From positions 124,001 to 188,000 of the forward strand of contig NZ_JAUYNV010000006.1 of the NCBI RefSeq assembly GCF_030698125.1: DNA of 64,000 bases, given 5' to 3'. Both the position numbers and the translations under genes were made by a program. This DNA is from Methyloversatilis sp. Its GTDB lineage: Bacteria > Pseudomonadota > Gammaproteobacteria > Burkholderiales > Rhodocyclaceae. Position 1 is the stretch's first letter. Each line of letters starts with the position of its first letter. Shown here piece after piece: positions 1-64,000 of the stretch. The notes under the pieces were generated by a model. It was not told the DNA's origin, did not search any database, and saw nothing but the letters and a program-made list of their open reading frames with translations.

Positions 1-590
1 GCCATGGCGATCTCGTCCGCGCTGAGCACCCGCTCGCGCGCGATGCCCGCAGCAGTCTCTTTCCCTTCCGAGGCTTCGGCCGCCTGCCGTCGTTCGCGCT
101 GCCGATTGACGTACGACGCCATGTCGGTCGGTTCGTCGTCGAGTTTCGGCCGGGTCTGCGCCGGCGGCGGCGGGGCCGGGGCCGGGTCGGGCACCGGCGC
201 ACGCAGCACTTCAGGTTGCGGCTTGACCGGGGCGGGCTTGCGGTCTCGCTTGGGTCGCTCGACCTGACGGGTCGGTGGCGGCGGAACGGGCGCCGGTTGC
301 ACCGCAGGCGGTTGCGGCTCGGCCCGCGGACGCGGAGCTTCCGGCTGGACCAGGCGGGCGCTGATGGTTTCGCTCGGCGTGCCGGTCAGCGGCAGCTCGG
401 GCAGGCTGTCCTTGTGCAGGATCCAGCCCAGCAGCGCCAGATGCAGGCACACCGCCACCGCCAGCGCGAACAGCACGCTGCGGCGCACGCGCAGGGTCAG
501 GTAGACGACGCCTGGCGGGCTCGTTTCCCAGGCCATGTCGAACGCGTCGAAGCCGAGCGTGGAAGGATGTCGTCGGCGGTGTAAAGCCAT
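1..590 (-). CDS. TonB-like proline-rich single-pass membrane protein (partial, runs off left edge)
   Basis: Reverse-strand reading from ATG at 590 (MALHRRRHPSTLGFDAFDMAWET...VRRSVLFALAVAVCLHLALLGWIL) followed by a P-rich stretch (PAPVPPPPTRQVERPKRDRKPAPVKPQP); no stop before the window edge. Confidence 0.7.
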   Translation of the reverse strand, partial: MALHRRRHPSTLGFDAFDMAWETSPPGVVYLTLRVRRSVLFALAVAVCLHLALLGWILHKDSLPELPLTGTPSETISARLVQPEAPRPRAEPQPPAVQPAPVPPPPTRQVERPKRDRKPAPVKPQPEVLRAPVPDPAPAPPPPAQTRPKLDDEPTDMASYVNRQRERRQAAEASEGKETAAGIARERVLSADEIAM

Positions 591-784
591 CTTCAGGTCT
601 GGCCGCGCGCCGGCAGCATGCGGAGGGGGAAGGTGCACAAGTCGGTGCGGTCAGCGCCGGCACCGGAAGTCGAAGCGCGGACGATACGTGAAATCAGGGG
701 TCTGCGGCAGCTTCGAGGCCGTCAGGAGCGCACCGGTTCCCCGGATGGCGTCGCGAAGACAAGGGCGGGGTCGCCCACCAGCGC

Positions 785-1315
785 TCAGCGCGCCGTCGGC
801 TTGATCTTGCCGCAGTCGTCGGCCAGCCAGCGAGCGTCGGTGTCGGCACTCATCGCGCCTTCGGCAGACTGCATGTTCACCTTTGACGTGAAATGCGTCG
901 GGCTGTCGATGAGGGCTTCGAAATCGCCGCTTGCCTTGGGCTTCGTGCAGGTGATGGTGCCCTTGACCCGGGTCGCGCTGTTGGTGACGTTCGTGTAGCG
1001 GCAGTCGCCGTCGGTCTTGCCGGTGTAGACGTTCGCGCCCCTGGCATCCTCCGGCGTGATGCACACCTGCAGCGCGCCGCCGCTGCCCATCGAGACGCCC
1101 TGGGCGGCCATCTGCTTCTCCATCATGGCGCGCGCCTCCGGCGGCAGGTTCTTCATCTGCTGCTGCATCATTTCCATCTGCGCCGACATGTCGGGCATGC
1201 CCGGTATTGCCAGCTTCGACTTGAATTCCCACAGGCCGGGCTTGATGTCGGCGGCGTGTGCGCTGCCGAAGGCGCACAGGGCAAGGGTGAGTGCGGCGGT
1301 CAGTCGTGTATTCAA
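785..1315 (-). CDS. DUF3617 domain-containing periplasmic protein
   Basis: TTG start; signal peptide LTAALTLALCAFGSAHAADIKPGLWEFKSKL, KPGLWE motif typical of DUF3617; 4-nt overlap with upstream gene. Confidence 0.8.
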   Translation of the reverse strand: MNTRLTAALTLALCAFGSAHAADIKPGLWEFKSKLAIPGMPDMSAQMEMMQQQMKNLPPEARAMMEKQMAAQGVSMGSGGALQVCITPEDARGANVYTGKTDGDCRYTNVTNSATRVKGTITCTKPKASGDFEALIDSPTHFTSKVNMQSAEGAMSADTDARWLADDCGKIKPTAR

Positions 1316-4047
1316 GATGTGGCTCCTTCGGGATCGGTGGCAGGCGGCACCGGCGCGACGTAACTGGCAATCAGGATAAGTGCGCCGATCCCGAGCAGGG
1401 AGGCGGTCCATTCGACAGTGCCCGCGCTGGCCAGATCGATCATCAGCAATTTGGCACCCACCGCAGCGAGCAGCGCGAAACCGGCGAACCACAGGGTACG
1501 CGCGCCGTTGCGGGTGGCGTGGATCATCAGTCCGAGTGCGCTCAGCGTCCAGGTCAGCGACAGCGTGGCCTGCAGCAGCGTGGACTGGAACATGGCTTGT
1601 GTCGACCAGGCCACCCCGGCCAGATGATGCACGCTGCGCGCGGCCAGCGCCGACACCCAAAGCAGGCCGACGGCACCGGTCAGCGGCACCGGCAGCAGTG
1701 GCTGCGGACGGCCAAGTGTCAGCCACAGCAGCGCAGCGATGCAGGCTACATCGAGGGCCGAGGCGAGCGGCAGGTAGCGCAATGCCGAACCGCCATCGTG
1801 CGCCAGTTGCAGTGCCGCGACCGACAACAGGAGCAGCGCGGCGACCGGTCGCAGCACGTAGCCGACGTAGCAGTCGCGTTGCGCGCTCCAGGGCCATTCG
1901 TCGCGATCGTCGGCCAGTGCTCGCTGCAGCGTGACGCCGGCCATCAGCCAGAGCATGATCCAGGCGAGCCAGCGCCACAGGTCCTGCCCGGGCAGCCACA
2001 CGTCCAGCCAGCTGCTGGCTTCGACGCCGACCGACAGCAGCAGCGTCCATGCCGTCGCAACATGGCGGAAGCGGCTGAATCGGCCGGCACCGTCTTCGTC
2101 CTGCCGGCGCAGGATCCACAGATGGGTGGCCCAGGCGAGCGGCAGCGCCAGTGCCATCGCGCCGAACAGAAGATGGTGCTGCATGTCCCAGCCGACCAGG
2201 CTGCCCGCCCACAGCACCGGCAGCGACAAGGTTGCGAGTGTGCGTGCGGTGACGAAGTTGCGGCGGCGTCCCTGCTGTTCGGCGAATGCCGCGCTGGCCA
2301 TCGCAAACAGCAGCGCCAGCGCCGGCTGCAGCGCGGACGGGGCGAAATCGTCGATGTCGGCCAGGCCGCCGAACAGCCACCAGCCGGCCAGCCAGACGGT
2401 CAGTGCCTGCGGCAATCCGTCACCGGTTGCCGCCGTGACGCGCAGCACGCGCACCGATGCGAGTGCCGCACCGGCCATCAGCAGGCAGCCCAGCGTGCGG
2501 CCATTGGCCAGCGGCCAGGCCAGCGTCAGCTCAGGCAGCGCGGCGACCAGCCACAGGCCGGCCAGCCCTTGCAGTGCCGCGCCGGCCCACAGCGTGAGCC
2601 TGGATCCGCGCACGCAGCCGTACCACAGCGCGGCCGCTCCCTCGACCGCGTAGACCGCAGCGGTCATCTGCAGGTCGAGCGCCAGCGGCACGGCCAGCGT
2701 CAGCAGCGCCGCGCCGATGCCGGCGTGCGCACGGAAGGCCAGTGACGCATCCGGCGCGCGCGCCCGCAGCAGCCAGGCCAGCCCGAGGTAGTACAGGCCG
2801 GCGGCAACCGCACTGAGTGCGTCGCCATACTCGAACGGCTGCATCAGCGCGCTCTGCAGCACGCCGGCCGCCAGCGGCGGGCCGAACAGCAGGCTGCCGG
2901 CGTTCCAGCCCGATTCCCTGTCTGCTTCGCGCGGCACACGTGCCACCGTCAGCGCAACCCGGGTGGCGCTGAACAGCAGGAAGAACGCGATCAGGAAGCC
3001 CTGCACCGCGAGATAGTCGTCCGGCGTGTAGCTGCGCAGCCCCCAGCCCGTACCGACAACGAAGGTGAACAGGAAGCCGGCGAGTATCAGTGCGCGCCAG
3101 GCGTGGCGCCAGGACAGCGCGATGATGAAAATGTCGAGCAGCAGGATGTAGGACAGCAGCACGATGTGGTCGCCCTGTCCGGTGGTGGCGAGCACTGGTG
3201 CCACGAAGGCGCCGGACAGGCCGAGCAGCGCCAGACTTTGCGCCGACTGACGCGCGGCCATCAGCGCGCAGGCGGCACCCAGCGCGGCGAACAGTCCGAA
3301 GGCCGGCGCCGGACCGATGAAGCCATAGCGCTCCAGCGCGAAATAGACCGACAGATAGAGCAGCGCAAAGCCGCCGCCCTGCACCGCCAGTGCGAACATG
3401 CGGCGCGGCCCGTCGCCGGTCATGCGCCAGCTGGCGACGATCATGACCAGCCCGACCGCCAGCGCGCCGGCAAGTCGCAGCTCCGGCGGCAGCAGGCCGG
3501 CCTGCGCGGCCAGCCGCAGCGCCGACGCGACACCGAAGAACAGCACGACGACGCCGATGCGCGCCAGCGGATTGCCGCCCATCAGGCGCGCCGACAGGGC
3601 CGACCACGATGGGCTGGCGGAGGGGCTGCCGGATTCGGGCGCGGCCGGGTCTGTGCTCCCTGCGACTGCAGCGACCCGCACCCCGGGTGCATGCAGCGCA
3701 TCGAGCGGGGCGGCCTGCGCGCTGACGGCCGGCGGCGTCGGCGAAACGATCGGCGCAGCCGCAGGATCTAGGATGGGCGCGACTGTGACCACGACGTCCG
3801 GTGATGCTGCCTCGGCCGGCGGCGCAGCGCTGCGCTCGCGCTGCAGCGCGGTCAGCGCGTCGTACAGCCAGCGTGACTTGTCATCGAGCTCGCGAAGTTT
3901 CTGCGTCAGGTCGCGTTCCCGCTGTGCGCTGCGGGCGCTGATCCACAGGCCGGCGGCCAGGCCGACGGCGGCGCCAAAGAAGCTTTCGATCTCGCCGTGC
4001 GCAGCCCCCGCGACGAGGCCGAGCAGACAGAGCATGGCGGTCAGCAT
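1312..4047 (-). CDS. DUF2339 domain-containing polytopic membrane protein
   Basis: 911 aa ORF with many hydrophobic helices and LMGGNPLARIGVVVLFFGVASALRLA, characteristic of DUF2339. Confidence 0.85.
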   Translation of the reverse strand: MLTAMLCLLGLVAGAAHGEIESFFGAAVGLAAGLWISARSAQRERDLTQKLRELDDKSRWLYDALTALQRERSAAPPAEAASPDVVVTVAPILDPAAAPIVSPTPPAVSAQAAPLDALHAPGVRVAAVAGSTDPAAPESGSPSASPSWSALSARLMGGNPLARIGVVVLFFGVASALRLAAQAGLLPPELRLAGALAVGLVMIVASWRMTGDGPRRMFALAVQGGGFALLYLSVYFALERYGFIGPAPAFGLFAALGAACALMAARQSAQSLALLGLSGAFVAPVLATTGQGDHIVLLSYILLLDIFIIALSWRHAWRALILAGFLFTFVVGTGWGLRSYTPDDYLAVQGFLIAFFLLFSATRVALTVARVPREADRESGWNAGSLLFGPPLAAGVLQSALMQPFEYGDALSAVAAGLYYLGLAWLLRARAPDASLAFRAHAGIGAALLTLAVPLALDLQMTAAVYAVEGAAALWYGCVRGSRLTLWAGAALQGLAGLWLVAALPELTLAWPLANGRTLGCLLMAGAALASVRVLRVTAATGDGLPQALTVWLAGWWLFGGLADIDDFAPSALQPALALLFAMASAAFAEQQGRRRNFVTARTLATLSLPVLWAGSLVGWDMQHHLLFGAMALALPLAWATHLWILRRQDEDGAGRFSRFRHVATAWTLLLSVGVEASSWLDVWLPGQDLWRWLAWIMLWLMAGVTLQRALADDRDEWPWSAQRDCYVGYVLRPVAALLLLSVAALQLAHDGGSALRYLPLASALDVACIAALLWLTLGRPQPLLPVPLTGAVGLLWVSALAARSVHHLAGVAWSTQAMFQSTLLQATLSLTWTLSALGLMIHATRNGARTLWFAGFALLAAVGAKLLMIDLASAGTVEWTASLLGIGALILIASYVAPVPPATDPEGATS

Positions 4048-4071
4048 GACAGGCGCCTCATCGCCGGCACC

Positions 4072-5946
4072 TCATCGCCGTTCGCCGCGCAGCCCGGCGA
4101 CGATGGTCTGCAGCGCCGCCGGCGTCGCGGCGTCCGGCGCAATGGCGTCGCCCGCCACCAGTTCGATGCGGCTGAACGGACCGCGCCGCGGCACCCGGCA
4201 CATTGCCGACCCGTCCTTGCGCGAGAAGAAACTGCCCCACAGGCCACGCAGCGCGAGTGGAATGACCGGCACCGGCGTGCGCCCCACGATGCGCGTGATG
4301 CCCGGTTTGAACGGGTAAAGCTCGCCGGTATCGGTGATGCGTCCTTCCGGGAACAGGCCCACCAGGTCACCGGCCTCGAGCGCCGTGGCGATGTCGTCGT
4401 AAGCGCGTTCGAGCAGCACCGGGTCTTCCTTTGCCGGGGCGATCGGAATGCAGCGATTGGTGCGGAACACGAAGCTCAGGATGGGCGTGCGGAAAATGCG
4501 GTGGTCCATGACGAAGCGGATCGGCCGCCGGCACGCGGCCGTGATGACCAGTGCGTCGACGAAGCTCACATGGTTGCATACGACGATGGCCGGGCCGTCG
4601 TCCGGGATGCGTTCCAGATCACGCGTGTCGAGCCGGTACACCGTGTGGATCAATATCCACACGATGAAGCGCATCAGGAACTCCGGCACCAGCGTGTAGA
4701 TGTAGATCGCGACCACGGCGTTGAACAGTGCAGTCACCAGAAACAGCTGCGGAATGTCCAGGCCGGCGCGGAACAGCAGCAGGCTGACCAGCGCCGACAC
4801 CACCATGAAACCCGCATTGAGGATGTTGTTGGCGGCGATGACGCGTGCAACATGATGCTTCTCGCAGCGGCTCTGGATCAACGCATACAGGGGCACGATG
4901 TAGATGCCGCCGGCGGTGCCGATCAGCGCGATGTCGATCAGCAGCCGCCAGTGCGCGGTCTGCTGCAGGAAGTCCGCCGCGCTGCCGTCGTACGCGGCCG
5001 GTGCTGCCGGCGTGGCGAAGAACAGATCGATGCCGAACAGCGTCAGACCGATGGCACCGAACGGCACCAGACCGATTTCCACCTTGCCGCCTGACAATCT
5101 TTCGCACGCCAGCGAACCGGCGCCCACGCCGATCGAGAACACCGCAAGCAGCACGATGAACACGCCTTCGCCGCCGCCCAGCACGTCGGCGGCATAGACC
5201 GGAAACTGTGCCAGCAGCGTCGCACCATAGAACCAGAACCACGACACGCCGAGCAGCGACAGCCACACCGTGCGGTTGCCGGTGGCAAAGCGCAACGTTT
5301 CGCGCGTGGCGCTGAGCGGGTTCCAGTCCAGTCGCATCGCCGGTTCCGGCGCCAGCGACAGCGGGATGCCGCGACTGGTCCACCAGCCGGTCACGGCCAG
5401 CGCGAGCACGACCAGCGCGATGGCGCCGGCCGAGGTGTTGCCGACCAGCCAGGCGCCGAGGATCTGTCCGCCGAGAATGGCGACGAACGTGCCCGATTCG
5501 ACCAGCCCGTTGCCGCCGACCAGTTCGCCGTCATGCAGATGCTGTGGCAGGTAGGCGTACTTGACCGGCCCGAACAGCGTCGACTGCGTGCCCATCAGGA
5601 ACAGTGCCAGCACCAGCGCCGGCAGATTGCCGGCGATGAAGCCCCAGGCGCCGAGCGCCATGACGACGATTTCCAGCAGTTTGCTCATGCGGGCCAGCAT
5701 GGCGCGGTCGTACTTGTCGGCGAGCTGGCCGCAGGTGGCCGAAAACAGGAAGAAGGGCAGGATGAACACGCCCGGCAGTACGGTGGCGAGCAGCCCGGGC
5801 GACAGGTCGGTGATGCTGCCGGCCCGGAAGGTGAGCAGCGTGATCAATGCGGTCTTGAAGACGTTGTCGTTCAGCGCGCCCAGCAGCTGGGTCAGGAAGA
5901 AGGGCCGGAAGCGGCCTTCCTTCAACAGGTGGAATTGAGAACTCAT
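4072..5946 (-). CDS. MFS transporter fused to 1-acylglycerol-3-phosphate O-acyltransferase (LplT-Aas-like)
   Basis: N-terminal MFS (FFLTQLLGALNDNVFKTALITLL) plus C-terminal PlsC motifs NHVSFVDAL and FPEGRIT. Confidence 0.9.
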   Translation of the reverse strand: MSSQFHLLKEGRFRPFFLTQLLGALNDNVFKTALITLLTFRAGSITDLSPGLLATVLPGVFILPFFLFSATCGQLADKYDRAMLARMSKLLEIVVMALGAWGFIAGNLPALVLALFLMGTQSTLFGPVKYAYLPQHLHDGELVGGNGLVESGTFVAILGGQILGAWLVGNTSAGAIALVVLALAVTGWWTSRGIPLSLAPEPAMRLDWNPLSATRETLRFATGNRTVWLSLLGVSWFWFYGATLLAQFPVYAADVLGGGEGVFIVLLAVFSIGVGAGSLACERLSGGKVEIGLVPFGAIGLTLFGIDLFFATPAAPAAYDGSAADFLQQTAHWRLLIDIALIGTAGGIYIVPLYALIQSRCEKHHVARVIAANNILNAGFMVVSALVSLLLFRAGLDIPQLFLVTALFNAVVAIYIYTLVPEFLMRFIVWILIHTVYRLDTRDLERIPDDGPAIVVCNHVSFVDALVITAACRRPIRFVMDHRIFRTPILSFVFRTNRCIPIAPAKEDPVLLERAYDDIATALEAGDLVGLFPEGRITDTGELYPFKPGITRIVGRTPVPVIPLALRGLWGSFFSRKDGSAMCRVPRRGPFSRIELVAGDAIAPDAATPAALQTIVAGLRGERR

Positions 5947-5958
5947 GCGGGGCCCCGG

Positions 5959-7569
5959 TCAGCGGCGGAACAGCCGGCTCAGCAGCCACAGCGCGACCGC
6001 GCCGAGCGCCACCAGCCAGACGATGAGCGCGCGGCGCGACGCCGGCGGCGCCTCCTTCGGTGCCGATGCGTCGCGCAGCTCGTCGGGGAAGGGCCGTGGC
6101 GGGGCCGGACGGACGATCCATTGCGCTCGCTCGGCCGGCACCCGCGCGGCATACTCGTCATAGGACGTGACCGGCGCGCCGCCGAAGGCACGCGACGACG
6201 GGATCTGCGGAACGTGGATGTACAGCAGCGCTTCGACGTCGTCGGCCAGCAGGCGCTCGAGGCCCTGTCCGGCCGCCTTGCCGGCCGCCAGCCGGCCGAG
6301 CAGGTCGCTGCCTGCGACGTTGAAGGCGACGAACGGAAACAGGCCGCTGCGTTCCGCACTCATGTAGTCGAAGGCCTGCAGGCCGCTGGCCAGGCTCCGC
6401 TCCTTGAGCGCCATCCAGGGCAGGCCGAGCCAGGCTTTCGGTTTCGATGTCGGGCCCAGCTGCGGCACCGCCCAGCCGAGCGAACGCAGCGTATCGAGAC
6501 TGATGCCGGCGCAGTTGGCGGTGGCGTGGCGGTAGCTGAAATCGTGCCGGTAGAAGTGGCTGAACACGCGGTCGATGCCCTGCTGCACGCGGGCAGCGGC
6601 GCGCGGCTCGCGCAGCACGGCGACCAGCACCGCGGAAGGTCGGTACCAGGACTGACCGGCGTTGAGATCGGTCAGGTAGGCGTCCATCGGCAGCGTGGCG
6701 GCCACGATGCCCTTTTCGCTCCAGGCATCGAGGTTGTAGAAATTGTTCACCAGCCAGTCGCTCCACTGGCCGTCCTCGCCGAGCACGCCGGTGGCCAGCG
6801 CGAAATGGCCGCCATGTGCTTCGTCGTCGTCGCCCTGGGCGCCGTTGAGCACCAGTGCAAGCACCGGCTTGCCGCCGGCCGAGCGCACCGCGCCGGGCGT
6901 GCGTTCCCACAGCAGGCGAACCGATGGCGGCTGGCGCACACCGCCCTCGTTCGCGCGCACCAGCGTGGCCAGCGTTTCGCCGTCGCGCAGCGGGTCGGCG
7001 CGCAACGCGGTCAGGTCGATGTCAAAACCCTGCGGCCAGAGGGTGCGCGCGGTGAAGCCGCCGGCACTCGCCTCTCCGCGCAGCGTCAGCGACTGGCCCT
7101 GCAGCCACGCCACGCTGTCCGCGTTGAACCAGGACACGTTCGATGCCAGTTGTGGCACCAGCGAAAACGCAAGGCTTTCGTCGTCACCGACCTCGAGCCG
7201 GGTACCGTCGGCAGTCAGGCGCGCGCCGGTCAGGACATGGGGCGAGCCGATCCAGATCAACGGCGGATGCGTCGCCTCGGCGCCGGCGTCGTTTGCCTGC
7301 GCCCAGGTGCGTACATCGTCCTGCGCAGCCAGCGCGGGATCGAATCCGCTCGCCGGTGCCAGCGGCACGGCGATCCAGTCGTCCTGGAAGTACCACAGTG
7401 CTTGCGGCGCTGCTGCGCATCCGTCGCAAACTCCCTTGACGGCGCGAAAACCGGTCGCGTCATGCAGACCGAGTCGTCCGCCGGACGCTGCGTCGGACGC
7501 GGGCAGGGCAGGGTGCGCGAAAGTCATCATCAGGACCAGTGTAAGCAGATGGCGCGCGGCGGGCGTCAC
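5959..7569 (-). CDS. Uncharacterised secreted/membrane protein with H...NCAG motif and C-terminal TM helix
   Basis: GTG start overlapping the upstream stop (GTGA); signal peptide LLTLVLMMTFAHPALPA; GGHFALATG and ATANCAGISLDTLRSLGW motifs; C-terminal hydrophobic helix. Confidence 0.7.
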   Translation of the reverse strand: MTPAARHLLTLVLMMTFAHPALPASDAASGGRLGLHDATGFRAVKGVCDGCAAAPQALWYFQDDWIAVPLAPASGFDPALAAQDDVRTWAQANDAGAEATHPPLIWIGSPHVLTGARLTADGTRLEVGDDESLAFSLVPQLASNVSWFNADSVAWLQGQSLTLRGEASAGGFTARTLWPQGFDIDLTALRADPLRDGETLATLVRANEGGVRQPPSVRLLWERTPGAVRSAGGKPVLALVLNGAQGDDDEAHGGHFALATGVLGEDGQWSDWLVNNFYNLDAWSEKGIVAATLPMDAYLTDLNAGQSWYRPSAVLVAVLREPRAAARVQQGIDRVFSHFYRHDFSYRHATANCAGISLDTLRSLGWAVPQLGPTSKPKAWLGLPWMALKERSLASGLQAFDYMSAERSGLFPFVAFNVAGSDLLGRLAAGKAAGQGLERLLADDVEALLYIHVPQIPSSRAFGGAPVTSYDEYAARVPAERAQWIVRPAPPRPFPDELRDASAPKEAPPASRRALIVWLVALGAVALWLLSRLFRR

Positions 7570-8780
7570 AGCACGATCTCCGCTGCCGGCGGATGACCCA
7601 GGAAATTCACCGGGCTGGCGCTCGCGCCGTAGGCGCCGGACTGGAACACCACGAGCAGATCGCCCGGCTGGGAGACCGGCAGCGTGATGTCGCGCGCCAG
7701 CACATCGAACGGCGCGCACAGCGGCCCGGCGATGCTGACGCATTCCGTTCCGGCGCGCGGTACGGCCTGCAGCAGCGTTATCGGCAGATTGGCGGGTTGC
7801 GCACGATCCGGCTGCAGGGTCGCGTGCAGGTGATGGTGGGCACCGCCGTCAGCCACCAGCCAGGTGCGCCCGCGTACCGTCTTGCGGTCAAGGATGCGAC
7901 AGACATAGATACCGGCTTCTCCGACGAGGTAGCGACCCGGTTCGAGCGCAATGCGCGCAGCCGGATGCGCTGCCTTCAGCCGTGCGTCGATGTGGTGCAG
8001 GTGCGCGGTGACCGCAGCCATGTCGAGCGGTGCTTCCGCTGCGCTCGCCGGGATGCCGAAGCCGCCACCCAGATTGAGCCAGTCCAGTGCCAGCCCGGCG
8101 TCATCGGATGCGCGCAGCGCATCGGCCGTGCAGAACGCATGCAGCGCCATCACTGCGTCGGCGTCGAGCATGCGCGACGCGCAGTAATAGTGAAAGCCGG
8201 CGAATGTGAGTCGGTGGTCGCGCAACCCGCGCAGTGCCGCCGGAAGCTGGTCGCTGTCGATGCCGAATACACCCGCTTCATTCATGCGCACCTGCGTGCC
8301 GGACACGGCAACATCCGGATTGACGCGCACTGCAACCCGCGCGGGCCGGCCTTCGTGTGCCGCGATGCGCGCAATGCGACCGATCTCGCCGATCGATTCC
8401 GCGCACAGGCGCACGCCTTTGCGCACCGCAAGTGTGAGGTCCGCATCGCTTTTGCCCGGTCCGGTGAAACCCAGCTGCGCTCCGTCGAACCCGGCCGCCA
8501 GCGCGCGCCGGATTTCCTCGCCCGAGCTGACGTCGGCGCCATCCAGTCGTGGCGCCAGCCGGCGCAGCAACGCCGGCAGCGGATTGGCCTTCACCGCATA
8601 ACAGAGCAATGTGTCGGCGGGCAGTTGCGCGCGCAGCGTGTCGATGCGCCATTCGATCGCAGCCGCGTCATACGCGAAGAACGGTGTGCAGCCGATGCGA
8701 CCGGCGAGTGCGGAAACGTCGAGTCCGGCGAAGGCCGGGTTGGTCGATCTTGTACGGCAGAGCGTACCGGCGGTGTTCAT
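7566..8780 (-). CDS. PLP-dependent decarboxylase, alanine racemase-like fold (diaminopimelate/ornithine decarboxylase family)
   Basis: FFAYDAAAIEWRI, CYAVKANPLPALLRRLA (PLP Lys motif), LNLGGGFGIP, EPGRYLVGEAGIYVCRIL, FQSGAYGASASPVNFLGHP. Confidence 0.9.
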   Translation of the reverse strand: MNTAGTLCRTRSTNPAFAGLDVSALAGRIGCTPFFAYDAAAIEWRIDTLRAQLPADTLLCYAVKANPLPALLRRLAPRLDGADVSSGEEIRRALAAGFDGAQLGFTGPGKSDADLTLAVRKGVRLCAESIGEIGRIARIAAHEGRPARVAVRVNPDVAVSGTQVRMNEAGVFGIDSDQLPAALRGLRDHRLTFAGFHYYCASRMLDADAVMALHAFCTADALRASDDAGLALDWLNLGGGFGIPASAAEAPLDMAAVTAHLHHIDARLKAAHPAARIALEPGRYLVGEAGIYVCRILDRKTVRGRTWLVADGGAHHHLHATLQPDRAQPANLPITLLQAVPRAGTECVSIAGPLCAPFDVLARDITLPVSQPGDLLVVFQSGAYGASASPVNFLGHPPAAEIVL

Positions 8781-9088
8781 CGGTGATCTTCCAGATAGTC
8801 GATCACGCTCTGCAGGTGGCCGATCAATGTTGCGGCACAGAGCCGGAAATGGATTTCGCGGCCGTGTCGCGACCGTTCGAGTATGCCGGCGTCGCACAGC
8901 AGCTTCAGGTGGTGCGAAACGGTCGTGCGGCTCAACGTCGAAGCCCGGGCGATGTCGCTGGCGTTCAGTTGGGCGCCCGGCTGGAACAGCAGCAGGATGC
9001 GCTGGCGTTCTTCATCGCCCAGCGCCGCAAATACTTGCGACAGGTGCAGCCATTCCGGCGGGATGTCCGATCGGCACGTGCTTTTCAT
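8777..9088 (-). CDS. ArsR-family HTH transcriptional regulator
   Basis: 103 aa; ALGDEERQRILLLF...LSRTTVSHHLKLLCDAGILERSRHGREIHF winged-helix HTH. Confidence 0.9.
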   Translation of the reverse strand: MKSTCRSDIPPEWLHLSQVFAALGDEERQRILLLFQPGAQLNASDIARASTLSRTTVSHHLKLLCDAGILERSRHGREIHFRLCAATLIGHLQSVIDYLEDHR

Positions 9089-9190
9089 GTCGAAAAATAT
9101 CGACTAATTGACGCGCCTCGTCAACCCCGGTACATGTTGCAGCGCAACCGGGGGGCGGTATCGTCACCTTCAATCTGCGCTCCGCTTGAA

Positions 9191-9219
9191 TTGACCCGTC
9201 TTGTAAGCTCATGTATCAT
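9191..9219 (+). promoter_or_regulatory. Putative sigma70 promoter for the atp operon
   Basis: TTGACC (9191-9196), 17-nt spacer, TATCAT (9214-9219) upstream of atpI in a relatively AT-rich stretch. Confidence 0.55.
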
Positions 9220-9361
9220 CGCGGACTTTGTGTGTGGCGCATAAGTTCCACGTGTGCCGCTGCAATGCAGTTGGGGATGTCGCGCAAGCGACGCTGACGT
9301 AGTTGATCGGACAGGTTCGCGCAGTGGGCCGGAAAGTCGCTGTGCAACGGAAAGAGCAGGC

Positions 9362-9712
9362 ATGCTGAAGGCGGTCATGCTGCAGCTTTCGCTGATCCTG
9401 GTCACTACCGGTTGTGCGCTGTTGTTCGGTGGGACGCTTGCGGGGTTGTCGGTGCTGCTGGGCGGTTTGAGCTACGCGCTCCCGTCATTGCTGTTCGCCC
9501 TCAGGTTGAACCGTCTGACAAGGGCTGCCTCGGCGTCCGGCAACGCATATCCGCTCGAATTCTTCTTCGGCGAGGCGATCAAGATCCTCTCGACGATTGG
9601 ACTGCTGGCGTTGAGCCTTTACCTCGTGCCGGACCTCATGTGGGGCTGGTTTGTCGGAGGTCTGGCCGTCGCGCTGCAGGCTGGTTTTTTTGCTTTCTTG
9701 CTCAAACACTGA
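9362..9712 (+). CDS. atpI: ATP synthase subunit I
   Basis: Four hydrophobic helices (MLKAVMLQLSLILVTTGCALLFGGTLAGLSVLLGG...) directly upstream of atpB. Confidence 0.8.
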   Translation: MLKAVMLQLSLILVTTGCALLFGGTLAGLSVLLGGLSYALPSLLFALRLNRLTRAASASGNAYPLEFFFGEAIKILSTIGLLALSLYLVPDLMWGWFVGGLAVALQAGFFAFLLKH

Positions 9713-9713
9713 C

Positions 9714-10595
9714 ATGGCATCCGGAACCGAACTGACGCACGCCGCTCCCACCGCGGGCGAGTACATCGCCCACCACCTCACGTTTCTGAACAATTCCGGC
9801 GAAATGCAGGCCAACCTGATTGATTTCGGGTTGTACAACGTCGATACGCTGTTCTATTCGATCGTGCTCGGCCTGCTGACGGTGTTCCTGTTGCACCGCG
9901 CCGCTGCCAAGGCCACGTCGGGCGTTCCGGGCCGTTTCCAGGCCGCTGTCGAAATCCTCGTTGAAATGGTTGCCGATCAGGCCAAGGGCATGATCCACAG
10001 TGAAGAGTCGCGTCGCTTCGTGGCGCCGCTCGCGCTGACCGTATTCATCTGGATCTTCTTCATGAATGCGATGGACCTGCTGCCGGTCGATCTGCTGCCG
10101 CGCATCTGGGAAGGCGTCTATTCCGCTGCAGGTCACGATCCGCATCACGCCTACATGCGCGTCGTGCCGACCGCCGACATCAATGCAACGATGGGCATGT
10201 CGATTGCCGTATTGCTGCTGTGCCTGTACTACAACGTAAAGATCAAGGGTGCCGGCGGCTGGTTCCACGAATTGATTTCGGCTCCGTTCGGCAACCACAT
10301 CCTGCTGGCGCCGTTCAACTTCGCGATGAACGTCATCGAATTCCTCGCGAAGACCGTCTCGCACGGCATGCGGTTGTTCGGCAACATGTTTGCAGGCGAA
10401 CTCATTTTCATGCTGATCGCGCTGATGGGTGGCGCATGGACCGGCATGAACGCACCGAGCATCCTGCTCGCCGCCGGCCATTTCGTTGCCGGCCTGTCCT
10501 GGGCGATCTTTCACATCCTGGTGATCACGCTGCAGGCATTCATTTTCATGATGCTGACGCTGGTGTACATCGGCCAGGCGCATGACGGTCACTGA
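9714..10595 (+). CDS. atpB: ATP synthase F0 subunit a
   Basis: MASGTELTHAAPTAGEYIAHHL...SHGMRLFGNMFAGELIFMLI. Confidence 0.97.
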   Translation: MASGTELTHAAPTAGEYIAHHLTFLNNSGEMQANLIDFGLYNVDTLFYSIVLGLLTVFLLHRAAAKATSGVPGRFQAAVEILVEMVADQAKGMIHSEESRRFVAPLALTVFIWIFFMNAMDLLPVDLLPRIWEGVYSAAGHDPHHAYMRVVPTADINATMGMSIAVLLLCLYYNVKIKGAGGWFHELISAPFGNHILLAPFNFAMNVIEFLAKTVSHGMRLFGNMFAGELIFMLIALMGGAWTGMNAPSILLAAGHFVAGLSWAIFHILVITLQAFIFMMLTLVYIGQAHDGH

Positions 10596-10641
10596 TTTGC
10601 TGTTCATCAGGTTGTCGTAGTTTTTTAATTTTTATCATTAA

Positions 10642-10887
<246 letters not shown>

Positions 10888-10932
10888 GACAGGCAACCGC
10901 CCCAACACCGACTCATTGAAGGGAAAGTTGCC

Positions 10933-11406
10933 GTGAATCTGAACGCAACGCTCATCATCCAGCTCGTGGTGTTCCTGTCGTTCGTGTGGTTTACGAAGAA
11001 TTTCGTATGGCCGCCCATCGTCAAGGCACTCGACGAGCGTGCGAAGAAGGTCGCTGACGGACTGGCTGCTGCGGACAAGGCAAAGGCCGATCTGGCCAAT
11101 GCCGAGAAGCGCTCGATGGAAGAGCTGCGCTCCGCGCGCGAATCTGCCGCCGAGCTCCGCGCAGGCGCCGAAAAGCAGGCCGGCAAGCTGGTCGAGGATG
11201 CTCGCGCGGAAGCCAATCGCATCATCGCCGCCGCCCGCGAAGCCGCGACCACCGAAGCCGGTGCCGCTGCCCAGAAGGCCAAGGACGCATTGCGCGATCA
11301 GGTGGCAGCGCTTGCCGTCGCCGGTGCCGAACGCATCCTGCGTCGCGAAATCAACGCTCAAACCCACGCCGATCTGCTCTCCAACCTGAAACAGGAATTG
11401 AGCTGA
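10933..11406 (+). CDS. atpF: ATP synthase F0 subunit b
   Basis: GTG start; N-terminal TM then long coiled coil; operon position. Confidence 0.96.
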
Positions 11407-11410
11407 CACC

Positions 11411-11947
11411 ATGGCAGAGAACGTCACCATCGCGCGACCATACGCTGAAGCCGCTTTCCAGCTCGCCAGGGAAGCCGGTGCGCTGTCTGCCTGGGCCGAT
11501 GCGCTGGGCTGCATGGCGGCCGCAGCGTCCGACCCGGCCGTTCGCCAGCTGTTGTCCGATCCCACCCGCACGTCCGTGGATCGCGGCTTCCTGTTCCTCG
11601 CTGCAGTTCCGGGCGAGCTGACCGACGAGCACCGCAGCTTCGTGCGCGTACTGGCCCAGAACAACAGGCTGTCGCTGCTGCCCGAGGTGTGCGAGCAGTT
11701 TGTCAGCCTGAAGAACGATCACGAGCTCAATGCCGTGGCCTACGTCAGTTCGGCCTTTCCGATGGACGACGCCACCGTGGCGCGTCTGCTGGCCGATCTG
11801 GAACCGCGTTTCGGCCGTCGCCTCGAGGCGAGGGTGAGCATCGATCCGGAATTGATCGGCGGTGTGAAGGTTGCGGTCGGTGACGAAGTGATCGACGCCT
11901 CGGTCCGCGGCAAGCTTGCCGCCATGGCCACTGCGCTACAGAACTAG
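11411..11947 (+). CDS. atpH: ATP synthase F1 subunit delta
   Basis: [19 protein letters not shown]...[25 protein letters not shown]. Confidence 0.97.
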
Positions 11948-11957
11948 GAGTTTTTTG

Positions 11958-13496
<1,539 letters not shown>

Positions 13497-13517
13497 GCGC
13501 GCGGACCGGAGATAACC

Positions 13518-14387
13518 ATGGCCAGCGGAAAAGAAATCCGTACCAAGATCAAGAGCGTGCAAAACACGAAGAAGATCACCAAGGCGATGGAGATGGTGGC
13601 TGCATCCAAGATGCGCAAGGCGCAGGACAGGATGCGGGCTGCCCGCCCCTACGCCGACACGATCCGTCGTCTTGCCGCCAATCTGTCCGCCGCCACCGCC
13701 AGCGAGTACAAGCACCCCTTCCTCGCGACCGTCGGTCAGATCAAGCGCGTCGGCGTCATCGTCGTCACGACCGACAAGGGTCTGTGCGGCGGCATGAACA
13801 CCAATGTGCTGCGCCTTGCCCTGAATTCGATGAAGGAATGGGAAGCGAAGGGCGCAACCGAAATCCGCGTTGCCGCTATCGGCAACAAGGGTCTGGGTTT
13901 CATGCAGCGCATGGGCGCCAAGGTGGTGTCGCAGGCAACGCAGCTGGGCGACACGCCGCACCTGGAAAAGCTGATCGGCACCGTCAAGGTGATGATCGAT
14001 GCCTTCCAGGCCGGCGAGCTCGACGCGGTGTACATGTCCTTCACCCGCTTCATCAACACGATGAAGCAGGAGCCGGTGATGGAGCAGCTGCTGCCGCTGA
14101 CCGGTGATCGCCTCGGTACGCCGCAGGGCACGTGGGATTACCTGTACGAGCCGGACCCGCAGGTGGTGATCGATGAATTGCTCGTCCGTTACGTCGAGGC
14201 GCTGGTGTATCAGTCAGTGGCCGAGAACATGGCGTCCGAACAGAGCGCGCGCATGGTGGCCATGAAGGCGGCCTCCGACAATGCGGGCAATGTCATCGGC
14301 GAATTGCAGCTGGTCTATAACAAGACCCGCCAGGCGGCGATCACGAAGGAGCTGTCCGAAATCGTCGGCGGCGCCGCTGCAGTCTGA
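13518..14387 (+). CDS. atpG: ATP synthase F1 subunit gamma
   Basis: [36 protein letters not shown]...[24 protein letters not shown]. Confidence 0.98.
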
Positions 14388-14419
14388 TCGCGCACAATGA
14401 TTTTTTGTATTGGGGATAG

Positions 14420-15826
<1,407 letters not shown>

Positions 15827-15891
15827 TGCACCGGCGTGTGCGGTGACGGGTTCGCCCGCTGCCGCACACGGGCAGCATTCACGGAGTACTT

Positions 15892-16314
15892 ATGTCCAAG
15901 ACCGTACATGTCGACGTGGTCAGCGCGGAAGAGAAGATTTTCTCCGGGCTGGCGGAATTCGTCGTGCTGCCGGGCGAAAGCGGCGAACTGGGCATCCTGC
16001 CCGGCCACACGCCGCTGATCACGCGCATCCGCCCGGGCGAAGTGCGCATCAAGTTGCCGAACCAGGACGCCGAAGAATTCGTGTTCGTGGCCGGTGGCAT
16101 GCTCGAAGTGCAGCCGGGTCTGGTGACCGTGCTGGCAGACACCGCGATCCGCGGCGCCGATCTCGATGAAGCGAAGGCGCTGGGTGCCAAGAAGCTGGCA
16201 GAGGAAGCGCTGGCGAACCGTAATGCCACGATGGATTACGCGGCAGCGCAGGCGGAACTCGCTTCCGCCGTCGCCCAGCTCGCGGCGATCCAGAAGCTGC
16301 GCAAGCGCCACTGA
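15892..16314 (+). CDS. atpC: ATP synthase F1 subunit epsilon
   Basis: [44 protein letters not shown]. Confidence 0.97.
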
Positions 16315-16339
16315 GCGTTCTGGCAGTGCAAGACACGGG

Positions 16340-16365
16340 AAAGGCAGACTTCGGTCTGCCTTTTT
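16340..16365 (+). terminator. Rho-independent terminator after atpC
   Basis: AAAGGCAGAC-TTCG-GTCTGCCTTTTTC inverted repeat with UUCG tetraloop and T-tract. Confidence 0.85.
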
Positions 16366-16396
16366 CGTTTCAGGCATCCATTTGTTCCGGCGCAGA

Positions 16397-17887
16397 ATGC
16401 CTACCATGGCTTCGCCTTCGCATGATCTGCTGATCGTCGGCGCCGGCATCAATGGTGCCGGGATTGCGCGCGATGCCGCGTTGCGGGGCTTGTCTGTCGT
16501 CGTCTGCGACCGCGGCGACATTGCCGGTGCCACCTCTTCGGCGTCGACGAAACTGATCCACGGCGGCATCCGCTATCTGGAACAGGCTGCGTTCGGGCTG
16601 GTGCGCGAATCCCTGCGCGAGCGCGAAATTCTCGGGCGCATCGCGGCCCACCTCGTGCGCCCTCAGCGTTTCATCGTGCCGCACACAGGCGAGCGGCCGG
16701 CCTGGATGCTGGCGCTCGGCCTCAGCTTGTACGATCTGCTTGCCGGCCGTCGCAGCCTGCCGGCATCGCAACGTTTGCCGCCGGACTTTCCGCTGCTGCG
16801 TGAGCTTGATCTGCCGGTCACCGGCTCCCACGCGTACTTCGACCTCTGGGTGGACGACGCCCGCCTGACGCTGACCAATCTGAAGGATGCGCGCGCGCAC
16901 GGCGCGGAGGTGCTGCCCCGGCATGCGTTGGTCGCCGTGAGCGCCGACCCGACATCGGGCTGGCGCTGTGAGCTGTCCGGGCGCGCCGGCAGGCGTGAGA
17001 TTCACGCGCGTTGCGTGGTCAATGTCGCCGGACCATGGGTCGGCGAAGTGGAACAACTGCGGGGTGTGCCATCGCCGCCGTTGAGACTGGTGCAGGGGAC
17101 CCACATTCTGCTGCCCCGGCTGCATGCCGGAGACGACGCGTGGTTGCTGCAACAACCCGATCGGCGCGTGGTGTTCGTCATCCCGTGGGACGCGCATTCG
17201 CATCTGGTCGGGACGACCGAAACGGAACTGGCTTCTCCGTCCGCACTGGGTGCAACCGCCGCTGAACTCGAATACTTGCTGTCGGCAATCCAGCGCGCCT
17301 TCGGGCGGCGTCTGCACACCGATGACATCCAGTGGGCGTTCAGCGGCATGAGACCGCTGATCGGTGGTGACGGGAAGGATGCCCGCACGGCGAGCCGCGA
17401 ATATCGACTGTCGCTTGAGGCAACGGACCGTCGGCGGGCCTGGCTCACCGTACAGGGCGGAAAGCTCACGACCTACAGGCGATTGGCCGAGACAGCAGTT
17501 GATCTGCTGACGGGTCCGCTCGGCCGTACCGCCCGTTCATCGACCGCTGAACGGTGCCTGCCCGGGTCCGGCCCCGCAGGTTCCGCAGCGCTCGCTGACT
17601 TGAAGCGGAAGGCAGGCGTCATCCCGAAGGAATGGATTGACGCGCTGTGGCAACGTCACGGCACCCTGACTGCGCAGCTGATCGTCAATCACGCCAGTGG
17701 GGCAGGCGGCGCCGGCCGCGATTTCGGTGGTGGCCTGTTCGAGGCGGAGGCGCGCTGGTGTGCTGAACACGAGTGGGCGACGGAGGCCGACGACGTCATG
17801 TGGCGTCGCACCCGATGCGGCGTGCGGATGACGCCCGCACAGCGGGCTGCATTTTCCTTGTGGTGGAGTGCTCAGCCCTTCGTCTGA
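16397..17887 (+). CDS. glpD: Glycerol-3-phosphate dehydrogenase (FAD-dependent)
   Basis: DLLIVGAGINGAGIARDAALRGLSVVVCDRGDIAGATSSASTKLIHGGIRYLE. Confidence 0.93.
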   Translation: MPTMASPSHDLLIVGAGINGAGIARDAALRGLSVVVCDRGDIAGATSSASTKLIHGGIRYLEQAAFGLVRESLREREILGRIAAHLVRPQRFIVPHTGERPAWMLALGLSLYDLLAGRRSLPASQRLPPDFPLLRELDLPVTGSHAYFDLWVDDARLTLTNLKDARAHGAEVLPRHALVAVSADPTSGWRCELSGRAGRREIHARCVVNVAGPWVGEVEQLRGVPSPPLRLVQGTHILLPRLHAGDDAWLLQQPDRRVVFVIPWDAHSHLVGTTETELASPSALGATAAELEYLLSAIQRAFGRRLHTDDIQWAFSGMRPLIGGDGKDARTASREYRLSLEATDRRRAWLTVQGGKLTTYRRLAETAVDLLTGPLGRTARSSTAERCLPGSGPAGSAALADLKRKAGVIPKEWIDALWQRHGTLTAQLIVNHASGAGGAGRDFGGGLFEAEARWCAEHEWATEADDVMWRRTRCGVRMTPAQRAAFSLWWSAQPFV

Positions 17888-18465
17888 GCCCTGCGTTCGA
17901 GCAGCTCGATCCGCTTCTGCAGACGGGAATAATCGTCCCGCAAGGTATCCACACCCGACGCGAACGCAGCGGACGCCGCGGGGCGGATCAGCATCTGTAC
18001 CTCATCGGCGACGTATTCCGAACCGGCACTGGCAAATCGCTTCGCCAGATCCCTGCCGGAGGACAACAGTGAGCGCGCACTGCCCACCATGCGCTCGGCC
18101 GCCACATCGCCGACGACGCGGCTGAAATCTTCGGCGGCATCCCAGCGCAGCGAACGCAGCACCTGTCCAAGTGTTTCCGCCAGCGCAGCGTCGCCTTCGA
18201 TGCGCGCCTCGCGCAGTACGCCTTCACCTTGGTGCGGCAGGCGCAGCAGCGCGTCCGCGGGCAGACGCAGGGTGACGGACGGGGTGCTGTCAGCCGACAC
18301 GGCCAGCGTGCCATCAGGTGCGATGGCGAACGCCACAGCGACCTCTCCGACCGCCAGCCGCGCGTGGCGGCCGGCATGCAGGGACAATCTTTCCTGCGCG
18401 CCCGGCGTCTGGCCAAGCAGGTGGTTGAGTACCGTCAGTACAGTCGCAGCGAGCAAGGCGCTCAT
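17872..18465 (-). CDS. SCP2 sterol-binding domain protein, UbiJ-like
   Basis: 197 aa; SCP2-like layout with C-terminal coiled coil (LRDDYSRLQKRIELLERR); near ubiE. Confidence 0.75.
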   Translation of the reverse strand: MSALLAATVLTVLNHLLGQTPGAQERLSLHAGRHARLAVGEVAVAFAIAPDGTLAVSADSTPSVTLRLPADALLRLPHQGEGVLREARIEGDAALAETLGQVLRSLRWDAAEDFSRVVGDVAAERMVGSARSLLSSGRDLAKRFASAGSEYVADEVQMLIRPAASAAFASGVDTLRDDYSRLQKRIELLERRAQTKG

Positions 18466-18472
18466 CCCCCGC

Positions 18473-19372
18473 TTATTCCATCTGCTGGATGCCGGCAATG
18501 AGCCAGCCGCGGTCACCCGACACGGGCTTGGACAGGTGCCACACTTCATCGAACGATTCCGGCGACGCGTCAGCCTGTTCGCGAATCAAACCGTAGAAGC
18601 GCACGCTGGCGACGTACTGTGTGTCTTCGGTGCTGACATCGAGCAGCACGGCTTCGACCTGCACCACATCGGTGGATTGCGGCTCGCTGCCGCGTTCCTG
18701 GATCTGCATGCGGATTTCGGCAAACACTTCCGGCGTCGTGAAGCTGCGGATGTCCTCGACATCTCCGGCATCGTTCGCGGCCTGGAGGCGCACGAAGTTC
18801 AGCTTGGCCTGGCGCAGGAAGCCGGCTACATCGAAATCGGCCGGAATGTGCGTCGGCGTGGTTGTCGCTGCGGTCGCTGCAGCGGACCCACCGGCAGCCG
18901 GCGCGTCAAAGGGCTGAGCCTGCGGCGGTGCGTAAGCCGGACGACCGGCGGCGGCGGCCGCGTACTGCATGCCCGGCTGCGGAGCCGGCGACTTGCGGCG
19001 TGCAAACACGCGCCACAGCACCAGCGCGCCGACGACCAGCAGCGCAATCATCATGAAGGATGCGAGTTCTTCACCGAATCCGAGGTGCGACGCCAGTGCG
19101 GCCAGGCCGATGCCGGCGGCCAGACCGGCCAGCGGACCCATCCACGAACGCTTCGCCGGTTGCGCGGCGGCGCCAGCTGCGGCCGCACCCGACTGTTGCG
19201 TGGCCGACGACGTGTTCTGTGCCGGCGCCGGCGTGGCGTCGCGCTTCATCACCGACGAATCGCGCTGCGATCCGAACGACTTGCTGCCGCCGAGCCGCTT
19301 GGCTTCGGCTTCGTAGGTCATGCCGCCGAAACTGATGACGGTGGCAAAAAGCATCAGCAGGAACTTCTTCAT
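18473..19372 (-). CDS. Tim44-like domain membrane protein
   Basis: Signal/TM N-terminus MKKFLLMLFATVISFGGMTYEAEAKRLGGSKSFGSQRDSS, GxxAGIGLAALASHLGFGEELA, C-terminal Tim44 region. Confidence 0.85.
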   Translation of the reverse strand: MKKFLLMLFATVISFGGMTYEAEAKRLGGSKSFGSQRDSSVMKRDATPAPAQNTSSATQQSGAAAAGAAAQPAKRSWMGPLAGLAAGIGLAALASHLGFGEELASFMMIALLVVGALVLWRVFARRKSPAPQPGMQYAAAAAGRPAYAPPQAQPFDAPAAGGSAAATAATTTPTHIPADFDVAGFLRQAKLNFVRLQAANDAGDVEDIRSFTTPEVFAEIRMQIQERGSEPQSTDVVQVEAVLLDVSTEDTQYVASVRFYGLIREQADASPESFDEVWHLSKPVSGDRGWLIAGIQQME

Positions 19373-19514
19373 TCTGTTGTCTCCTCGGGTAAGGCGGGAA
19401 AACGAAGCCAGTCCGGCTTCGGAATCGCTGGTCTAAAAATTAGCACACTAACAGACCGCAAGAAACGCGGAAGGTTCTGTTCTTTGTCGATGGATGGCAA
19501 AGGCGTGCAGGCGT

Positions 19515-20252
19515 TCAGAGCTTGAAGCCGCGGTGCAGTGCGACCACACCGGCACTCAGGTTGAAGTACTCGACCCGACCGAGGCCGGCGTCGCGCATCA
19601 TTCCGGCCAGCGTGTCCTGGTCGGGGTGCATGCGGATCGACTCGGCCAGATAGCGATAGCTGGCTTCGTCTTTTGCCACCTGCCGGCCCAACCAGGGCAG
19701 TACCTTGAACGAGTACAGGTCGTAGACCTTTTCCAGCGGCTTGGCGACGCGCGAAAACTCAAGCACCAGCGCGCGGCCGCCCGGTTTGAGCACGCGCCGG
19801 AACTCGGCCAGCGCGCGATCCTTGTGCGTCATGTTGCGCAGACCGAAGGCAACCGTGACGCAATCAAAGTGATTGTCCGGGAAGGGCAGCTTTTCGGCGT
19901 CGCACAGCAGGCTGGGCAGCAATAGCCCGGCATTGGTCAACCGGTCGCGGCCTTCGCGCAGCATGTCCGGATTGATGTCGGTGTGCCACACCTCGCCGGT
20001 TTCGCCAGCGCGCCTGGCATGCGCAATGGTCAGGTCGCCGGTACCGGCTGCCACGTCGAGCACGCGCTGCCCCGGACGCACGCCGGCCATCTGGATCGCG
20101 AAAGCCTTCCAGCCCCGGTGCAGGCCGCCGGACATCAGGTCATTCATGATGTCGTAACGTCGTGCGACCGACGAAAACACGCTCGACACGCGCTTCGCCT
20201 TCGCCGCTTCGGCGACGCGCTCGAATCCGAAATCGGTGGACGGTTCGCTCAT
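19515..20252 (-). CDS. ubiE: Ubiquinone/menaquinone biosynthesis C-methyltransferase
   Basis: [32 protein letters not shown]...[12 protein letters not shown]...[37 protein letters not shown]. Confidence 0.96.
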
Positions 20253-20259
20253 GCTTTGC

Positions 20260-20694
20260 TCAATGGGAGTGGCCGCAGCCACCCTTGGCTGCGGGCGGCG
20301 GCGTCAGTGCGGGATCGCGGCTGGCGCCGGCGGCATCGAGGCGGGCCAGATAGTCGGACCACAGCGCTTCCTGGTTCTCGCCCAGCAAGTACAGGTAGTC
20401 CCAGGAGTAGATACCGCTGTCGTGGCCGTCGGAAAACACCGGCTTCACCGCATATGAGCCGACCGGTTCGACGCGCGCGATATCGATGTCGCGCTTGCCC
20501 ACCTGCAGCGTCTCCTGGCCCGGCCCGTGGCCGCGTACCTCGGCCGAGGGGGAGCACACGCGGAGAAATTCGAAACTGAAGCTGAAGTGCCGGCCGTTGT
20601 CGAAACTGACGTCCATCAGCTTCGATTTTTGCTGCACCTTGATTTCGGTGGGAATCGGGGTGTCCTTGTCGAGACCGGCCATGGTTTTCCGCAT
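20260..20694 (-). CDS. DUF971 domain protein
   Basis: [46 protein letters not shown]... and His-rich tail GGCGHSH; start may instead be ATG at 20682. Confidence 0.85.
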
Positions 20695-20838
20695 TGGAGA
20701 CGAAGAATGACGATGATACCGCGCGCCGGGCGCACTGCCGTCGTGAACGCGCATGCGGCGGGCCGGTGCTGTCACCAGATCGTCATCGTACTGAAATAGA
20801 CTTCGCAGCGATCCATCACCGGAACGACCTTCATCGTC

Positions 20839-21528
20839 ATGGCCCGCATACTCGTTGTCGAGGACGAACCGTCCATTCAGGAACTGATCAGCGTGACCCT
20901 CACGCGCACCGGCCATGATCCGCTGCGCGCGCTCGACGCCGAAACCGCGCTGCGGCTCATGCAGGCCGAACTGCCCGATCTGGTGCTGCTCGACTGGATG
21001 TTGCCCGGGCAAAGCGGCATTGATCTTGCGCGCAGGTTGCGCAGCGATGAACGCACGCGTGGCGTGCCCATCATCATGCTGACCGCGCGCGGCGACGAAC
21101 AGTCGAAAGTGACCGGACTGGAAACCGGCGCCGACGACTATGTCACCAAGCCTTTTTCGCCACGCGAACTGGCGGCCCGCATCAAGGCGGTGCTGCGCCG
21201 TCAGAAGCCGCAGGCCACCGAAGATCCGGTGGAGATCGAAGGCCTGCGCCTCGACCCGGCGACCCATCGCGTCACCGCGCGCGGCGCAGCCGTCATGCTG
21301 GGTCCGACCGAGTTCCGCCTTCTGCATTTCTTCATGACGCACGCCGAGCGTGTGCATTCGCGCGCCCAGCTGCTCGACAGCGTGTGGGGCGATCACGTAT
21401 TCGTCGAGGAGCGGACCGTGGATGTGCATATCCGTCGCCTGCGCAGCGTGCTCGAAGCGAGCGGCCACGACACGCTGATCCAGACCGTGCGTGGCAGCGG
21501 CTACAGACTGTCCTGCCAGAAGGAATAG
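20839..21528 (+). CDS. phoB: Phosphate regulon response regulator
   Basis: MARILVVEDEPSIQELISVTL...PFSPRELAARIKAVLRR...OmpR-type winged helix. Confidence 0.93.
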   Translation: MARILVVEDEPSIQELISVTLTRTGHDPLRALDAETALRLMQAELPDLVLLDWMLPGQSGIDLARRLRSDERTRGVPIIMLTARGDEQSKVTGLETGADDYVTKPFSPRELAARIKAVLRRQKPQATEDPVEIEGLRLDPATHRVTARGAAVMLGPTEFRLLHFFMTHAERVHSRAQLLDSVWGDHVFVEERTVDVHIRRLRSVLEASGHDTLIQTVRGSGYRLSCQKE

Positions 21529-21564
21529 CGCGCGATAATCCGCGAATGAACGGATCGTCCCGCC

Positions 21565-22884
21565 ATGCGTGAATTCTGGTTTCGCGTCCTGCTGCGCGCG
21601 GTACTGGTCGGCGCCTGCGTGCTGACCGGGCTGATCGCCGGGTCGCTCGTGTTCGGGTTGGCGCTGGCGGTAGGTGTGCTGCTGGCGGGCAGCCTGCGCG
21701 ACCAGTACGAAATAGGCCGCTTCGATCACTGGCTCAATTCGACCGTCGATACGGCGCTGCCCGATGGCGCCGGTCAGTGGGAATTCCTGTTCGCCAAGCT
21801 GGCGCGGCGCGAGCGCAACGCGCGACATCTGCGCGAAGACCTGCGCAGCCGGCTCGAACGCATGCGCGAAGCCAGTCGTGCAATGCCCGACGGCACGCTG
21901 ATCATGTCGCGCGACGAGGTGATCGAGTGGCTGAATCCGATGGCCGAGCAGCATCTCGGTCTCGACGGGCAACGCGATGTCGGCAGTTCGCTGCTCAACT
22001 TGCTGCGTCAGCCGGAGTTCGCCGGCTACCTGCAATCGGGCGACTACACCGAGCCCCTGTCGATGCCTTCGCCGCGCCAGCCCGGCCGCACGCTGCAGAT
22101 TCGCGTGGTGGCCTTTGGCGACGAGCAGAAGCTGCTGCTGTCGCGCGACATCACGCAGCTCGAAAAGCTCGAAACGATGCGGCGCGACTTCGTTGCCAAC
22201 GTGTCACACGAAATGAAGACCCCGCTGACGGTGATTCACGGCTTCCTCGAAACGCTGGAGGACGCGCTGCCCGAACTGCCGCACGAACAGGCGCTGTCCT
22301 TCATCGCGATGGCGCAGCAGCAGTCGGTGCGCATGCAGCGTCTGGTCGATGACCTGTTGACGCTGTCGGCGCTGGAAACCGATGCGCCGATGGCGGAAGA
22401 AGCGGTCGACATGCGCAATCTGCTCGATATCGTGATGATCGAAACACGTGCGCTGTCAGGCGGGCGGCACGAGGTGCTGCTCGAACTGGACAGCCCGCCC
22501 GGCGCGGTCACCGGCTGCGCGCGCGATCTGCGCAGCGCGCTCGGCAATCTGGCCAGCAACGCGGTGCGCTACACGCCGGATGGCGGTCAGGTGCGACTGG
22601 GCTGGACGGTGGTCGACGGCTGCGGCGTTTTCTCGGTCGAAGACAACGGGATCGGCATCGATGCGCAGCACATTCCGCGCCTGACCGAACGCTTTTATCG
22701 AGTCGATCGTGGCCGGTCGCGCGAAACCGGCGGCACCGGTCTGGGCCTCGCCATCGTCAAGCACGTGCTCGAACGCCACCAGGCGACGCTGAATGTCGTC
22801 AGCGAACCGGGCAAGGGCAGTTGCTTCACCGTGCGCTTTCCGGCCCGGCGCACATTGAAACCCATGCAGGCGGTGGCCGCCTAG
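21565..22884 (+). CDS. phoR: Phosphate regulon sensor histidine kinase
   Basis: N-terminal TMs, PAS region, RRDFVANVSHEMKTPLTVIHGFLETL H-box, FYRVDRGRSRETGGTGLGLAIVKH. Confidence 0.93.
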   Translation: MREFWFRVLLRAVLVGACVLTGLIAGSLVFGLALAVGVLLAGSLRDQYEIGRFDHWLNSTVDTALPDGAGQWEFLFAKLARRERNARHLREDLRSRLERMREASRAMPDGTLIMSRDEVIEWLNPMAEQHLGLDGQRDVGSSLLNLLRQPEFAGYLQSGDYTEPLSMPSPRQPGRTLQIRVVAFGDEQKLLLSRDITQLEKLETMRRDFVANVSHEMKTPLTVIHGFLETLEDALPELPHEQALSFIAMAQQQSVRMQRLVDDLLTLSALETDAPMAEEAVDMRNLLDIVMIETRALSGGRHEVLLELDSPPGAVTGCARDLRSALGNLASNAVRYTPDGGQVRLGWTVVDGCGVFSVEDNGIGIDAQHIPRLTERFYRVDRGRSRETGGTGLGLAIVKHVLERHQATLNVVSEPGKGSCFTVRFPARRTLKPMQAVAA

Positions 22885-23002
22885 GTTGTCGCAGGGCTCG
22901 CCCCGGCGGATTCCACATGGTCAATCGGCCATGCGGGCGGCGGGCGGTGAGGTTTTTGTGGCAGCGGCGTCCTCGCCGCTCCCGCACGGATCGCACCGCC
23001 GG

Positions 23003-24616
23003 CTACTTCGCCAGTTCGCTGAATGCCACCCGTTCGTAATTGATGCCGAAGGTGTTCAGCCGCGTCAGGGTCACGCCGAGCACGCTGTCGTTCAGATAGA
23101 TTTCCAGCGTGCGGTCCTGCTGGAACCAGCCGCGCGGCACGATCAGCGTGGCTTCTTCCCCCATCACCTGTACGGCCGGCAGCAGGAAGGCACGGATGAA
23201 TCGCTCGGCGGGTGCGCCGTCTTCCACCTTGGGCCGTATCGCAATCGCGCGCGGCGTGCCCGGCAGCACATGCAGCCCGACCAGCAGTCGGGCGTCGGCT
23301 TCGACCATCAACCAGGACACACGCGCCACTCGCCAGTGCTCGGCATCAGGACCGAACACGGCGACGATCTGCGCGTGCTCGACCGGGCCGGTGTCCGGCG
23401 GCGCGCGCAGGCGATAGCCCATCACGCTGTGGTCGAGCACGGCCCAGCGCTGGGTCGGATAGTGTGCCCGCGCGCTGGCCTGACGTACTGCCAGACCAGC
23501 GCCATCGTGGGCGCGTTCGCCGAAGGTGGCGATGTCGATGAAGTCGCTGTGGCTGTAAATGCGGGCCGGCGGCGGCTGCACGAACTCGCTGCCGCTGATC
23601 AGGAAGTGCATGGCTTCGAAGCCAAGGGCGATATCGATGTCGCCGGCACCGACGCGCCGCTGGAAGCGGCGCGGATTGGCGGCGTGGCACCACGGCTTGT
23701 AGAGAAGCAGCAGCAGGCGGCCCGCTGAAACAGGGTGGCAATCAGCGCCCAGACCGAGATGTTCCGGTGACAGACCTTGCTTGAGCCCCGCCACGACGCG
23801 CTCGATCTCGCTGGCCAGCCGGGCCGAACCGAGCCGGCGCAGCGATGGCGTGCGGGCGAACACCTCCAGCGGCTTGGCGCCGTTGTCGCGGTTGAGGTCG
23901 ATGGCGTAGGTCTTGGCGTCGGTGCCGCCGAACACGGGCATGATTTCGGTCAGGCTGGCGTACTGGTCCGCCCAGCGGCACACCCATTCGAATTCGCGCG
24001 GACTGCGGCCATACGGGTTCGACAGGTCGATCAGCAGCACGCAGCAGTAGGATTCGGCTGCGCTCTGCGGATAGCCACCCTCCTTCAGGCTGTCGGCCAC
24101 CTGTTGCGTGGCGAAACCCCATTCGTCGGCCGTGCTGAAATAACCGTGCAATTCCAGCCACATGCCGCGCGGGATCGTTCTCCGGGCGCGGAAGTACTCG
24201 ATCACCGCCCGGCCGGCATACAGCACGCAGCGTTGGCAGACCAGCGCGAGTTGCGTGTCGGACAGCGGATGTACGCCGGTCTGCTCGGCCGCCTGAGCAT
24301 AGGCCTGCGCCATGCCCAGCCACAGGGCAACGACCTGGCGCAGCACCGGATCTTCCGCGCCGCCCGGAATCACCGGCCGGCTGCTGTAGCGCACTGCCAG
24401 ACTTTCCTGCAGGAAATGAAGCGGTGCCCGCATGGCTTCCAGCACATCGAGATAATCCGGGCTGCGCGGCGGTGTCTGCCTGAGACCGTACAGCAGCCGG
24501 GTCAACGTATCGCGCACCCGCGGCACATTGGTCAGCGGCAATTCCGCAATCAGCGTCGTGCATTGGTGGACGTCGCGGTAGTTCAGTGTGCCGGGCAGGG
24601 GCGGAATGTCGGTCAT
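23003..24616 (-). CDS. Uncharacterised protein with PilZ-like C-terminal signature (paralog A)
   Basis: 537 aa; RWAVLDHSVMGYRLR...VSWLMVEADARLLVGLHVLPGTP; 4-nt overlap with upstream paralog. Confidence 0.75.
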   Translation of the reverse strand: MTDIPPLPGTLNYRDVHQCTTLIAELPLTNVPRVRDTLTRLLYGLRQTPPRSPDYLDVLEAMRAPLHFLQESLAVRYSSRPVIPGGAEDPVLRQVVALWLGMAQAYAQAAEQTGVHPLSDTQLALVCQRCVLYAGRAVIEYFRARRTIPRGMWLELHGYFSTADEWGFATQQVADSLKEGGYPQSAAESYCCVLLIDLSNPYGRSPREFEWVCRWADQYASLTEIMPVFGGTDAKTYAIDLNRDNGAKPLEVFARTPSLRRLGSARLASEIERVVAGLKQGLSPEHLGLGADCHPVSAGRLLLLLYKPWCHAANPRRFQRRVGAGDIDIALGFEAMHFLISGSEFVQPPPARIYSHSDFIDIATFGERAHDGAGLAVRQASARAHYPTQRWAVLDHSVMGYRLRAPPDTGPVEHAQIVAVFGPDAEHWRVARVSWLMVEADARLLVGLHVLPGTPRAIAIRPKVEDGAPAERFIRAFLLPAVQVMGEEATLIVPRGWFQQDRTLEIYLNDSVLGVTLTRLNTFGINYERVAFSELAK

Positions 24617-26163
24617 GCTGCCGGCTCGATACGCGCGAGGTCGAAATCGGCGCCGCGCTCCAGCGATTCAACCAGCCGCACGCGCCGCCGGCCCGCGTCG
24701 CCCGACAGCAGGATGTCGCGTGACTTGCGATACCAGCCTGACGGCAGCGCAACGCATTCCGGCTGGCCGATTCGCTCGACGGCCGGCATCAGCAGTCCGT
24801 GCCCCTGATGTTCGCCCTGGCCGTCGGGTGCGCGGGCCAGTCCGACCGGCTGGGGGGTGCCGGCGAGCAGGCTGATGCCGATCTGCAGTTCGACGCCGTT
24901 CGCCATGACCCAGCAGATGTGGGCCAGCATGAACTGGGTGGCATTGTCCGGCCGTACCGCCAGCAGCATGCCGTTGCTCACGCGCATGCCGTCGCCGCCG
25001 ATACGACGGCCCAGCCGCAGACCGGTGGCGCTGTCGTCGAGGATGCGCCAGTCTTCCACCAGATAACCAGTGGCGGTGGTGGCGGGCGCGCTGGCCGATT
25101 GCACTGAGTCGAGTGCAGCGGCGTCACCGCCAAGAAACTGCTGCACCGCCAGCATGCCGACGACCACCGATGCATTCTGCTGCAGCGGCCGCCTCGGTTC
25201 GGCGCGTGTCAGGCCACCGCGGCAGCAGTGCGTGTGCAGGTGGCGCAGCAGGCGGTCCGCCTGGGCCGGGCTCAGTTCGTCGCCCAGACGCAGCGCGACC
25301 GGCGTTTCACCCTGCGCAAGCAGACCCAGGCGCTTGCGGATGCCGTGTGAAAACTCGTCCAGCACCAGCCAGCGCAGCGAGCTTTCGCGCTGCGCTGCCC
25401 GCGCGATTGCCTCGTCGCTCGACAGGTCGAGCATCAGCGGCGGCAGCGCGCACTGATGGATCGCAGTGTCGAGCAACGCCACCTTGCCCGACCACTTGCC
25501 GAGCCAGCGGTACAGCATGCGCAACTGGCGGTGCGTCAGACCGAACGGGCTGGCGGTGTGCATCAGCACGCACAGCACATAGGCGGCGCGCACGCTGGTG
25601 GGCCGTTCTTCATTCAGCGTGTCGTCCTGGATCTTGCGTTCGGCCGCCCCGAGTTTTTCCGCCGCTTCATAGCAGGCATGGGTGCGCCGCCAATAGCCGG
25701 CCGGGGGCAGATGGGCGGCACGCATTGCATCAAGCTGCATCTGAGACAGCGCGCTCAGCGCGCGGTGCGCAATCAGCCCGACCTGTCCGGCGACGCCGCC
25801 GTCGCCATCAAGCGCCGCGGCCAGGCAGTGCAGGTAGGACGTTGCCAGCGCATCCCACATCGCCTGATTGGCATCGAGGGCTGCGCGCTCGCCGGCCGAC
25901 AGCGGCAGCGGCCGGCCGGCAAAGCGGCTCGACGCGCCGGCTTGCGCATGCAGCACGGCAGCGCGCAGCTCTTCGATCACGCGCAAACGCTCGCCCGCCG
26001 TCATGCGATAGCGGTTCAGAAGATTGATCTGGCCGAGCAGGCTGGCCTGCGCATTCAGTGGCTGCGTGCTGTCGAGCTGCTGCAGCCAGTCGCGCGCCGC
26101 CCGGGCTGTGCCGAGCTCGGGCGGGTGCGTCAGTGCGGTGGCAGGCAGAGCGAACGGGTGCAT
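24613..26163 (-). CDS. Uncharacterised protein with PilZ-like C-terminal signature (paralog B)
   Basis: Start MHPFALPATALTHPPELG; DWRILDDSATGLRLG...ICWVMANGVELQIGISLLAGTP aligns with paralog A. Confidence 0.75.
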   Translation of the reverse strand: MHPFALPATALTHPPELGTARAARDWLQQLDSTQPLNAQASLLGQINLLNRYRMTAGERLRVIEELRAAVLHAQAGASSRFAGRPLPLSAGERAALDANQAMWDALATSYLHCLAAALDGDGGVAGQVGLIAHRALSALSQMQLDAMRAAHLPPAGYWRRTHACYEAAEKLGAAERKIQDDTLNEERPTSVRAAYVLCVLMHTASPFGLTHRQLRMLYRWLGKWSGKVALLDTAIHQCALPPLMLDLSSDEAIARAAQRESSLRWLVLDEFSHGIRKRLGLLAQGETPVALRLGDELSPAQADRLLRHLHTHCCRGGLTRAEPRRPLQQNASVVVGMLAVQQFLGGDAAALDSVQSASAPATTATGYLVEDWRILDDSATGLRLGRRIGGDGMRVSNGMLLAVRPDNATQFMLAHICWVMANGVELQIGISLLAGTPQPVGLARAPDGQGEHQGHGLLMPAVERIGQPECVALPSGWYRKSRDILLSGDAGRRRVRLVESLERGADFDLARIEPAA

Positions 26164-26320
26164 TGCGATCTTGCAGCGGATAGCGATACCTGATTCTATG
26201 TGCCTGCCGCTGTTTGCGTGCGCGCACCCGTCTTGATCGCGCGCTTTTTTTGATCGGCTGCGGCATCGCAACCCGCGGGCATGCGCTGCCCGTGCCAAGT
26301 CACCAGACCGGGAGATCGAC

Positions 26321-26731
26321 ATGTTATCGAGACGCCTGCTGTGCATCGTCACTGTGGCGTGCAGCCCGGCCGCGCTGGCGCAGCCGGTCGAGGACGCAGA
26401 CGGACGACTTACCGACCCGGCCGGCCGGGTGCTGTACACCTTCGATCGCGACAGCGCAGGTGCCAGCGCCTGCAAGGATGAGTGCGCCGTGCAGTGGCCG
26501 CCTTTTTCCGCGCAGGCCGATACGTCGGCAAAGCCGGCCTTCCCGCTGTTGCGCCGTGACGATGGCCGCCTGCAATGGGCGCATCACGGCAAGCCGTTGT
26601 ACTACTTTGTGGGTGATGTGAAACCGGGCCAGGCCAGCGGCGACGGCCTGGGCGGCACCTGGCATGTCGCGCGCACCCGTCCTGCGGCGACACCCGACGG
26701 CGGGCCCGATTACAGCCCCAAAGGCTACTGA
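26321..26731 (+). CDS. COG4315-type secreted repeat protein (YxFDxD/YYFxxD motifs)
   Basis: Signal peptide; GRVLYTFDRDSAGASACKDECAVQWPPF...GKPLYYFVGDVKPGQASGDG. Confidence 0.85.
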   Translation: MLSRRLLCIVTVACSPAALAQPVEDADGRLTDPAGRVLYTFDRDSAGASACKDECAVQWPPFSAQADTSAKPAFPLLRRDDGRLQWAHHGKPLYYFVGDVKPGQASGDGLGGTWHVARTRPAATPDGGPDYSPKGY

Positions 26732-26753
26732 GCGGCGCTGCCTGCCGGCGGGA

Positions 26754-27641
26754 TCAGTTGTCCCTCGGGCGCACGCACCACATCAGCCGTGCCATGTCGC
26801 CCGCTTCGCCGCACAACACCGCATTCTGTCCGAAGGCGGCGCCTATCCGCAGCGCTTCCTCCGGGCTGAGGCCGGCGCACAGCAGCGCCGGTTCGGTCCA
26901 GCCGGCGACGCCATCGTCCGGCCAGTTCATGGCTTCGCACACCGGCAGGCCGCGCTGCACCAGCAGCGCGCGCAGGGCGGTGTGCGCGGCGTGGTTGGCA
27001 TCTTTTTCGCAGCGCGACGACCACGGATTGGCGGCGGAAATGACCGCCCAGCGGGTCTGTCCGTGTTCGGCCAGCCAGTGCTCGAGCAGCGGTTCGGGCG
27101 TGCCGATGCGCAGCGTGGCCGGCCCGCCGGGCAGGTCGGCCGCATAGGCGGTGTCTTCGTAGGCCGCGACCAGCTCGGGCGTAACCGCCACCACCGGCAG
27201 CCCCAGCCGCGCCAGCAGCGTGGCGCGCCACAGCGCGGCGGGTATCCGCGGGCGGGCCGCGCCTTCGCGCTGCTTCGCACTCCAGACCGACCCCGGAAAA
27301 TGCGCGTCGTCCGGCCACCGGGCGATGACGTGCCAGTGCAGGTGCGGCACCATGTTTCCGAGGCTGCCCAGGTTGATCTTGTCCGGCTGGGCGATTTCAC
27401 GCACGGCGCGTTCGACCTGCCACACCACCTCCATCAGGTGCTGGCGGTCGGCGTCGCCCAGATCGGTCATTTCACGCACATGCGCATTCCAGACCACGCG
27501 CAGGAAGGCCGGATGGTCGGCATCGCGCGCGTCGATGATGCGCAGCCGCTCATCGCGCCACAGCCAGTGGTGGCCCGGTGCATCACCGCAGATCAGGCAG
27601 GCGGGGACATGATTGCCGGCGTTCGACGCGTCGGCGCTCAA
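26754..27641 (-). CDS. HIT-family hydrolase fused to DUF3293
   Basis: [13 protein letters not shown] (HIT His triad) followed by [21 protein letters not shown]...[23 protein letters not shown] (DUF3293-like). Confidence 0.8.
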
Positions 27642-29260
27642 TCTTCGATGCCCTGGCTGGCGAGGTATTCCTCGTAGCCGCCGCGGTAATCGGTGATCTG
27701 TCCATCGGCGCGCATTTCCAGCACGCGCGTGGCCAGCGTCGATACGAAGGCGCGGTCGTGCGACACGAAGAACAGCGTGCCTTCGAAGGCGTCGAGACCG
27801 GCATTCAGCGACTCGATCGATTCCATGTCCATGTGATTGGTCGGCTCGTCGAGCAGCAGCACATTCTTCCGCTGCAGCATCAGCCGGCCGAACATCATGC
27901 GGCCCTGTTCGCCGCCGGACAGCACGCGCACCTTTTTCTTCACGTCTTCGCCGCCGAACAGCAGCCGGCCGAGCGTGCCGCGGATCAGCGTGATCGCGTC
28001 ATCGCCCTCGTAACCGCCCTCGCGCACGTAGCCGCTGATCCAGTCGGTCAGATTCAGGTCGCTGTCGAAATCGGTCGTGTGGTCCTGCGCGAAATAGCCC
28101 AGCCGGGCCTTTTCCGCCCACTTGATCGCGCCGTGCTGCGGTGACAGCTCGCCCACCAGCAGCTTGAGGAAAGTGGTCTTGCCGACACCGTTCTCGCCGA
28201 TGATGGCGACGCGGTCGCCGCCGTCGAAGGTGGCGGTGAAGCCCTTCAGGATCTGCGGGCCGCCGTCGTAGCCGAACACCACGTTTTCCAGTTCGACCGC
28301 CTGACGGTGCAGCTTTTCCTTCGGGTCGTACTCGAAGCGTATCCACGGGTACTGCCGCGAACTCGGCTTGAATTCCTCAATCTTGATCTTGTCGATCATC
28401 TTCAGGCGCGATGTGGCCTGCTTGGACTTGGACGCATTGGCCGAGAAGCGGCGCACGAAGCTCTGCAGGTCGGCCACGCGTTCCTTGGCCTTGGCGTTCG
28501 CCGCGGCGACCCGCTCGCGCGCCTGCGTCGATGCCTCGATGTAGTCGTCCCAGGTGCCCGGATAGACGCGGATGGTCGCGTAATCGAGGTCGGCCATGTG
28601 GGTGCACACCTGGTTCAGGAAGTGACGGTCGTGGCTGATGATGATCATCGTGCTGTTGCGTTCGTTCAGCACGTGTTCGAGCCAGCGGATGGTGTTGATG
28701 TCGAGATTGTTGGTCGGTTCGTCGAGCAGCAGCACATCCGGGTTGGCAAACAGCGCCTGGCACAGCAGCACGCGCAGTTTCCAGCCGGGTGCGACTTCGC
28801 GCATCGGTCCGGTGTGCTGTTCCGTCGGAATGCCGACACCGAGCAACAGTTCGCCGGCGCGCGCTTCGGCGGTGTAGCCGTCGTATTCTGCGAATTCGCC
28901 TTCGAGCTCGGCGGCGCGCATGTAGTCCTCTTCGGTCGCCTCCGGATTCGCGTAGAGAGCGTCCTTCTCCTGCATGCAGGTCCACATTTCAGCGTGACCC
29001 ATCATGACCACGTCGATCACCCGCAGGTCTTCGAAGGCGAACTGGTCCTGACGCAGGAAGGCCATGCGCTCGTGCGGATCGAGCACGACGTTGCCGGCGG
29101 TCGGTTCGAGCACGCCGGCGAGGATTTTCATGAAGGTCGACTTGCCGGCGCCATTGGCGCCGATCAGGCCGTAGCGGAAGCCGCCGCCGAATTTGATGCT
29201 GACATTGTCGAACAGCGGCTTGGCACCGAACTGCATGGTGATGTTGGAAGCGGACAGCAT
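27638..29260 (-). CDS. ABC-F family ATPase (YbiT-like)
   Basis: Two Walker A motifs ([18 protein letters not shown]) and two ABC signatures; [27 protein letters not shown]. Confidence 0.93.
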
Positions 29261-29424
29261 GGCACTCACGGAAAATTGAACGCGCGGATGCGCAAGAGGC
29301 CGGATTGTACCGGAGCGCACCCGCGGGCCGTTCGGGTCGGTGCAGCGCCCGGGTGGCAGGGGGAGGTCGCAGGGGTACAATTCGCGGCCTGAATTTCAAT
29401 GCGGATCGCGACCGCCCAACGCCC

Positions 29425-30747
29425 ATGGTGCCTCATCTGACCACCGCGCTCACCGGCCCGCTGCTCGCGCTGGAGCGCTGTTTCCTGGAACGCCAGACCG
29501 ACATCGAACAGTGGTTCCGGTCGCAGTGGCTGGAGCATTCGCCGCCCTTTTATGCCTCGGTCGACTTGCGCAACGCCGGCTTCAAGCTGGCGCCGGTCGA
29601 CACCAATCTGTTTCCCGGCGGCTTCAACAACCTCAACGCCGCCTTTTTGCCGCTGTGCGTGCAGGCGACGATGACGGCGATAGAAAAGCTGTGTCCGGAA
29701 GCGCGCAATCTGGTGCTGGTGCCCGAGAACCACACCCGCAACCTGTTCTATCTGCGCAATGTGGCGCGGCTCGCGCACATCCTCAAGCTCGCCGGGCTGC
29801 ACGTACGCATCGGCAGCGTGCTGCCGGACATCACCGCGCCGACGACGCTGGACCTGGGAGATGGTCAGAGCCTGCTGCTCGAACCGCTGATCCGCCTGCC
29901 GGGCGGGCGACGCATCGGCGTCGAAGGTTTCGATCCGTGCGCCATCCTGCTCAACAATGACCTGTCAGCCGGCGTGCCCGAGGTGCTGCAGAACGTGCAC
30001 GAACAGACCGTCATTCCGCCGCTGCATGCCGGCTGGACGACCCGTCGCAAGTCGCAGCACTTCGAAGCCTACAGCGAGGTGTCGCGCAGCTTTGCGTCGG
30101 TCATGGAGATCGACCCCTGGCTCATCGATCCGATGTTTGACGTCTGCCACGACATCAACTTCCACGAACGCAGCGGCGAAGAGTGTCTGGCGACACGGGT
30201 CGGCGCGCTGCTGGCGCGCATCCGCGACAAGTACGCCCAGCACAGCATCGATCACGACCCCTTCGTCATCGTGAAGGCGGATGCCGGCACCTACGGCATG
30301 GGCATCATGACGGTGCGCGATCCGTCCGAAATCGTCGGTCTGAACCGCAAGCAGCGCAACAAGATGGCCGTCATCAAGGAAGGCATGGAAGTCAGCTCCG
30401 TGCTGATCCAGGAAGGCGTGCCCACCTTCGAGACCGTGGACGGCGGCGTCGCCGAGCCGGTGGTGTACATGATGGACCGCTATGTCGTCGGGGGTTTCTA
30501 CCGCGTGCATGCCGAGCGCGGTCGCGACGAGAACCTGAACGCGCCCGGCATGCACTTCAAGCCGCTGGCGTTCGAATCCTGCTGCACGATGCCCGATCCG
30601 GGCTGCGAGCCGGATGCGCCGCCGAACCGGTTCTACGCGTATGGGGTGGTGGCGCGCCTTGCGCTGCTGGCGGCCAGCATCGAGCTCGACCGCGGCCTGC
30701 CGCTCGACGGCCAGGATGAAGCCGTCGAAACCGAACTGCGCGGCTGA
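29425..30747 (+). CDS. gshA: Glutamate--cysteine ligase, proteobacterial type
   Basis: FYASVDLRNAGFKLAPVDTNLFPGGFNNL...VIVKADAGTYGMGIMTVRD; upstream of gshB. Confidence 0.93.
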   Translation: MVPHLTTALTGPLLALERCFLERQTDIEQWFRSQWLEHSPPFYASVDLRNAGFKLAPVDTNLFPGGFNNLNAAFLPLCVQATMTAIEKLCPEARNLVLVPENHTRNLFYLRNVARLAHILKLAGLHVRIGSVLPDITAPTTLDLGDGQSLLLEPLIRLPGGRRIGVEGFDPCAILLNNDLSAGVPEVLQNVHEQTVIPPLHAGWTTRRKSQHFEAYSEVSRSFASVMEIDPWLIDPMFDVCHDINFHERSGEECLATRVGALLARIRDKYAQHSIDHDPFVIVKADAGTYGMGIMTVRDPSEIVGLNRKQRNKMAVIKEGMEVSSVLIQEGVPTFETVDGGVAEPVVYMMDRYVVGGFYRVHAERGRDENLNAPGMHFKPLAFESCCTMPDPGCEPDAPPNRFYAYGVVARLALLAASIELDRGLPLDGQDEAVETELRG

Positions 30748-31694
30748 TGATGCAATTCGCCTTCATCGTCGATCCGCTCGACGCGCTCAAGCCGGTCAAG
30801 GATTCCAGCATCGCGATGATGCGCGAGGCGGCGCGCCGCGGCCACGAGATCTGGACCGTGCAGCGCGAGGCGCTGAGCCTGTCCGGCAGCGAGCTGTCGG
30901 CGAGCGCACTGCGCATCGATCTCGCGCAAGGCGACCAGCCCTGGTACAGCCCGGCCGGTGTCGAGACGCGCGCGCTGCGCGACTTCGACGCCGTGCTGAT
31001 GCGGCAGGACCCGCCGTTCGACTTCGAATACATCACCGCCACCTGGATGCTCGAACGTGCCGCCGCCGCTGGTGCGCGCGTGTTCAACCATCCGCGTGCG
31101 GTGCGCGATCACTCGGAGAAGGTGTCGATCTGCGAATTTCCCGAGCTGATCACGCCGACCCTGGTGACGCGCGACGTGGCGGCGATCAATGCCTTCATCG
31201 ACCTGCATCGCGACAGCATCCTCAAACCGCTCGACGGCATGGGCGGCTCGCGCATCTTCCGCGTGCGCGCCGATGACCCGAACCGCAACGTCATCATCGA
31301 AACGCTGACCGGCGACGGCCGCGACACGCTGATGGCGCAGCGCTTCATCCCGGACATCGCGCAGGGCGACAAGCGCATCCTGCTGATCGACGGCGAGCCG
31401 GTGCCGTTCTGCCTTGCGCGCATCCCGAAGGCCGGCGAGACGCGCGGCAATCTGGCGGTCGGCGGGCGCGGCGTGGCGCAGCCGCTGTCCGAAGCCGACT
31501 GGCGGATCGCCCGCGCGCTCGGCCCGGTGCTCGCCGCGCGCGGCCTGCTGCTGGTCGGGCTGGACGTCATCGGCGACCGGCTCACCGAAATCAACGTCAC
31601 CAGCCCGACCTGCTTCGTGGAAATCACCGAACAGACCGGCTTCGATGTCGCTGCGATGTTCGTCGACGCGCTCGAACGTGCGGCAACGCGCTAG
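30747..31694 (+). CDS. gshB: Glutathione synthase
   Basis: FAFIVDPLDALKPVKDSSIAMMREAARRGHEIW...ILKPLDGMGGSRIFR. Confidence 0.97.
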   Translation: MMQFAFIVDPLDALKPVKDSSIAMMREAARRGHEIWTVQREALSLSGSELSASALRIDLAQGDQPWYSPAGVETRALRDFDAVLMRQDPPFDFEYITATWMLERAAAAGARVFNHPRAVRDHSEKVSICEFPELITPTLVTRDVAAINAFIDLHRDSILKPLDGMGGSRIFRVRADDPNRNVIIETLTGDGRDTLMAQRFIPDIAQGDKRILLIDGEPVPFCLARIPKAGETRGNLAVGGRGVAQPLSEADWRIARALGPVLAARGLLLVGLDVIGDRLTEINVTSPTCFVEITEQTGFDVAAMFVDALERAATR

Positions 31695-32700
31695 CGCTTT
31701 CGTTGCGCTGCTGTGGCTGTGCGGGCTGCTCACCGGCTGCGCGCGCGAGCCGGTGGAGCGGCAGGAATCCTTCGTGTTCGGCACCCGGGTCGAAGTCGTC
31801 GTCTACGGCGTCGACCGCGCGCAGGCGCGTGATGCGCTGGGCGAGGTACTGCGCGAATTCGACCGCCTGCATCGCCTGCTGCACGCCTGGCAGCCGTCGG
31901 AACTGACGCGCATCAATTCGGCCATTGCCGCCGGCCAGCCCGCCGACATCAACGACGAAATGGAGCAGCTGCTCGCTGACGCAAAGGCCACGGCGCTGCG
32001 CGGCGAAGACCTGTTCAATCCGGCTGCCGGTGCGCTGATCGCCGCATGGGGGTTCCATGCCGACGAATTCCTGCCGCGGCGGCCCGATGCAGCGACGCTG
32101 TCGGCGTTGATCGCAGCGCGACCGCGCATGGCCGATGTCGGCATCGACGCCGGGCCGGCCGGCGGCCATCGCCTCAGCAGCCGCAACACTGCCGTGCAGT
32201 TCGACCTGGGCGGCTACGCCAAGGGTTACGCGCTCGACCGCGCGGCCGCCTTGCTGCGCGCGCGCGGTGTGCGCAATGCGTTGATCAATATCGGCGGCAA
32301 CGTGATGGCGCTGGGCCGCAAGGGTGACCAGCCCTGGCGCGTCGGCATCCAGCACCCGCGCAAGTCCGAGGCGCTGGCCAGCGTCGAGTTGCGCGACGGC
32401 GAAGCCATCGGCACCTCGGGTGACTATCAGCGCTACTTCGAACTTGACGGCGAGCGGCTGTGCCACCTGATCGATCCGCGCGATGGCCAGCCGGTGCGCC
32501 ACACGCAGTCGCTGACCGTGCTGATTCCTGCTGCGCCCGGTGCCGGTGCGCGCTCGGACGCCGACAGCAAGCCACTGTTCATCGCCGGGCGCGACGACTG
32601 GCAGGCGCTGGCCGCGCGCATGCGCGTCAGTCACGCGCTGCGCGTCGACCGGGACGGCAGCGTGGTCGCTACACCGGACATGCAGGCGCGGCTGCGCTGA
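31678..32700 (+). CDS. apbE: FAD:protein FMN transferase (ApbE lipoprotein)
   Basis: GTG start, lipobox LLTGC, DLGGYAKGYALDRAA, NIGGNVMALG, GTSGDYQRYFELDGERLCHLIDPRDGQP. Confidence 0.92.
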   Translation: MRQRASAFVALLWLCGLLTGCAREPVERQESFVFGTRVEVVVYGVDRAQARDALGEVLREFDRLHRLLHAWQPSELTRINSAIAAGQPADINDEMEQLLADAKATALRGEDLFNPAAGALIAAWGFHADEFLPRRPDAATLSALIAARPRMADVGIDAGPAGGHRLSSRNTAVQFDLGGYAKGYALDRAAALLRARGVRNALINIGGNVMALGRKGDQPWRVGIQHPRKSEALASVELRDGEAIGTSGDYQRYFELDGERLCHLIDPRDGQPVRHTQSLTVLIPAAPGAGARSDADSKPLFIAGRDDWQALAARMRVSHALRVDRDGSVVATPDMQARLR

Positions 32701-32815
32701 GCGATCTGCGCTGCGCCGACCGCGCGGCCGCGGAACGTTTCGAATAAATCCGCCGCGTGGTGAAACCGGCCGGCGCGTTGCCGGTCCTCATGACGTCAAG
32801 TCAATCCCGAGCGCC

Positions 32816-32974
32816 ATGACCGTTCGTTTCAAAGGCAACAAGCAATCGCTGCCCAGCCGGCCGTGTGCCGCCTGCGGCCGTGAAATGACCTGGCGCAAGT
32901 CCTGGGCGAAGAACTGGGAACAGGTGAAGTACTGCTCCGACGCCTGCCGTCGCAAGGGCGTGCCGCATGGCTGA
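32816..32974 (+). CDS. DUF2256 small zinc-ribbon-like protein
   Basis: MTVRFKGNKQSLPSRPCAACGREMTWRKSWAKNWEQVKYCSDACRRKG, 52 aa, two CxxC/CxxxC pairs. Confidence 0.88.
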   Translation: MTVRFKGNKQSLPSRPCAACGREMTWRKSWAKNWEQVKYCSDACRRKGVPHG

Positions 32975-34508
32975 GGTGCGCCATCTGGTACTGGTGCTGG
33001 GCGACCAGCTCGATGCGGATTCCGCCGCCTTCGAAGGTTTCGACCCGGCGTGCGATGCCGTGCTGATGATCGAGGCGGTTGGCGAATCGACCCACGTCTG
33101 GAGTCACAAGGCGCGCAGCGCGCTGTTCCTGTCGGCCATGCGGCACTTCGCGCAGGACTTGCGCACGCGTGGCTGGACGGTGGATTACCGCGCGCTCGGT
33201 GACGGCGCCGAAGCGGCGCTGGTCGACATTCTCGCGGCGCGCCTCGCGCAGCACCGGCCGCGCAAACTGGTGCTGGTCGAGCCGGGCGAGTGGCGGCTGG
33301 AGCAGGCGATCCGTGCGCGGTGTTCCGACAGCGGGATCACGCTCGATGTGCGCGACGACCTGCATTTCATGATGTCGCGCCAGGGGTTCGCCGACTGGGC
33401 GCGCAAGTACAAGCAGCCGCGCATGGAGTTCTTCTACCGCCACATGCGCGAACGGCACGCCGTGCTGATGGAAGGCGGCGAGCCGGCGGGCGGGCGCTGG
33501 AATTTCGACGCCGATAACCGGGCCGGCTTCGGCAAGCGTGGTCCGGGCCTCGTACCGGCCCCGCTCGTATTTCCGCCGGACGACGTGACGCGCGACGTGA
33601 TCGATCTGGTCGAGGCACGCTTTGCCGATCACCCGGGTTCGACCGCACACTTCGACTGGCCGGTCACCCGCGCCGACGCACTCGCCGCGCTGCACGATTT
33701 CGTCGAGCACCGGCTCGAACTGTTCGGCCACCATCAGGACGCGATGTGGACCGGCCAGCCCTGGCTGTGGCACGCCCGCATCAGCGCGGCGATGAACCTG
33801 AAGCTGATCAATCCGCGCGAAGTGATCGCGGCGGCGGTCGACGCCATGCAGCGGCACCGCCTGCCGCTGCAGTCGGTCGAAGGTTTCGTGCGCCAGGTGC
33901 TGGGCTGGCGCGAATTCATCCGCGGCATGTACTGGCTCGACATGCCCGGTCTGCGCGACGCCAACCATTTCGGCCACGCGCGCGCACTGCCGCGCTGGTA
34001 CTGGACCGGCGACACACACATGCAGTGCATGCGCGCAGCCGTCGGCCAGACGCTGCAATACGGCTACGCGCATCACATCCAGCGGCTCATGGTGACCGGA
34101 CAGTTCGCCCTGCTGGCGGAGATCGAACCGCAGCAGGTCGAGGACTGGTATCTGGCGGTGTATGTCGATGCAGTCGAGTGGGTGGAATTGCCCAACGTCG
34201 CCGGCATGACGCTGTACGCCAACGGCGGCCGCTTCACCAGCAAACCCTATGTAGCGAGCGGCGCCTACATCCAGCGCATGAGCAATTACTGCGACGGCTG
34301 CCGCTACAAGCCGACCGAGCGCACCGGCGAGCGCGCCTGTCCGGTCACCACGCTGTACTGGCACTTTCTCGACCGGCACGAAGCGGCCTTCGCCGGCAAC
34401 CCGCGCACCGCGCTGATGGTGAAGAACCTGCAGCGCATTGGCGATGCGGAGCGCAGCGCGCTCCGCATCCGTGCGGCCGGGATGCTGGAAAACCTCGACC
34501 GGCTCTAG
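32967..34508 (+). CDS. Cryptochrome/deoxyribodipyrimidine photolyase-related protein (FeS-BCP/PhrB-like)
   Basis: LVLVLGDQLD...KARSALFLSAMRHFA...ASGAYIQRMSNYCDGCRYKPTERTGERACPVTTLYWHFLDRH with Cys cluster motifs. Confidence 0.9.
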   Translation: MAEVRHLVLVLGDQLDADSAAFEGFDPACDAVLMIEAVGESTHVWSHKARSALFLSAMRHFAQDLRTRGWTVDYRALGDGAEAALVDILAARLAQHRPRKLVLVEPGEWRLEQAIRARCSDSGITLDVRDDLHFMMSRQGFADWARKYKQPRMEFFYRHMRERHAVLMEGGEPAGGRWNFDADNRAGFGKRGPGLVPAPLVFPPDDVTRDVIDLVEARFADHPGSTAHFDWPVTRADALAALHDFVEHRLELFGHHQDAMWTGQPWLWHARISAAMNLKLINPREVIAAAVDAMQRHRLPLQSVEGFVRQVLGWREFIRGMYWLDMPGLRDANHFGHARALPRWYWTGDTHMQCMRAAVGQTLQYGYAHHIQRLMVTGQFALLAEIEPQQVEDWYLAVYVDAVEWVELPNVAGMTLYANGGRFTSKPYVASGAYIQRMSNYCDGCRYKPTERTGERACPVTTLYWHFLDRHEAAFAGNPRTALMVKNLQRIGDAERSALRIRAAGMLENLDRL

Positions 34509-34530
34509 GGTCTGCAGACCCTGGCAATGG

Positions 34531-35037
34531 CTACTTCAGCTGTTCGCTCGCCGCCACGCCCTGATGATAGGTTTCATAGACGATGACCGGAATGCCCAGC
34601 GATCCCAGATGCTGCTCGACCAGCGGCTTCACGTCGGCCCAGTCCATGCCGCCGACCCCGGTGGCCAGTCGCGGCAACGCGATGCTGGTGACGCCGGTGG
34701 AGCCAGCGTAGCGCGCCAGCGCCTTCAATGCGTGGTTGACCGATTCCAGTGATGCCTTGCCGGGTCGCGCCGTCGGACCGTCACCCACCATTTTCTGGGT
34801 CAGCAGATTCAGGATGGTGCGTGTGCTGCCGTCGCTGTCCACGCCGGCCCAGGACCATACCGTGCCGGCCTCCAGATGCTGGCCGCGCTGCGCGTGCCGA
34901 TAGTCGCGCGCCATCGACGGCCAGCGTTCGCGCAGCGCCAGCGCGAGACCGTGGTCGAAGTGTTCCTGCGGCGCGATGCCGTGCGCAATGACCTGAGCCT
35001 GGCTCAGCAGAATGTCGCCCGTTACGTACTGGATCAT
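34531..35037 (-). CDS. Macrodomain protein (ALC1/TARG1/DarG-like)
   Basis: MIQYVTGDILLSQAQVIAHGIAPQEHFDHGLALAL...ILNLLTQK...TSIALPRLATGVGGMDWADVKPLV. Confidence 0.88.
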   Translation of the reverse strand: MIQYVTGDILLSQAQVIAHGIAPQEHFDHGLALALRERWPSMARDYRHAQRGQHLEAGTVWSWAGVDSDGSTRTILNLLTQKMVGDGPTARPGKASLESVNHALKALARYAGSTGVTSIALPRLATGVGGMDWADVKPLVEQHLGSLGIPVIVYETYHQGVAASEQLK

Positions 35038-35144
35038 CAATCTTCCCCCTGAAAGCCGCGCGCAGCATGGGTGTTGCGCGTCAGTTCCACAGTACGCGCC
35101 CGCTGCATGCGACCTTTGATCGGGGTCAACGGGGGGTGACGCGC

Positions 35145-37784
35145 TCAGCGTGCAGGGGCGGGCACGAACAGCAGCAAACCGGGTTGAAGGCGTGAGGGGT
35201 CGGGCACAAGGTCGGCGTTGGCGTCCGCGATGCGCGGCCAGAGCCGGCCGTGACCGTACATGCGCATCGCGATGCCCCACAGCGAATCGCCCGGCTGCAC
35301 GTGGTAGCGCCATCCGGGCAGCCCGGCGTCGTCGGTGCTCACCGGCACCGCCAGGTATTCGCCGGCCAGGATGAGATCGGGGTCGCTGATCGGCCGCAGT
35401 CCCGGCGCGAGTGCGCTGGCGGCGTTGTGGCGGTCGAGGATGAACGGCCATTCCTGCGCGTCGCCGAGCAGCCGCTTCGCGACGCCCTCCAGCGTGTCGC
35501 CGCGCCGCACGACATACAGCGCTTCGCCTCGATCGGCGCCGGCCGCCGGTTCGACTTTGCCGTCGACAGCGGAATCGGGCGGCGCGCCGGCGCTGGCCGC
35601 CACTTCACCCACCTGTCCGGCCAGGTGCGCGAACAGCGCGCCCAGTGCAGGGTCGGCGGCGCGCTGCGCTGCTTCCCGCAGCAGGGCGCTCAGGCGCTGC
35701 GCGTCGACGCCGAGCCACGCCGGGTCGAGCGCACCCGGATCGACCCGCAGCAGTTCCTGCAGTGTGGCCGCAGCAGCAACATCGTTGCCCGCATCCAGTT
35801 GCGCGATGGCCTGGTTGACCGCAAGGCGAGCGCGCTCGGCCCGCGTTTCGGGCGCAGCGACCGGTCTGGCCGCCGGCGCTGCGCCGGCAAGCTCACCCGA
35901 AGAGGGGGCATGGTCCGAGGCGCTGAAGGTCAGCAGTGCGATACCGATCAACAGCAACAGCAGCGCGGCGAGCGCGCCGTACAGCAGGGTACGGGTCGAA
36001 CGTGCGGCGATCGGTGCCGTTGCCGTTGCCGGTGCGGGCACGGGCACGGGCACGGGTTCGGGTGCCGGAGCGGAGGGCGCACGCTCGGGCACGGCTGCCG
36101 GCGCTGCGGGGTATGACGCAGCGGGCTCACGGACGGCCGCCGCCTCCGGTTCGGTGGCGGGCAAGGCCACCGGGATGGCGAGCGGAACCACGGCGGGCGC
36201 AGCGGGGGCGGCAATCGAGAACAGCTGCCCGTCCGGCGAGCGCATGTGCAGCGCCGGTGCGCCCCACTCGACCTCGTGTCCGCGGGCGAACAGGAAGGCG
36301 CGTGCCGACGTGAGTGCGGCGTCCACCGGCTGGCCGGCGGCGAGGTAGCGGTAGAAGTGACGCGACAGTTCGACCGCGGCCTTGTCCGGAATCGCGAACT
36401 GCATCGCGATCACCGCCGGCACGCCGCGCCGGATCAAGGTCTGCGCGATGCCACCGAACGGGTCGACCGGCGATACCGCGCCACCCATGCAACTGTTCAG
36501 GAACACCAGTCGAAGATTCGCCAGATGATTGCGCAGCAGCACGCCGAGCCGGCGCCCGGTCAGCGGATCGGGCGCGCGGTCCGGCGTGTCGCTTTCCAGC
36601 AGCAGCAGGCCGTCGCCGCCGTTGAAGTCGCCGTGGCCGATGAAATGCAGCACGTGCGGGCGCACCGTCAGGAGCGCCTCGTCCAGCCGTTCCAGCGTGG
36701 CGTTCTCCAGCCGCGTGATGCCGATCAGGCCACGTCTGGTCAGCGGCAGCAGTGCCTGATCGAGCTGCGCCAGTTCTTCGCCGATGCTCAGCGGCGCCAG
36801 ACCGCCCGGGGCGGCGAATGCGATCAGCACGCGCAGCGGCGGCGAAATGTTCAGCGTCGGCGTGGGTTCATCGACGTCGAGCCAGCGCACCACCGGCTTC
36901 ATCCGGTCGGAGAACAGGAAGTCGTCCTTCTCCGGGCTGTACAGGAATTCCCACGGCAGGCGACCGAGTTCCGGCGTGTCGGTGGTGTCGATGACGAAGC
37001 GCAGACCCTTGCCCTGCTGCGGATCGATGGCGCGCAGGCTGTCTTCGATGCCCGGCCTGAGCGTCGGTCCGAACAGCGCCCTGTAAAGCAGGGTGCCGGC
37101 GTCGCGTGCCTGTGCCGCCGTGGGCAGGCCGTTGTGGGCAAGCGCGCCCGGGGGGCGGCGCAGTGTGTCGCCGACCGGTACGCCACGCATCGCGTCCTCG
37201 ATCGCCGGTGCGTCGATCGCGCAGTCGCCGCTGAAGCCGTCAACGGCCGACGGGTTGTTGATATCCACCGTGTAGCGGCCGGACTCGGCGTAGGAAAAGC
37301 GTACCTTCAGCGAGGCATAGGCAGGCGCGGCGTCGGGCGTGTCGGACGGTGGCGTGACCGCTTCGGGTTCGGCTGGTGAATGAGACGGCAGCTGCTCGAT
37401 GTCGGCCACCGCCAGCACGACTTCGGCCGCCAGATTGCCTTCCGGCACCAGTACGGTGACCGAGCCCAGATAGGGCGGCAGGGCGTTGAACGGTGTGGCC
37501 TCGACCATCACCGGCAGCACGTGGCCGGCCGGGTCGGGCCAGCGGCGGCGGGCGATCTTCAGTTCGGTGCGGGTGTAGTGGCCTTCGGCGACCGCTGCGG
37601 GCGACAGCAGGAACACGAACAGGTCGCTGCTTTCGATGGCGCTGCGGATGCGGTCGTCGTAGTTCAGGCCGGCAGGCAGGTCTTCGCGGTCGAAGAATAC
37701 GTCGTGTCCGGCGGCCTGCAGCGCGGCATTCACGCCTTCGGCACGCGCGCGGATTTCCGACGCGTAGGACAGGAAGATCTTCAA
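35145..37784 (-). CDS. TIR-CHAT-(P-rich linker)-TM-LysM-LysM multidomain protein
   Basis: TTG start with GGAG 7 nt upstream; TIR KIFLSYASEIRARAEGVNAALQAAGHDVFFDREDL...TRTELKIA; CHAT HVLHFIGHGDFNGGDGLLLLES...LVFLNSCMGGA...GVPAVIAMQFAIPD; TM LLYGALAALLLLLIGIALLTF; LysM YVVRRGDTLEGVAKRLLG and YHVQPGDSLWGIAMRMYG. Confidence 0.9.
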   Translation of the reverse strand: MKIFLSYASEIRARAEGVNAALQAAGHDVFFDREDLPAGLNYDDRIRSAIESSDLFVFLLSPAAVAEGHYTRTELKIARRRWPDPAGHVLPVMVEATPFNALPPYLGSVTVLVPEGNLAAEVVLAVADIEQLPSHSPAEPEAVTPPSDTPDAAPAYASLKVRFSYAESGRYTVDINNPSAVDGFSGDCAIDAPAIEDAMRGVPVGDTLRRPPGALAHNGLPTAAQARDAGTLLYRALFGPTLRPGIEDSLRAIDPQQGKGLRFVIDTTDTPELGRLPWEFLYSPEKDDFLFSDRMKPVVRWLDVDEPTPTLNISPPLRVLIAFAAPGGLAPLSIGEELAQLDQALLPLTRRGLIGITRLENATLERLDEALLTVRPHVLHFIGHGDFNGGDGLLLLESDTPDRAPDPLTGRRLGVLLRNHLANLRLVFLNSCMGGAVSPVDPFGGIAQTLIRRGVPAVIAMQFAIPDKAAVELSRHFYRYLAAGQPVDAALTSARAFLFARGHEVEWGAPALHMRSPDGQLFSIAAPAAPAVVPLAIPVALPATEPEAAAVREPAASYPAAPAAVPERAPSAPAPEPVPVPVPAPATATAPIAARSTRTLLYGALAALLLLLIGIALLTFSASDHAPSSGELAGAAPAARPVAAPETRAERARLAVNQAIAQLDAGNDVAAAATLQELLRVDPGALDPAWLGVDAQRLSALLREAAQRAADPALGALFAHLAGQVGEVAASAGAPPDSAVDGKVEPAAGADRGEALYVVRRGDTLEGVAKRLLGDAQEWPFILDRHNAASALAPGLRPISDPDLILAGEYLAVPVSTDDAGLPGWRYHVQPGDSLWGIAMRMYGHGRLWPRIADANADLVPDPSRLQPGLLLFVPAPAR

Positions 37785-37882
37785 CGGCTGGCTCCGGCAC
37801 TGCCCGATGACCGGCCGGTCATCCGTTCTGGCAGGCGTCCCGAGTATAGACCGCGCACCGCCCGGCGGTGCGCGGCCGGGCG

Positions 37883-38752
37883 TCAGTTCGCGGGTGCAGC
37901 CGGATCGCCGTCGGCGGCCGGGGTTTCGATGCCGGACACGGTGGCGTGCGTGGTGCGGGCCAGATGCTGGCGGGAATGGCCGTGCGTGGGCAGCGACGGC
38001 AGCAGTTCGACCTGTGCCACGGTGCGCGGTGCGCGGGCGAGTCGGCACACCGACTGCCAGAAGGTGGTGTCGCCGATGTACACAGCGGCTTCGGACAGCT
38101 CGCCGTGCAGGTCGAGATAGCGCAGGCGCACCGGCTTGACCGCGCGGCCGGCGTCGATCGCAGCCTGGAACATCGCGGCGCGAAACGGCAGCACGCTGCG
38201 CCCGTCGGTGGTCGTGCCTTCCGGAAATACCATGACGCTGCGGCCGCAGCTCAGCGCGCTGATCAGCGTGTTGCGCACCTCGGCGGCCGAGTTGCGGCTG
38301 GTGCGCCGGATGAACACCGTGTCATTGCGCGCGACCAGCCAGCCCAGTACCGGCCAGCTGCGGATTTCGTCCTTGCAGACGAAGCCGAGCGGCGAAATCG
38401 CATTGATGACGAACACGTCCACCCAGGAAATGTGATTGCTCACCAGCAACTGGCCAGGACGCGGCAACGGCCCGTCTGCCTGCAGTTCAACGCCGAGCAC
38501 GCGCAGCAGGCGGCGCGACCACTGCGCCTTGATCTTGCGCTGCGTGCGCGCCGACACCAGCGGATAGATCAGCGCCACGCGGGCGCAGCCATCGGCCAGA
38601 TGCACGGCCAGACGCGAAATGCGCCAGCTCATGCGCAGCCCGGCGCGCAGGCCGCTGTCCGAGGCGTTGCGAACGGGCTGGCGGGCGGGCGGGCTTTCGA
38701 AGGTCAAGGCGGATGCGTCGAAAAAGTCGGCTGAGATATCGATCAGTGACAT
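37883..38752 (-). CDS. 1-acyl-sn-glycerol-3-phosphate / lyso-ornithine lipid acyltransferase (OlsA-like)
   Basis: SNHISWVDVFVINAISPLGFVCKDEIRSWPVLGWLV...VMVFPEGTTTDG PlsC motifs; adjacent to OlsB-like gene. Confidence 0.85.
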   Translation of the reverse strand: MSLIDISADFFDASALTFESPPARQPVRNASDSGLRAGLRMSWRISRLAVHLADGCARVALIYPLVSARTQRKIKAQWSRRLLRVLGVELQADGPLPRPGQLLVSNHISWVDVFVINAISPLGFVCKDEIRSWPVLGWLVARNDTVFIRRTSRNSAAEVRNTLISALSCGRSVMVFPEGTTTDGRSVLPFRAAMFQAAIDAGRAVKPVRLRYLDLHGELSEAAVYIGDTTFWQSVCRLARAPRTVAQVELLPSLPTHGHSRQHLARTTHATVSGIETPAADGDPAAPAN

Positions 38753-38803
38753 GGCGCGCGTCCCGTAAGTTGCCTGAATGTTCGTTCGTCGAGGGAATCC
38801 GGA

Positions 38804-39562
38804 TCAGGCCGCGCGCTGCACGAAGTGCCTAGCATAGCGTGCGTCCAGCCGTGACAGGGTAAGCAGCAGCGGCAGGTCGGCCGTATTGAAGTCCGGGTCC
38901 CAGGCCGGTTCGCCGCACACGTCGGCACCGGCACGCAGATAACCCTTGACCAGCGGCGGCACGACGCAGGCCGGATGCGGTGTCAGCCGTTCCAGCGGCA
39001 GGCGCACTTTCGGGAACACGCGGTACTCGGGGGGGGACATGCGCTCGCTCAGGCTGTTGAAGATCGCCGCGGCGTTGTGACCGCCGTCTGCCATGCTGAT
39101 GCTGGCGCAGCCGATCAGGTACTGGTAGCCGCCGTCGAGCAAGTAGCGCGCGAGGCCGGACCACAGCAGCGCGATCACCGCGGCGTTGTTGCGGTAGTCC
39201 GGGTCGATGCAGGAGCGGCCGATCTCGACGATCTGCGAGCGCAGGTGGTCGAGCCGCCCGAGGTCGAATTCGGTTTCCGAGTAGTAGCCGCCTGTGCGCC
39301 GCGCCGCGTCGGGCGCCAGGATGCGGTAACAGCCGACGATGCGGCCGTTGTCGTCATCGCGCACGATGAGGTGATCGCAGTGCGGATCGAAGCGGTCGCT
39401 GTCCACGCCGTGGGTCGGCGCGTCGAGCCGTGCGCCGAGTTCCTCGACAAATACGCGCCAGCGCAGTTTCTGCGCCGCCAGGATTTCGGATTCGCAATTC
39501 GCCAGCGCGACGCTGAGATTGTGCTGGGCACGCCGCTCGCGTGCGGTATTGACCTGAAGCAT
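38804..39562 (-). CDS. GNAT-family N-acyltransferase, OlsB-like (ornithine lipid synthesis)
   Basis: AAQKLRWRVFVEELGARLD...DHLIVRDDDNGRIVGCYRIL...EIGRSCIDPDYRN...LIGCASI; PF13444-type layout. Confidence 0.85.
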   Translation of the reverse strand: MLQVNTARERRAQHNLSVALANCESEILAAQKLRWRVFVEELGARLDAPTHGVDSDRFDPHCDHLIVRDDDNGRIVGCYRILAPDAARRTGGYYSETEFDLGRLDHLRSQIVEIGRSCIDPDYRNNAAVIALLWSGLARYLLDGGYQYLIGCASISMADGGHNAAAIFNSLSERMSPPEYRVFPKVRLPLERLTPHPACVVPPLVKGYLRAGADVCGEPAWDPDFNTADLPLLLTLSRLDARYARHFVQRAA

Positions 39563-39641
39563 GCAGGCGGTCTCCGTGAAGGGTCACCTTCACGATATGT
39601 GCGCAGTGTTCAGGCGATATGACGTAGCGGCGACACGACGG

Positions 39642-41420
39642 TTACAGTGGCGCCCCCCTGGGCTGGCCGAGAAAGCGCAGCGCGAGCAGCGTGATGTCGT
39701 CGGCCTGGGCGTGCGCGCCGCAGAAGGCGCGCGTGGCGTCGCGCACCGCGCCTATGGTCTGCAGCGCGCTGCCGCGAGCCGCGCCGGTAACGGCTGCGAG
39801 CAGGCGCGCTTCGCCGAATTGTTCGGCGGCTGCGTTTTCCGCCTCGGTCACGCCATCGGTATACAGCAGCAGCAGGTCGCCGCGCGCCAGCCGGGTTTCG
39901 CCGAGCGCGTAATCGATCGCCGGGTCGATGCCGGCTATCGGGTTGCGCGGTACCTTGAGCAGCGAGGCCGGCTCGCGGTGTCGCGCGATGACCGGCCGCA
40001 TGTGACCGGCATTGGCAAAGCGGAAGCTGCCGTTGCCGGTGTCGAGCAGGCCGATGAACAGGCTGGCGAAGAGCAGGCGGTCGTTGTTCAGCGCCAGCTT
40101 GCGGTTGATGCGCTCCATCACGCGTTCGAGATGGCCTTTCTGGCCCTGCTTGCGGCCGGCTTCCGAGCGCAACGTGGTCAGCGTGCGCATCATCAGCAAC
40201 GCAGCCGGCATGCCCTTGCCGCACACGTCGCCGATGGCGACGAACAGGCGCTTCTCGTCGATGAAGAAGGCATCGAAAAAATCGCCGCCCACTTCGCGTG
40301 CCTGCTGGATGGTCGCATCGCATTCGATTTCGAAGTGCTCGGGGAACAGCGGCGAGCGCATCGGCAGCATGCCGGTCTGGATCTCCTGCGCGGTACGCAT
40401 TTCCGACTGCAGGCGGTCGAGCACCATCGAGTTGCGCACGCGGTCGATCACCTGCTGATTGGTCTTGCGCATGCGCGCCGCCATCATGCCCAGAAGATTG
40501 CGCGCGACGCGCGGCAGCGGCAGCAGCTCGGAAAAGAACTGGTGGGCATCGATCAGCAGCAGGCGGGTGCCGGGTTCGGCCACCACCCAGGCCGAAGCCG
40601 GTTCACCGTCGATGATGGACAGTTCGCCGGCACATTCGCCCGCCGCGATCACGCTGTAATCGCCGCCCTGCGGGTTGTCGAGGTGCACGCGCAGCCGGCC
40701 GGTCAGCACCAGCGCCACGTGTTCATTCGATACGCCAGGCGCCAGCACAACGTACTCGTCGGGGTAGTCGCGCTGCGGGCAGTGCGCGAGCAGGCCTTCG
40801 ATCAATGCGTACGGCACGTCGCGGAACAGTTCGACGCGGGAAATGAAACCCAGCGCGCGCCGCTCGCCACCGCTGCGCCGATCGGTGCCGATGCGCGCGC
40901 CATCGCCGGTGGTCAGCGGGATGGCCGTGGCCGGGCGGCGCCGGCGTTCGATGCCGCGACGGATCGGCGCGCGGCCCTGTGCCGGCCCGGCGCGGCCAGG
41001 TCGGGTCCAGGCGAGCGTCAGCTGGTTGCGCGCGCCGACGCGCTCGTAGCTCACCTGATCGGCAAACTGGCGCACCAGGTGCACACCCAGGCCGCCGACG
41101 CTCGCCTCTTCCAGCGTGGCCGGAGCGACCGGATCGGGCAGCGCGAGCGGATCGAATTCGCAGCCATCGTCGGCAATGACCAGCTTGACCGACTGCGGTT
41201 CGAGGATGAGATCGAGCGCCAGTGTGTGCGGCGCCTCGTCGTCGAAGGCGTAGCTGACGATGTTGGCCACCAGTTCCGATACACACAGGTCGAGCCGGAA
41301 CGTGAGCTCGCTGCCCAGCTCGAAACTGTCACCCAGCGTGCGCAGCCAGGCGCTGGCGGCGGAAATCGCGCCGCTGTCGTTGATCAGCCGCAGGCTGCGG
41401 CGCGCATGGGCGCTATGCAT
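39642..41420 (-). CDS. RsbW-like HATPase + cNMP-binding + PP2C/RsbU-like phosphatase fusion
   Basis: FRLDLCVSELVANIVSYAF/IADDGCEFDP (HATPase_c_2); GECAGELSIIDGEPASAWV (cNMP-BD); GGDFFDAFFIDEKRLFVAIGDVCGKGMPAALLM and LLLYTDGVTEAEN (SpoIIE). Confidence 0.9.
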   Translation of the reverse strand: MHSAHARRSLRLINDSGAISAASAWLRTLGDSFELGSELTFRLDLCVSELVANIVSYAFDDEAPHTLALDLILEPQSVKLVIADDGCEFDPLALPDPVAPATLEEASVGGLGVHLVRQFADQVSYERVGARNQLTLAWTRPGRAGPAQGRAPIRRGIERRRRPATAIPLTTGDGARIGTDRRSGGERRALGFISRVELFRDVPYALIEGLLAHCPQRDYPDEYVVLAPGVSNEHVALVLTGRLRVHLDNPQGGDYSVIAAGECAGELSIIDGEPASAWVVAEPGTRLLLIDAHQFFSELLPLPRVARNLLGMMAARMRKTNQQVIDRVRNSMVLDRLQSEMRTAQEIQTGMLPMRSPLFPEHFEIECDATIQQAREVGGDFFDAFFIDEKRLFVAIGDVCGKGMPAALLMMRTLTTLRSEAGRKQGQKGHLERVMERINRKLALNNDRLLFASLFIGLLDTGNGSFRFANAGHMRPVIARHREPASLLKVPRNPIAGIDPAIDYALGETRLARGDLLLLYTDGVTEAENAAAEQFGEARLLAAVTGAARGSALQTIGAVRDATRAFCGAHAQADDITLLALRFLGQPRGAPL

Positions 41421-41450
41421 CGGCGCCCCCTGCAAGCACGTTGAGCGGAC

Positions 41451-41792
41451 TCAGGCGTCGAGTGCCGCGCGCGCCGTGTCGAGATCGGCGCACAAGGTCA
41501 GCAACTGGTCGACGCCGGCGGTCTGCAGCACGCGCAGTACCATGGGCTGGGCACCGAACAGCACCAGCTTGCCGCCGCGCGAGGCCTGGCCACGCGCGCC
41601 CGCCAGCAAGGTCCGGATGCCGATCGACGCGACGAAACTGACGTCTGACAGGTCGACCGCGATCTTCGCCGGATGCGTGCTGGTCAGATAGGTGAAGGGC
41701 TGGTCGAGGGTCTGCGCGCCTTCGATGTCGAGCCGGCCGTCCAGCCGGATCAGGGTGATGTCGCCATCCAGCGTCTGGCTGTCCATTTTCAT
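41451..41792 (-). CDS. STAS-domain anti-sigma factor antagonist (RsbV-like)
   Basis: DITLIRLDGRLDIEGAQTL...KIAVDLSDVSFVASIGIRTLLAGAR; Ser in FVASIGIR. Confidence 0.9.
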   Translation of the reverse strand: MKMDSQTLDGDITLIRLDGRLDIEGAQTLDQPFTYLTSTHPAKIAVDLSDVSFVASIGIRTLLAGARGQASRGGKLVLFGAQPMVLRVLQTAGVDQLLTLCADLDTARAALDA

Positions 41793-41886
41793 TTGCTTGC
41801 TCCGGTGTTGTCCGATCGCCGACTGGGGGCGACCGGACGAGCTCTGCAGCTTGTTTCATTTCCATGTCAGGCGTGTGACAGCGCTT

Positions 41887-42519
41887 TCACTGCGTTGGCG
41901 CGTCGCCCCAGCGCGGCATCAGATCGTGCGGCACGCGCAACTGGTCGAGCACGCGGGCGACGACGAAATCGACCAGGTCGTTGATGCCCCGGGGCTGATG
42001 ATAGAAGCCGGGCGATGGCGGCAGGATGACCGCGCCGTTGCGCGACAGGCTCAGCATGTTCTCCAGGTGCAGCGTGGAAAAGGGTGTTTCACGCGGCACC
42101 AGGATGAGCTGCCGGCGTTCCTTCATCACCACGTCGGCGGCGCGCTCGATCAGGCTCGACGCCAGGCCGTGGGCGATCGCCGCCAGCGTGCCCATCGAGC
42201 ACGGGCACACCACCATGGCGTCGGGCGGATTCGAACCGGACGCGGGCGGGCAGTTCCAGTCCTCGCGGCCGAATACTTCCAGCTGGCCGGGCGGGGCGTT
42301 GAAACGCGCGGACAGTTCGCGCGTGGCCTGTGCAGGATTGGCCGGCAGCAGCAGATCCATCTCCTGCCGGGCCACGATCTGCGCCACCTGCGAATAGACC
42401 AGCCACACCTTGCAGCCGGCGCCGAGCAGGCATTCGATCAGGCGCAGACCGTACGGCATGCCGGAGGCACCGGTCAGTGCGACGAGGATGGTCGGCGGTA
42501 CAGCGGGGGAGGTCGTCAT
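41887..42519 (-). CDS. ubiX: Flavin prenyltransferase UbiX/Pad1
   Basis: ILVALTGASGMPYGLRLIECL...VVCPCSMGTLAAIAHGLASSLIERAADVVMKERRQLILVPRETPFS. Confidence 0.95.
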   Translation of the reverse strand: MTTSPAVPPTILVALTGASGMPYGLRLIECLLGAGCKVWLVYSQVAQIVARQEMDLLLPANPAQATRELSARFNAPPGQLEVFGREDWNCPPASGSNPPDAMVVCPCSMGTLAAIAHGLASSLIERAADVVMKERRQLILVPRETPFSTLHLENMLSLSRNGAVILPPSPGFYHQPRGINDLVDFVVARVLDQLRVPHDLMPRWGDAPTQ

Positions 42520-43040
42520 CAGGTTTTCTCCTGCATCAGCCGGGCGGCGACGATGCCGTTGAGGATGCCGAACAGCAGCGCGGCGCCGAAGAACACCGGA
42601 GCCAGATTGAACAGGCCGTCATGCGGCACCAGCCACAGGCGCGCCAGCAGAAGTTGCGCGCCGATATGGGCGAACGCCGCGGCGACCGAGCGGCCGATCG
42701 GTCCGAGCCAGTGCCAGGGCACCGCCTGCAGCGCCCCCAGCACCGCCAGACTGGTCAGTGCGCCGATACCGGCCAGAAAGAATCCGGGCGCAAGAAACTG
42801 GCCGGCGAGCAAGCTTCCGGCGACCACCCGCAGCACGCTGACCCAGGCCGCGTCGCGCCAGCCGTGGCGCGCCAGCACGATCAGGATGACGATATTCGCC
42901 AGACCGGGCTTGACGCCCGGCAGCGGACTCGGAATCGCCGCCTCGACCAGCGAGGCGGCGATCGCCGCCGCTGCGTAGCGCGCCAGCCGGCGGTCGCGGG
43001 CACTGGGCTCGACCTGCAACGTCGCGGCTGATGGCGCCAT
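42519..43040 (-). CDS. Gx transporter family / heptaprenyl diphosphate synthase component I-like membrane protein
   Basis: EAAIPSPLPGVKPGLANIVILIVLARHGWRDAAWVSVLRVVAGSLL. Confidence 0.85.
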   Translation of the reverse strand: MAPSAATLQVEPSARDRRLARYAAAAIAASLVEAAIPSPLPGVKPGLANIVILIVLARHGWRDAAWVSVLRVVAGSLLAGQFLAPGFFLAGIGALTSLAVLGALQAVPWHWLGPIGRSVAAAFAHIGAQLLLARLWLVPHDGLFNLAPVFFGAALLFGILNGIVAARLMQEKT

Positions 43041-43414
43041 CAGAATGCCACCGTGTCATGCGCACCGTCGGGCCCGACCAGTTGCAGCGAAATATGGCTG
43101 GGTGCGCACACTGCGACACTGCCGGCGCGGGTCAGCCAGCCCTGCTGCACGCAGTACTGGCGCGGGCCCGGATCGGCCGCGATGCGCGCCCGGCCCGGTT
43201 CGACCTCGATCACGGTCTGGCCGCGCGCGCCCAGGGCGCCGTCGAGGGCGATGCGATGCGTGCCGGTCAGCGGCAGTTCGGCCACGATGCGCCCGTCCAG
43301 CCTGACCTGTGCCATGGCCGGTGCGCCGCGGCCCCATTGCGCGGCCGCGGTCGCCGCGGTGGCGAGCAGGCCGGCGGCAATGACCAGCCAGTCGCCTGGC
43401 CGCACTGCCTTCAT
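43040..43414 (-). CDS. NusG domain II-containing protein
   Basis: TM then VRLDGRIVAELPLTGTHRIALDG...GQTVIEVEPGRARIAADPGPRQYCVQQGWLTRAGSVAVCAPSHISLQLVG. Confidence 0.85.
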   Translation of the reverse strand: MKAVRPGDWLVIAAGLLATAATAAAQWGRGAPAMAQVRLDGRIVAELPLTGTHRIALDGALGARGQTVIEVEPGRARIAADPGPRQYCVQQGWLTRAGSVAVCAPSHISLQLVGPDGAHDTVAF

Positions 43415-44283
43415 TTATGCGACGAAGCCAGCGAGCGATGGCGCACCAGCACACGCGCCGCGCTGCGGAAGTATTCGGCCAGCCACTGCGCCATGTACAC
43501 GGAGCGATGCTGACCGCCGGTACAGCCGATGGCCACGGTGAGGTAGCTGCGGCTGTCCTTCACATAACAGGGCAGCCAGTCGCCCACGAAGCGCGCGATG
43601 TCGTCGCGCATGCGGATCACCTCGGCGTGGCCCTCGAGGAAATCGATCACCGGCTTGTCCTGGCCGCTCTGCGGCCGCAGCGTGACGTCGTAATAGGGAT
43701 TGGGCAGGCAACGCACGTCGAACACCAGATCGGCGTCGAGCGGAATGCCATGCTTGAAACCGAACGACTCGAACATGAGCGTCAGCCCGGCCGCCTCGTC
43801 GACTTCGACCACGTCGCGTATCCACTTGCGCAGCACGGAGGCGTGCAGATCGCTGGTGTCGATGCGATGACCCAGTTCGACGATCGGCGCCAGCAACTCG
43901 CGCTCGCGCCGGATCGCCTCGCCGAGCGAGGTCTGGTCGTCGCCCAGCGGGTGGCGGCGGCGTGTTTCGGAGAAGCGCGCGATCAGCGTGGCGTCACGCG
44001 CGTCGAGAAACAGCGTCTGCAGCTCGGTGCCGTTGCGCAGCACACCCATCATCGGCGGCAACGCTTCCATGCTCTTGCCCGAACGCACGTCCACCGCGAT
44101 GGCGACGCGGCTGTAGCCGGCTTCGCGCAAATGCCCGACCAGCTGCGGCAGCATCGGCGCGGGCAAGTTGTCGACGCAGAAGAAACCGCCATCTTCCAGC
44201 ACATTGAGCGCCACGCTCTTGCCGGAACCGGACATGCCGCTGATCAATACGAGGCGCATCGCGCCACGTCGCAATTCGTTCAC
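43411..44283 (-). CDS. rapZ: RNase adapter protein RapZ
   Basis: LVLISGMSGSGKSVALNVLEDGGFFCVDNLPAPMLPQLV...IGCTGGQHRSVYMAQWLAEYF. Confidence 0.97.
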   Translation of the reverse strand: MNELRRGAMRLVLISGMSGSGKSVALNVLEDGGFFCVDNLPAPMLPQLVGHLREAGYSRVAIAVDVRSGKSMEALPPMMGVLRNGTELQTLFLDARDATLIARFSETRRRHPLGDDQTSLGEAIRRERELLAPIVELGHRIDTSDLHASVLRKWIRDVVEVDEAAGLTLMFESFGFKHGIPLDADLVFDVRCLPNPYYDVTLRPQSGQDKPVIDFLEGHAEVIRMRDDIARFVGDWLPCYVKDSRSYLTVAIGCTGGQHRSVYMAQWLAEYFRSAARVLVRHRSLASSHK

Positions 44284-44516
44284 CGTGATTCACCCTGCAA
44301 ATGGATTTTCATGCATGCAACATGCTTGACTCTGACCGGCCGCAATCTACGCTTGAAGCTCTGGCCTGCTCCGGACCCCTTGACCGACCGTCCGCCACAG
44401 GCCGTCCATGATGATCCAGACGGGTGCGTCGCAGGCGATTTTCTGCAAGGTCCGACGCGCGTCCGCGCCGAGCCCGGGTTTTCGCCCGCTGCACTTTCAC
44501 ATCGAAGGAGCCCGGC

Positions 44517-44699
44517 ATGCGATATCTCAGACTTCAGCGCAGTCAGGCCAACAGGCGGCGTTCCGAACGGGACGCCGATCGATCGGGGCCGCGCACCGAA
44601 CCGGTGCAGAATGATCCGCTCGCCCGCGAGTATCCGGCGCCCGCCGAACAGGCGCCCGTCGAGCCGGCAGTCGGCCCGCACAAACTGAAGTCGGGTTGA
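44517..44699 (+). CDS. Possible small ORF of unknown function (60 aa)
   Basis: ATG 44517 preceded by AAGGAG; MRYLRLQRSQANRRRSERDADRSGPRTEPVQNDPLAREYPAPAEQAPVEPAVGPHKLKSG in a 420-bp intergenic gap. Confidence 0.3.
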   Translation: MRYLRLQRSQANRRRSERDADRSGPRTEPVQNDPLAREYPAPAEQAPVEPAVGPHKLKSG

Positions 44700-44704
44700 A
44701 CTGC

Positions 44705-44899
44705 TCACGTGCTGTCCGTCGGCGTGACCCGCAGGTGTCCGGCGGCTTCGCGTCGGCTGATGTTTGCCAGTATCTGCAGGCGATGGCTGTCGGTCGTCGA
44801 ACCCCAGCAGGCGATTTCATCGCGCGAGCGCAGGCAGCCCAGGCAGAGTGCGGTGGCGGGATCAAGCTGGCAAACGCCGGTACAGGGCGAATCAATCAT
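44705..44899 (-). CDS. DUF1289 domain protein
   Basis: SPCTGVCQLDPATALCLGCLRSRDEIACW Cys-motif. Confidence 0.92.
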   Translation of the reverse strand: MIDSPCTGVCQLDPATALCLGCLRSRDEIACWGSTTDSHRLQILANISRREAAGHLRVTPTDST

Positions 44900-45810
44900 G
44901 AAACTCGTCTTGAGTTGAAGGCACGGGCCACACGCGATGCGACCGGGCGGTCGAGTTGCGCGCTGATCCAGTTCGCCACCCCCACCAGTTTCTGCAGATC
45001 GACACCGGTGTGCACGCCGGCATCATCGAAAAGATAGACCAGGTCTTCGGTCGCAACGTTTCCGGTCGCGCCCGGCGCGAACGGACAGCCGCCCAATCCG
45101 CCGACCGAGGCGTCGAACACCGTCACGCCGGCCAGTGCGGCCGCATGGACGTTGGCTGCGGCCATGCCCCAGGTGTCGTGGAAATGACCGGCGAGCCGCT
45201 CCGGCGGCACGCGTCGCGCCACGCAGTCGATCAGCGCACGCACCCGGAACGGGCTGCCGACGCCGGTCGTGTCGCCGAGGCTCACTTCGTGACAGCCCAT
45301 GGCGATCAGCTCGGCCGCGAGTGTGGCGACGATTTCATCACTGACCGGACCTTCATACGGGCAGCCCATGACGCACGACAGGTAGCCGCGCATGCGCAGG
45401 CCGGTGTCGTGCGCGCGCAGCGCCACGCGCGCCAGACGGGCCATCGATTCGGCGATGCTGCAGCCGGTATTGCGTTGCGAAAAGGTTTCCGACACGGCGG
45501 CAAAGATCGCGATGTCGGTGCAGCCAGCGTCCAGCGCAGCATCGAGCCCGGTTTCGTTCGGCACCAGGCAGGGGTAGCTGACGCCGCGGCGGCGGTCGAG
45601 CCGCTTCATGAGTTCACCGCTGCCGGCCATATTGGGCACGCGGCGCGGCGACACGAAGGCGCCGGCTTCGATGTCGCGCAAACCGGTATCCGCGAGCCGG
45701 CCGATGAGTTCAAGCCGGCGATCGACGTCAAGTGCGAGCGCTTCGTTCTGCAGGCCATCGCGCGGACCGACCTCGACGATGCGCACGGCAGCGGGCAGCG
45801 CCGCCATCAC
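44896..45810 (-). CDS. Hydroxymethylglutaryl-CoA lyase
   Basis: RIVEVGPRDGLQNEALALDVDRRLELI...GGCPFAPGATGNVATEDLVYLFDDAGVHTGVD. Confidence 0.95.
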   Translation of the reverse strand: MMAALPAAVRIVEVGPRDGLQNEALALDVDRRLELIGRLADTGLRDIEAGAFVSPRRVPNMAGSGELMKRLDRRRGVSYPCLVPNETGLDAALDAGCTDIAIFAAVSETFSQRNTGCSIAESMARLARVALRAHDTGLRMRGYLSCVMGCPYEGPVSDEIVATLAAELIAMGCHEVSLGDTTGVGSPFRVRALIDCVARRVPPERLAGHFHDTWGMAAANVHAAALAGVTVFDASVGGLGGCPFAPGATGNVATEDLVYLFDDAGVHTGVDLQKLVGVANWISAQLDRPVASRVARAFNSRRVS

Positions 45811-46601
45811 GAACCGCCAGCCGGCACCCAGCCGGGATGACGTCGTTCGAACAGTGCGTCCAGACCTTCCTGCGCCTCGGCGCCGGCATCGAGCCGATGT
45901 TCGATATCCACCGCCTGATCGAGCGTCTTCTCATCCACCCGCGGCCGGCCGAGCGCACGCACCAGTGATTTGACCTGCTGCTGCGCACGCGGTCCGCCGA
46001 GCAGCAGCGCATCGACCACTTCGCCGATCGCATCGTCGAGTTGATCGGCCGACGCGGCCAGTTCCGACAGCAGGCCGATGCGATAGGCCTCGGATGCAGA
46101 AAAGCGCTCGCCGGTCAGGAAGTAGCGGCGTGCGCGCTGCGGACCGACCGCGGCGATCACGTAGGGCGCGATGACGGCAGGTACGCGACCGATGTGCACG
46201 GCATCGAACGAAAACTCGGCATCGAAACTGGCGATGGCAATGTCGCACGCGGCGATCAGGCCGGCACCCAGCCCGTAGGCCGGGCCCTGCACGCGTGCCA
46301 CCACGGGTCGCGCACATTCGGCGACGCTGCGCAGCAATCGCGCGGCGAGCGCCGGCTCGACGGCGATCAGGCCGCTGCGCTCCAGCTCGAGCGGGTCGGA
46401 ACCGATGCTGAAACTGTCACCCAGCGCCGACAGGACGATGGTGCGCACGCCGGGCTGTGCGACCAGATCGTCGATGGCACCGATCAGTGACTCCGCGAGC
46501 GACGCGTCGAGCAGATTGTGCGCATGCGGGCGATTCAGCGTGACGATGCCGATGCCGGCATCGACTTCGGACAGCACGAGCGCGTCGGCATGGCGCGTCA
46601 C
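45807..46601 (-). CDS. Enoyl-CoA hydratase/isomerase family protein
   Basis: GIVTLNRPHAHNLLDASLAESL...PVVARVQGPAYGLGAGLIAACDIAIASFDAEFSF. Confidence 0.93.
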   Translation of the reverse strand: MTRHADALVLSEVDAGIGIVTLNRPHAHNLLDASLAESLIGAIDDLVAQPGVRTIVLSALGDSFSIGSDPLELERSGLIAVEPALAARLLRSVAECARPVVARVQGPAYGLGAGLIAACDIAIASFDAEFSFDAVHIGRVPAVIAPYVIAAVGPQRARRYFLTGERFSASEAYRIGLLSELAASADQLDDAIGEVVDALLLGGPRAQQQVKSLVRALGRPRVDEKTLDQAVDIEHRLDAGAEAQEGLDALFERRHPGWVPAGGS

Positions 46602-46975
46602 TGCGGGTCTCCCTGAACCAGCGCGCCGCCGAGCGCGCGCAGCGGCGCACCCAGTTCGAAGCCGGGCATCACGACTTCCTCGTCCACGGCATACAGCTGG
46701 CAGGGCAGGCCGTGCGCCTCGCAGCGTGCCAGTGCGTCAGTCACTGCGCCATCGCCGGCATTCCAGGCCCAGTCGCCATTCATGTTCAGCGCAAAAGCGC
46801 GCGGGCGGATGCCGATTCGCAGGAATCGGCCGTAGCCGGCACGACCGCTTTCGGTCAGCAGCGGCACCGCTTGCACCAGGTCGACCGGACGGACTTGGGT
46901 GCTCTGTGCGGTGCCGACCGCGGGCAGACACACACAGATACAGGCGAACAGCAGGCGCGTCAGATCAGGCTTCAT
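46598..46975 (-). CDS. Secreted hypothetical protein
   Basis: Signal peptide MKPDLTRLLFACICVCLPAVGTAQS; overlaps neighbours by 4 and 11 nt. Confidence 0.7.
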   Translation of the reverse strand: MKPDLTRLLFACICVCLPAVGTAQSTQVRPVDLVQAVPLLTESGRAGYGRFLRIGIRPRAFALNMNGDWAWNAGDGAVTDALARCEAHGLPCQLYAVDEEVVMPGFELGAPLRALGGALVQGDPQ

Positions 46976-47534
46976 GCAGCGAATTCTCCCCGGAAACAAC
47001 GGCGGACAGCAGACGGTCGAGCAGGCGTTGCGCGTCGCGCTCGGAGGGCATGAGCTGCCGGTGCGCAGCGCTCAAAAAACCTTCCTGGACCGCGTGATCG
47101 AACATCGCGAGCAATGGGTCGAAGTAACCGGCCGTGTTCAGCAGGCCGCACGGCTTGCAATGCAGCCCCAGCTGCGCCCAGGTGAGAATTTCGCACAGTT
47201 CGTCCAGCGTGCCGAAGCCGCCGGGTGCGGCGACGAACACGTCGGCCAGTTCCGCCATCAGTGCCTTGCGCTCGTGCATGCTGCCCACCACGTGCAGTGT
47301 GCTCAGGCCACTGTGTGCGACTTCGCGATCGAGCAGGTGACGCGGAATGACGCCGATCACCTCGCCGCCGGCCGCCAGCGCCGCATCGGCGATGATGCCC
47401 ATCAGACCGATATTGCCGCCACCGTAGACCACGCCGTGGCCGGCGCGCGCGATCAGCGAGCCGAGTTCGGCGGCGGTGTCGCGATAGAGGGGGCGGTTAC
47501 CCTCGCGGGAGCCGCAGAACACACAGACGCGCAT
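46965..47534 (-). CDS. LOG family protein (TIGR00730, cytokinin riboside phosphoribohydrolase-like)
   Basis: MRVCVFCGSREGNRPLYRDTA...GHGVVYGGGNIGLMG...MHERKALMAELADVFVAAPGGFGTLDELCE. Confidence 0.95.
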   Translation of the reverse strand: MRVCVFCGSREGNRPLYRDTAAELGSLIARAGHGVVYGGGNIGLMGIIADAALAAGGEVIGVIPRHLLDREVAHSGLSTLHVVGSMHERKALMAELADVFVAAPGGFGTLDELCEILTWAQLGLHCKPCGLLNTAGYFDPLLAMFDHAVQEGFLSAAHRQLMPSERDAQRLLDRLLSAVVSGENSLHEA

Positions 47535-47650
47535 CGGACAGTACGAATTCGGGTTGGAGAAAGCCTGCACCGGCGAGTATGCCCGGCCGCGGGCGCTCTG
47601 CGCAGGGTGAGCCTGGCGGGGCGCGAAGATTTCCGGATCCGGATCGGTAC

Positions 47651-47995
47651 TCAGTCGAGAAATTTTGCCCGGGCGATGCGCCACTCCTGCGGCCCGTCGA
47701 GCGTACGCGAGCAACCGAGCGGTACCGGCTCGGCGCCCGGTTTCATTTCCGTTTTCGAGCGGTCGCCGGTGCCTACATTCATGTGAAAGCGGTCGAGCCA
47801 CACCATGACGGTGCGCGTTGGATGGCTGTTGGCAACCAGCAGCTGCACCGAGTTGCGTGACACGCAGTTGCCGGCGAAATCCTGGCTGAAGGTGACGAAC
47901 TTCGTCGGGTCTTCGTCCTCGGCCCACGCCATCGGGCCGCACAGCGCGAGCAGCAGCGCACACATCGTTTTCCGCATTGTTTCCTCCGGATTCAT
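47651..47995 (-). CDS. Secreted hypothetical protein
   Basis: Signal peptide MRKTMCALLLALCGPMAWAEDED; 108-114 aa. Confidence 0.65.
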   Translation of the reverse strand: MNPEETMRKTMCALLLALCGPMAWAEDEDPTKFVTFSQDFAGNCVSRNSVQLLVANSHPTRTVMVWLDRFHMNVGTGDRSKTEMKPGAEPVPLGCSRTLDGPQEWRIARAKFLD

Positions 47996-48177
47996 GGACC
48001 ATCAGGTGAGCCGCAGATCTCTGATGGCAGTCAGCCGCCGGTGTTCCGTTTTTTGACCCGCAGTCTAGCAAGCCCACCGTTGCGTTCCGGCAGCAGGATC
48101 GATATTGCACTGCACAATGCGCAGTCGTTTCAGGTTACCATTCAAGGAATTCAACGCCTTGGACTGCGCTGCCCATC

Positions 48178-49224
48178 GTGTCTGCACTCGAACCTCATCC
48201 CGCGATCGCCCCGCCGCCAGGCTGCATGGTGCAGGTGGCGCGTGGCGTCCACTGGTTGCGCATGCCGGTCGCTTTCGCGCCGGGTCATGTGAATCTGTGG
48301 GCGATCGAGGATCAATTCGAGGATGAGGTCAACAACGGACCGTGCTGGACGCTGGTGGACGCGGGTTTCCCGGACGACGCGACGCGCGCGAACTGGACCG
48401 CGGCGCTGACTGGCGACCTCGCCGGTCTTCCGGTGCGCCGGATCCTGATCACCCATTGTCACCCCGACCACTTCGGTCTGGGCGAGTGGCTCGCGAAGCA
48501 GACTGGCGCGCGCATCTGGATGTCGCTCGGCGAATACATGACGGCACAGGCCTGGTTCGGCACCGTGCCGGCGTCGGACCGGGGCTTGATGGCCGATTTC
48601 TTCGTGCTGCATGGTCTGGGTGCCGGACACACCGATGCGATGCGCGGTGAAAGCGGGCGCTATCGGCAGGTCGTCGGTGAGTTGCCGCTGGCGATGCGGC
48701 GCATCCTGCCCGGCGAAACTTTGCGCATCGGCGGTGACGACTGGACCGCCATCGTCGGCTACGGTCACTCGCCGGAGCATCTGTCCTTCCATCGTGCCAA
48801 CGATCCGGTGCTGATCGCCGGCGACATGCTGCTGCCGCGCATTTCGCCCAATACGCCGACGCTCGCCTACGAGCCCGAGGTGGATGCGGTTGGCCAGTAC
48901 CTCGATTCCATCGAACTTTTTCGCGCGCTGCCCGTTAATACCGTGGTGTTGCCTGCGCACGGCGATCCGTACGTCGGCATCAGCGCACGCGTGGACGCGC
49001 TTCAGGCGCACCATGCAGAACGGCTCGCGCTGATCGTGAGCCTGTGTGCCGAGCCGCAGACCGCGGCGGCGCTGCTGCCATCGCTGTTCAAGCGCGAACT
49101 CGACAGTTTCCAGACCCGCTTTGCCATGGGAGAGGTGATTGCCCACCTCAACCACCTGTGGCAGAGGGGTCGTCTGCGCCGCCTGCCTGAGCAGGGCGGC
49201 GTGCTTCGTTACACCCAGCCTTAA
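48178..49224 (+). CDS. MBL-fold metallo-hydrolase
   Basis: LVDAGF...ILITHCHPDHFGLGEWLAKQTGARI...HSPEHLSFH...VLPAHGDPYVGI. Confidence 0.93.
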   Translation: MSALEPHPAIAPPPGCMVQVARGVHWLRMPVAFAPGHVNLWAIEDQFEDEVNNGPCWTLVDAGFPDDATRANWTAALTGDLAGLPVRRILITHCHPDHFGLGEWLAKQTGARIWMSLGEYMTAQAWFGTVPASDRGLMADFFVLHGLGAGHTDAMRGESGRYRQVVGELPLAMRRILPGETLRIGGDDWTAIVGYGHSPEHLSFHRANDPVLIAGDMLLPRISPNTPTLAYEPEVDAVGQYLDSIELFRALPVNTVVLPAHGDPYVGISARVDALQAHHAERLALIVSLCAEPQTAAALLPSLFKRELDSFQTRFAMGEVIAHLNHLWQRGRLRRLPEQGGVLRYTQP

Positions 49225-49247
49225 CCAGTTCCGGGGGAGCCAGAGCC

Positions 49248-51080
49248 ATGAATAAACCAGCCACCAAAGACACCACACAGCCCGAGGCGTCGTCCCTGCC
49301 GGATCCGGCAGAAGTCGCCAAGACGTATGCCCAGGTTGCCGAACGTGCGTCCAAGCTGCTCGGTGACCACGTGCAGCGACAGCTCAAGCGCGGCATCACG
49401 CCGCCGGCCGACGAACTGGGCATCGCCCAGGCCTTCATGGACATGACGTCGCACCTGCTGTCCAACCCGTACAAGCTGGCGCAGGCGCAGATGGGGCTGG
49501 TGTGGGACTACTACACGCTATGGCAGCAATCGATGCTGAAATTCATGGGCGTCGATGCCGCGCCGGTGGTCACCCCGGTGAAGGGCGACAACCGCTTTCG
49601 TGGCGAGGAGTGGCAGAGCCACTTCCTGTTTGATTTCTTCAAGCAGAGCTACCTGATTTCGGCGCGCCACATCCATGATGTGGTGAGCAACGTCGAAGGC
49701 ATGGACGAGCACACGCTGCAGAAGGTCAATTTCTTCACCCGTCAGACCATCAACGCATTCAGTCCGAGCAATTTCGCGCTGACCAACCCTGAAGTGCTGC
49801 GCGAAACCGTGCGCAGCCACGGCCAGAACCTGCTGAAGGGTTTCAACAATCTGTTGCGCGACATCGAGGACGGCGACGGCCAGCTGCGCGTGCGCATGAC
49901 CGACACCTCGGCGTTTGAACTCGGCCGTAACGTGGCCACCACGCAGGGCAAGGTGGTGGGCGAGAACGCGCTGATGCAGTTGCTGCAGTTCAACCCGACG
50001 ACCGAACAGCAGTTCAAGCGCCCGCTGCTGATCGTGCCGCCCTGGATCAACAAGTACTACATCCTCGACCTGCGCGACTCGAACAGCTACATCAAGTGGG
50101 CGACCGATCAGGGTCACACCGTGTTCGTCATTTCCTGGGTCAATCCGGACGAAAAGCTGGCCCAGCTGACTTTCGAAGATTATGTGCAACAGGGCCCGCT
50201 GGCCGCGCTCGACATGATCACGAAGCAGACCGGCGAAACCGAAGTGAATGCCGCCGGCTATTGCCTCGGTGGCACGCTGCTGGCCACTGCGCTGGCCTAC
50301 CTGTCGGCGAAGAAGGACAAGCGGATCGCCAGCGCGACCTTCTTCACCACGCTGATCGATTTCTCGGAACCGGGTGAGCTGGGCGTGTTCATCGACGAAA
50401 AGGCTGTCGAGGGACTGGAAAAGAAGATGTTCTCGCGCGGCTATCTCGAAGGGTCGGAAATGGCCGGTACCTTCAACATGCTGCGCTCGAACGATCTCAT
50501 CTGGTCGTTCGTCGTGAACAACTACCTGATGGGCCGCGAGCCGTTCCCGTTCGACCTGCTGTACTGGAATTCCGACTCGACCCGCATGCCGGCCTGCATG
50601 CACAGTTACTACCTGCGGCAGATGTACATCCACAACAAGCTGCGCGAACCGGGTGGCATCACGGTGCTCGGTGAAGCGATCGACATCCGCAAGATCAAGC
50701 AGCCGGTGTATTTCATTTCGGCCATCGAAGACCACATCGCGCCGTGGAAGAGCACCTATACCGGTGCCACCCTGCTGTCCGGCCCCACCCGCTTCGTGCT
50801 CGGCGGTTCCGGCCACATTGCCGGCATCGTCAATCCGCCGGCGGCCAACAAGTACGGTTACTGGACCAATGCCGCGCCCAAGCTGGCAGCCGACGCCGAC
50901 GCGTGGCTGGAGGGCTGCACGCAACACACCGGTTCATGGTGGACCGACTGGCAGCAGTGGGTGACCGCGCTCGACGCAGAAATGGTGCCGGCGCGCGACC
51001 CGGCCAAGGGCAAGCTGAAGGTGATCGAAGATGCGCCGGGCCGTTACGCGAAGCTGCGTCTGGACACGGCGAAGGGTTGA
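49248..51080 (+). CDS. phaC: Class I poly(3-hydroxyalkanoate) polymerase
   Basis: VNAAGYCLGGTLLATALAYL lipase-like box with Cys; LIVPPWINKYYILDLR; GGSGHIAGIVNPP. Confidence 0.96.
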   Translation: MNKPATKDTTQPEASSLPDPAEVAKTYAQVAERASKLLGDHVQRQLKRGITPPADELGIAQAFMDMTSHLLSNPYKLAQAQMGLVWDYYTLWQQSMLKFMGVDAAPVVTPVKGDNRFRGEEWQSHFLFDFFKQSYLISARHIHDVVSNVEGMDEHTLQKVNFFTRQTINAFSPSNFALTNPEVLRETVRSHGQNLLKGFNNLLRDIEDGDGQLRVRMTDTSAFELGRNVATTQGKVVGENALMQLLQFNPTTEQQFKRPLLIVPPWINKYYILDLRDSNSYIKWATDQGHTVFVISWVNPDEKLAQLTFEDYVQQGPLAALDMITKQTGETEVNAAGYCLGGTLLATALAYLSAKKDKRIASATFFTTLIDFSEPGELGVFIDEKAVEGLEKKMFSRGYLEGSEMAGTFNMLRSNDLIWSFVVNNYLMGREPFPFDLLYWNSDSTRMPACMHSYYLRQMYIHNKLREPGGITVLGEAIDIRKIKQPVYFISAIEDHIAPWKSTYTGATLLSGPTRFVLGGSGHIAGIVNPPAANKYGYWTNAAPKLAADADAWLEGCTQHTGSWWTDWQQWVTALDAEMVPARDPAKGKLKVIEDAPGRYAKLRLDTAKG

Positions 51081-51097
51081 TCGAGCGATAACGGTTC

Positions 51098-51120
51098 CGG
51101 GGGCGCGCAAGGCGCCCCCG
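51098..51120. terminator. Putative bidirectional hairpin between convergent phaC and chpA
   Basis: CGGGGGCGC-GCAAG-GCGCCCCCG perfect 9-bp stem in the 44-bp convergent gap. Confidence 0.6.
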
Positions 51121-51124
51121 TATT

Positions 51125-54100
51125 TCACCGGCGGCCGCTGCCGCCGGTGAAATCCGCCACCCGCTGCAGCAGGTGGGCTTCGTCGTAAGGCTTGCCGAGA
51201 TATTCGTTCACGCCGATCTCGCGCGCATAGGCCTGATGCTTCTCGGCGATGCGCGAGGTGATCATCACGATGGGAATGTCGCGCGTGCGCGCGTTGGCGC
51301 GCACCTGCAGCGTCAGCTCGAAACCGTCCATGCGCGGCATTTCGATATCCACCAGCATGACCGCCGGCAGCTTGTCGGCCAGCTTTTCCAGCGCATCGAC
51401 ACCGTCCTTGGCCGTGATGACGCGGTAGCCCTCGCGCTCGAGCAGCCGGCTGCTCACCTTGCGCACGGTCAGCGAATCGTCCACCACCATGATCAGCGGT
51501 GGAAGCGCTTCCGGCACCTCCGGCACGGCACGCACGATGTCGGGTCGGTCGGCCATGCGACCGATGCGTGAAGCGAGCGACACCGGGTTGATGATCAGTG
51601 TGACTTCGCCGTCGGCCAGCACGGTGGCGCCGGCGATGCCGGCCAGCCGTGACAGTTGCGGGCCGACCGGTTTCACGACGACTTCCTGGTTGCCGCGCAG
51701 CCCGTCTGCCTCCAGCGCCATCAATTCGTTGCCGGCACCGAGCAGCAGCAGCCAGGTTCCGGTGCCCGGCTGGGCGTCGGCATTGCCCAGCAGGCGGGGC
51801 AGGTAATGATAGGTGTAGTGGTGGTTCATCCAGTCCTGGCCACCGGCCAGCCGGAGGTTCACCGCTTCATCGTCGCGCAGCTCGCGCGCGTGTTTCACCA
51901 TCGAAGACGGAATGGCATAGGTCTTGCCGCCGCTGCTCACCAGCAGTGACTGGGTCACCGCCAGCGTCATCGGCAGCGACAGCCTGAAGCGCGTGCCGCG
52001 ACCGCCTTCCGACGTGGTTTCGATGCGGCCGCCCAGTGCGGTCGTGGCACTCCTTACCACGTCCATGCCGACGCCCCGGCCGGCCAGTTCCGACAGCTGT
52101 TCGGCGGTCGTGAAGCCAGGTTCGAAGATGAGGCCGGTCAGACGGCGTTCATCAACCTCCTCGTCGGCGCCCAGCAGGCCACGTTCGACAGCGCGTGCGC
52201 GGATGCGCTCGAACGCCAGACCGCCGCCGTCGTCGACCAGTTCGATGACGACTTCGTTGGTCTGCTGGGTCAGGGAAATGACGATTTCACCGGTTTCCGA
52301 CTTGCCCGCCGCTTCGCGCACCGCACGCGGCTCGATGCCGTGGGCCACCGCGTTGCGCAGCAGGTGCTCGATCGGGCCGGTCATCTTCTCCAGCACTTCG
52401 CGGTCGAGTTCGATGCGCGTGTTGTTCAGTTCCAGATTGACCTTCTTGCCGGTTTCCTTGGCCGACTGGCGAGCCACCCGGTACAGCCGGTCTTCCAGCG
52501 TCGAGAACGGCACCATGCGCACCGACATCAGCGCCTGCGACAGGTCGCGGTTCAGCCGCGCCTGCGACTGGATGGCGGTGTCGGCCGCGTCGAGGTTGCG
52601 CACCAGGTTGTACTGCACCGTGGTCACGTCGGACAGGCTTTCGGCCATCATGCGCGACAGTTCCTGGAAGCGCGTGAAGCGATCCATTTCGAGCGGGTCG
52701 AACTGTTCGTGCTGCGCCTCGGCGGCCGCCATGCGCGACTGCATCTGGCTCTCGGCCTGGATTTCGATCTCGCGCAGCTGACTGCGCAGGCGCTGCACGT
52801 TTTCGGTCAGGTCATTCAGCGAGCCGCGCAGCGAGCGAAGTTCGCCCTCGATGCGGGTGCGCGCGATGCTCATTTCACCGGCTTCATTGACGAAGCGGTC
52901 GACCATGTCGGAGCGCACGCGCACCGACGGCCGCTCGCGCGGCACGCCGGCATCGTCTTCGGCCGCAGGCGTCGGGCCTGCCGTGTCGTCGGTCGTCACG
53001 GTCTCAGGCGTCAGCGTTTCGCCGCGTTCCAGCTTCGCCACCAGTTCTTCGCAGCCGTCATAGCCGAGGTCAAGCTCGTCGAGCAGCAGTGCGCGATCCT
53101 CCGGCGCACACGGCTGTTCGATCAGCGTTTCCATGCTGTGCACCAGATCGCCGAAGCGCATCACGCCCGCCATGCGGGCACTGCCCTTGAGCGTATGCAG
53201 TTGCCGGCGCAACGCGTCCGACGCACTCAGCGCGTTGGTGTCGTCGCGCCAGCTGCGCAATTCGCTGCCGATTTCCCGCAGCAGGTCATGCGCTTCCTCG
53301 ATGAAGATCGGCAGCAGCTGATGATCGATTTCATCCGGCACCACGGAGGCTTGCGCGCTCTCGGCCGGCGCGGCGGCGCGGGCTGACGGCAGGCGCGCCA
53401 GTTCGAACGGCAGCGTGTCATTGCCGGCGGCCTCGGCCAGCACGTATTCGTCCGGCAGCGTGACCTTCTCGAATGTGGTGACCACCGGGTCATCGGCAAC
53501 GACAATGTCGTCTTCGGTTGCCATCGCTGCGGGCGGCTCGTCTGCCATTTCGAACGCCTCGGGTTGCGGCGGTTCGGGGGCTTCCACCAGCGCTTCGGCG
53601 ACGTTGCCAACCGGCGTGATGTCCATGTCCGGCAGTTCGAGCACCTGCAGTTCCACCGTCTCCGGCGCCACGGCGGCGACGCCGAAAAGCGCATTGAGCC
53701 GGGCAATCAGTTCGGGTGCCGGGGTGGCGATCGCACCGGCACCGATGGCGGCGACCTGGGCTTCCAGCGCGCTGGCGGCGCTGTTCAGCAGCGCGGACTG
53801 GTCGGCTTGTGGCGCGTCGCCGCGCGCTTCGCAACGCAGCAGTGCATGTTCGAGCGCGCGCGCCAGCGCGCTGATGTCGTCCTGGTTGACGGTGAGCGAA
53901 ATGCCGCCCAGCGTGTGCGCGGCGAGCAGGCTGTCCTGGCTCGGACGCAGCGATGGATTGATGTGCAGCCTCGTCAGTTCGCGCCGCAGCGTGGCGACGT
54001 GGCCGCGCGCCTCGGCGAGAAACAGGTCGAACAGCGTGCGATCGGCGCCGGCATCGAGTGCGCGCTCTTCGGCGTCGATGTCGGCCGTGATGTCTATCGT

Positions 54101-56806
54101 GCTTTCCGGCAGCGTCAGTTCGACGCCGGGTGCATCCAGGTCGAAATCCAGTTCGAGATCGGCATCGCCGGCTGCGGCATCCAGCGGAGCATCCAGCGCG
54201 ATGATGTTGGTCACCGAATCGAGGCCGGTGTCGGGCTCGACGTCACTCGCTGCGACAGGCTCCGCTGCCGGCGCATCGCCTTCCAGATCGAAATTGAAAT
54301 CGATGTCGAGGTCGATGTCGAGATCGCCGCCAGTGACGGCAGCGCCCGATACCGCGTCTTCAGACGGTGCGGCGGTGGCCGGCGCGGCAGCGGGCTCGGC
54401 GTCATGCGTCTGCAGCGCGTCGCAGGCCGGCTGCAGCCATTCGTGCTCCGGCGAGCGGGTGTCGCCCTGTGCCAGCAGGTCGACCCAGCCGGCGAACAGC
54501 ATGCGCGCGCCGTCGAGAAGGTCAAACAGCTCTGGTGTGGCGTCGCGCTCGCTACCCAGCCAGCGGTTCATCACCTGCTCGACCGCGAACGCCGCTTCAC
54601 CCAGGTCGCGCAGGCCGACCATGCGACCGCTGCCCTTGAGGGTATGGAAGCCGCGTCGCAGCGTGGTCAGCAGATCCTGTCGGTGCGGCTGCAGGCGCGC
54701 AGCGTCTGTACTCGACGCCATCGTGTCGAGCACTTCGCGCGCTTCCTCGATGAATATTTCGAGCAGTTCGGCGTCGAAATCTTCCTGGCTGGCTTCGGCC
54801 AGACGCACCGTATCGGCCGACGGTGCGAGCGACTCGTGTGGCGTCTGGCCGATGCCTTGCACCGCGTCGGCGATGGCGGCATCAGGAACTGCTTCGCCCG
54901 CCTTGAGCGCGGCCAGCGCTTCGGTGGCACGCTGCTCGAGCTTTTCGTCGGCGAGCAGCTTGGCGTCCTGCCGGATGGTTTCCAGCGCCTGGCGCAATTC
55001 ATCGCGCGTGTGCTCGTCGGCGCCGCCGTGCGACAGCCTGTCGAGCAGCTGAGCCGCTTTTTCGCGCCGGTTCGCAAGTTCCGACTCCACGCTTGCGCCT
55101 TCGCCGGCTTCTGCGGCGTCCTGCGCCGCGCTGCGCGGGTTCAGGATGAGGTCGAGATCGGCCGGGCCGTATTGCAGCTTGTCGACGAAGAAGCCGAGAC
55201 CGGACAGCTGGTGCGCCAGCGCTTCGAACTCGCCGTCGACGATTTCGTGCTCCGGCTTCGCCATGTCGGCGATCTGTGCTGCGGCGCGACGCACCAGCGA
55301 CACGGCGGCGTCCTGCCCCAGCATGTTCAGCGCGCCGTCGATCTGCTTCAGCGGGCCGGCCAGCGCCGCCAGTTCGGCCGCGCGCGAGGGATCGCGGAAG
55401 TAGCCGTCGAGCTGCTGTTCGACATCGGCCAGGCTGGCCATGATTTCGCGTGCCACCTGACCCATGAACAGTCGTTCCTGCGCGCGGCGCGACATTTCGT
55501 CGAACAGCGGGATCTGCATCGCCGGCAGGGCCTCGCCGCGGCGCGCCCGCGCGAGACGGTCGATCAGCGTGTCGACCTGGCTCGGCAGGTCTTCGCTCTG
55601 CGCGCGGCTGAACTGCTCGACCAGTGCGTCCATCACCAGCAGCGCGGTGGCGACTTCCATCGCCAGGTTTTCGGTGTGCTGCAGCGGATCGCGGCGCAGC
55701 CACTGGCCCAGGTCGAGCAGCGCGGCGGCCAGGCGCGCCAGATCCGGCTGGCCGACGCGGCCCGCCGCGGCGACCATGGCTTCGCATTGTTCATGGAACT
55801 GCGGCAGGCCGACCGCTGCACCGGACGAAAAACGGGTCCACGCGTCCTTGCCCTGGCCGAGCGATTCGCGCAGCGCGGCCAGCGCCGGGCGCAGGGTGCC
55901 GAAGTCGTCGTGGCCGGCGATGTCGGCCGGCGCCAGCAGCGCGTCGAGCTGGTAGGTATCGCGTACCTGACGGATATGCGGCGTCACCTGATCGGCGGTG
56001 GCGATGAAATACAGCGAATCGCGCATCAGCCGCTCGGCCACGCCGCGCGAACCTTCGAGCAGGCGGCGCATCTGCACATCCATGCGCGCGCACAGCCGCT
56101 TGATGAAAAAATCACCGCGGATGGCGCCCTGCGCCAGACCGTCGGTCAGCGCACCGCATACCCACCAGAAGGCTCGGGTCGCCGGAGCCGACTGCATCTG
56201 TTCGATGGCACCGATGGCCTGACGCATCTGCGGCAGACCTTCGCGATCGTCGCGCAGGAAACGCAGCAGGCCACGTTCGAACTGGCTGCGTGCGGCACGC
56301 AGCGCGCGCGCGCGGTCCAGTGGCGACAGTTGCGACGCCGGCTGGACGGGTGCCGGCGGGCGTAGCGTGAGGTCCGGGAAGAACAATTCGGACGGCACCA
56401 CGACCGTTTCGCCGCGCAGCGCCATCAGGTCGCGATACAGCGGCATCAGCCGCATCGGCTGGTCGACGCCGCCCGCGACCAGTTCGTCGAGATGACCACG
56501 CACCGACGCAATGGCGCGCTGGGCGAGCGATGCAGCGCCCCGGCTGCTGGCCAGCCTGCCGGCGTGCCAGTCGGCGAACAACTGTTCGAGCGCGTCGCAG
56601 AAATGGGTCAAGCCGTCGAGGCCGACGATGGCCAGCGCGCCGCGCGCCTGGTGCAGATGGGTCTGCGCGAATTTGAGCGGCTCGGCACCCGCCTGATGAT
56701 CTTCGTTGCCGAGTGCTTCGGACGCGCGGATCAGCGCCAGATCGATTTCGCCGCGGACCCAGATCAGCGGGCCCAGATCCTGATGGGTGGAAGGCGTCGT
56801 GTTCAT
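51125..56806 (-). CDS. ChpA/PilL-type hybrid CheA histidine kinase (multiple Hpt, HATPase, CheW, REC)
   Basis: Hpt boxes [14 protein letters not shown] and [40 protein letters not shown]; CheW region; C-terminal [27 protein letters not shown]. Confidence 0.95.
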
Positions 56807-58896
56807 ACCTTGAAGCCCGCGACCGAGCCTTTGAGTTCAGCCGCAAGATCGGCCAGCTGTCCGATGGAAAGTGCGGTCTGCTTGGTGCCGACCGTGGTCT
56901 GTTCGGTGATGCGCAGGATGCCCTGCATGCCGTGCGCCACCCGGGTCGCCTGTTCCGCCTGTACCTGCGCCGACGAGGAAATCGCTTCGATCAGTTCGGT
57001 CAGTTCGGTCGATACGGTTGAGATTTCGTCCAGCGCCTGTCCGGCTGCGTCGGACAGGCGTGCCCCCTCGACCACGCCGCGGGTCGAGTTTTCCATCGCG
57101 GCGACCGCGTCCTGGGTGTCGGTCTGGATGGTGCGCACGATGGCTGCGATCTGCTTGGTCGCCTCGCCCGACCGTTCGGCCAGCCGCTGCACCTCTTCGG
57201 CCACCACGGTGAAGCCGCGTCCGGCCTCGCCGGCGCCTGCGGCCTGGATGGCAGCGTTCAGCGCCAGCACGTTGGTCTGTTCGGTGATGTCGGAAATCAG
57301 TTCGACGATTTCGCTGATTTCCTGCGACGACTCGCCGAGGCGCTTGATGCGCTTCGACGTTTCCTGGATCTGGTCGCGGATGTCGTTCATGCCGCGGATC
57401 GAATTCGACACCGCGTTCGAGCCGTTCTGGGCCGCAGCCAGCGACTGGCGCGCCACCTGCGCCGAGCGGGTCGCCTCTTCGGACACCGCATTCATCGACT
57501 TCGCCATGGCGAGCACCGACTGGCCGGACTCGGTCACCTCGCGCGACTGCCGCTCCGCTGCCGTCAGCAGCTGGGTCGAAATGCGCTGTGCGGATTCAGA
57601 CGCTTCGGCCACGCGTCCGGCCGCGTCGTTGATCCGCTTCACCAGCACCGACAGCTCCTCGATGGTGTAGTTGACCGAGTCGGCGATGGCGCCGGTGATG
57701 TCTTCCGAAACCGTCGCGCGCACCGTCAGGTCGCCGTCGGCCAGGTCGCCCATTTCATTCATCAGACGCAGGATGGCCTGCTGGGTCGTGTCCTTCTCGC
57801 GCTTCGCCTCTTCGCGCGAACCTTCGACGAGAATGCGTTGCCGGTGCTGGTCTTCGTTGTAGGCGCGCACCATCAGGAACACGCTGGCCAGCGCAAGCAA
57901 CACGCACAGCACGGCACCGAGCGTGCGCAGCGCACGGGCGTCGCGCTCCGTCGAATAGATGGCAGTCAGCGCGTCGGCCGGGCCCGCCAGCGCCGCAGCG
58001 CCGCCGATCAGCCAGAGACCTGCGGCACGTGCGGCGAGCAGGTCGGCTGGCTTGTCCAGCGCCGTAACCAACGCAGTCAGGCGCGGCACCAGTTCGTTGT
58101 GGGCCTGCGCGAAGGCCTCACGCGGCTCGCTCTCGGCGCTTTGTTCGAGTTGGGCTGCGGTGTCGAGCAGCACGGGCAGGGCGCGCTGAAGCGCGTCGAG
58201 CGTGTCGGCTGACGTCGGCGTGGTTGACGTCAGCGCATGGATCGCCGCCCGGACCTGACCGACGCTGCCGGCAAACGACAGGCTGAGCCCGCCATCGCGC
58301 GCGCCGCGCTGGGCGGCGATGCGGCCGAGCACAGCCATCATCGGCGTTGCAACAGCGTCGAGCGTGCGGCCGGCCTCGTGGAGCGCAAGCAGGGTCTGCT
58401 GCTGGCCCAGCAGCAGGGCGGCGTTACGGTCCTGACTGCTCCACGCAGCATCGATCTGCTGCAGTGCATCCTTTGCGGCGCCGCGGGCGGGCGGCAGCGC
58501 CACGCCGTCCGCCTCGCCGCCACGGTTCAATGTGTCGAGCAGCGCCGTCACCGCTGCGCGAGCGGACGAAAGTTCGCCCAGCGCGCTGGCTTGTCCGGCC
58601 AATGCCTGCGGCGCGGATTGAGTCACCCCCTGCATCAGCGTGCGCAACTGACCCGCGGCATGGATGTGGGCCGCGTTTTGCCGCGTGCCGCGCCAGTCCT
58701 GCCACACCAGTACCGCAGCCAGCGCGATGAACAGCAGGAAGATCACGGCCAGCGACCGCACCTGCTGGCCGAGCGGCAGGTGGCCGATCAGCGGCAGACG
58801 GCCGCGCAGGAATCCCGCAGCATCCACCGGATTCGACGGCGCGTGGTCGCTGCCGGCCTGCGCAGCGGACTTCAGTCCAGGAATGTTCAACGCCAT
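56803..58896 (-). CDS. pilJ: PilJ-type methyl-accepting chemotaxis protein
   Basis: Conserved hairpin tip region [52 protein letters not shown]; cluster position. Confidence 0.9.
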
Positions 58897-59056
58897 CGGG
58901 ACTTTCCTCGGGGACTACGTTGCTTGGGGAAAAAAGCAGGAGACTGGAGCAGCGGCCAGCCCGGAACAGCGACAACGAAAGCATGGCCCGACACTTCGCC
59001 GGGTGAGCGGCGGCAGCCGGCAGCGGGATGACTCGCGAGCAGGGCCGGCATGCGGG

Positions 59057-59569
59057 TCAGGCCGCCACGTCGGCAAAGCCGGGGTCTGCGTACAGGCGGC
59101 GCGGATCCAGCCGCAGCCACACGCGACCCTGGGTGTCGACCAGCCGGTCCGACACCCACGGTCGGGCATCGGCCGGGTCGGCGTCGGCGCTTTCGAAATC
59201 TTCCAGCGAACGCAGGCCGAGCACGCGGGACACCAGCAGCGCACTGTTGGTCCCGAACTTGGCGTGTGGCAGCAGCAGCCGCGTTTCGCCCGCCACACCG
59301 GTCGATGCGCCGCCCTGGAACGCGGCGAAATCGGTCACCGCGTAGAGCAGGCCACGCACGTTGGCGATGCCGCGCAGCCAGCTGCAGGTCAGCGGTACCG
59401 GCGTCAGTGCGGGCACCGGCAGGATTTCGCCGGATTCGGCCAGATCGACCAGCCACCACTCGTCGCCCGCCTGCACGCCGAGCAGCGCGCGCGTGCTGGT
59501 CTGTCCGGACGCATCGGACAGCTTGCGGGCCAGCTCTTCCTCGAATTCGCGCAGCGATGTCCTAGCCAT
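59057..59569 (-). CDS. pilI: CheW-like protein (PilI)
   Basis: VPALTPVPLTCSWLRGIANVRGLLYAVTDFAAF; cluster position. Confidence 0.88.
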   Translation of the reverse strand: MARTSLREFEEELARKLSDASGQTSTRALLGVQAGDEWWLVDLAESGEILPVPALTPVPLTCSWLRGIANVRGLLYAVTDFAAFQGGASTGVAGETRLLLPHAKFGTNSALLVSRVLGLRSLEDFESADADPADARPWVSDRLVDTQGRVWLRLDPRRLYADPGFADVAA

Positions 59570-59945
59570 CGTTGCCCGCCGCGCCCAGCTGCTGGATGCG
59601 GCCCAGCAGTTCTTCAAGATTGACCGGTTTCACCATGTAGTCAAGCGCGCCCTGCCGCATGCCCCAGATGCGGTCGGTCGGCAGATCCTTGCTGGTGCAC
59701 ATGATGACCGGGATGTCGCGCGTACTGTCTTCGCGCGTGATCGTGCGCGTTGCCTGGTAGCCATTGACGCCGGGCATCACGACGTCCATCAGGATGAGGT
59801 CGGGCTTTTCAGCCTTGGCTTTCTCGATGGCCTGCTCGCCGTTCTCGGCGATGATGACCTCGAAGCCCTTGCGGGTCAGGAAGTCGTTCAGTACATGGCG
59901 TTCGGTGGGCGAGTCGTCCACCACCATGATGCGCTTGATGGCCAT
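59562..59945 (-). CDS. pilH: Response regulator (PilH-like)
   Basis: IKRIMVVDDSPTERHVLNDFLTRKGFEVIIAENGEQAIEKAKAEKPDLILMDVVMPGVNGYQATR. Confidence 0.9.
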   Translation of the reverse strand: MAIKRIMVVDDSPTERHVLNDFLTRKGFEVIIAENGEQAIEKAKAEKPDLILMDVVMPGVNGYQATRTITREDSTRDIPVIMCTSKDLPTDRIWGMRQGALDYMVKPVNLEELLGRIQQLGAAGNDG

Positions 59946-59976
59946 TGTGGCTCCGCGTTCGGTAAGCGCCGGCAGG

Positions 59977-60375
59977 TCAGTCAGCGCCGTTGCGCGCGTG
60001 ACGCGACACTGCCTGCAGCAGGCTGTCCTTGGTGAAGGGTTTGGTGAGGTATTCGTCCGAGCCGACCATCCGGCCGCGTGCGCGGTCGAACAGACCGTCG
60101 CGCGAAGAAAGCATCACGACAGGAGTAGCGGCAAACCTCGGGTTTTTCTTGATGAGTGCGCAGGTCTGATAACCGTCGAGACGGGGCATCATGATGTCGC
60201 AGAAGATCACCTGCGGATGATGGTCGCTGATCTTCGACAGCGCGTCGAAGCCGTCTTCTGCGAGGACGACCTGATATCCCGCCTGGACAAGAAAGATTTC
60301 GGCACTGCGGCGGATGGTGTTGCTGTCGTCGATCACCATCACCTTGACGCCGGCACTGCCACCCGATTCAGCCAA
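59977..60375 (-). CDS. pilG: Response regulator (PilG-like)
   Basis: VKVMVIDDSNTIRRSAEIFLVQAGYQVVLAEDGFDALSKI...IFCDIMMPRLDGYQTCALIK. Confidence 0.9.
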   Translation of the reverse strand: MAESGGSAGVKVMVIDDSNTIRRSAEIFLVQAGYQVVLAEDGFDALSKISDHHPQVIFCDIMMPRLDGYQTCALIKKNPRFAATPVVMLSSRDGLFDRARGRMVGSDEYLTKPFTKDSLLQAVSRHARNGAD

Positions 60376-60479
60376 GATGCTCTCCCGTTCTTGTGCGCGA
60401 CGATCGATGCCGCGATGTTGTACCGTTCGTCGTCAGACAGCGACGCGGGTCGCCCGCTGCGGAAACGGCCGTCGGCTGG

Positions 60480-60668
60480 TCAGATCTGCACCATTTCGAA
60501 GTCGTCCTTGCGTGCGCTGCACTCCGGACAGGTCCAGTTGGGCGGCACATCCGCCCAACGCGTGCCGGGCGCGATACCCTCTTCCGGCAGACCGGCGGCT
60601 TCGTCGTAGATGAAGCCGCATATGAGACACATGTAACTCTGGAATTCGGCCGTGACTGTGGAACTCAT
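60480..60668 (-). CDS. Rubredoxin
   Basis: MCLICGFIYDEAAGLPEEGIAPGTRWADVPPNWTCPECSARKDDFEM. Confidence 0.97.
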   Translation of the reverse strand: MSSTVTAEFQSYMCLICGFIYDEAAGLPEEGIAPGTRWADVPPNWTCPECSARKDDFEMVQI

Positions 60669-60744
60669 GGCAGTATGGTTTGTTAGAATCGAATCGATAT
60701 TACCGTAATTAACCTTCTGTAACGACAATCCGGGCGCGCGCTTT

Positions 60745-61635
60745 ATGGTCAATCGTGATGTGCGGGCGCATCCGCCTCTTGTCATGTGTTTTTCCGCCAC
60801 CGACCCCACCGGTGGCGCTGGCATGCAGGCAGATCTGATGACGCTGTCGGCGCTCGGCTGCCATCCGCTCGGCGTGGTGACGGCCGTCACCGTGCAGGAC
60901 ACCACCGGCGTCGAGGAAATCGTGCCGATGGACGACGACCTGGTGGTCGACCAGGCGCGCGTGCTGTTGTCGGATGTTCCGGTAGCGGCCTTCAAGATCG
61001 GCGTCATGGGCAGCGTGGAGAACATCGCTGCCATCGCCGAAATCATCTCCGACTACCCGCATCTGCCGGTGGTGTTCGATCCGGTGCTGTCTTCCGGTCG
61101 CGGCGATGAACTGGCCGACGAGGAAATGGTGATCGCGCTGCAGGAACTGCTGCTGCCGCTGACCACGGTGCTGACGCCGAACAGCCTCGAAGCGCGCCGG
61201 CTGGCGCAGTTCGGCGACGATGAAGACGACGAGGACGGAGACGACGACTCCGACAGCCGCCAGGACCCGCTCGCGCTCGATGAGTGCGCCCGGCTGCTGA
61301 TCGCGGCCGGCTGCGGGCATGTGCTGCTGACCGGCACCCACGAATCGACGCTGCGCGTCAGCAATGTGTTGTACGGCCATGGCGGCGTGATACGGCGCGA
61401 CGAATGGGACCGCCTGCCGGGCAGCTACCACGGGTCGGGTTGTACGCTCGCGTCGGCTGTGGCGGCCTGGCTGGCGCAGGGTCTGGACGTCGGCGCGGCC
61501 GTGCAGGCGGCGCAGGAATATACGTGGCGTACGCTGGTCAACGGCTTCCGGCCCGGCATGGGCCAGTATCTGCCTGACCGTTTTTTCTGGACGCGTAACA
61601 GCAATATGGACGCGGACGACGGCAGCGACGACTAG
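60745..61635 (+). CDS. thiD: Hydroxymethylpyrimidine/phosphomethylpyrimidine kinase
   Basis: LVMCFSATDPTGGAGMQADLMTLSALGCHPLGVVTAVTVQDT...LPGSYHGSGCTLASAVAAWLAQG. Confidence 0.93.
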   Translation: MVNRDVRAHPPLVMCFSATDPTGGAGMQADLMTLSALGCHPLGVVTAVTVQDTTGVEEIVPMDDDLVVDQARVLLSDVPVAAFKIGVMGSVENIAAIAEIISDYPHLPVVFDPVLSSGRGDELADEEMVIALQELLLPLTTVLTPNSLEARRLAQFGDDEDDEDGDDDSDSRQDPLALDECARLLIAAGCGHVLLTGTHESTLRVSNVLYGHGGVIRRDEWDRLPGSYHGSGCTLASAVAAWLAQGLDVGAAVQAAQEYTWRTLVNGFRPGMGQYLPDRFFWTRNSNMDADDGSDD

Positions 61636-61638
61636 ACG

Positions 61639-62262
61639 ATGGCTGCCGACCTCCGTTTGTTGCGCGGCCTGTATGCCGTGACCCCTGAAACCCTGACCGG
61701 CCCTGCGCTCTACCGCGCGGCCGAGGCCGCCTGCGCCGGCGGCGCGGTGCTGCTGCAGTACCGCAACAAGTCGCCGGTTGCCGCGAGCCGTCTGGCCGAC
61801 GCCCGCGCACTGCGCGCCATCACCACTGTCTGCGGAACGCGCTTCATCATCAACGACGATGTCGAGCTGGCGCACGAAGTCGGCGCCGATGGCGTGCACG
61901 TCGGTCGCGAAGACAGCGATCCGGCGGCGGCCCGCCGGCGGCTCGGTCCGGCAGCGTTGATCGGCGTGTCCTGCTACAACGATGCCCGGCTGGCACGCGA
62001 CGCCCGGCGCGCCGGCGCCGATTACGTGGCGTTCGGCGCGATGTTTGCGTCGGCGACCAAACCCGCCGCGCCGGTCGCCGACCGCGCGCGCTTCGCCGAG
62101 GTGGCCGATCTGGGCATTGCCCGCTGCGCCATCGGCGGCATCACGCTGGATCGGGCACCGTTGCTGATCGAAGCCGGAGCCGACCTGCTCGCCGTGGTGT
62201 CCGACCTGTTCGACGCCCCCGATATTTCCGCGCGGGCACGTGCCTACGCGCAGCTTTTCTGA
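61639..62262 (+). CDS. thiE: Thiamine-phosphate synthase
   Basis: GLYAVTPE...LQYRNKS...[26 protein letters not shown]...[15 protein letters not shown]. Confidence 0.95.
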
Positions 62263-62272
62263 AGGAATCGCC

Positions 62273-63556
62273 ATGACCACCCGCAACGAGCAGCTTTTCG
62301 AACGCGCCCAGCTCAGTATTCCGGGCGGCGTCAATTCACCGGTCCGGGCCTTCCGCTCGGTCGGCGGCACGCCGCGCTTCTTCACGCGCGGCGTGGGCAG
62401 CCGGCTGTGGGACGCCGATGGCGTCGAGTACATCGACTATGTGGGGTCGTGGGGTCCGGCCATCCTTGGCCACGCACACCCCGAGGTGATCCGGGCCGTG
62501 CAGGAAGCGGCGGTGGGCGGCCTGTCGTTCGGCGCTCCCACCGAAGCCGAAATCATCATGGCCGAAACGCTGTGCGCCCGCGTACCGTCGATCGAACAGG
62601 TGCGCCTGGTCAGTTCCGGCACCGAGGCGACGATGAGCGCCATCCGTCTGGCACGCGGTTTCACCGGCCGCGACACCATCGTGAAGTTCGAAGGCTGCTA
62701 CCACGGCCACGCCGACAGCCTGCTGGTCAAGGCCGGCTCCGGTGCGCTCACCTTCGGCAATCCGAGTTCGGGCGGTGTGCCGGCCGACTTCGCCAAGCAC
62801 ACGCTGGTGCTCGACTACAACGATCCGCAGCAGCTGGAAGACTGCTTCCGCAACCACGGCGAGCGCATTGCCTGCGTCATCGTCGAGCCGGTGGTCGGCA
62901 ACATGAACCTCATCGTGCCGACGCGCGCCTTCCTCGATGCGATGCGCGCGCTCTGTACACAGTATGGTGCGGTGCTGATTTTCGACGAGGTGATGACCGG
63001 TTTCCGCGTCGGCCCGGTCGGCGCCCAGGGCCTGTTCGGCATCACGCCCGACCTGACCACGCTGGGCAAGGTGATCGGCGGCGGCATGCCGGTCGGTGCC
63101 TTCGGCGGCCGGCGCGACATCATGGCCGCCATTGCGCCGATCGGTGCCGTGTATCAGGCGGGTACGCTGTCCGGCAACCCGGTCGCTGTGGCGGCGGGTC
63201 TGAAGACGCTTGAACTGATCGACGTACCCGGCTTTCATGACCGGCTCGCCACCCGCACGAAGCAATTCACCGACGGCATGGTCGCCGCCGCCCGCGAGGC
63301 AGGCGTGCCGTTTTCGGCGCAGTCGGTCGGCGGCATGTTCGGCCTGTATTTCCGCGACGCGGCGCCGGCCAGTTACGCCGAAGTGATGCAGTCTGACCGC
63401 GAACGCTTCAACCGCCACTTCCACGCCATGCTCGATGCCGGCGTCTATCTCGCGCCGTCGGCGTTCGAAGCCGGTTTCGTGTCGGGTGCGCACAGCGAGG
63501 ACGACGTGGCGCAGACGCTGGCGCGGGCGAAGGCTGCATTTGCCGCGGTTGCCTGA
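62273..63556 (+). CDS. hemL: Glutamate-1-semialdehyde 2,1-aminomutase
   Basis: [37 protein letters not shown]...[24 protein letters not shown]. Confidence 0.98.
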
Positions 63557-63809
63557 CGCTGTGCGAGAGGTTAGCCGCATAGCGCAAGGAAAAGCGGGCA
63601 GTTTCCCTGTCCCTTGAGGTTATTCGTTGCTCATGTATTCATGGGGCGACAGTGCGCAGAACTGATCGACCTTTCGGTTGCCTGCAGTGTGTCAGGTCCC
63701 GGCTGATGGAGAACTGCCTGCTGAAACGGATTTGGATGTGAGTGCGGTGAGCGCACTCGGAAATTGGAGTCGAAACCCAAAGAACCAGCCCAGCACCGGG
63801 CTCTGCACA

Positions 63810-64000
63810 TCAAGCTGGCGACTTGAACAAAAACGGTTTCACGTTCTGGATCAGTCGATCTACCTCAGCTTGATTGTGTTGCAGCATCTCGTGCCCCCAC
63901 AAGCCCACCTCGCCTCGAGCGCAGGACTTAGCGAGTTGTTCGCCCACATTTTCCAGCGATGTGCCACATTCTTGGCGCAGAGGTTCCGGCTCATCACGCG
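63810..64000 (-). CDS. C-terminal fragment of an unidentified protein (partial at right edge)
   Basis: Open frame from edge: RDEPEPLRQECGTSLENVGEQLAKSCARGEVGLWGHEMLQHNQAEVDRLIQNVKPFLFKSPA-stop. Confidence 0.35.
   Translation of the reverse strand, partial: RDEPEPLRQECGTSLENVGEQLAKSCARGEVGLWGHEMLQHNQAEVDRLIQNVKPFLFKSPA

Follow-up and report, generated by a model that had tools for sequence, protein, structure and literature searches.

A predicted membrane-spanning TIR-CHAT-LysM protein of Rhodocyclaceae, a candidate single-chain receptor-effector of the bacterial envelope

The 64,000-nucleotide stretch of Methyloversatilis sp. DNA analyzed here (contig NZ_JAUYNV010000006.1, positions 124,001 to 188,000, hereafter the window) harbors a gene for an 879-aa protein that combines TIR and CHAT domains with a single transmembrane (TM) helix, a helical stretch and a pair of LysM repeats (35145..37784, minus strand, TTG start). 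We put at about an even chance the reading that this protein is a trans-envelope, single-chain receptor-effector, which would convert an envelope signal into NAD+ cleavage and/or proteolysis. New here are the accessory, single-gene nature of the locus, the replacement of the ectodomain in one allele (L026), and the existence of related TIR or CHAT heads fused through a TM to PASTA, OmpA, CBM9 or FGE domains.

The reading frame runs from 37784 to 35145 on the minus strand without interruption over 879 codons and a stop, as an initial annotation of this DNA had described. A longer mechanical open reading frame of 967 aa would run into the upstream acyltransferase gene. The TTG start is supported because orthologues align from this codon with TTG or GTG (17 of the 18 loci inspected) and never with ATG (0/18); the sole exception, L037, has CTG at the start position and an in-frame GTG three codons upstream. 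Upstream of the gene lies CTATACTC (37842..37849, minus strand), eight bases including the -10-like motif TATACT, present once in the window against 0.07 copies expected. It is also found 5′ of the orthologue starts in L029, L031, L032, L034, L035, L036 and L039. Its single occurrence in the window, upstream of the gene, together with its presence before several orthologues, suggests that the gene has its own promoter.

Pfam profiles matched TIR_2 at residues 3-97 (E 1.2e-19), CHAT at residues 228-496 (E 1.6e-31) and LysM in two repeats (E 3.6e-9), all above the curated cut-offs. On the minus strand, the TIR domain (residues 1-130) is encoded at 37395..37784, and the CHAT domain with its N-terminal strands (residues 156-525) at 36210..37319. 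They are followed by a poorly conserved Ala/Pro-rich linker (residues 526-598, 35991..36209), predicted to be cytoplasmic, and by the TM helix (residues 599-620, 35925..35990), which hydropathy and the structural model both support. The first LysM repeat (about residues 755-813, 35346..35522) has conserved Y757, G762, D763, W779, P802 and G808, and the second (residues 827-875, 35160..35306) resembles the Kbp LysM (phmmer 4e-4). The initial annotation had proposed TIR, CHAT, Ala/Pro linker, TM and two LysM repeats in one polypeptide and had made its case hinge on significant TIR and CHAT matches, and the profile and hydropathy analyses bear it out. Its positions for the catalytic residues E74 (37563..37565), H384 (36633..36635) and C432 (36489..36491) were exact, and its TM coincides with hydrophobic residues 600-618 (35931-35987). 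Absent from that description was a segment of about 80 residues between TM and LysM (residues 648-725, 35610..35843), modeled by AF2 as helices with pLDDT mostly 80-93 and predicted to be periplasmic.

The full-length AF2 model was otherwise set aside (pLDDT 61, about a third of the residues below 50, CHAT poorly modeled) in favor of a model of the head (residues 1-530) built on a deeper alignment of 67 related sequences, which reached a mean pLDDT of 90. In Foldseek searches the TIR part resembled SARM1 and the NADase AbTir (7uxu; rmsd 2.6 Å, TM-score 0.81 when normalized by target length), and the head matched the activated SAVED-CHAT 8tl0 (E 2e-12) as well as Craspase TPR-CHAT and separase. 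A phmmer alignment with 8tl0 placed the GHG motif of H384 over GHG and the NSC motif of C432 over NAC. E74, H384 and C432 are kept in all 21 full-length orthologues; the TIR Glu is present in every aligned TIR relative, and the CHAT His and Cys in every aligned CHAT relative. Both the retention of these residues and the predicted folds thus agree with what the initial annotation had put forward. With fold and conserved Glu both present, the TIR domain is predicted to be an NAD+-cleaving enzyme; with fold and dyad motifs both present, the CHAT domain is a predicted His-Cys, caspase-like protease.

In all 21 orthologues, one TM follows an Ala/Pro-rich linker, and the net charge is more positive on its N-terminal side than on its C-terminal side. 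This bias predicts that the enzymatic heads lie in the cytoplasm and the LysM repeats in the periplasm, with the protein in the inner membrane, and it favors the N-in topology proposed earlier. LysM repeats scoring above the curated cut-off thus coincide with an extracytoplasmic position indicated by the positive-inside signature, and the ectodomain may bind peptidoglycan. The role of LysM may be just to localize the protein.

Searches of 85,462 species genomes and, separately, of 200 genomes of the family yielded 21 distinct full-length orthologues. Nearly all belong to Rhodocyclaceae (Methyloversatilis, Denitromonas, Azoarcus, Cognatazoarcus, Propionivibrio, Accumulibacter and unclassified members). 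One host outside these is a metagenome-assembled genome (MAG) labeled Chromatiales. The full architecture occurs in about 10 of the 200 family genomes (about 5%). A sample of 399 genomes from the order contained, apart from the genome of the window itself, matches to the TIR domain only (about 130 residues) or, in a single case, to the CHAT part. None of 72,556 plasmid or 50,697 phage records covered 80% of the protein, and the matches there were to single domains; carriage by plasmids or phages was accordingly discarded. Among close Methyloversatilis relatives, dN/dS is 0.02-0.14 for TIR and CHAT, which are under strong purifying selection, and about 0.15-0.5 for the ectodomain. The latter is higher than in the head but below 1, and positive or diversifying selection on the ectodomain was dropped as an interpretation. 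Because 21 distinct full-length orthologues exist and both enzyme domains are strongly constrained, the architecture is far beyond chance; it is not a one-off, a point that the initial annotation had left to a survey of phyletic spread. The poorly conserved linkers would fit a degraded or inert fusion kept by chance or drift, but the number of intact orthologues, the invariant catalytic residues and the low dN/dS of both enzyme domains make that explanation highly improbable.

The gene is surrounded by ordinary metabolic and regulatory genes. Upstream are genes for RapZ, a UbiX-like flavoprotein, a STAS protein, a SpoIIE-type phosphatase, and GNAT and PlsC-type acyltransferases; downstream are a macro-domain gene, a photolyase-related gene, ApbE and glutathione synthetase. 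No defense genes flank the gene, and a defense-island context was rejected given these housekeeping neighbors; nor does a candidate CHAT substrate or antitoxin adjoin it. The GNAT and PlsC-type genes (37883-41792, minus strand) form a pair that resembles ornithine-lipid synthesis genes, is conserved in Methyloversatilis, and lies directly downstream of the genes for a SpoIIE-phosphatase/anti-sigma/cNMP-binding protein and the STAS protein.

In three congeners (G118, G153 and G183) the acyltransferase gene sits beside the macro gene and the TIR-CHAT gene is absent, leaving a clean empty site; the intergenic stretch 5′ of the macro gene in G118 and G183 resembles the 3′ flank of the window gene. 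Other genera carry the TIR-CHAT-LysM gene at different genomic positions. The empty site and the presence of the gene in about 5% of family genomes show that it is an accessory locus of one gene, gained by insertion or lost. Denitromonas-type and Cognatazoarcus loci (L029:14585-15552, minus; L030:12518-13510, plus; L031:12617-13585, minus; L034:14540-15523, minus) encode a second, different TIR-TM-periplasmic protein (MKGIFVSYRRQDS...) no more than about 6 kb from the TIR-CHAT-LysM gene. The window's own genome encodes proteins of similar layout in L002 and L003.

The neighboring macro gene (34531-35037, minus strand) encodes a stand-alone, DarG-like protein of 168 aa, which consists of a macro domain only and scores 77.6 against the DarG profile (cut-off 250); the genes adjacent to it belong to families other than DarT, arguing against a DarTG pair. 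Its upstream region contains TTGACCCCGATCAA, which resembles an FNR/Anr box. The macro protein could in principle read or erase TIR-derived ADP-ribose in a two-gene system: its gene is adjacent and on the same strand, lies downstream of the TIR-CHAT gene in five Methyloversatilis-type loci (the window, L024, L025, L026 and L036), and macro domains function in type II Thoeris (PMC12847820). However, the three congeners retain the macro gene by the acyltransferase gene without TIR-CHAT, G070 has TIR-CHAT and lacks the macro gene, no macro gene was called next to the TIR-CHAT-LysM gene in other genera, and the macro gene's own upstream region is conserved in the empty site. This pattern argues for insertion or loss of a single gene, and the macro protein was rejected as a partner; such a two-gene system is very improbable.

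The surroundings also bear on two other alternatives. The protein might be a HetF-like housekeeping regulator without an immune role, with LysM placing it at septal or polar peptidoglycan, CHAT cutting a specific regulatory substrate for division or development, and TIR acting as an assembly domain or a modest signal source. LysM proteins often mark the septal wall, the gene adjoins conserved housekeeping genes in most Methyloversatilis loci, and the CHAT region (residues 229-516 only) reaches 65.8 bits (E 2.4e-18) with the NCBIfam HetF profile. That score is a domain-level one, far under the curated cut-off of 1200 bits, and the cyanobacterial CHAT protein HetF shares the protease domain but has no TIR or LysM in a similar arrangement. 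About 95% of the family genomes sampled lack the gene, as do congeners whose locus is otherwise intact, which would not be expected of an essential division factor; the ectodomain has also been exchanged (see below). We regard a HetF-like role as unlikely.

Alternatively, a TIR messenger of the ADP-ribose type or a CHAT-cleaved regulator might elicit a transcriptional response in nonlethal envelope-stress signaling, for which DdvA offers a comparison. This transmembrane anti-sigma factor has a CHAT-like fold in the PDB and was matched by the head model (8rot, E 3.4e-8; 8rw5, E 6.9e-7), and in Methyloversatilis the SpoIIE-type phosphatase and the STAS protein are encoded a few genes upstream. 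On the other hand, no sigma-binding domain was detected in the window protein, and in Denitromonas, Azoarcus and other genera the surroundings differ and the partner-switch genes do not accompany the TIR-CHAT-LysM gene. The CHAT part of DdvA reportedly lies in the periplasm, a topology opposite to that of the window protein. Such signaling seems to us rather improbable.

The ectodomain exchange is seen by comparison with the L026 allele of another Methyloversatilis genome. Nucleotide identity is about 95% in the upstream genes and the head, drops to 51-73% (about 60% overall) from about 36225 to 35100 (~1.1 kb comprising linker, TM, helical segment, LysM and stop), and is again about 95% from the macro gene on. 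The replaced segment thus spans 35100..36225 (minus strand), from the linker to just past the stop codon. Protein identity is 97% in the head and 43-59% in the ectodomain, and dS is 0.17 in the head but 0.92 in the ectodomain, against 0.18-0.25 in the flanking genes. In trees the L026 head is the sister of the window head, and its ectodomain falls outside the four other close Methyloversatilis alleles. Tests on the tail protein tree were not significant (p-AU 0.05-0.08), and a grouping of the L026 and window tails was not rejected (p-AU 0.08); the claim of an exchange is made because of the jump in synonymous divergence and identity between normal flanks. Recombination that replaced an ectodomain cassette accounts most simply for these data, with one clear event in one MAG.

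The closest TIR relatives outside the TIR-CHAT-LysM family are mostly TIR-TM-FGE or TIR-TM-TPR-like proteins. Those in L062, L064, L065, L068 and L096-L105, in which FGE has a C-type-lectin fold, keep the catalytic Glu, and proteins of both kinds are widespread in Burkholderiales and others. The CHAT head recurs as CHAT-TM-PASTA in an Acidimicrobiales MAG (L040), CHAT-TM-OmpA×2 in Pacificimonas (L053), CHAT-CBM9 with a weaker hydrophobic helix in Ornithinimicrobium (L046), CHAT-TM-PD40 (L048) and CHAT-TM-FGE (L014); the tails of further CHAT-TM relatives are short or of unknown type. The TIR-TM-FGE proteins and the CHAT proteins with PASTA, OmpA, CBM9 or FGE share the cytoplasmic-enzyme-TM-ectodomain plan of the window protein, at about 50-55% identity for TIR and about 35-44% for CHAT, but have a single enzyme each and ectodomains other than LysM; in the literature covered they seem to be undescribed. 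LysM, PASTA and OmpA are separate families that bind peptidoglycan or its fragments. The repeated joining of a CHAT head to a wall-binding ectodomain favors a wall-related signal over chance fusion, and the five CHAT proteins, from several phyla, apparently represent an undescribed family of receptor-like caspases. TIR and CHAT also occur together in cytosolic proteins without a TM in L018, L019, L111 and L115, the first three with a STAND-like NTPase region after TIR and CHAT; these four form a second TIR-CHAT class.

The initial annotation knew of no described system with this exact architecture. We likewise found no published TIR-CHAT-TM-LysM protein in open-license PubMed Central papers, where absence is no proof, but comparable TIR and CHAT proteins do exist, namely a TIR-CHAT protein of Thiohalocapsa, the TIR-CHAT-NTPase proteins above, and the solved SAVED-CHAT and TIR-SAVED structures. 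The DGR 2 target of Thiohalocapsa PB-PSB1, a TIR, CHAT and C-type-lectin protein (PMC10907252), likewise unites both effector domains and a putative sensor in one chain; a retroelement diversifies its lectin sensor, and its locus is that of a conflict system, whereas the window protein has TM and LysM, no such locus, and no Pfam match to an FGE/CLec variable domain. In type IV Thoeris, as summarized in a paper citing Rousset 2025, the N7-cADPR made by a TIR switches on a caspase-like protease (PMC12847820). In that account the same two kinds of enzyme are divided between two proteins that communicate through a diffusible messenger, whereas the window protein is one membrane-anchored chain in which no ligand-binding domain was detected and whose gene has no adjoining partner gene; its PADLOC match to ThsB is a domain-level one of 20 bits. 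SAVED-CHAT 8tl0, the closest solved CHAT fold, and TIR-SAVED 7qqk, with a TIR effector fold, form cytosolic filaments, sense cyclic nucleotides through SAVED and have neither TM nor LysM, unlike the window protein, in which Pfam found no SAVED domain and in which the PADLOC SAVED_CHAT match is centered on the CHAT part (residues 246-556). Classification by PADLOC and NCBIfam was set aside, as these matches were domain-level only. Craspase TPR-CHAT has the same CHAT protease fold and His-Cys dyad and is activated by relief of autoinhibition (PMC9729208); unlike the window protein it depends on RNA-guided activation by gRAMP and has no TIR or membrane part, and none of the neighboring genes examined encodes a type III-E gRAMP. 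None of the compared systems has a membrane-spanning LysM arrangement.

In the receptor-effector mechanism that we propose, the helical and LysM ectodomain would be docked on peptidoglycan in the periplasm, and the head at the cytoplasmic side of the inner membrane, with its NAD+-consuming TIR and His-Cys CHAT protease, would be off by default. A change in the envelope would cluster or release the ectodomain; examples are local damage to peptidoglycan when phages enter or lyse the cell, the action of a wall hydrolase from a rival, and severe envelope stress. The TIR heads would then assemble to cleave NAD+ and/or produce an ADP-ribose signal, CHAT would be unlocked to cut cytoplasmic proteins, and the damaged cell would stop growing or die. 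We infer the enzymatic activities, the binding to peptidoglycan, the TIR-CHAT coupling, the trigger and the immune or cell-death role. An effector of immunity or cell death that senses peptidoglycan damage would fit the patchy presence, the empty site and the exchanged ectodomain.

More tentatively, and with rather less confidence, the protein may be a bacterial one-chain counterpart of Toll- or LysM-type pattern-recognition receptors, in which a peptidoglycan-facing ectodomain, swapped from strain to strain, would activate a cytoplasmic TIR NADase along with a caspase-like protease. It would then be one member of an undescribed class of transmembrane receptor-effectors that join TIR/CHAT heads to interchangeable ectodomains for wall binding (LysM, PASTA, OmpA). 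The TIR-CHAT-LysM gene is a directly testable single-gene object, with catalytic residues already defined and an ectodomain replacement supplied by nature. To our knowledge, bacterial TIR and caspase-like immune proteins mostly sense cytosolic cues such as nucleic acids, phage proteins or nucleotide signals. Animals and plants have outward-facing, membrane-spanning innate receptors; if the proposal is true, bacteria would have them too, with both enzymes linked to a wall-binding domain.
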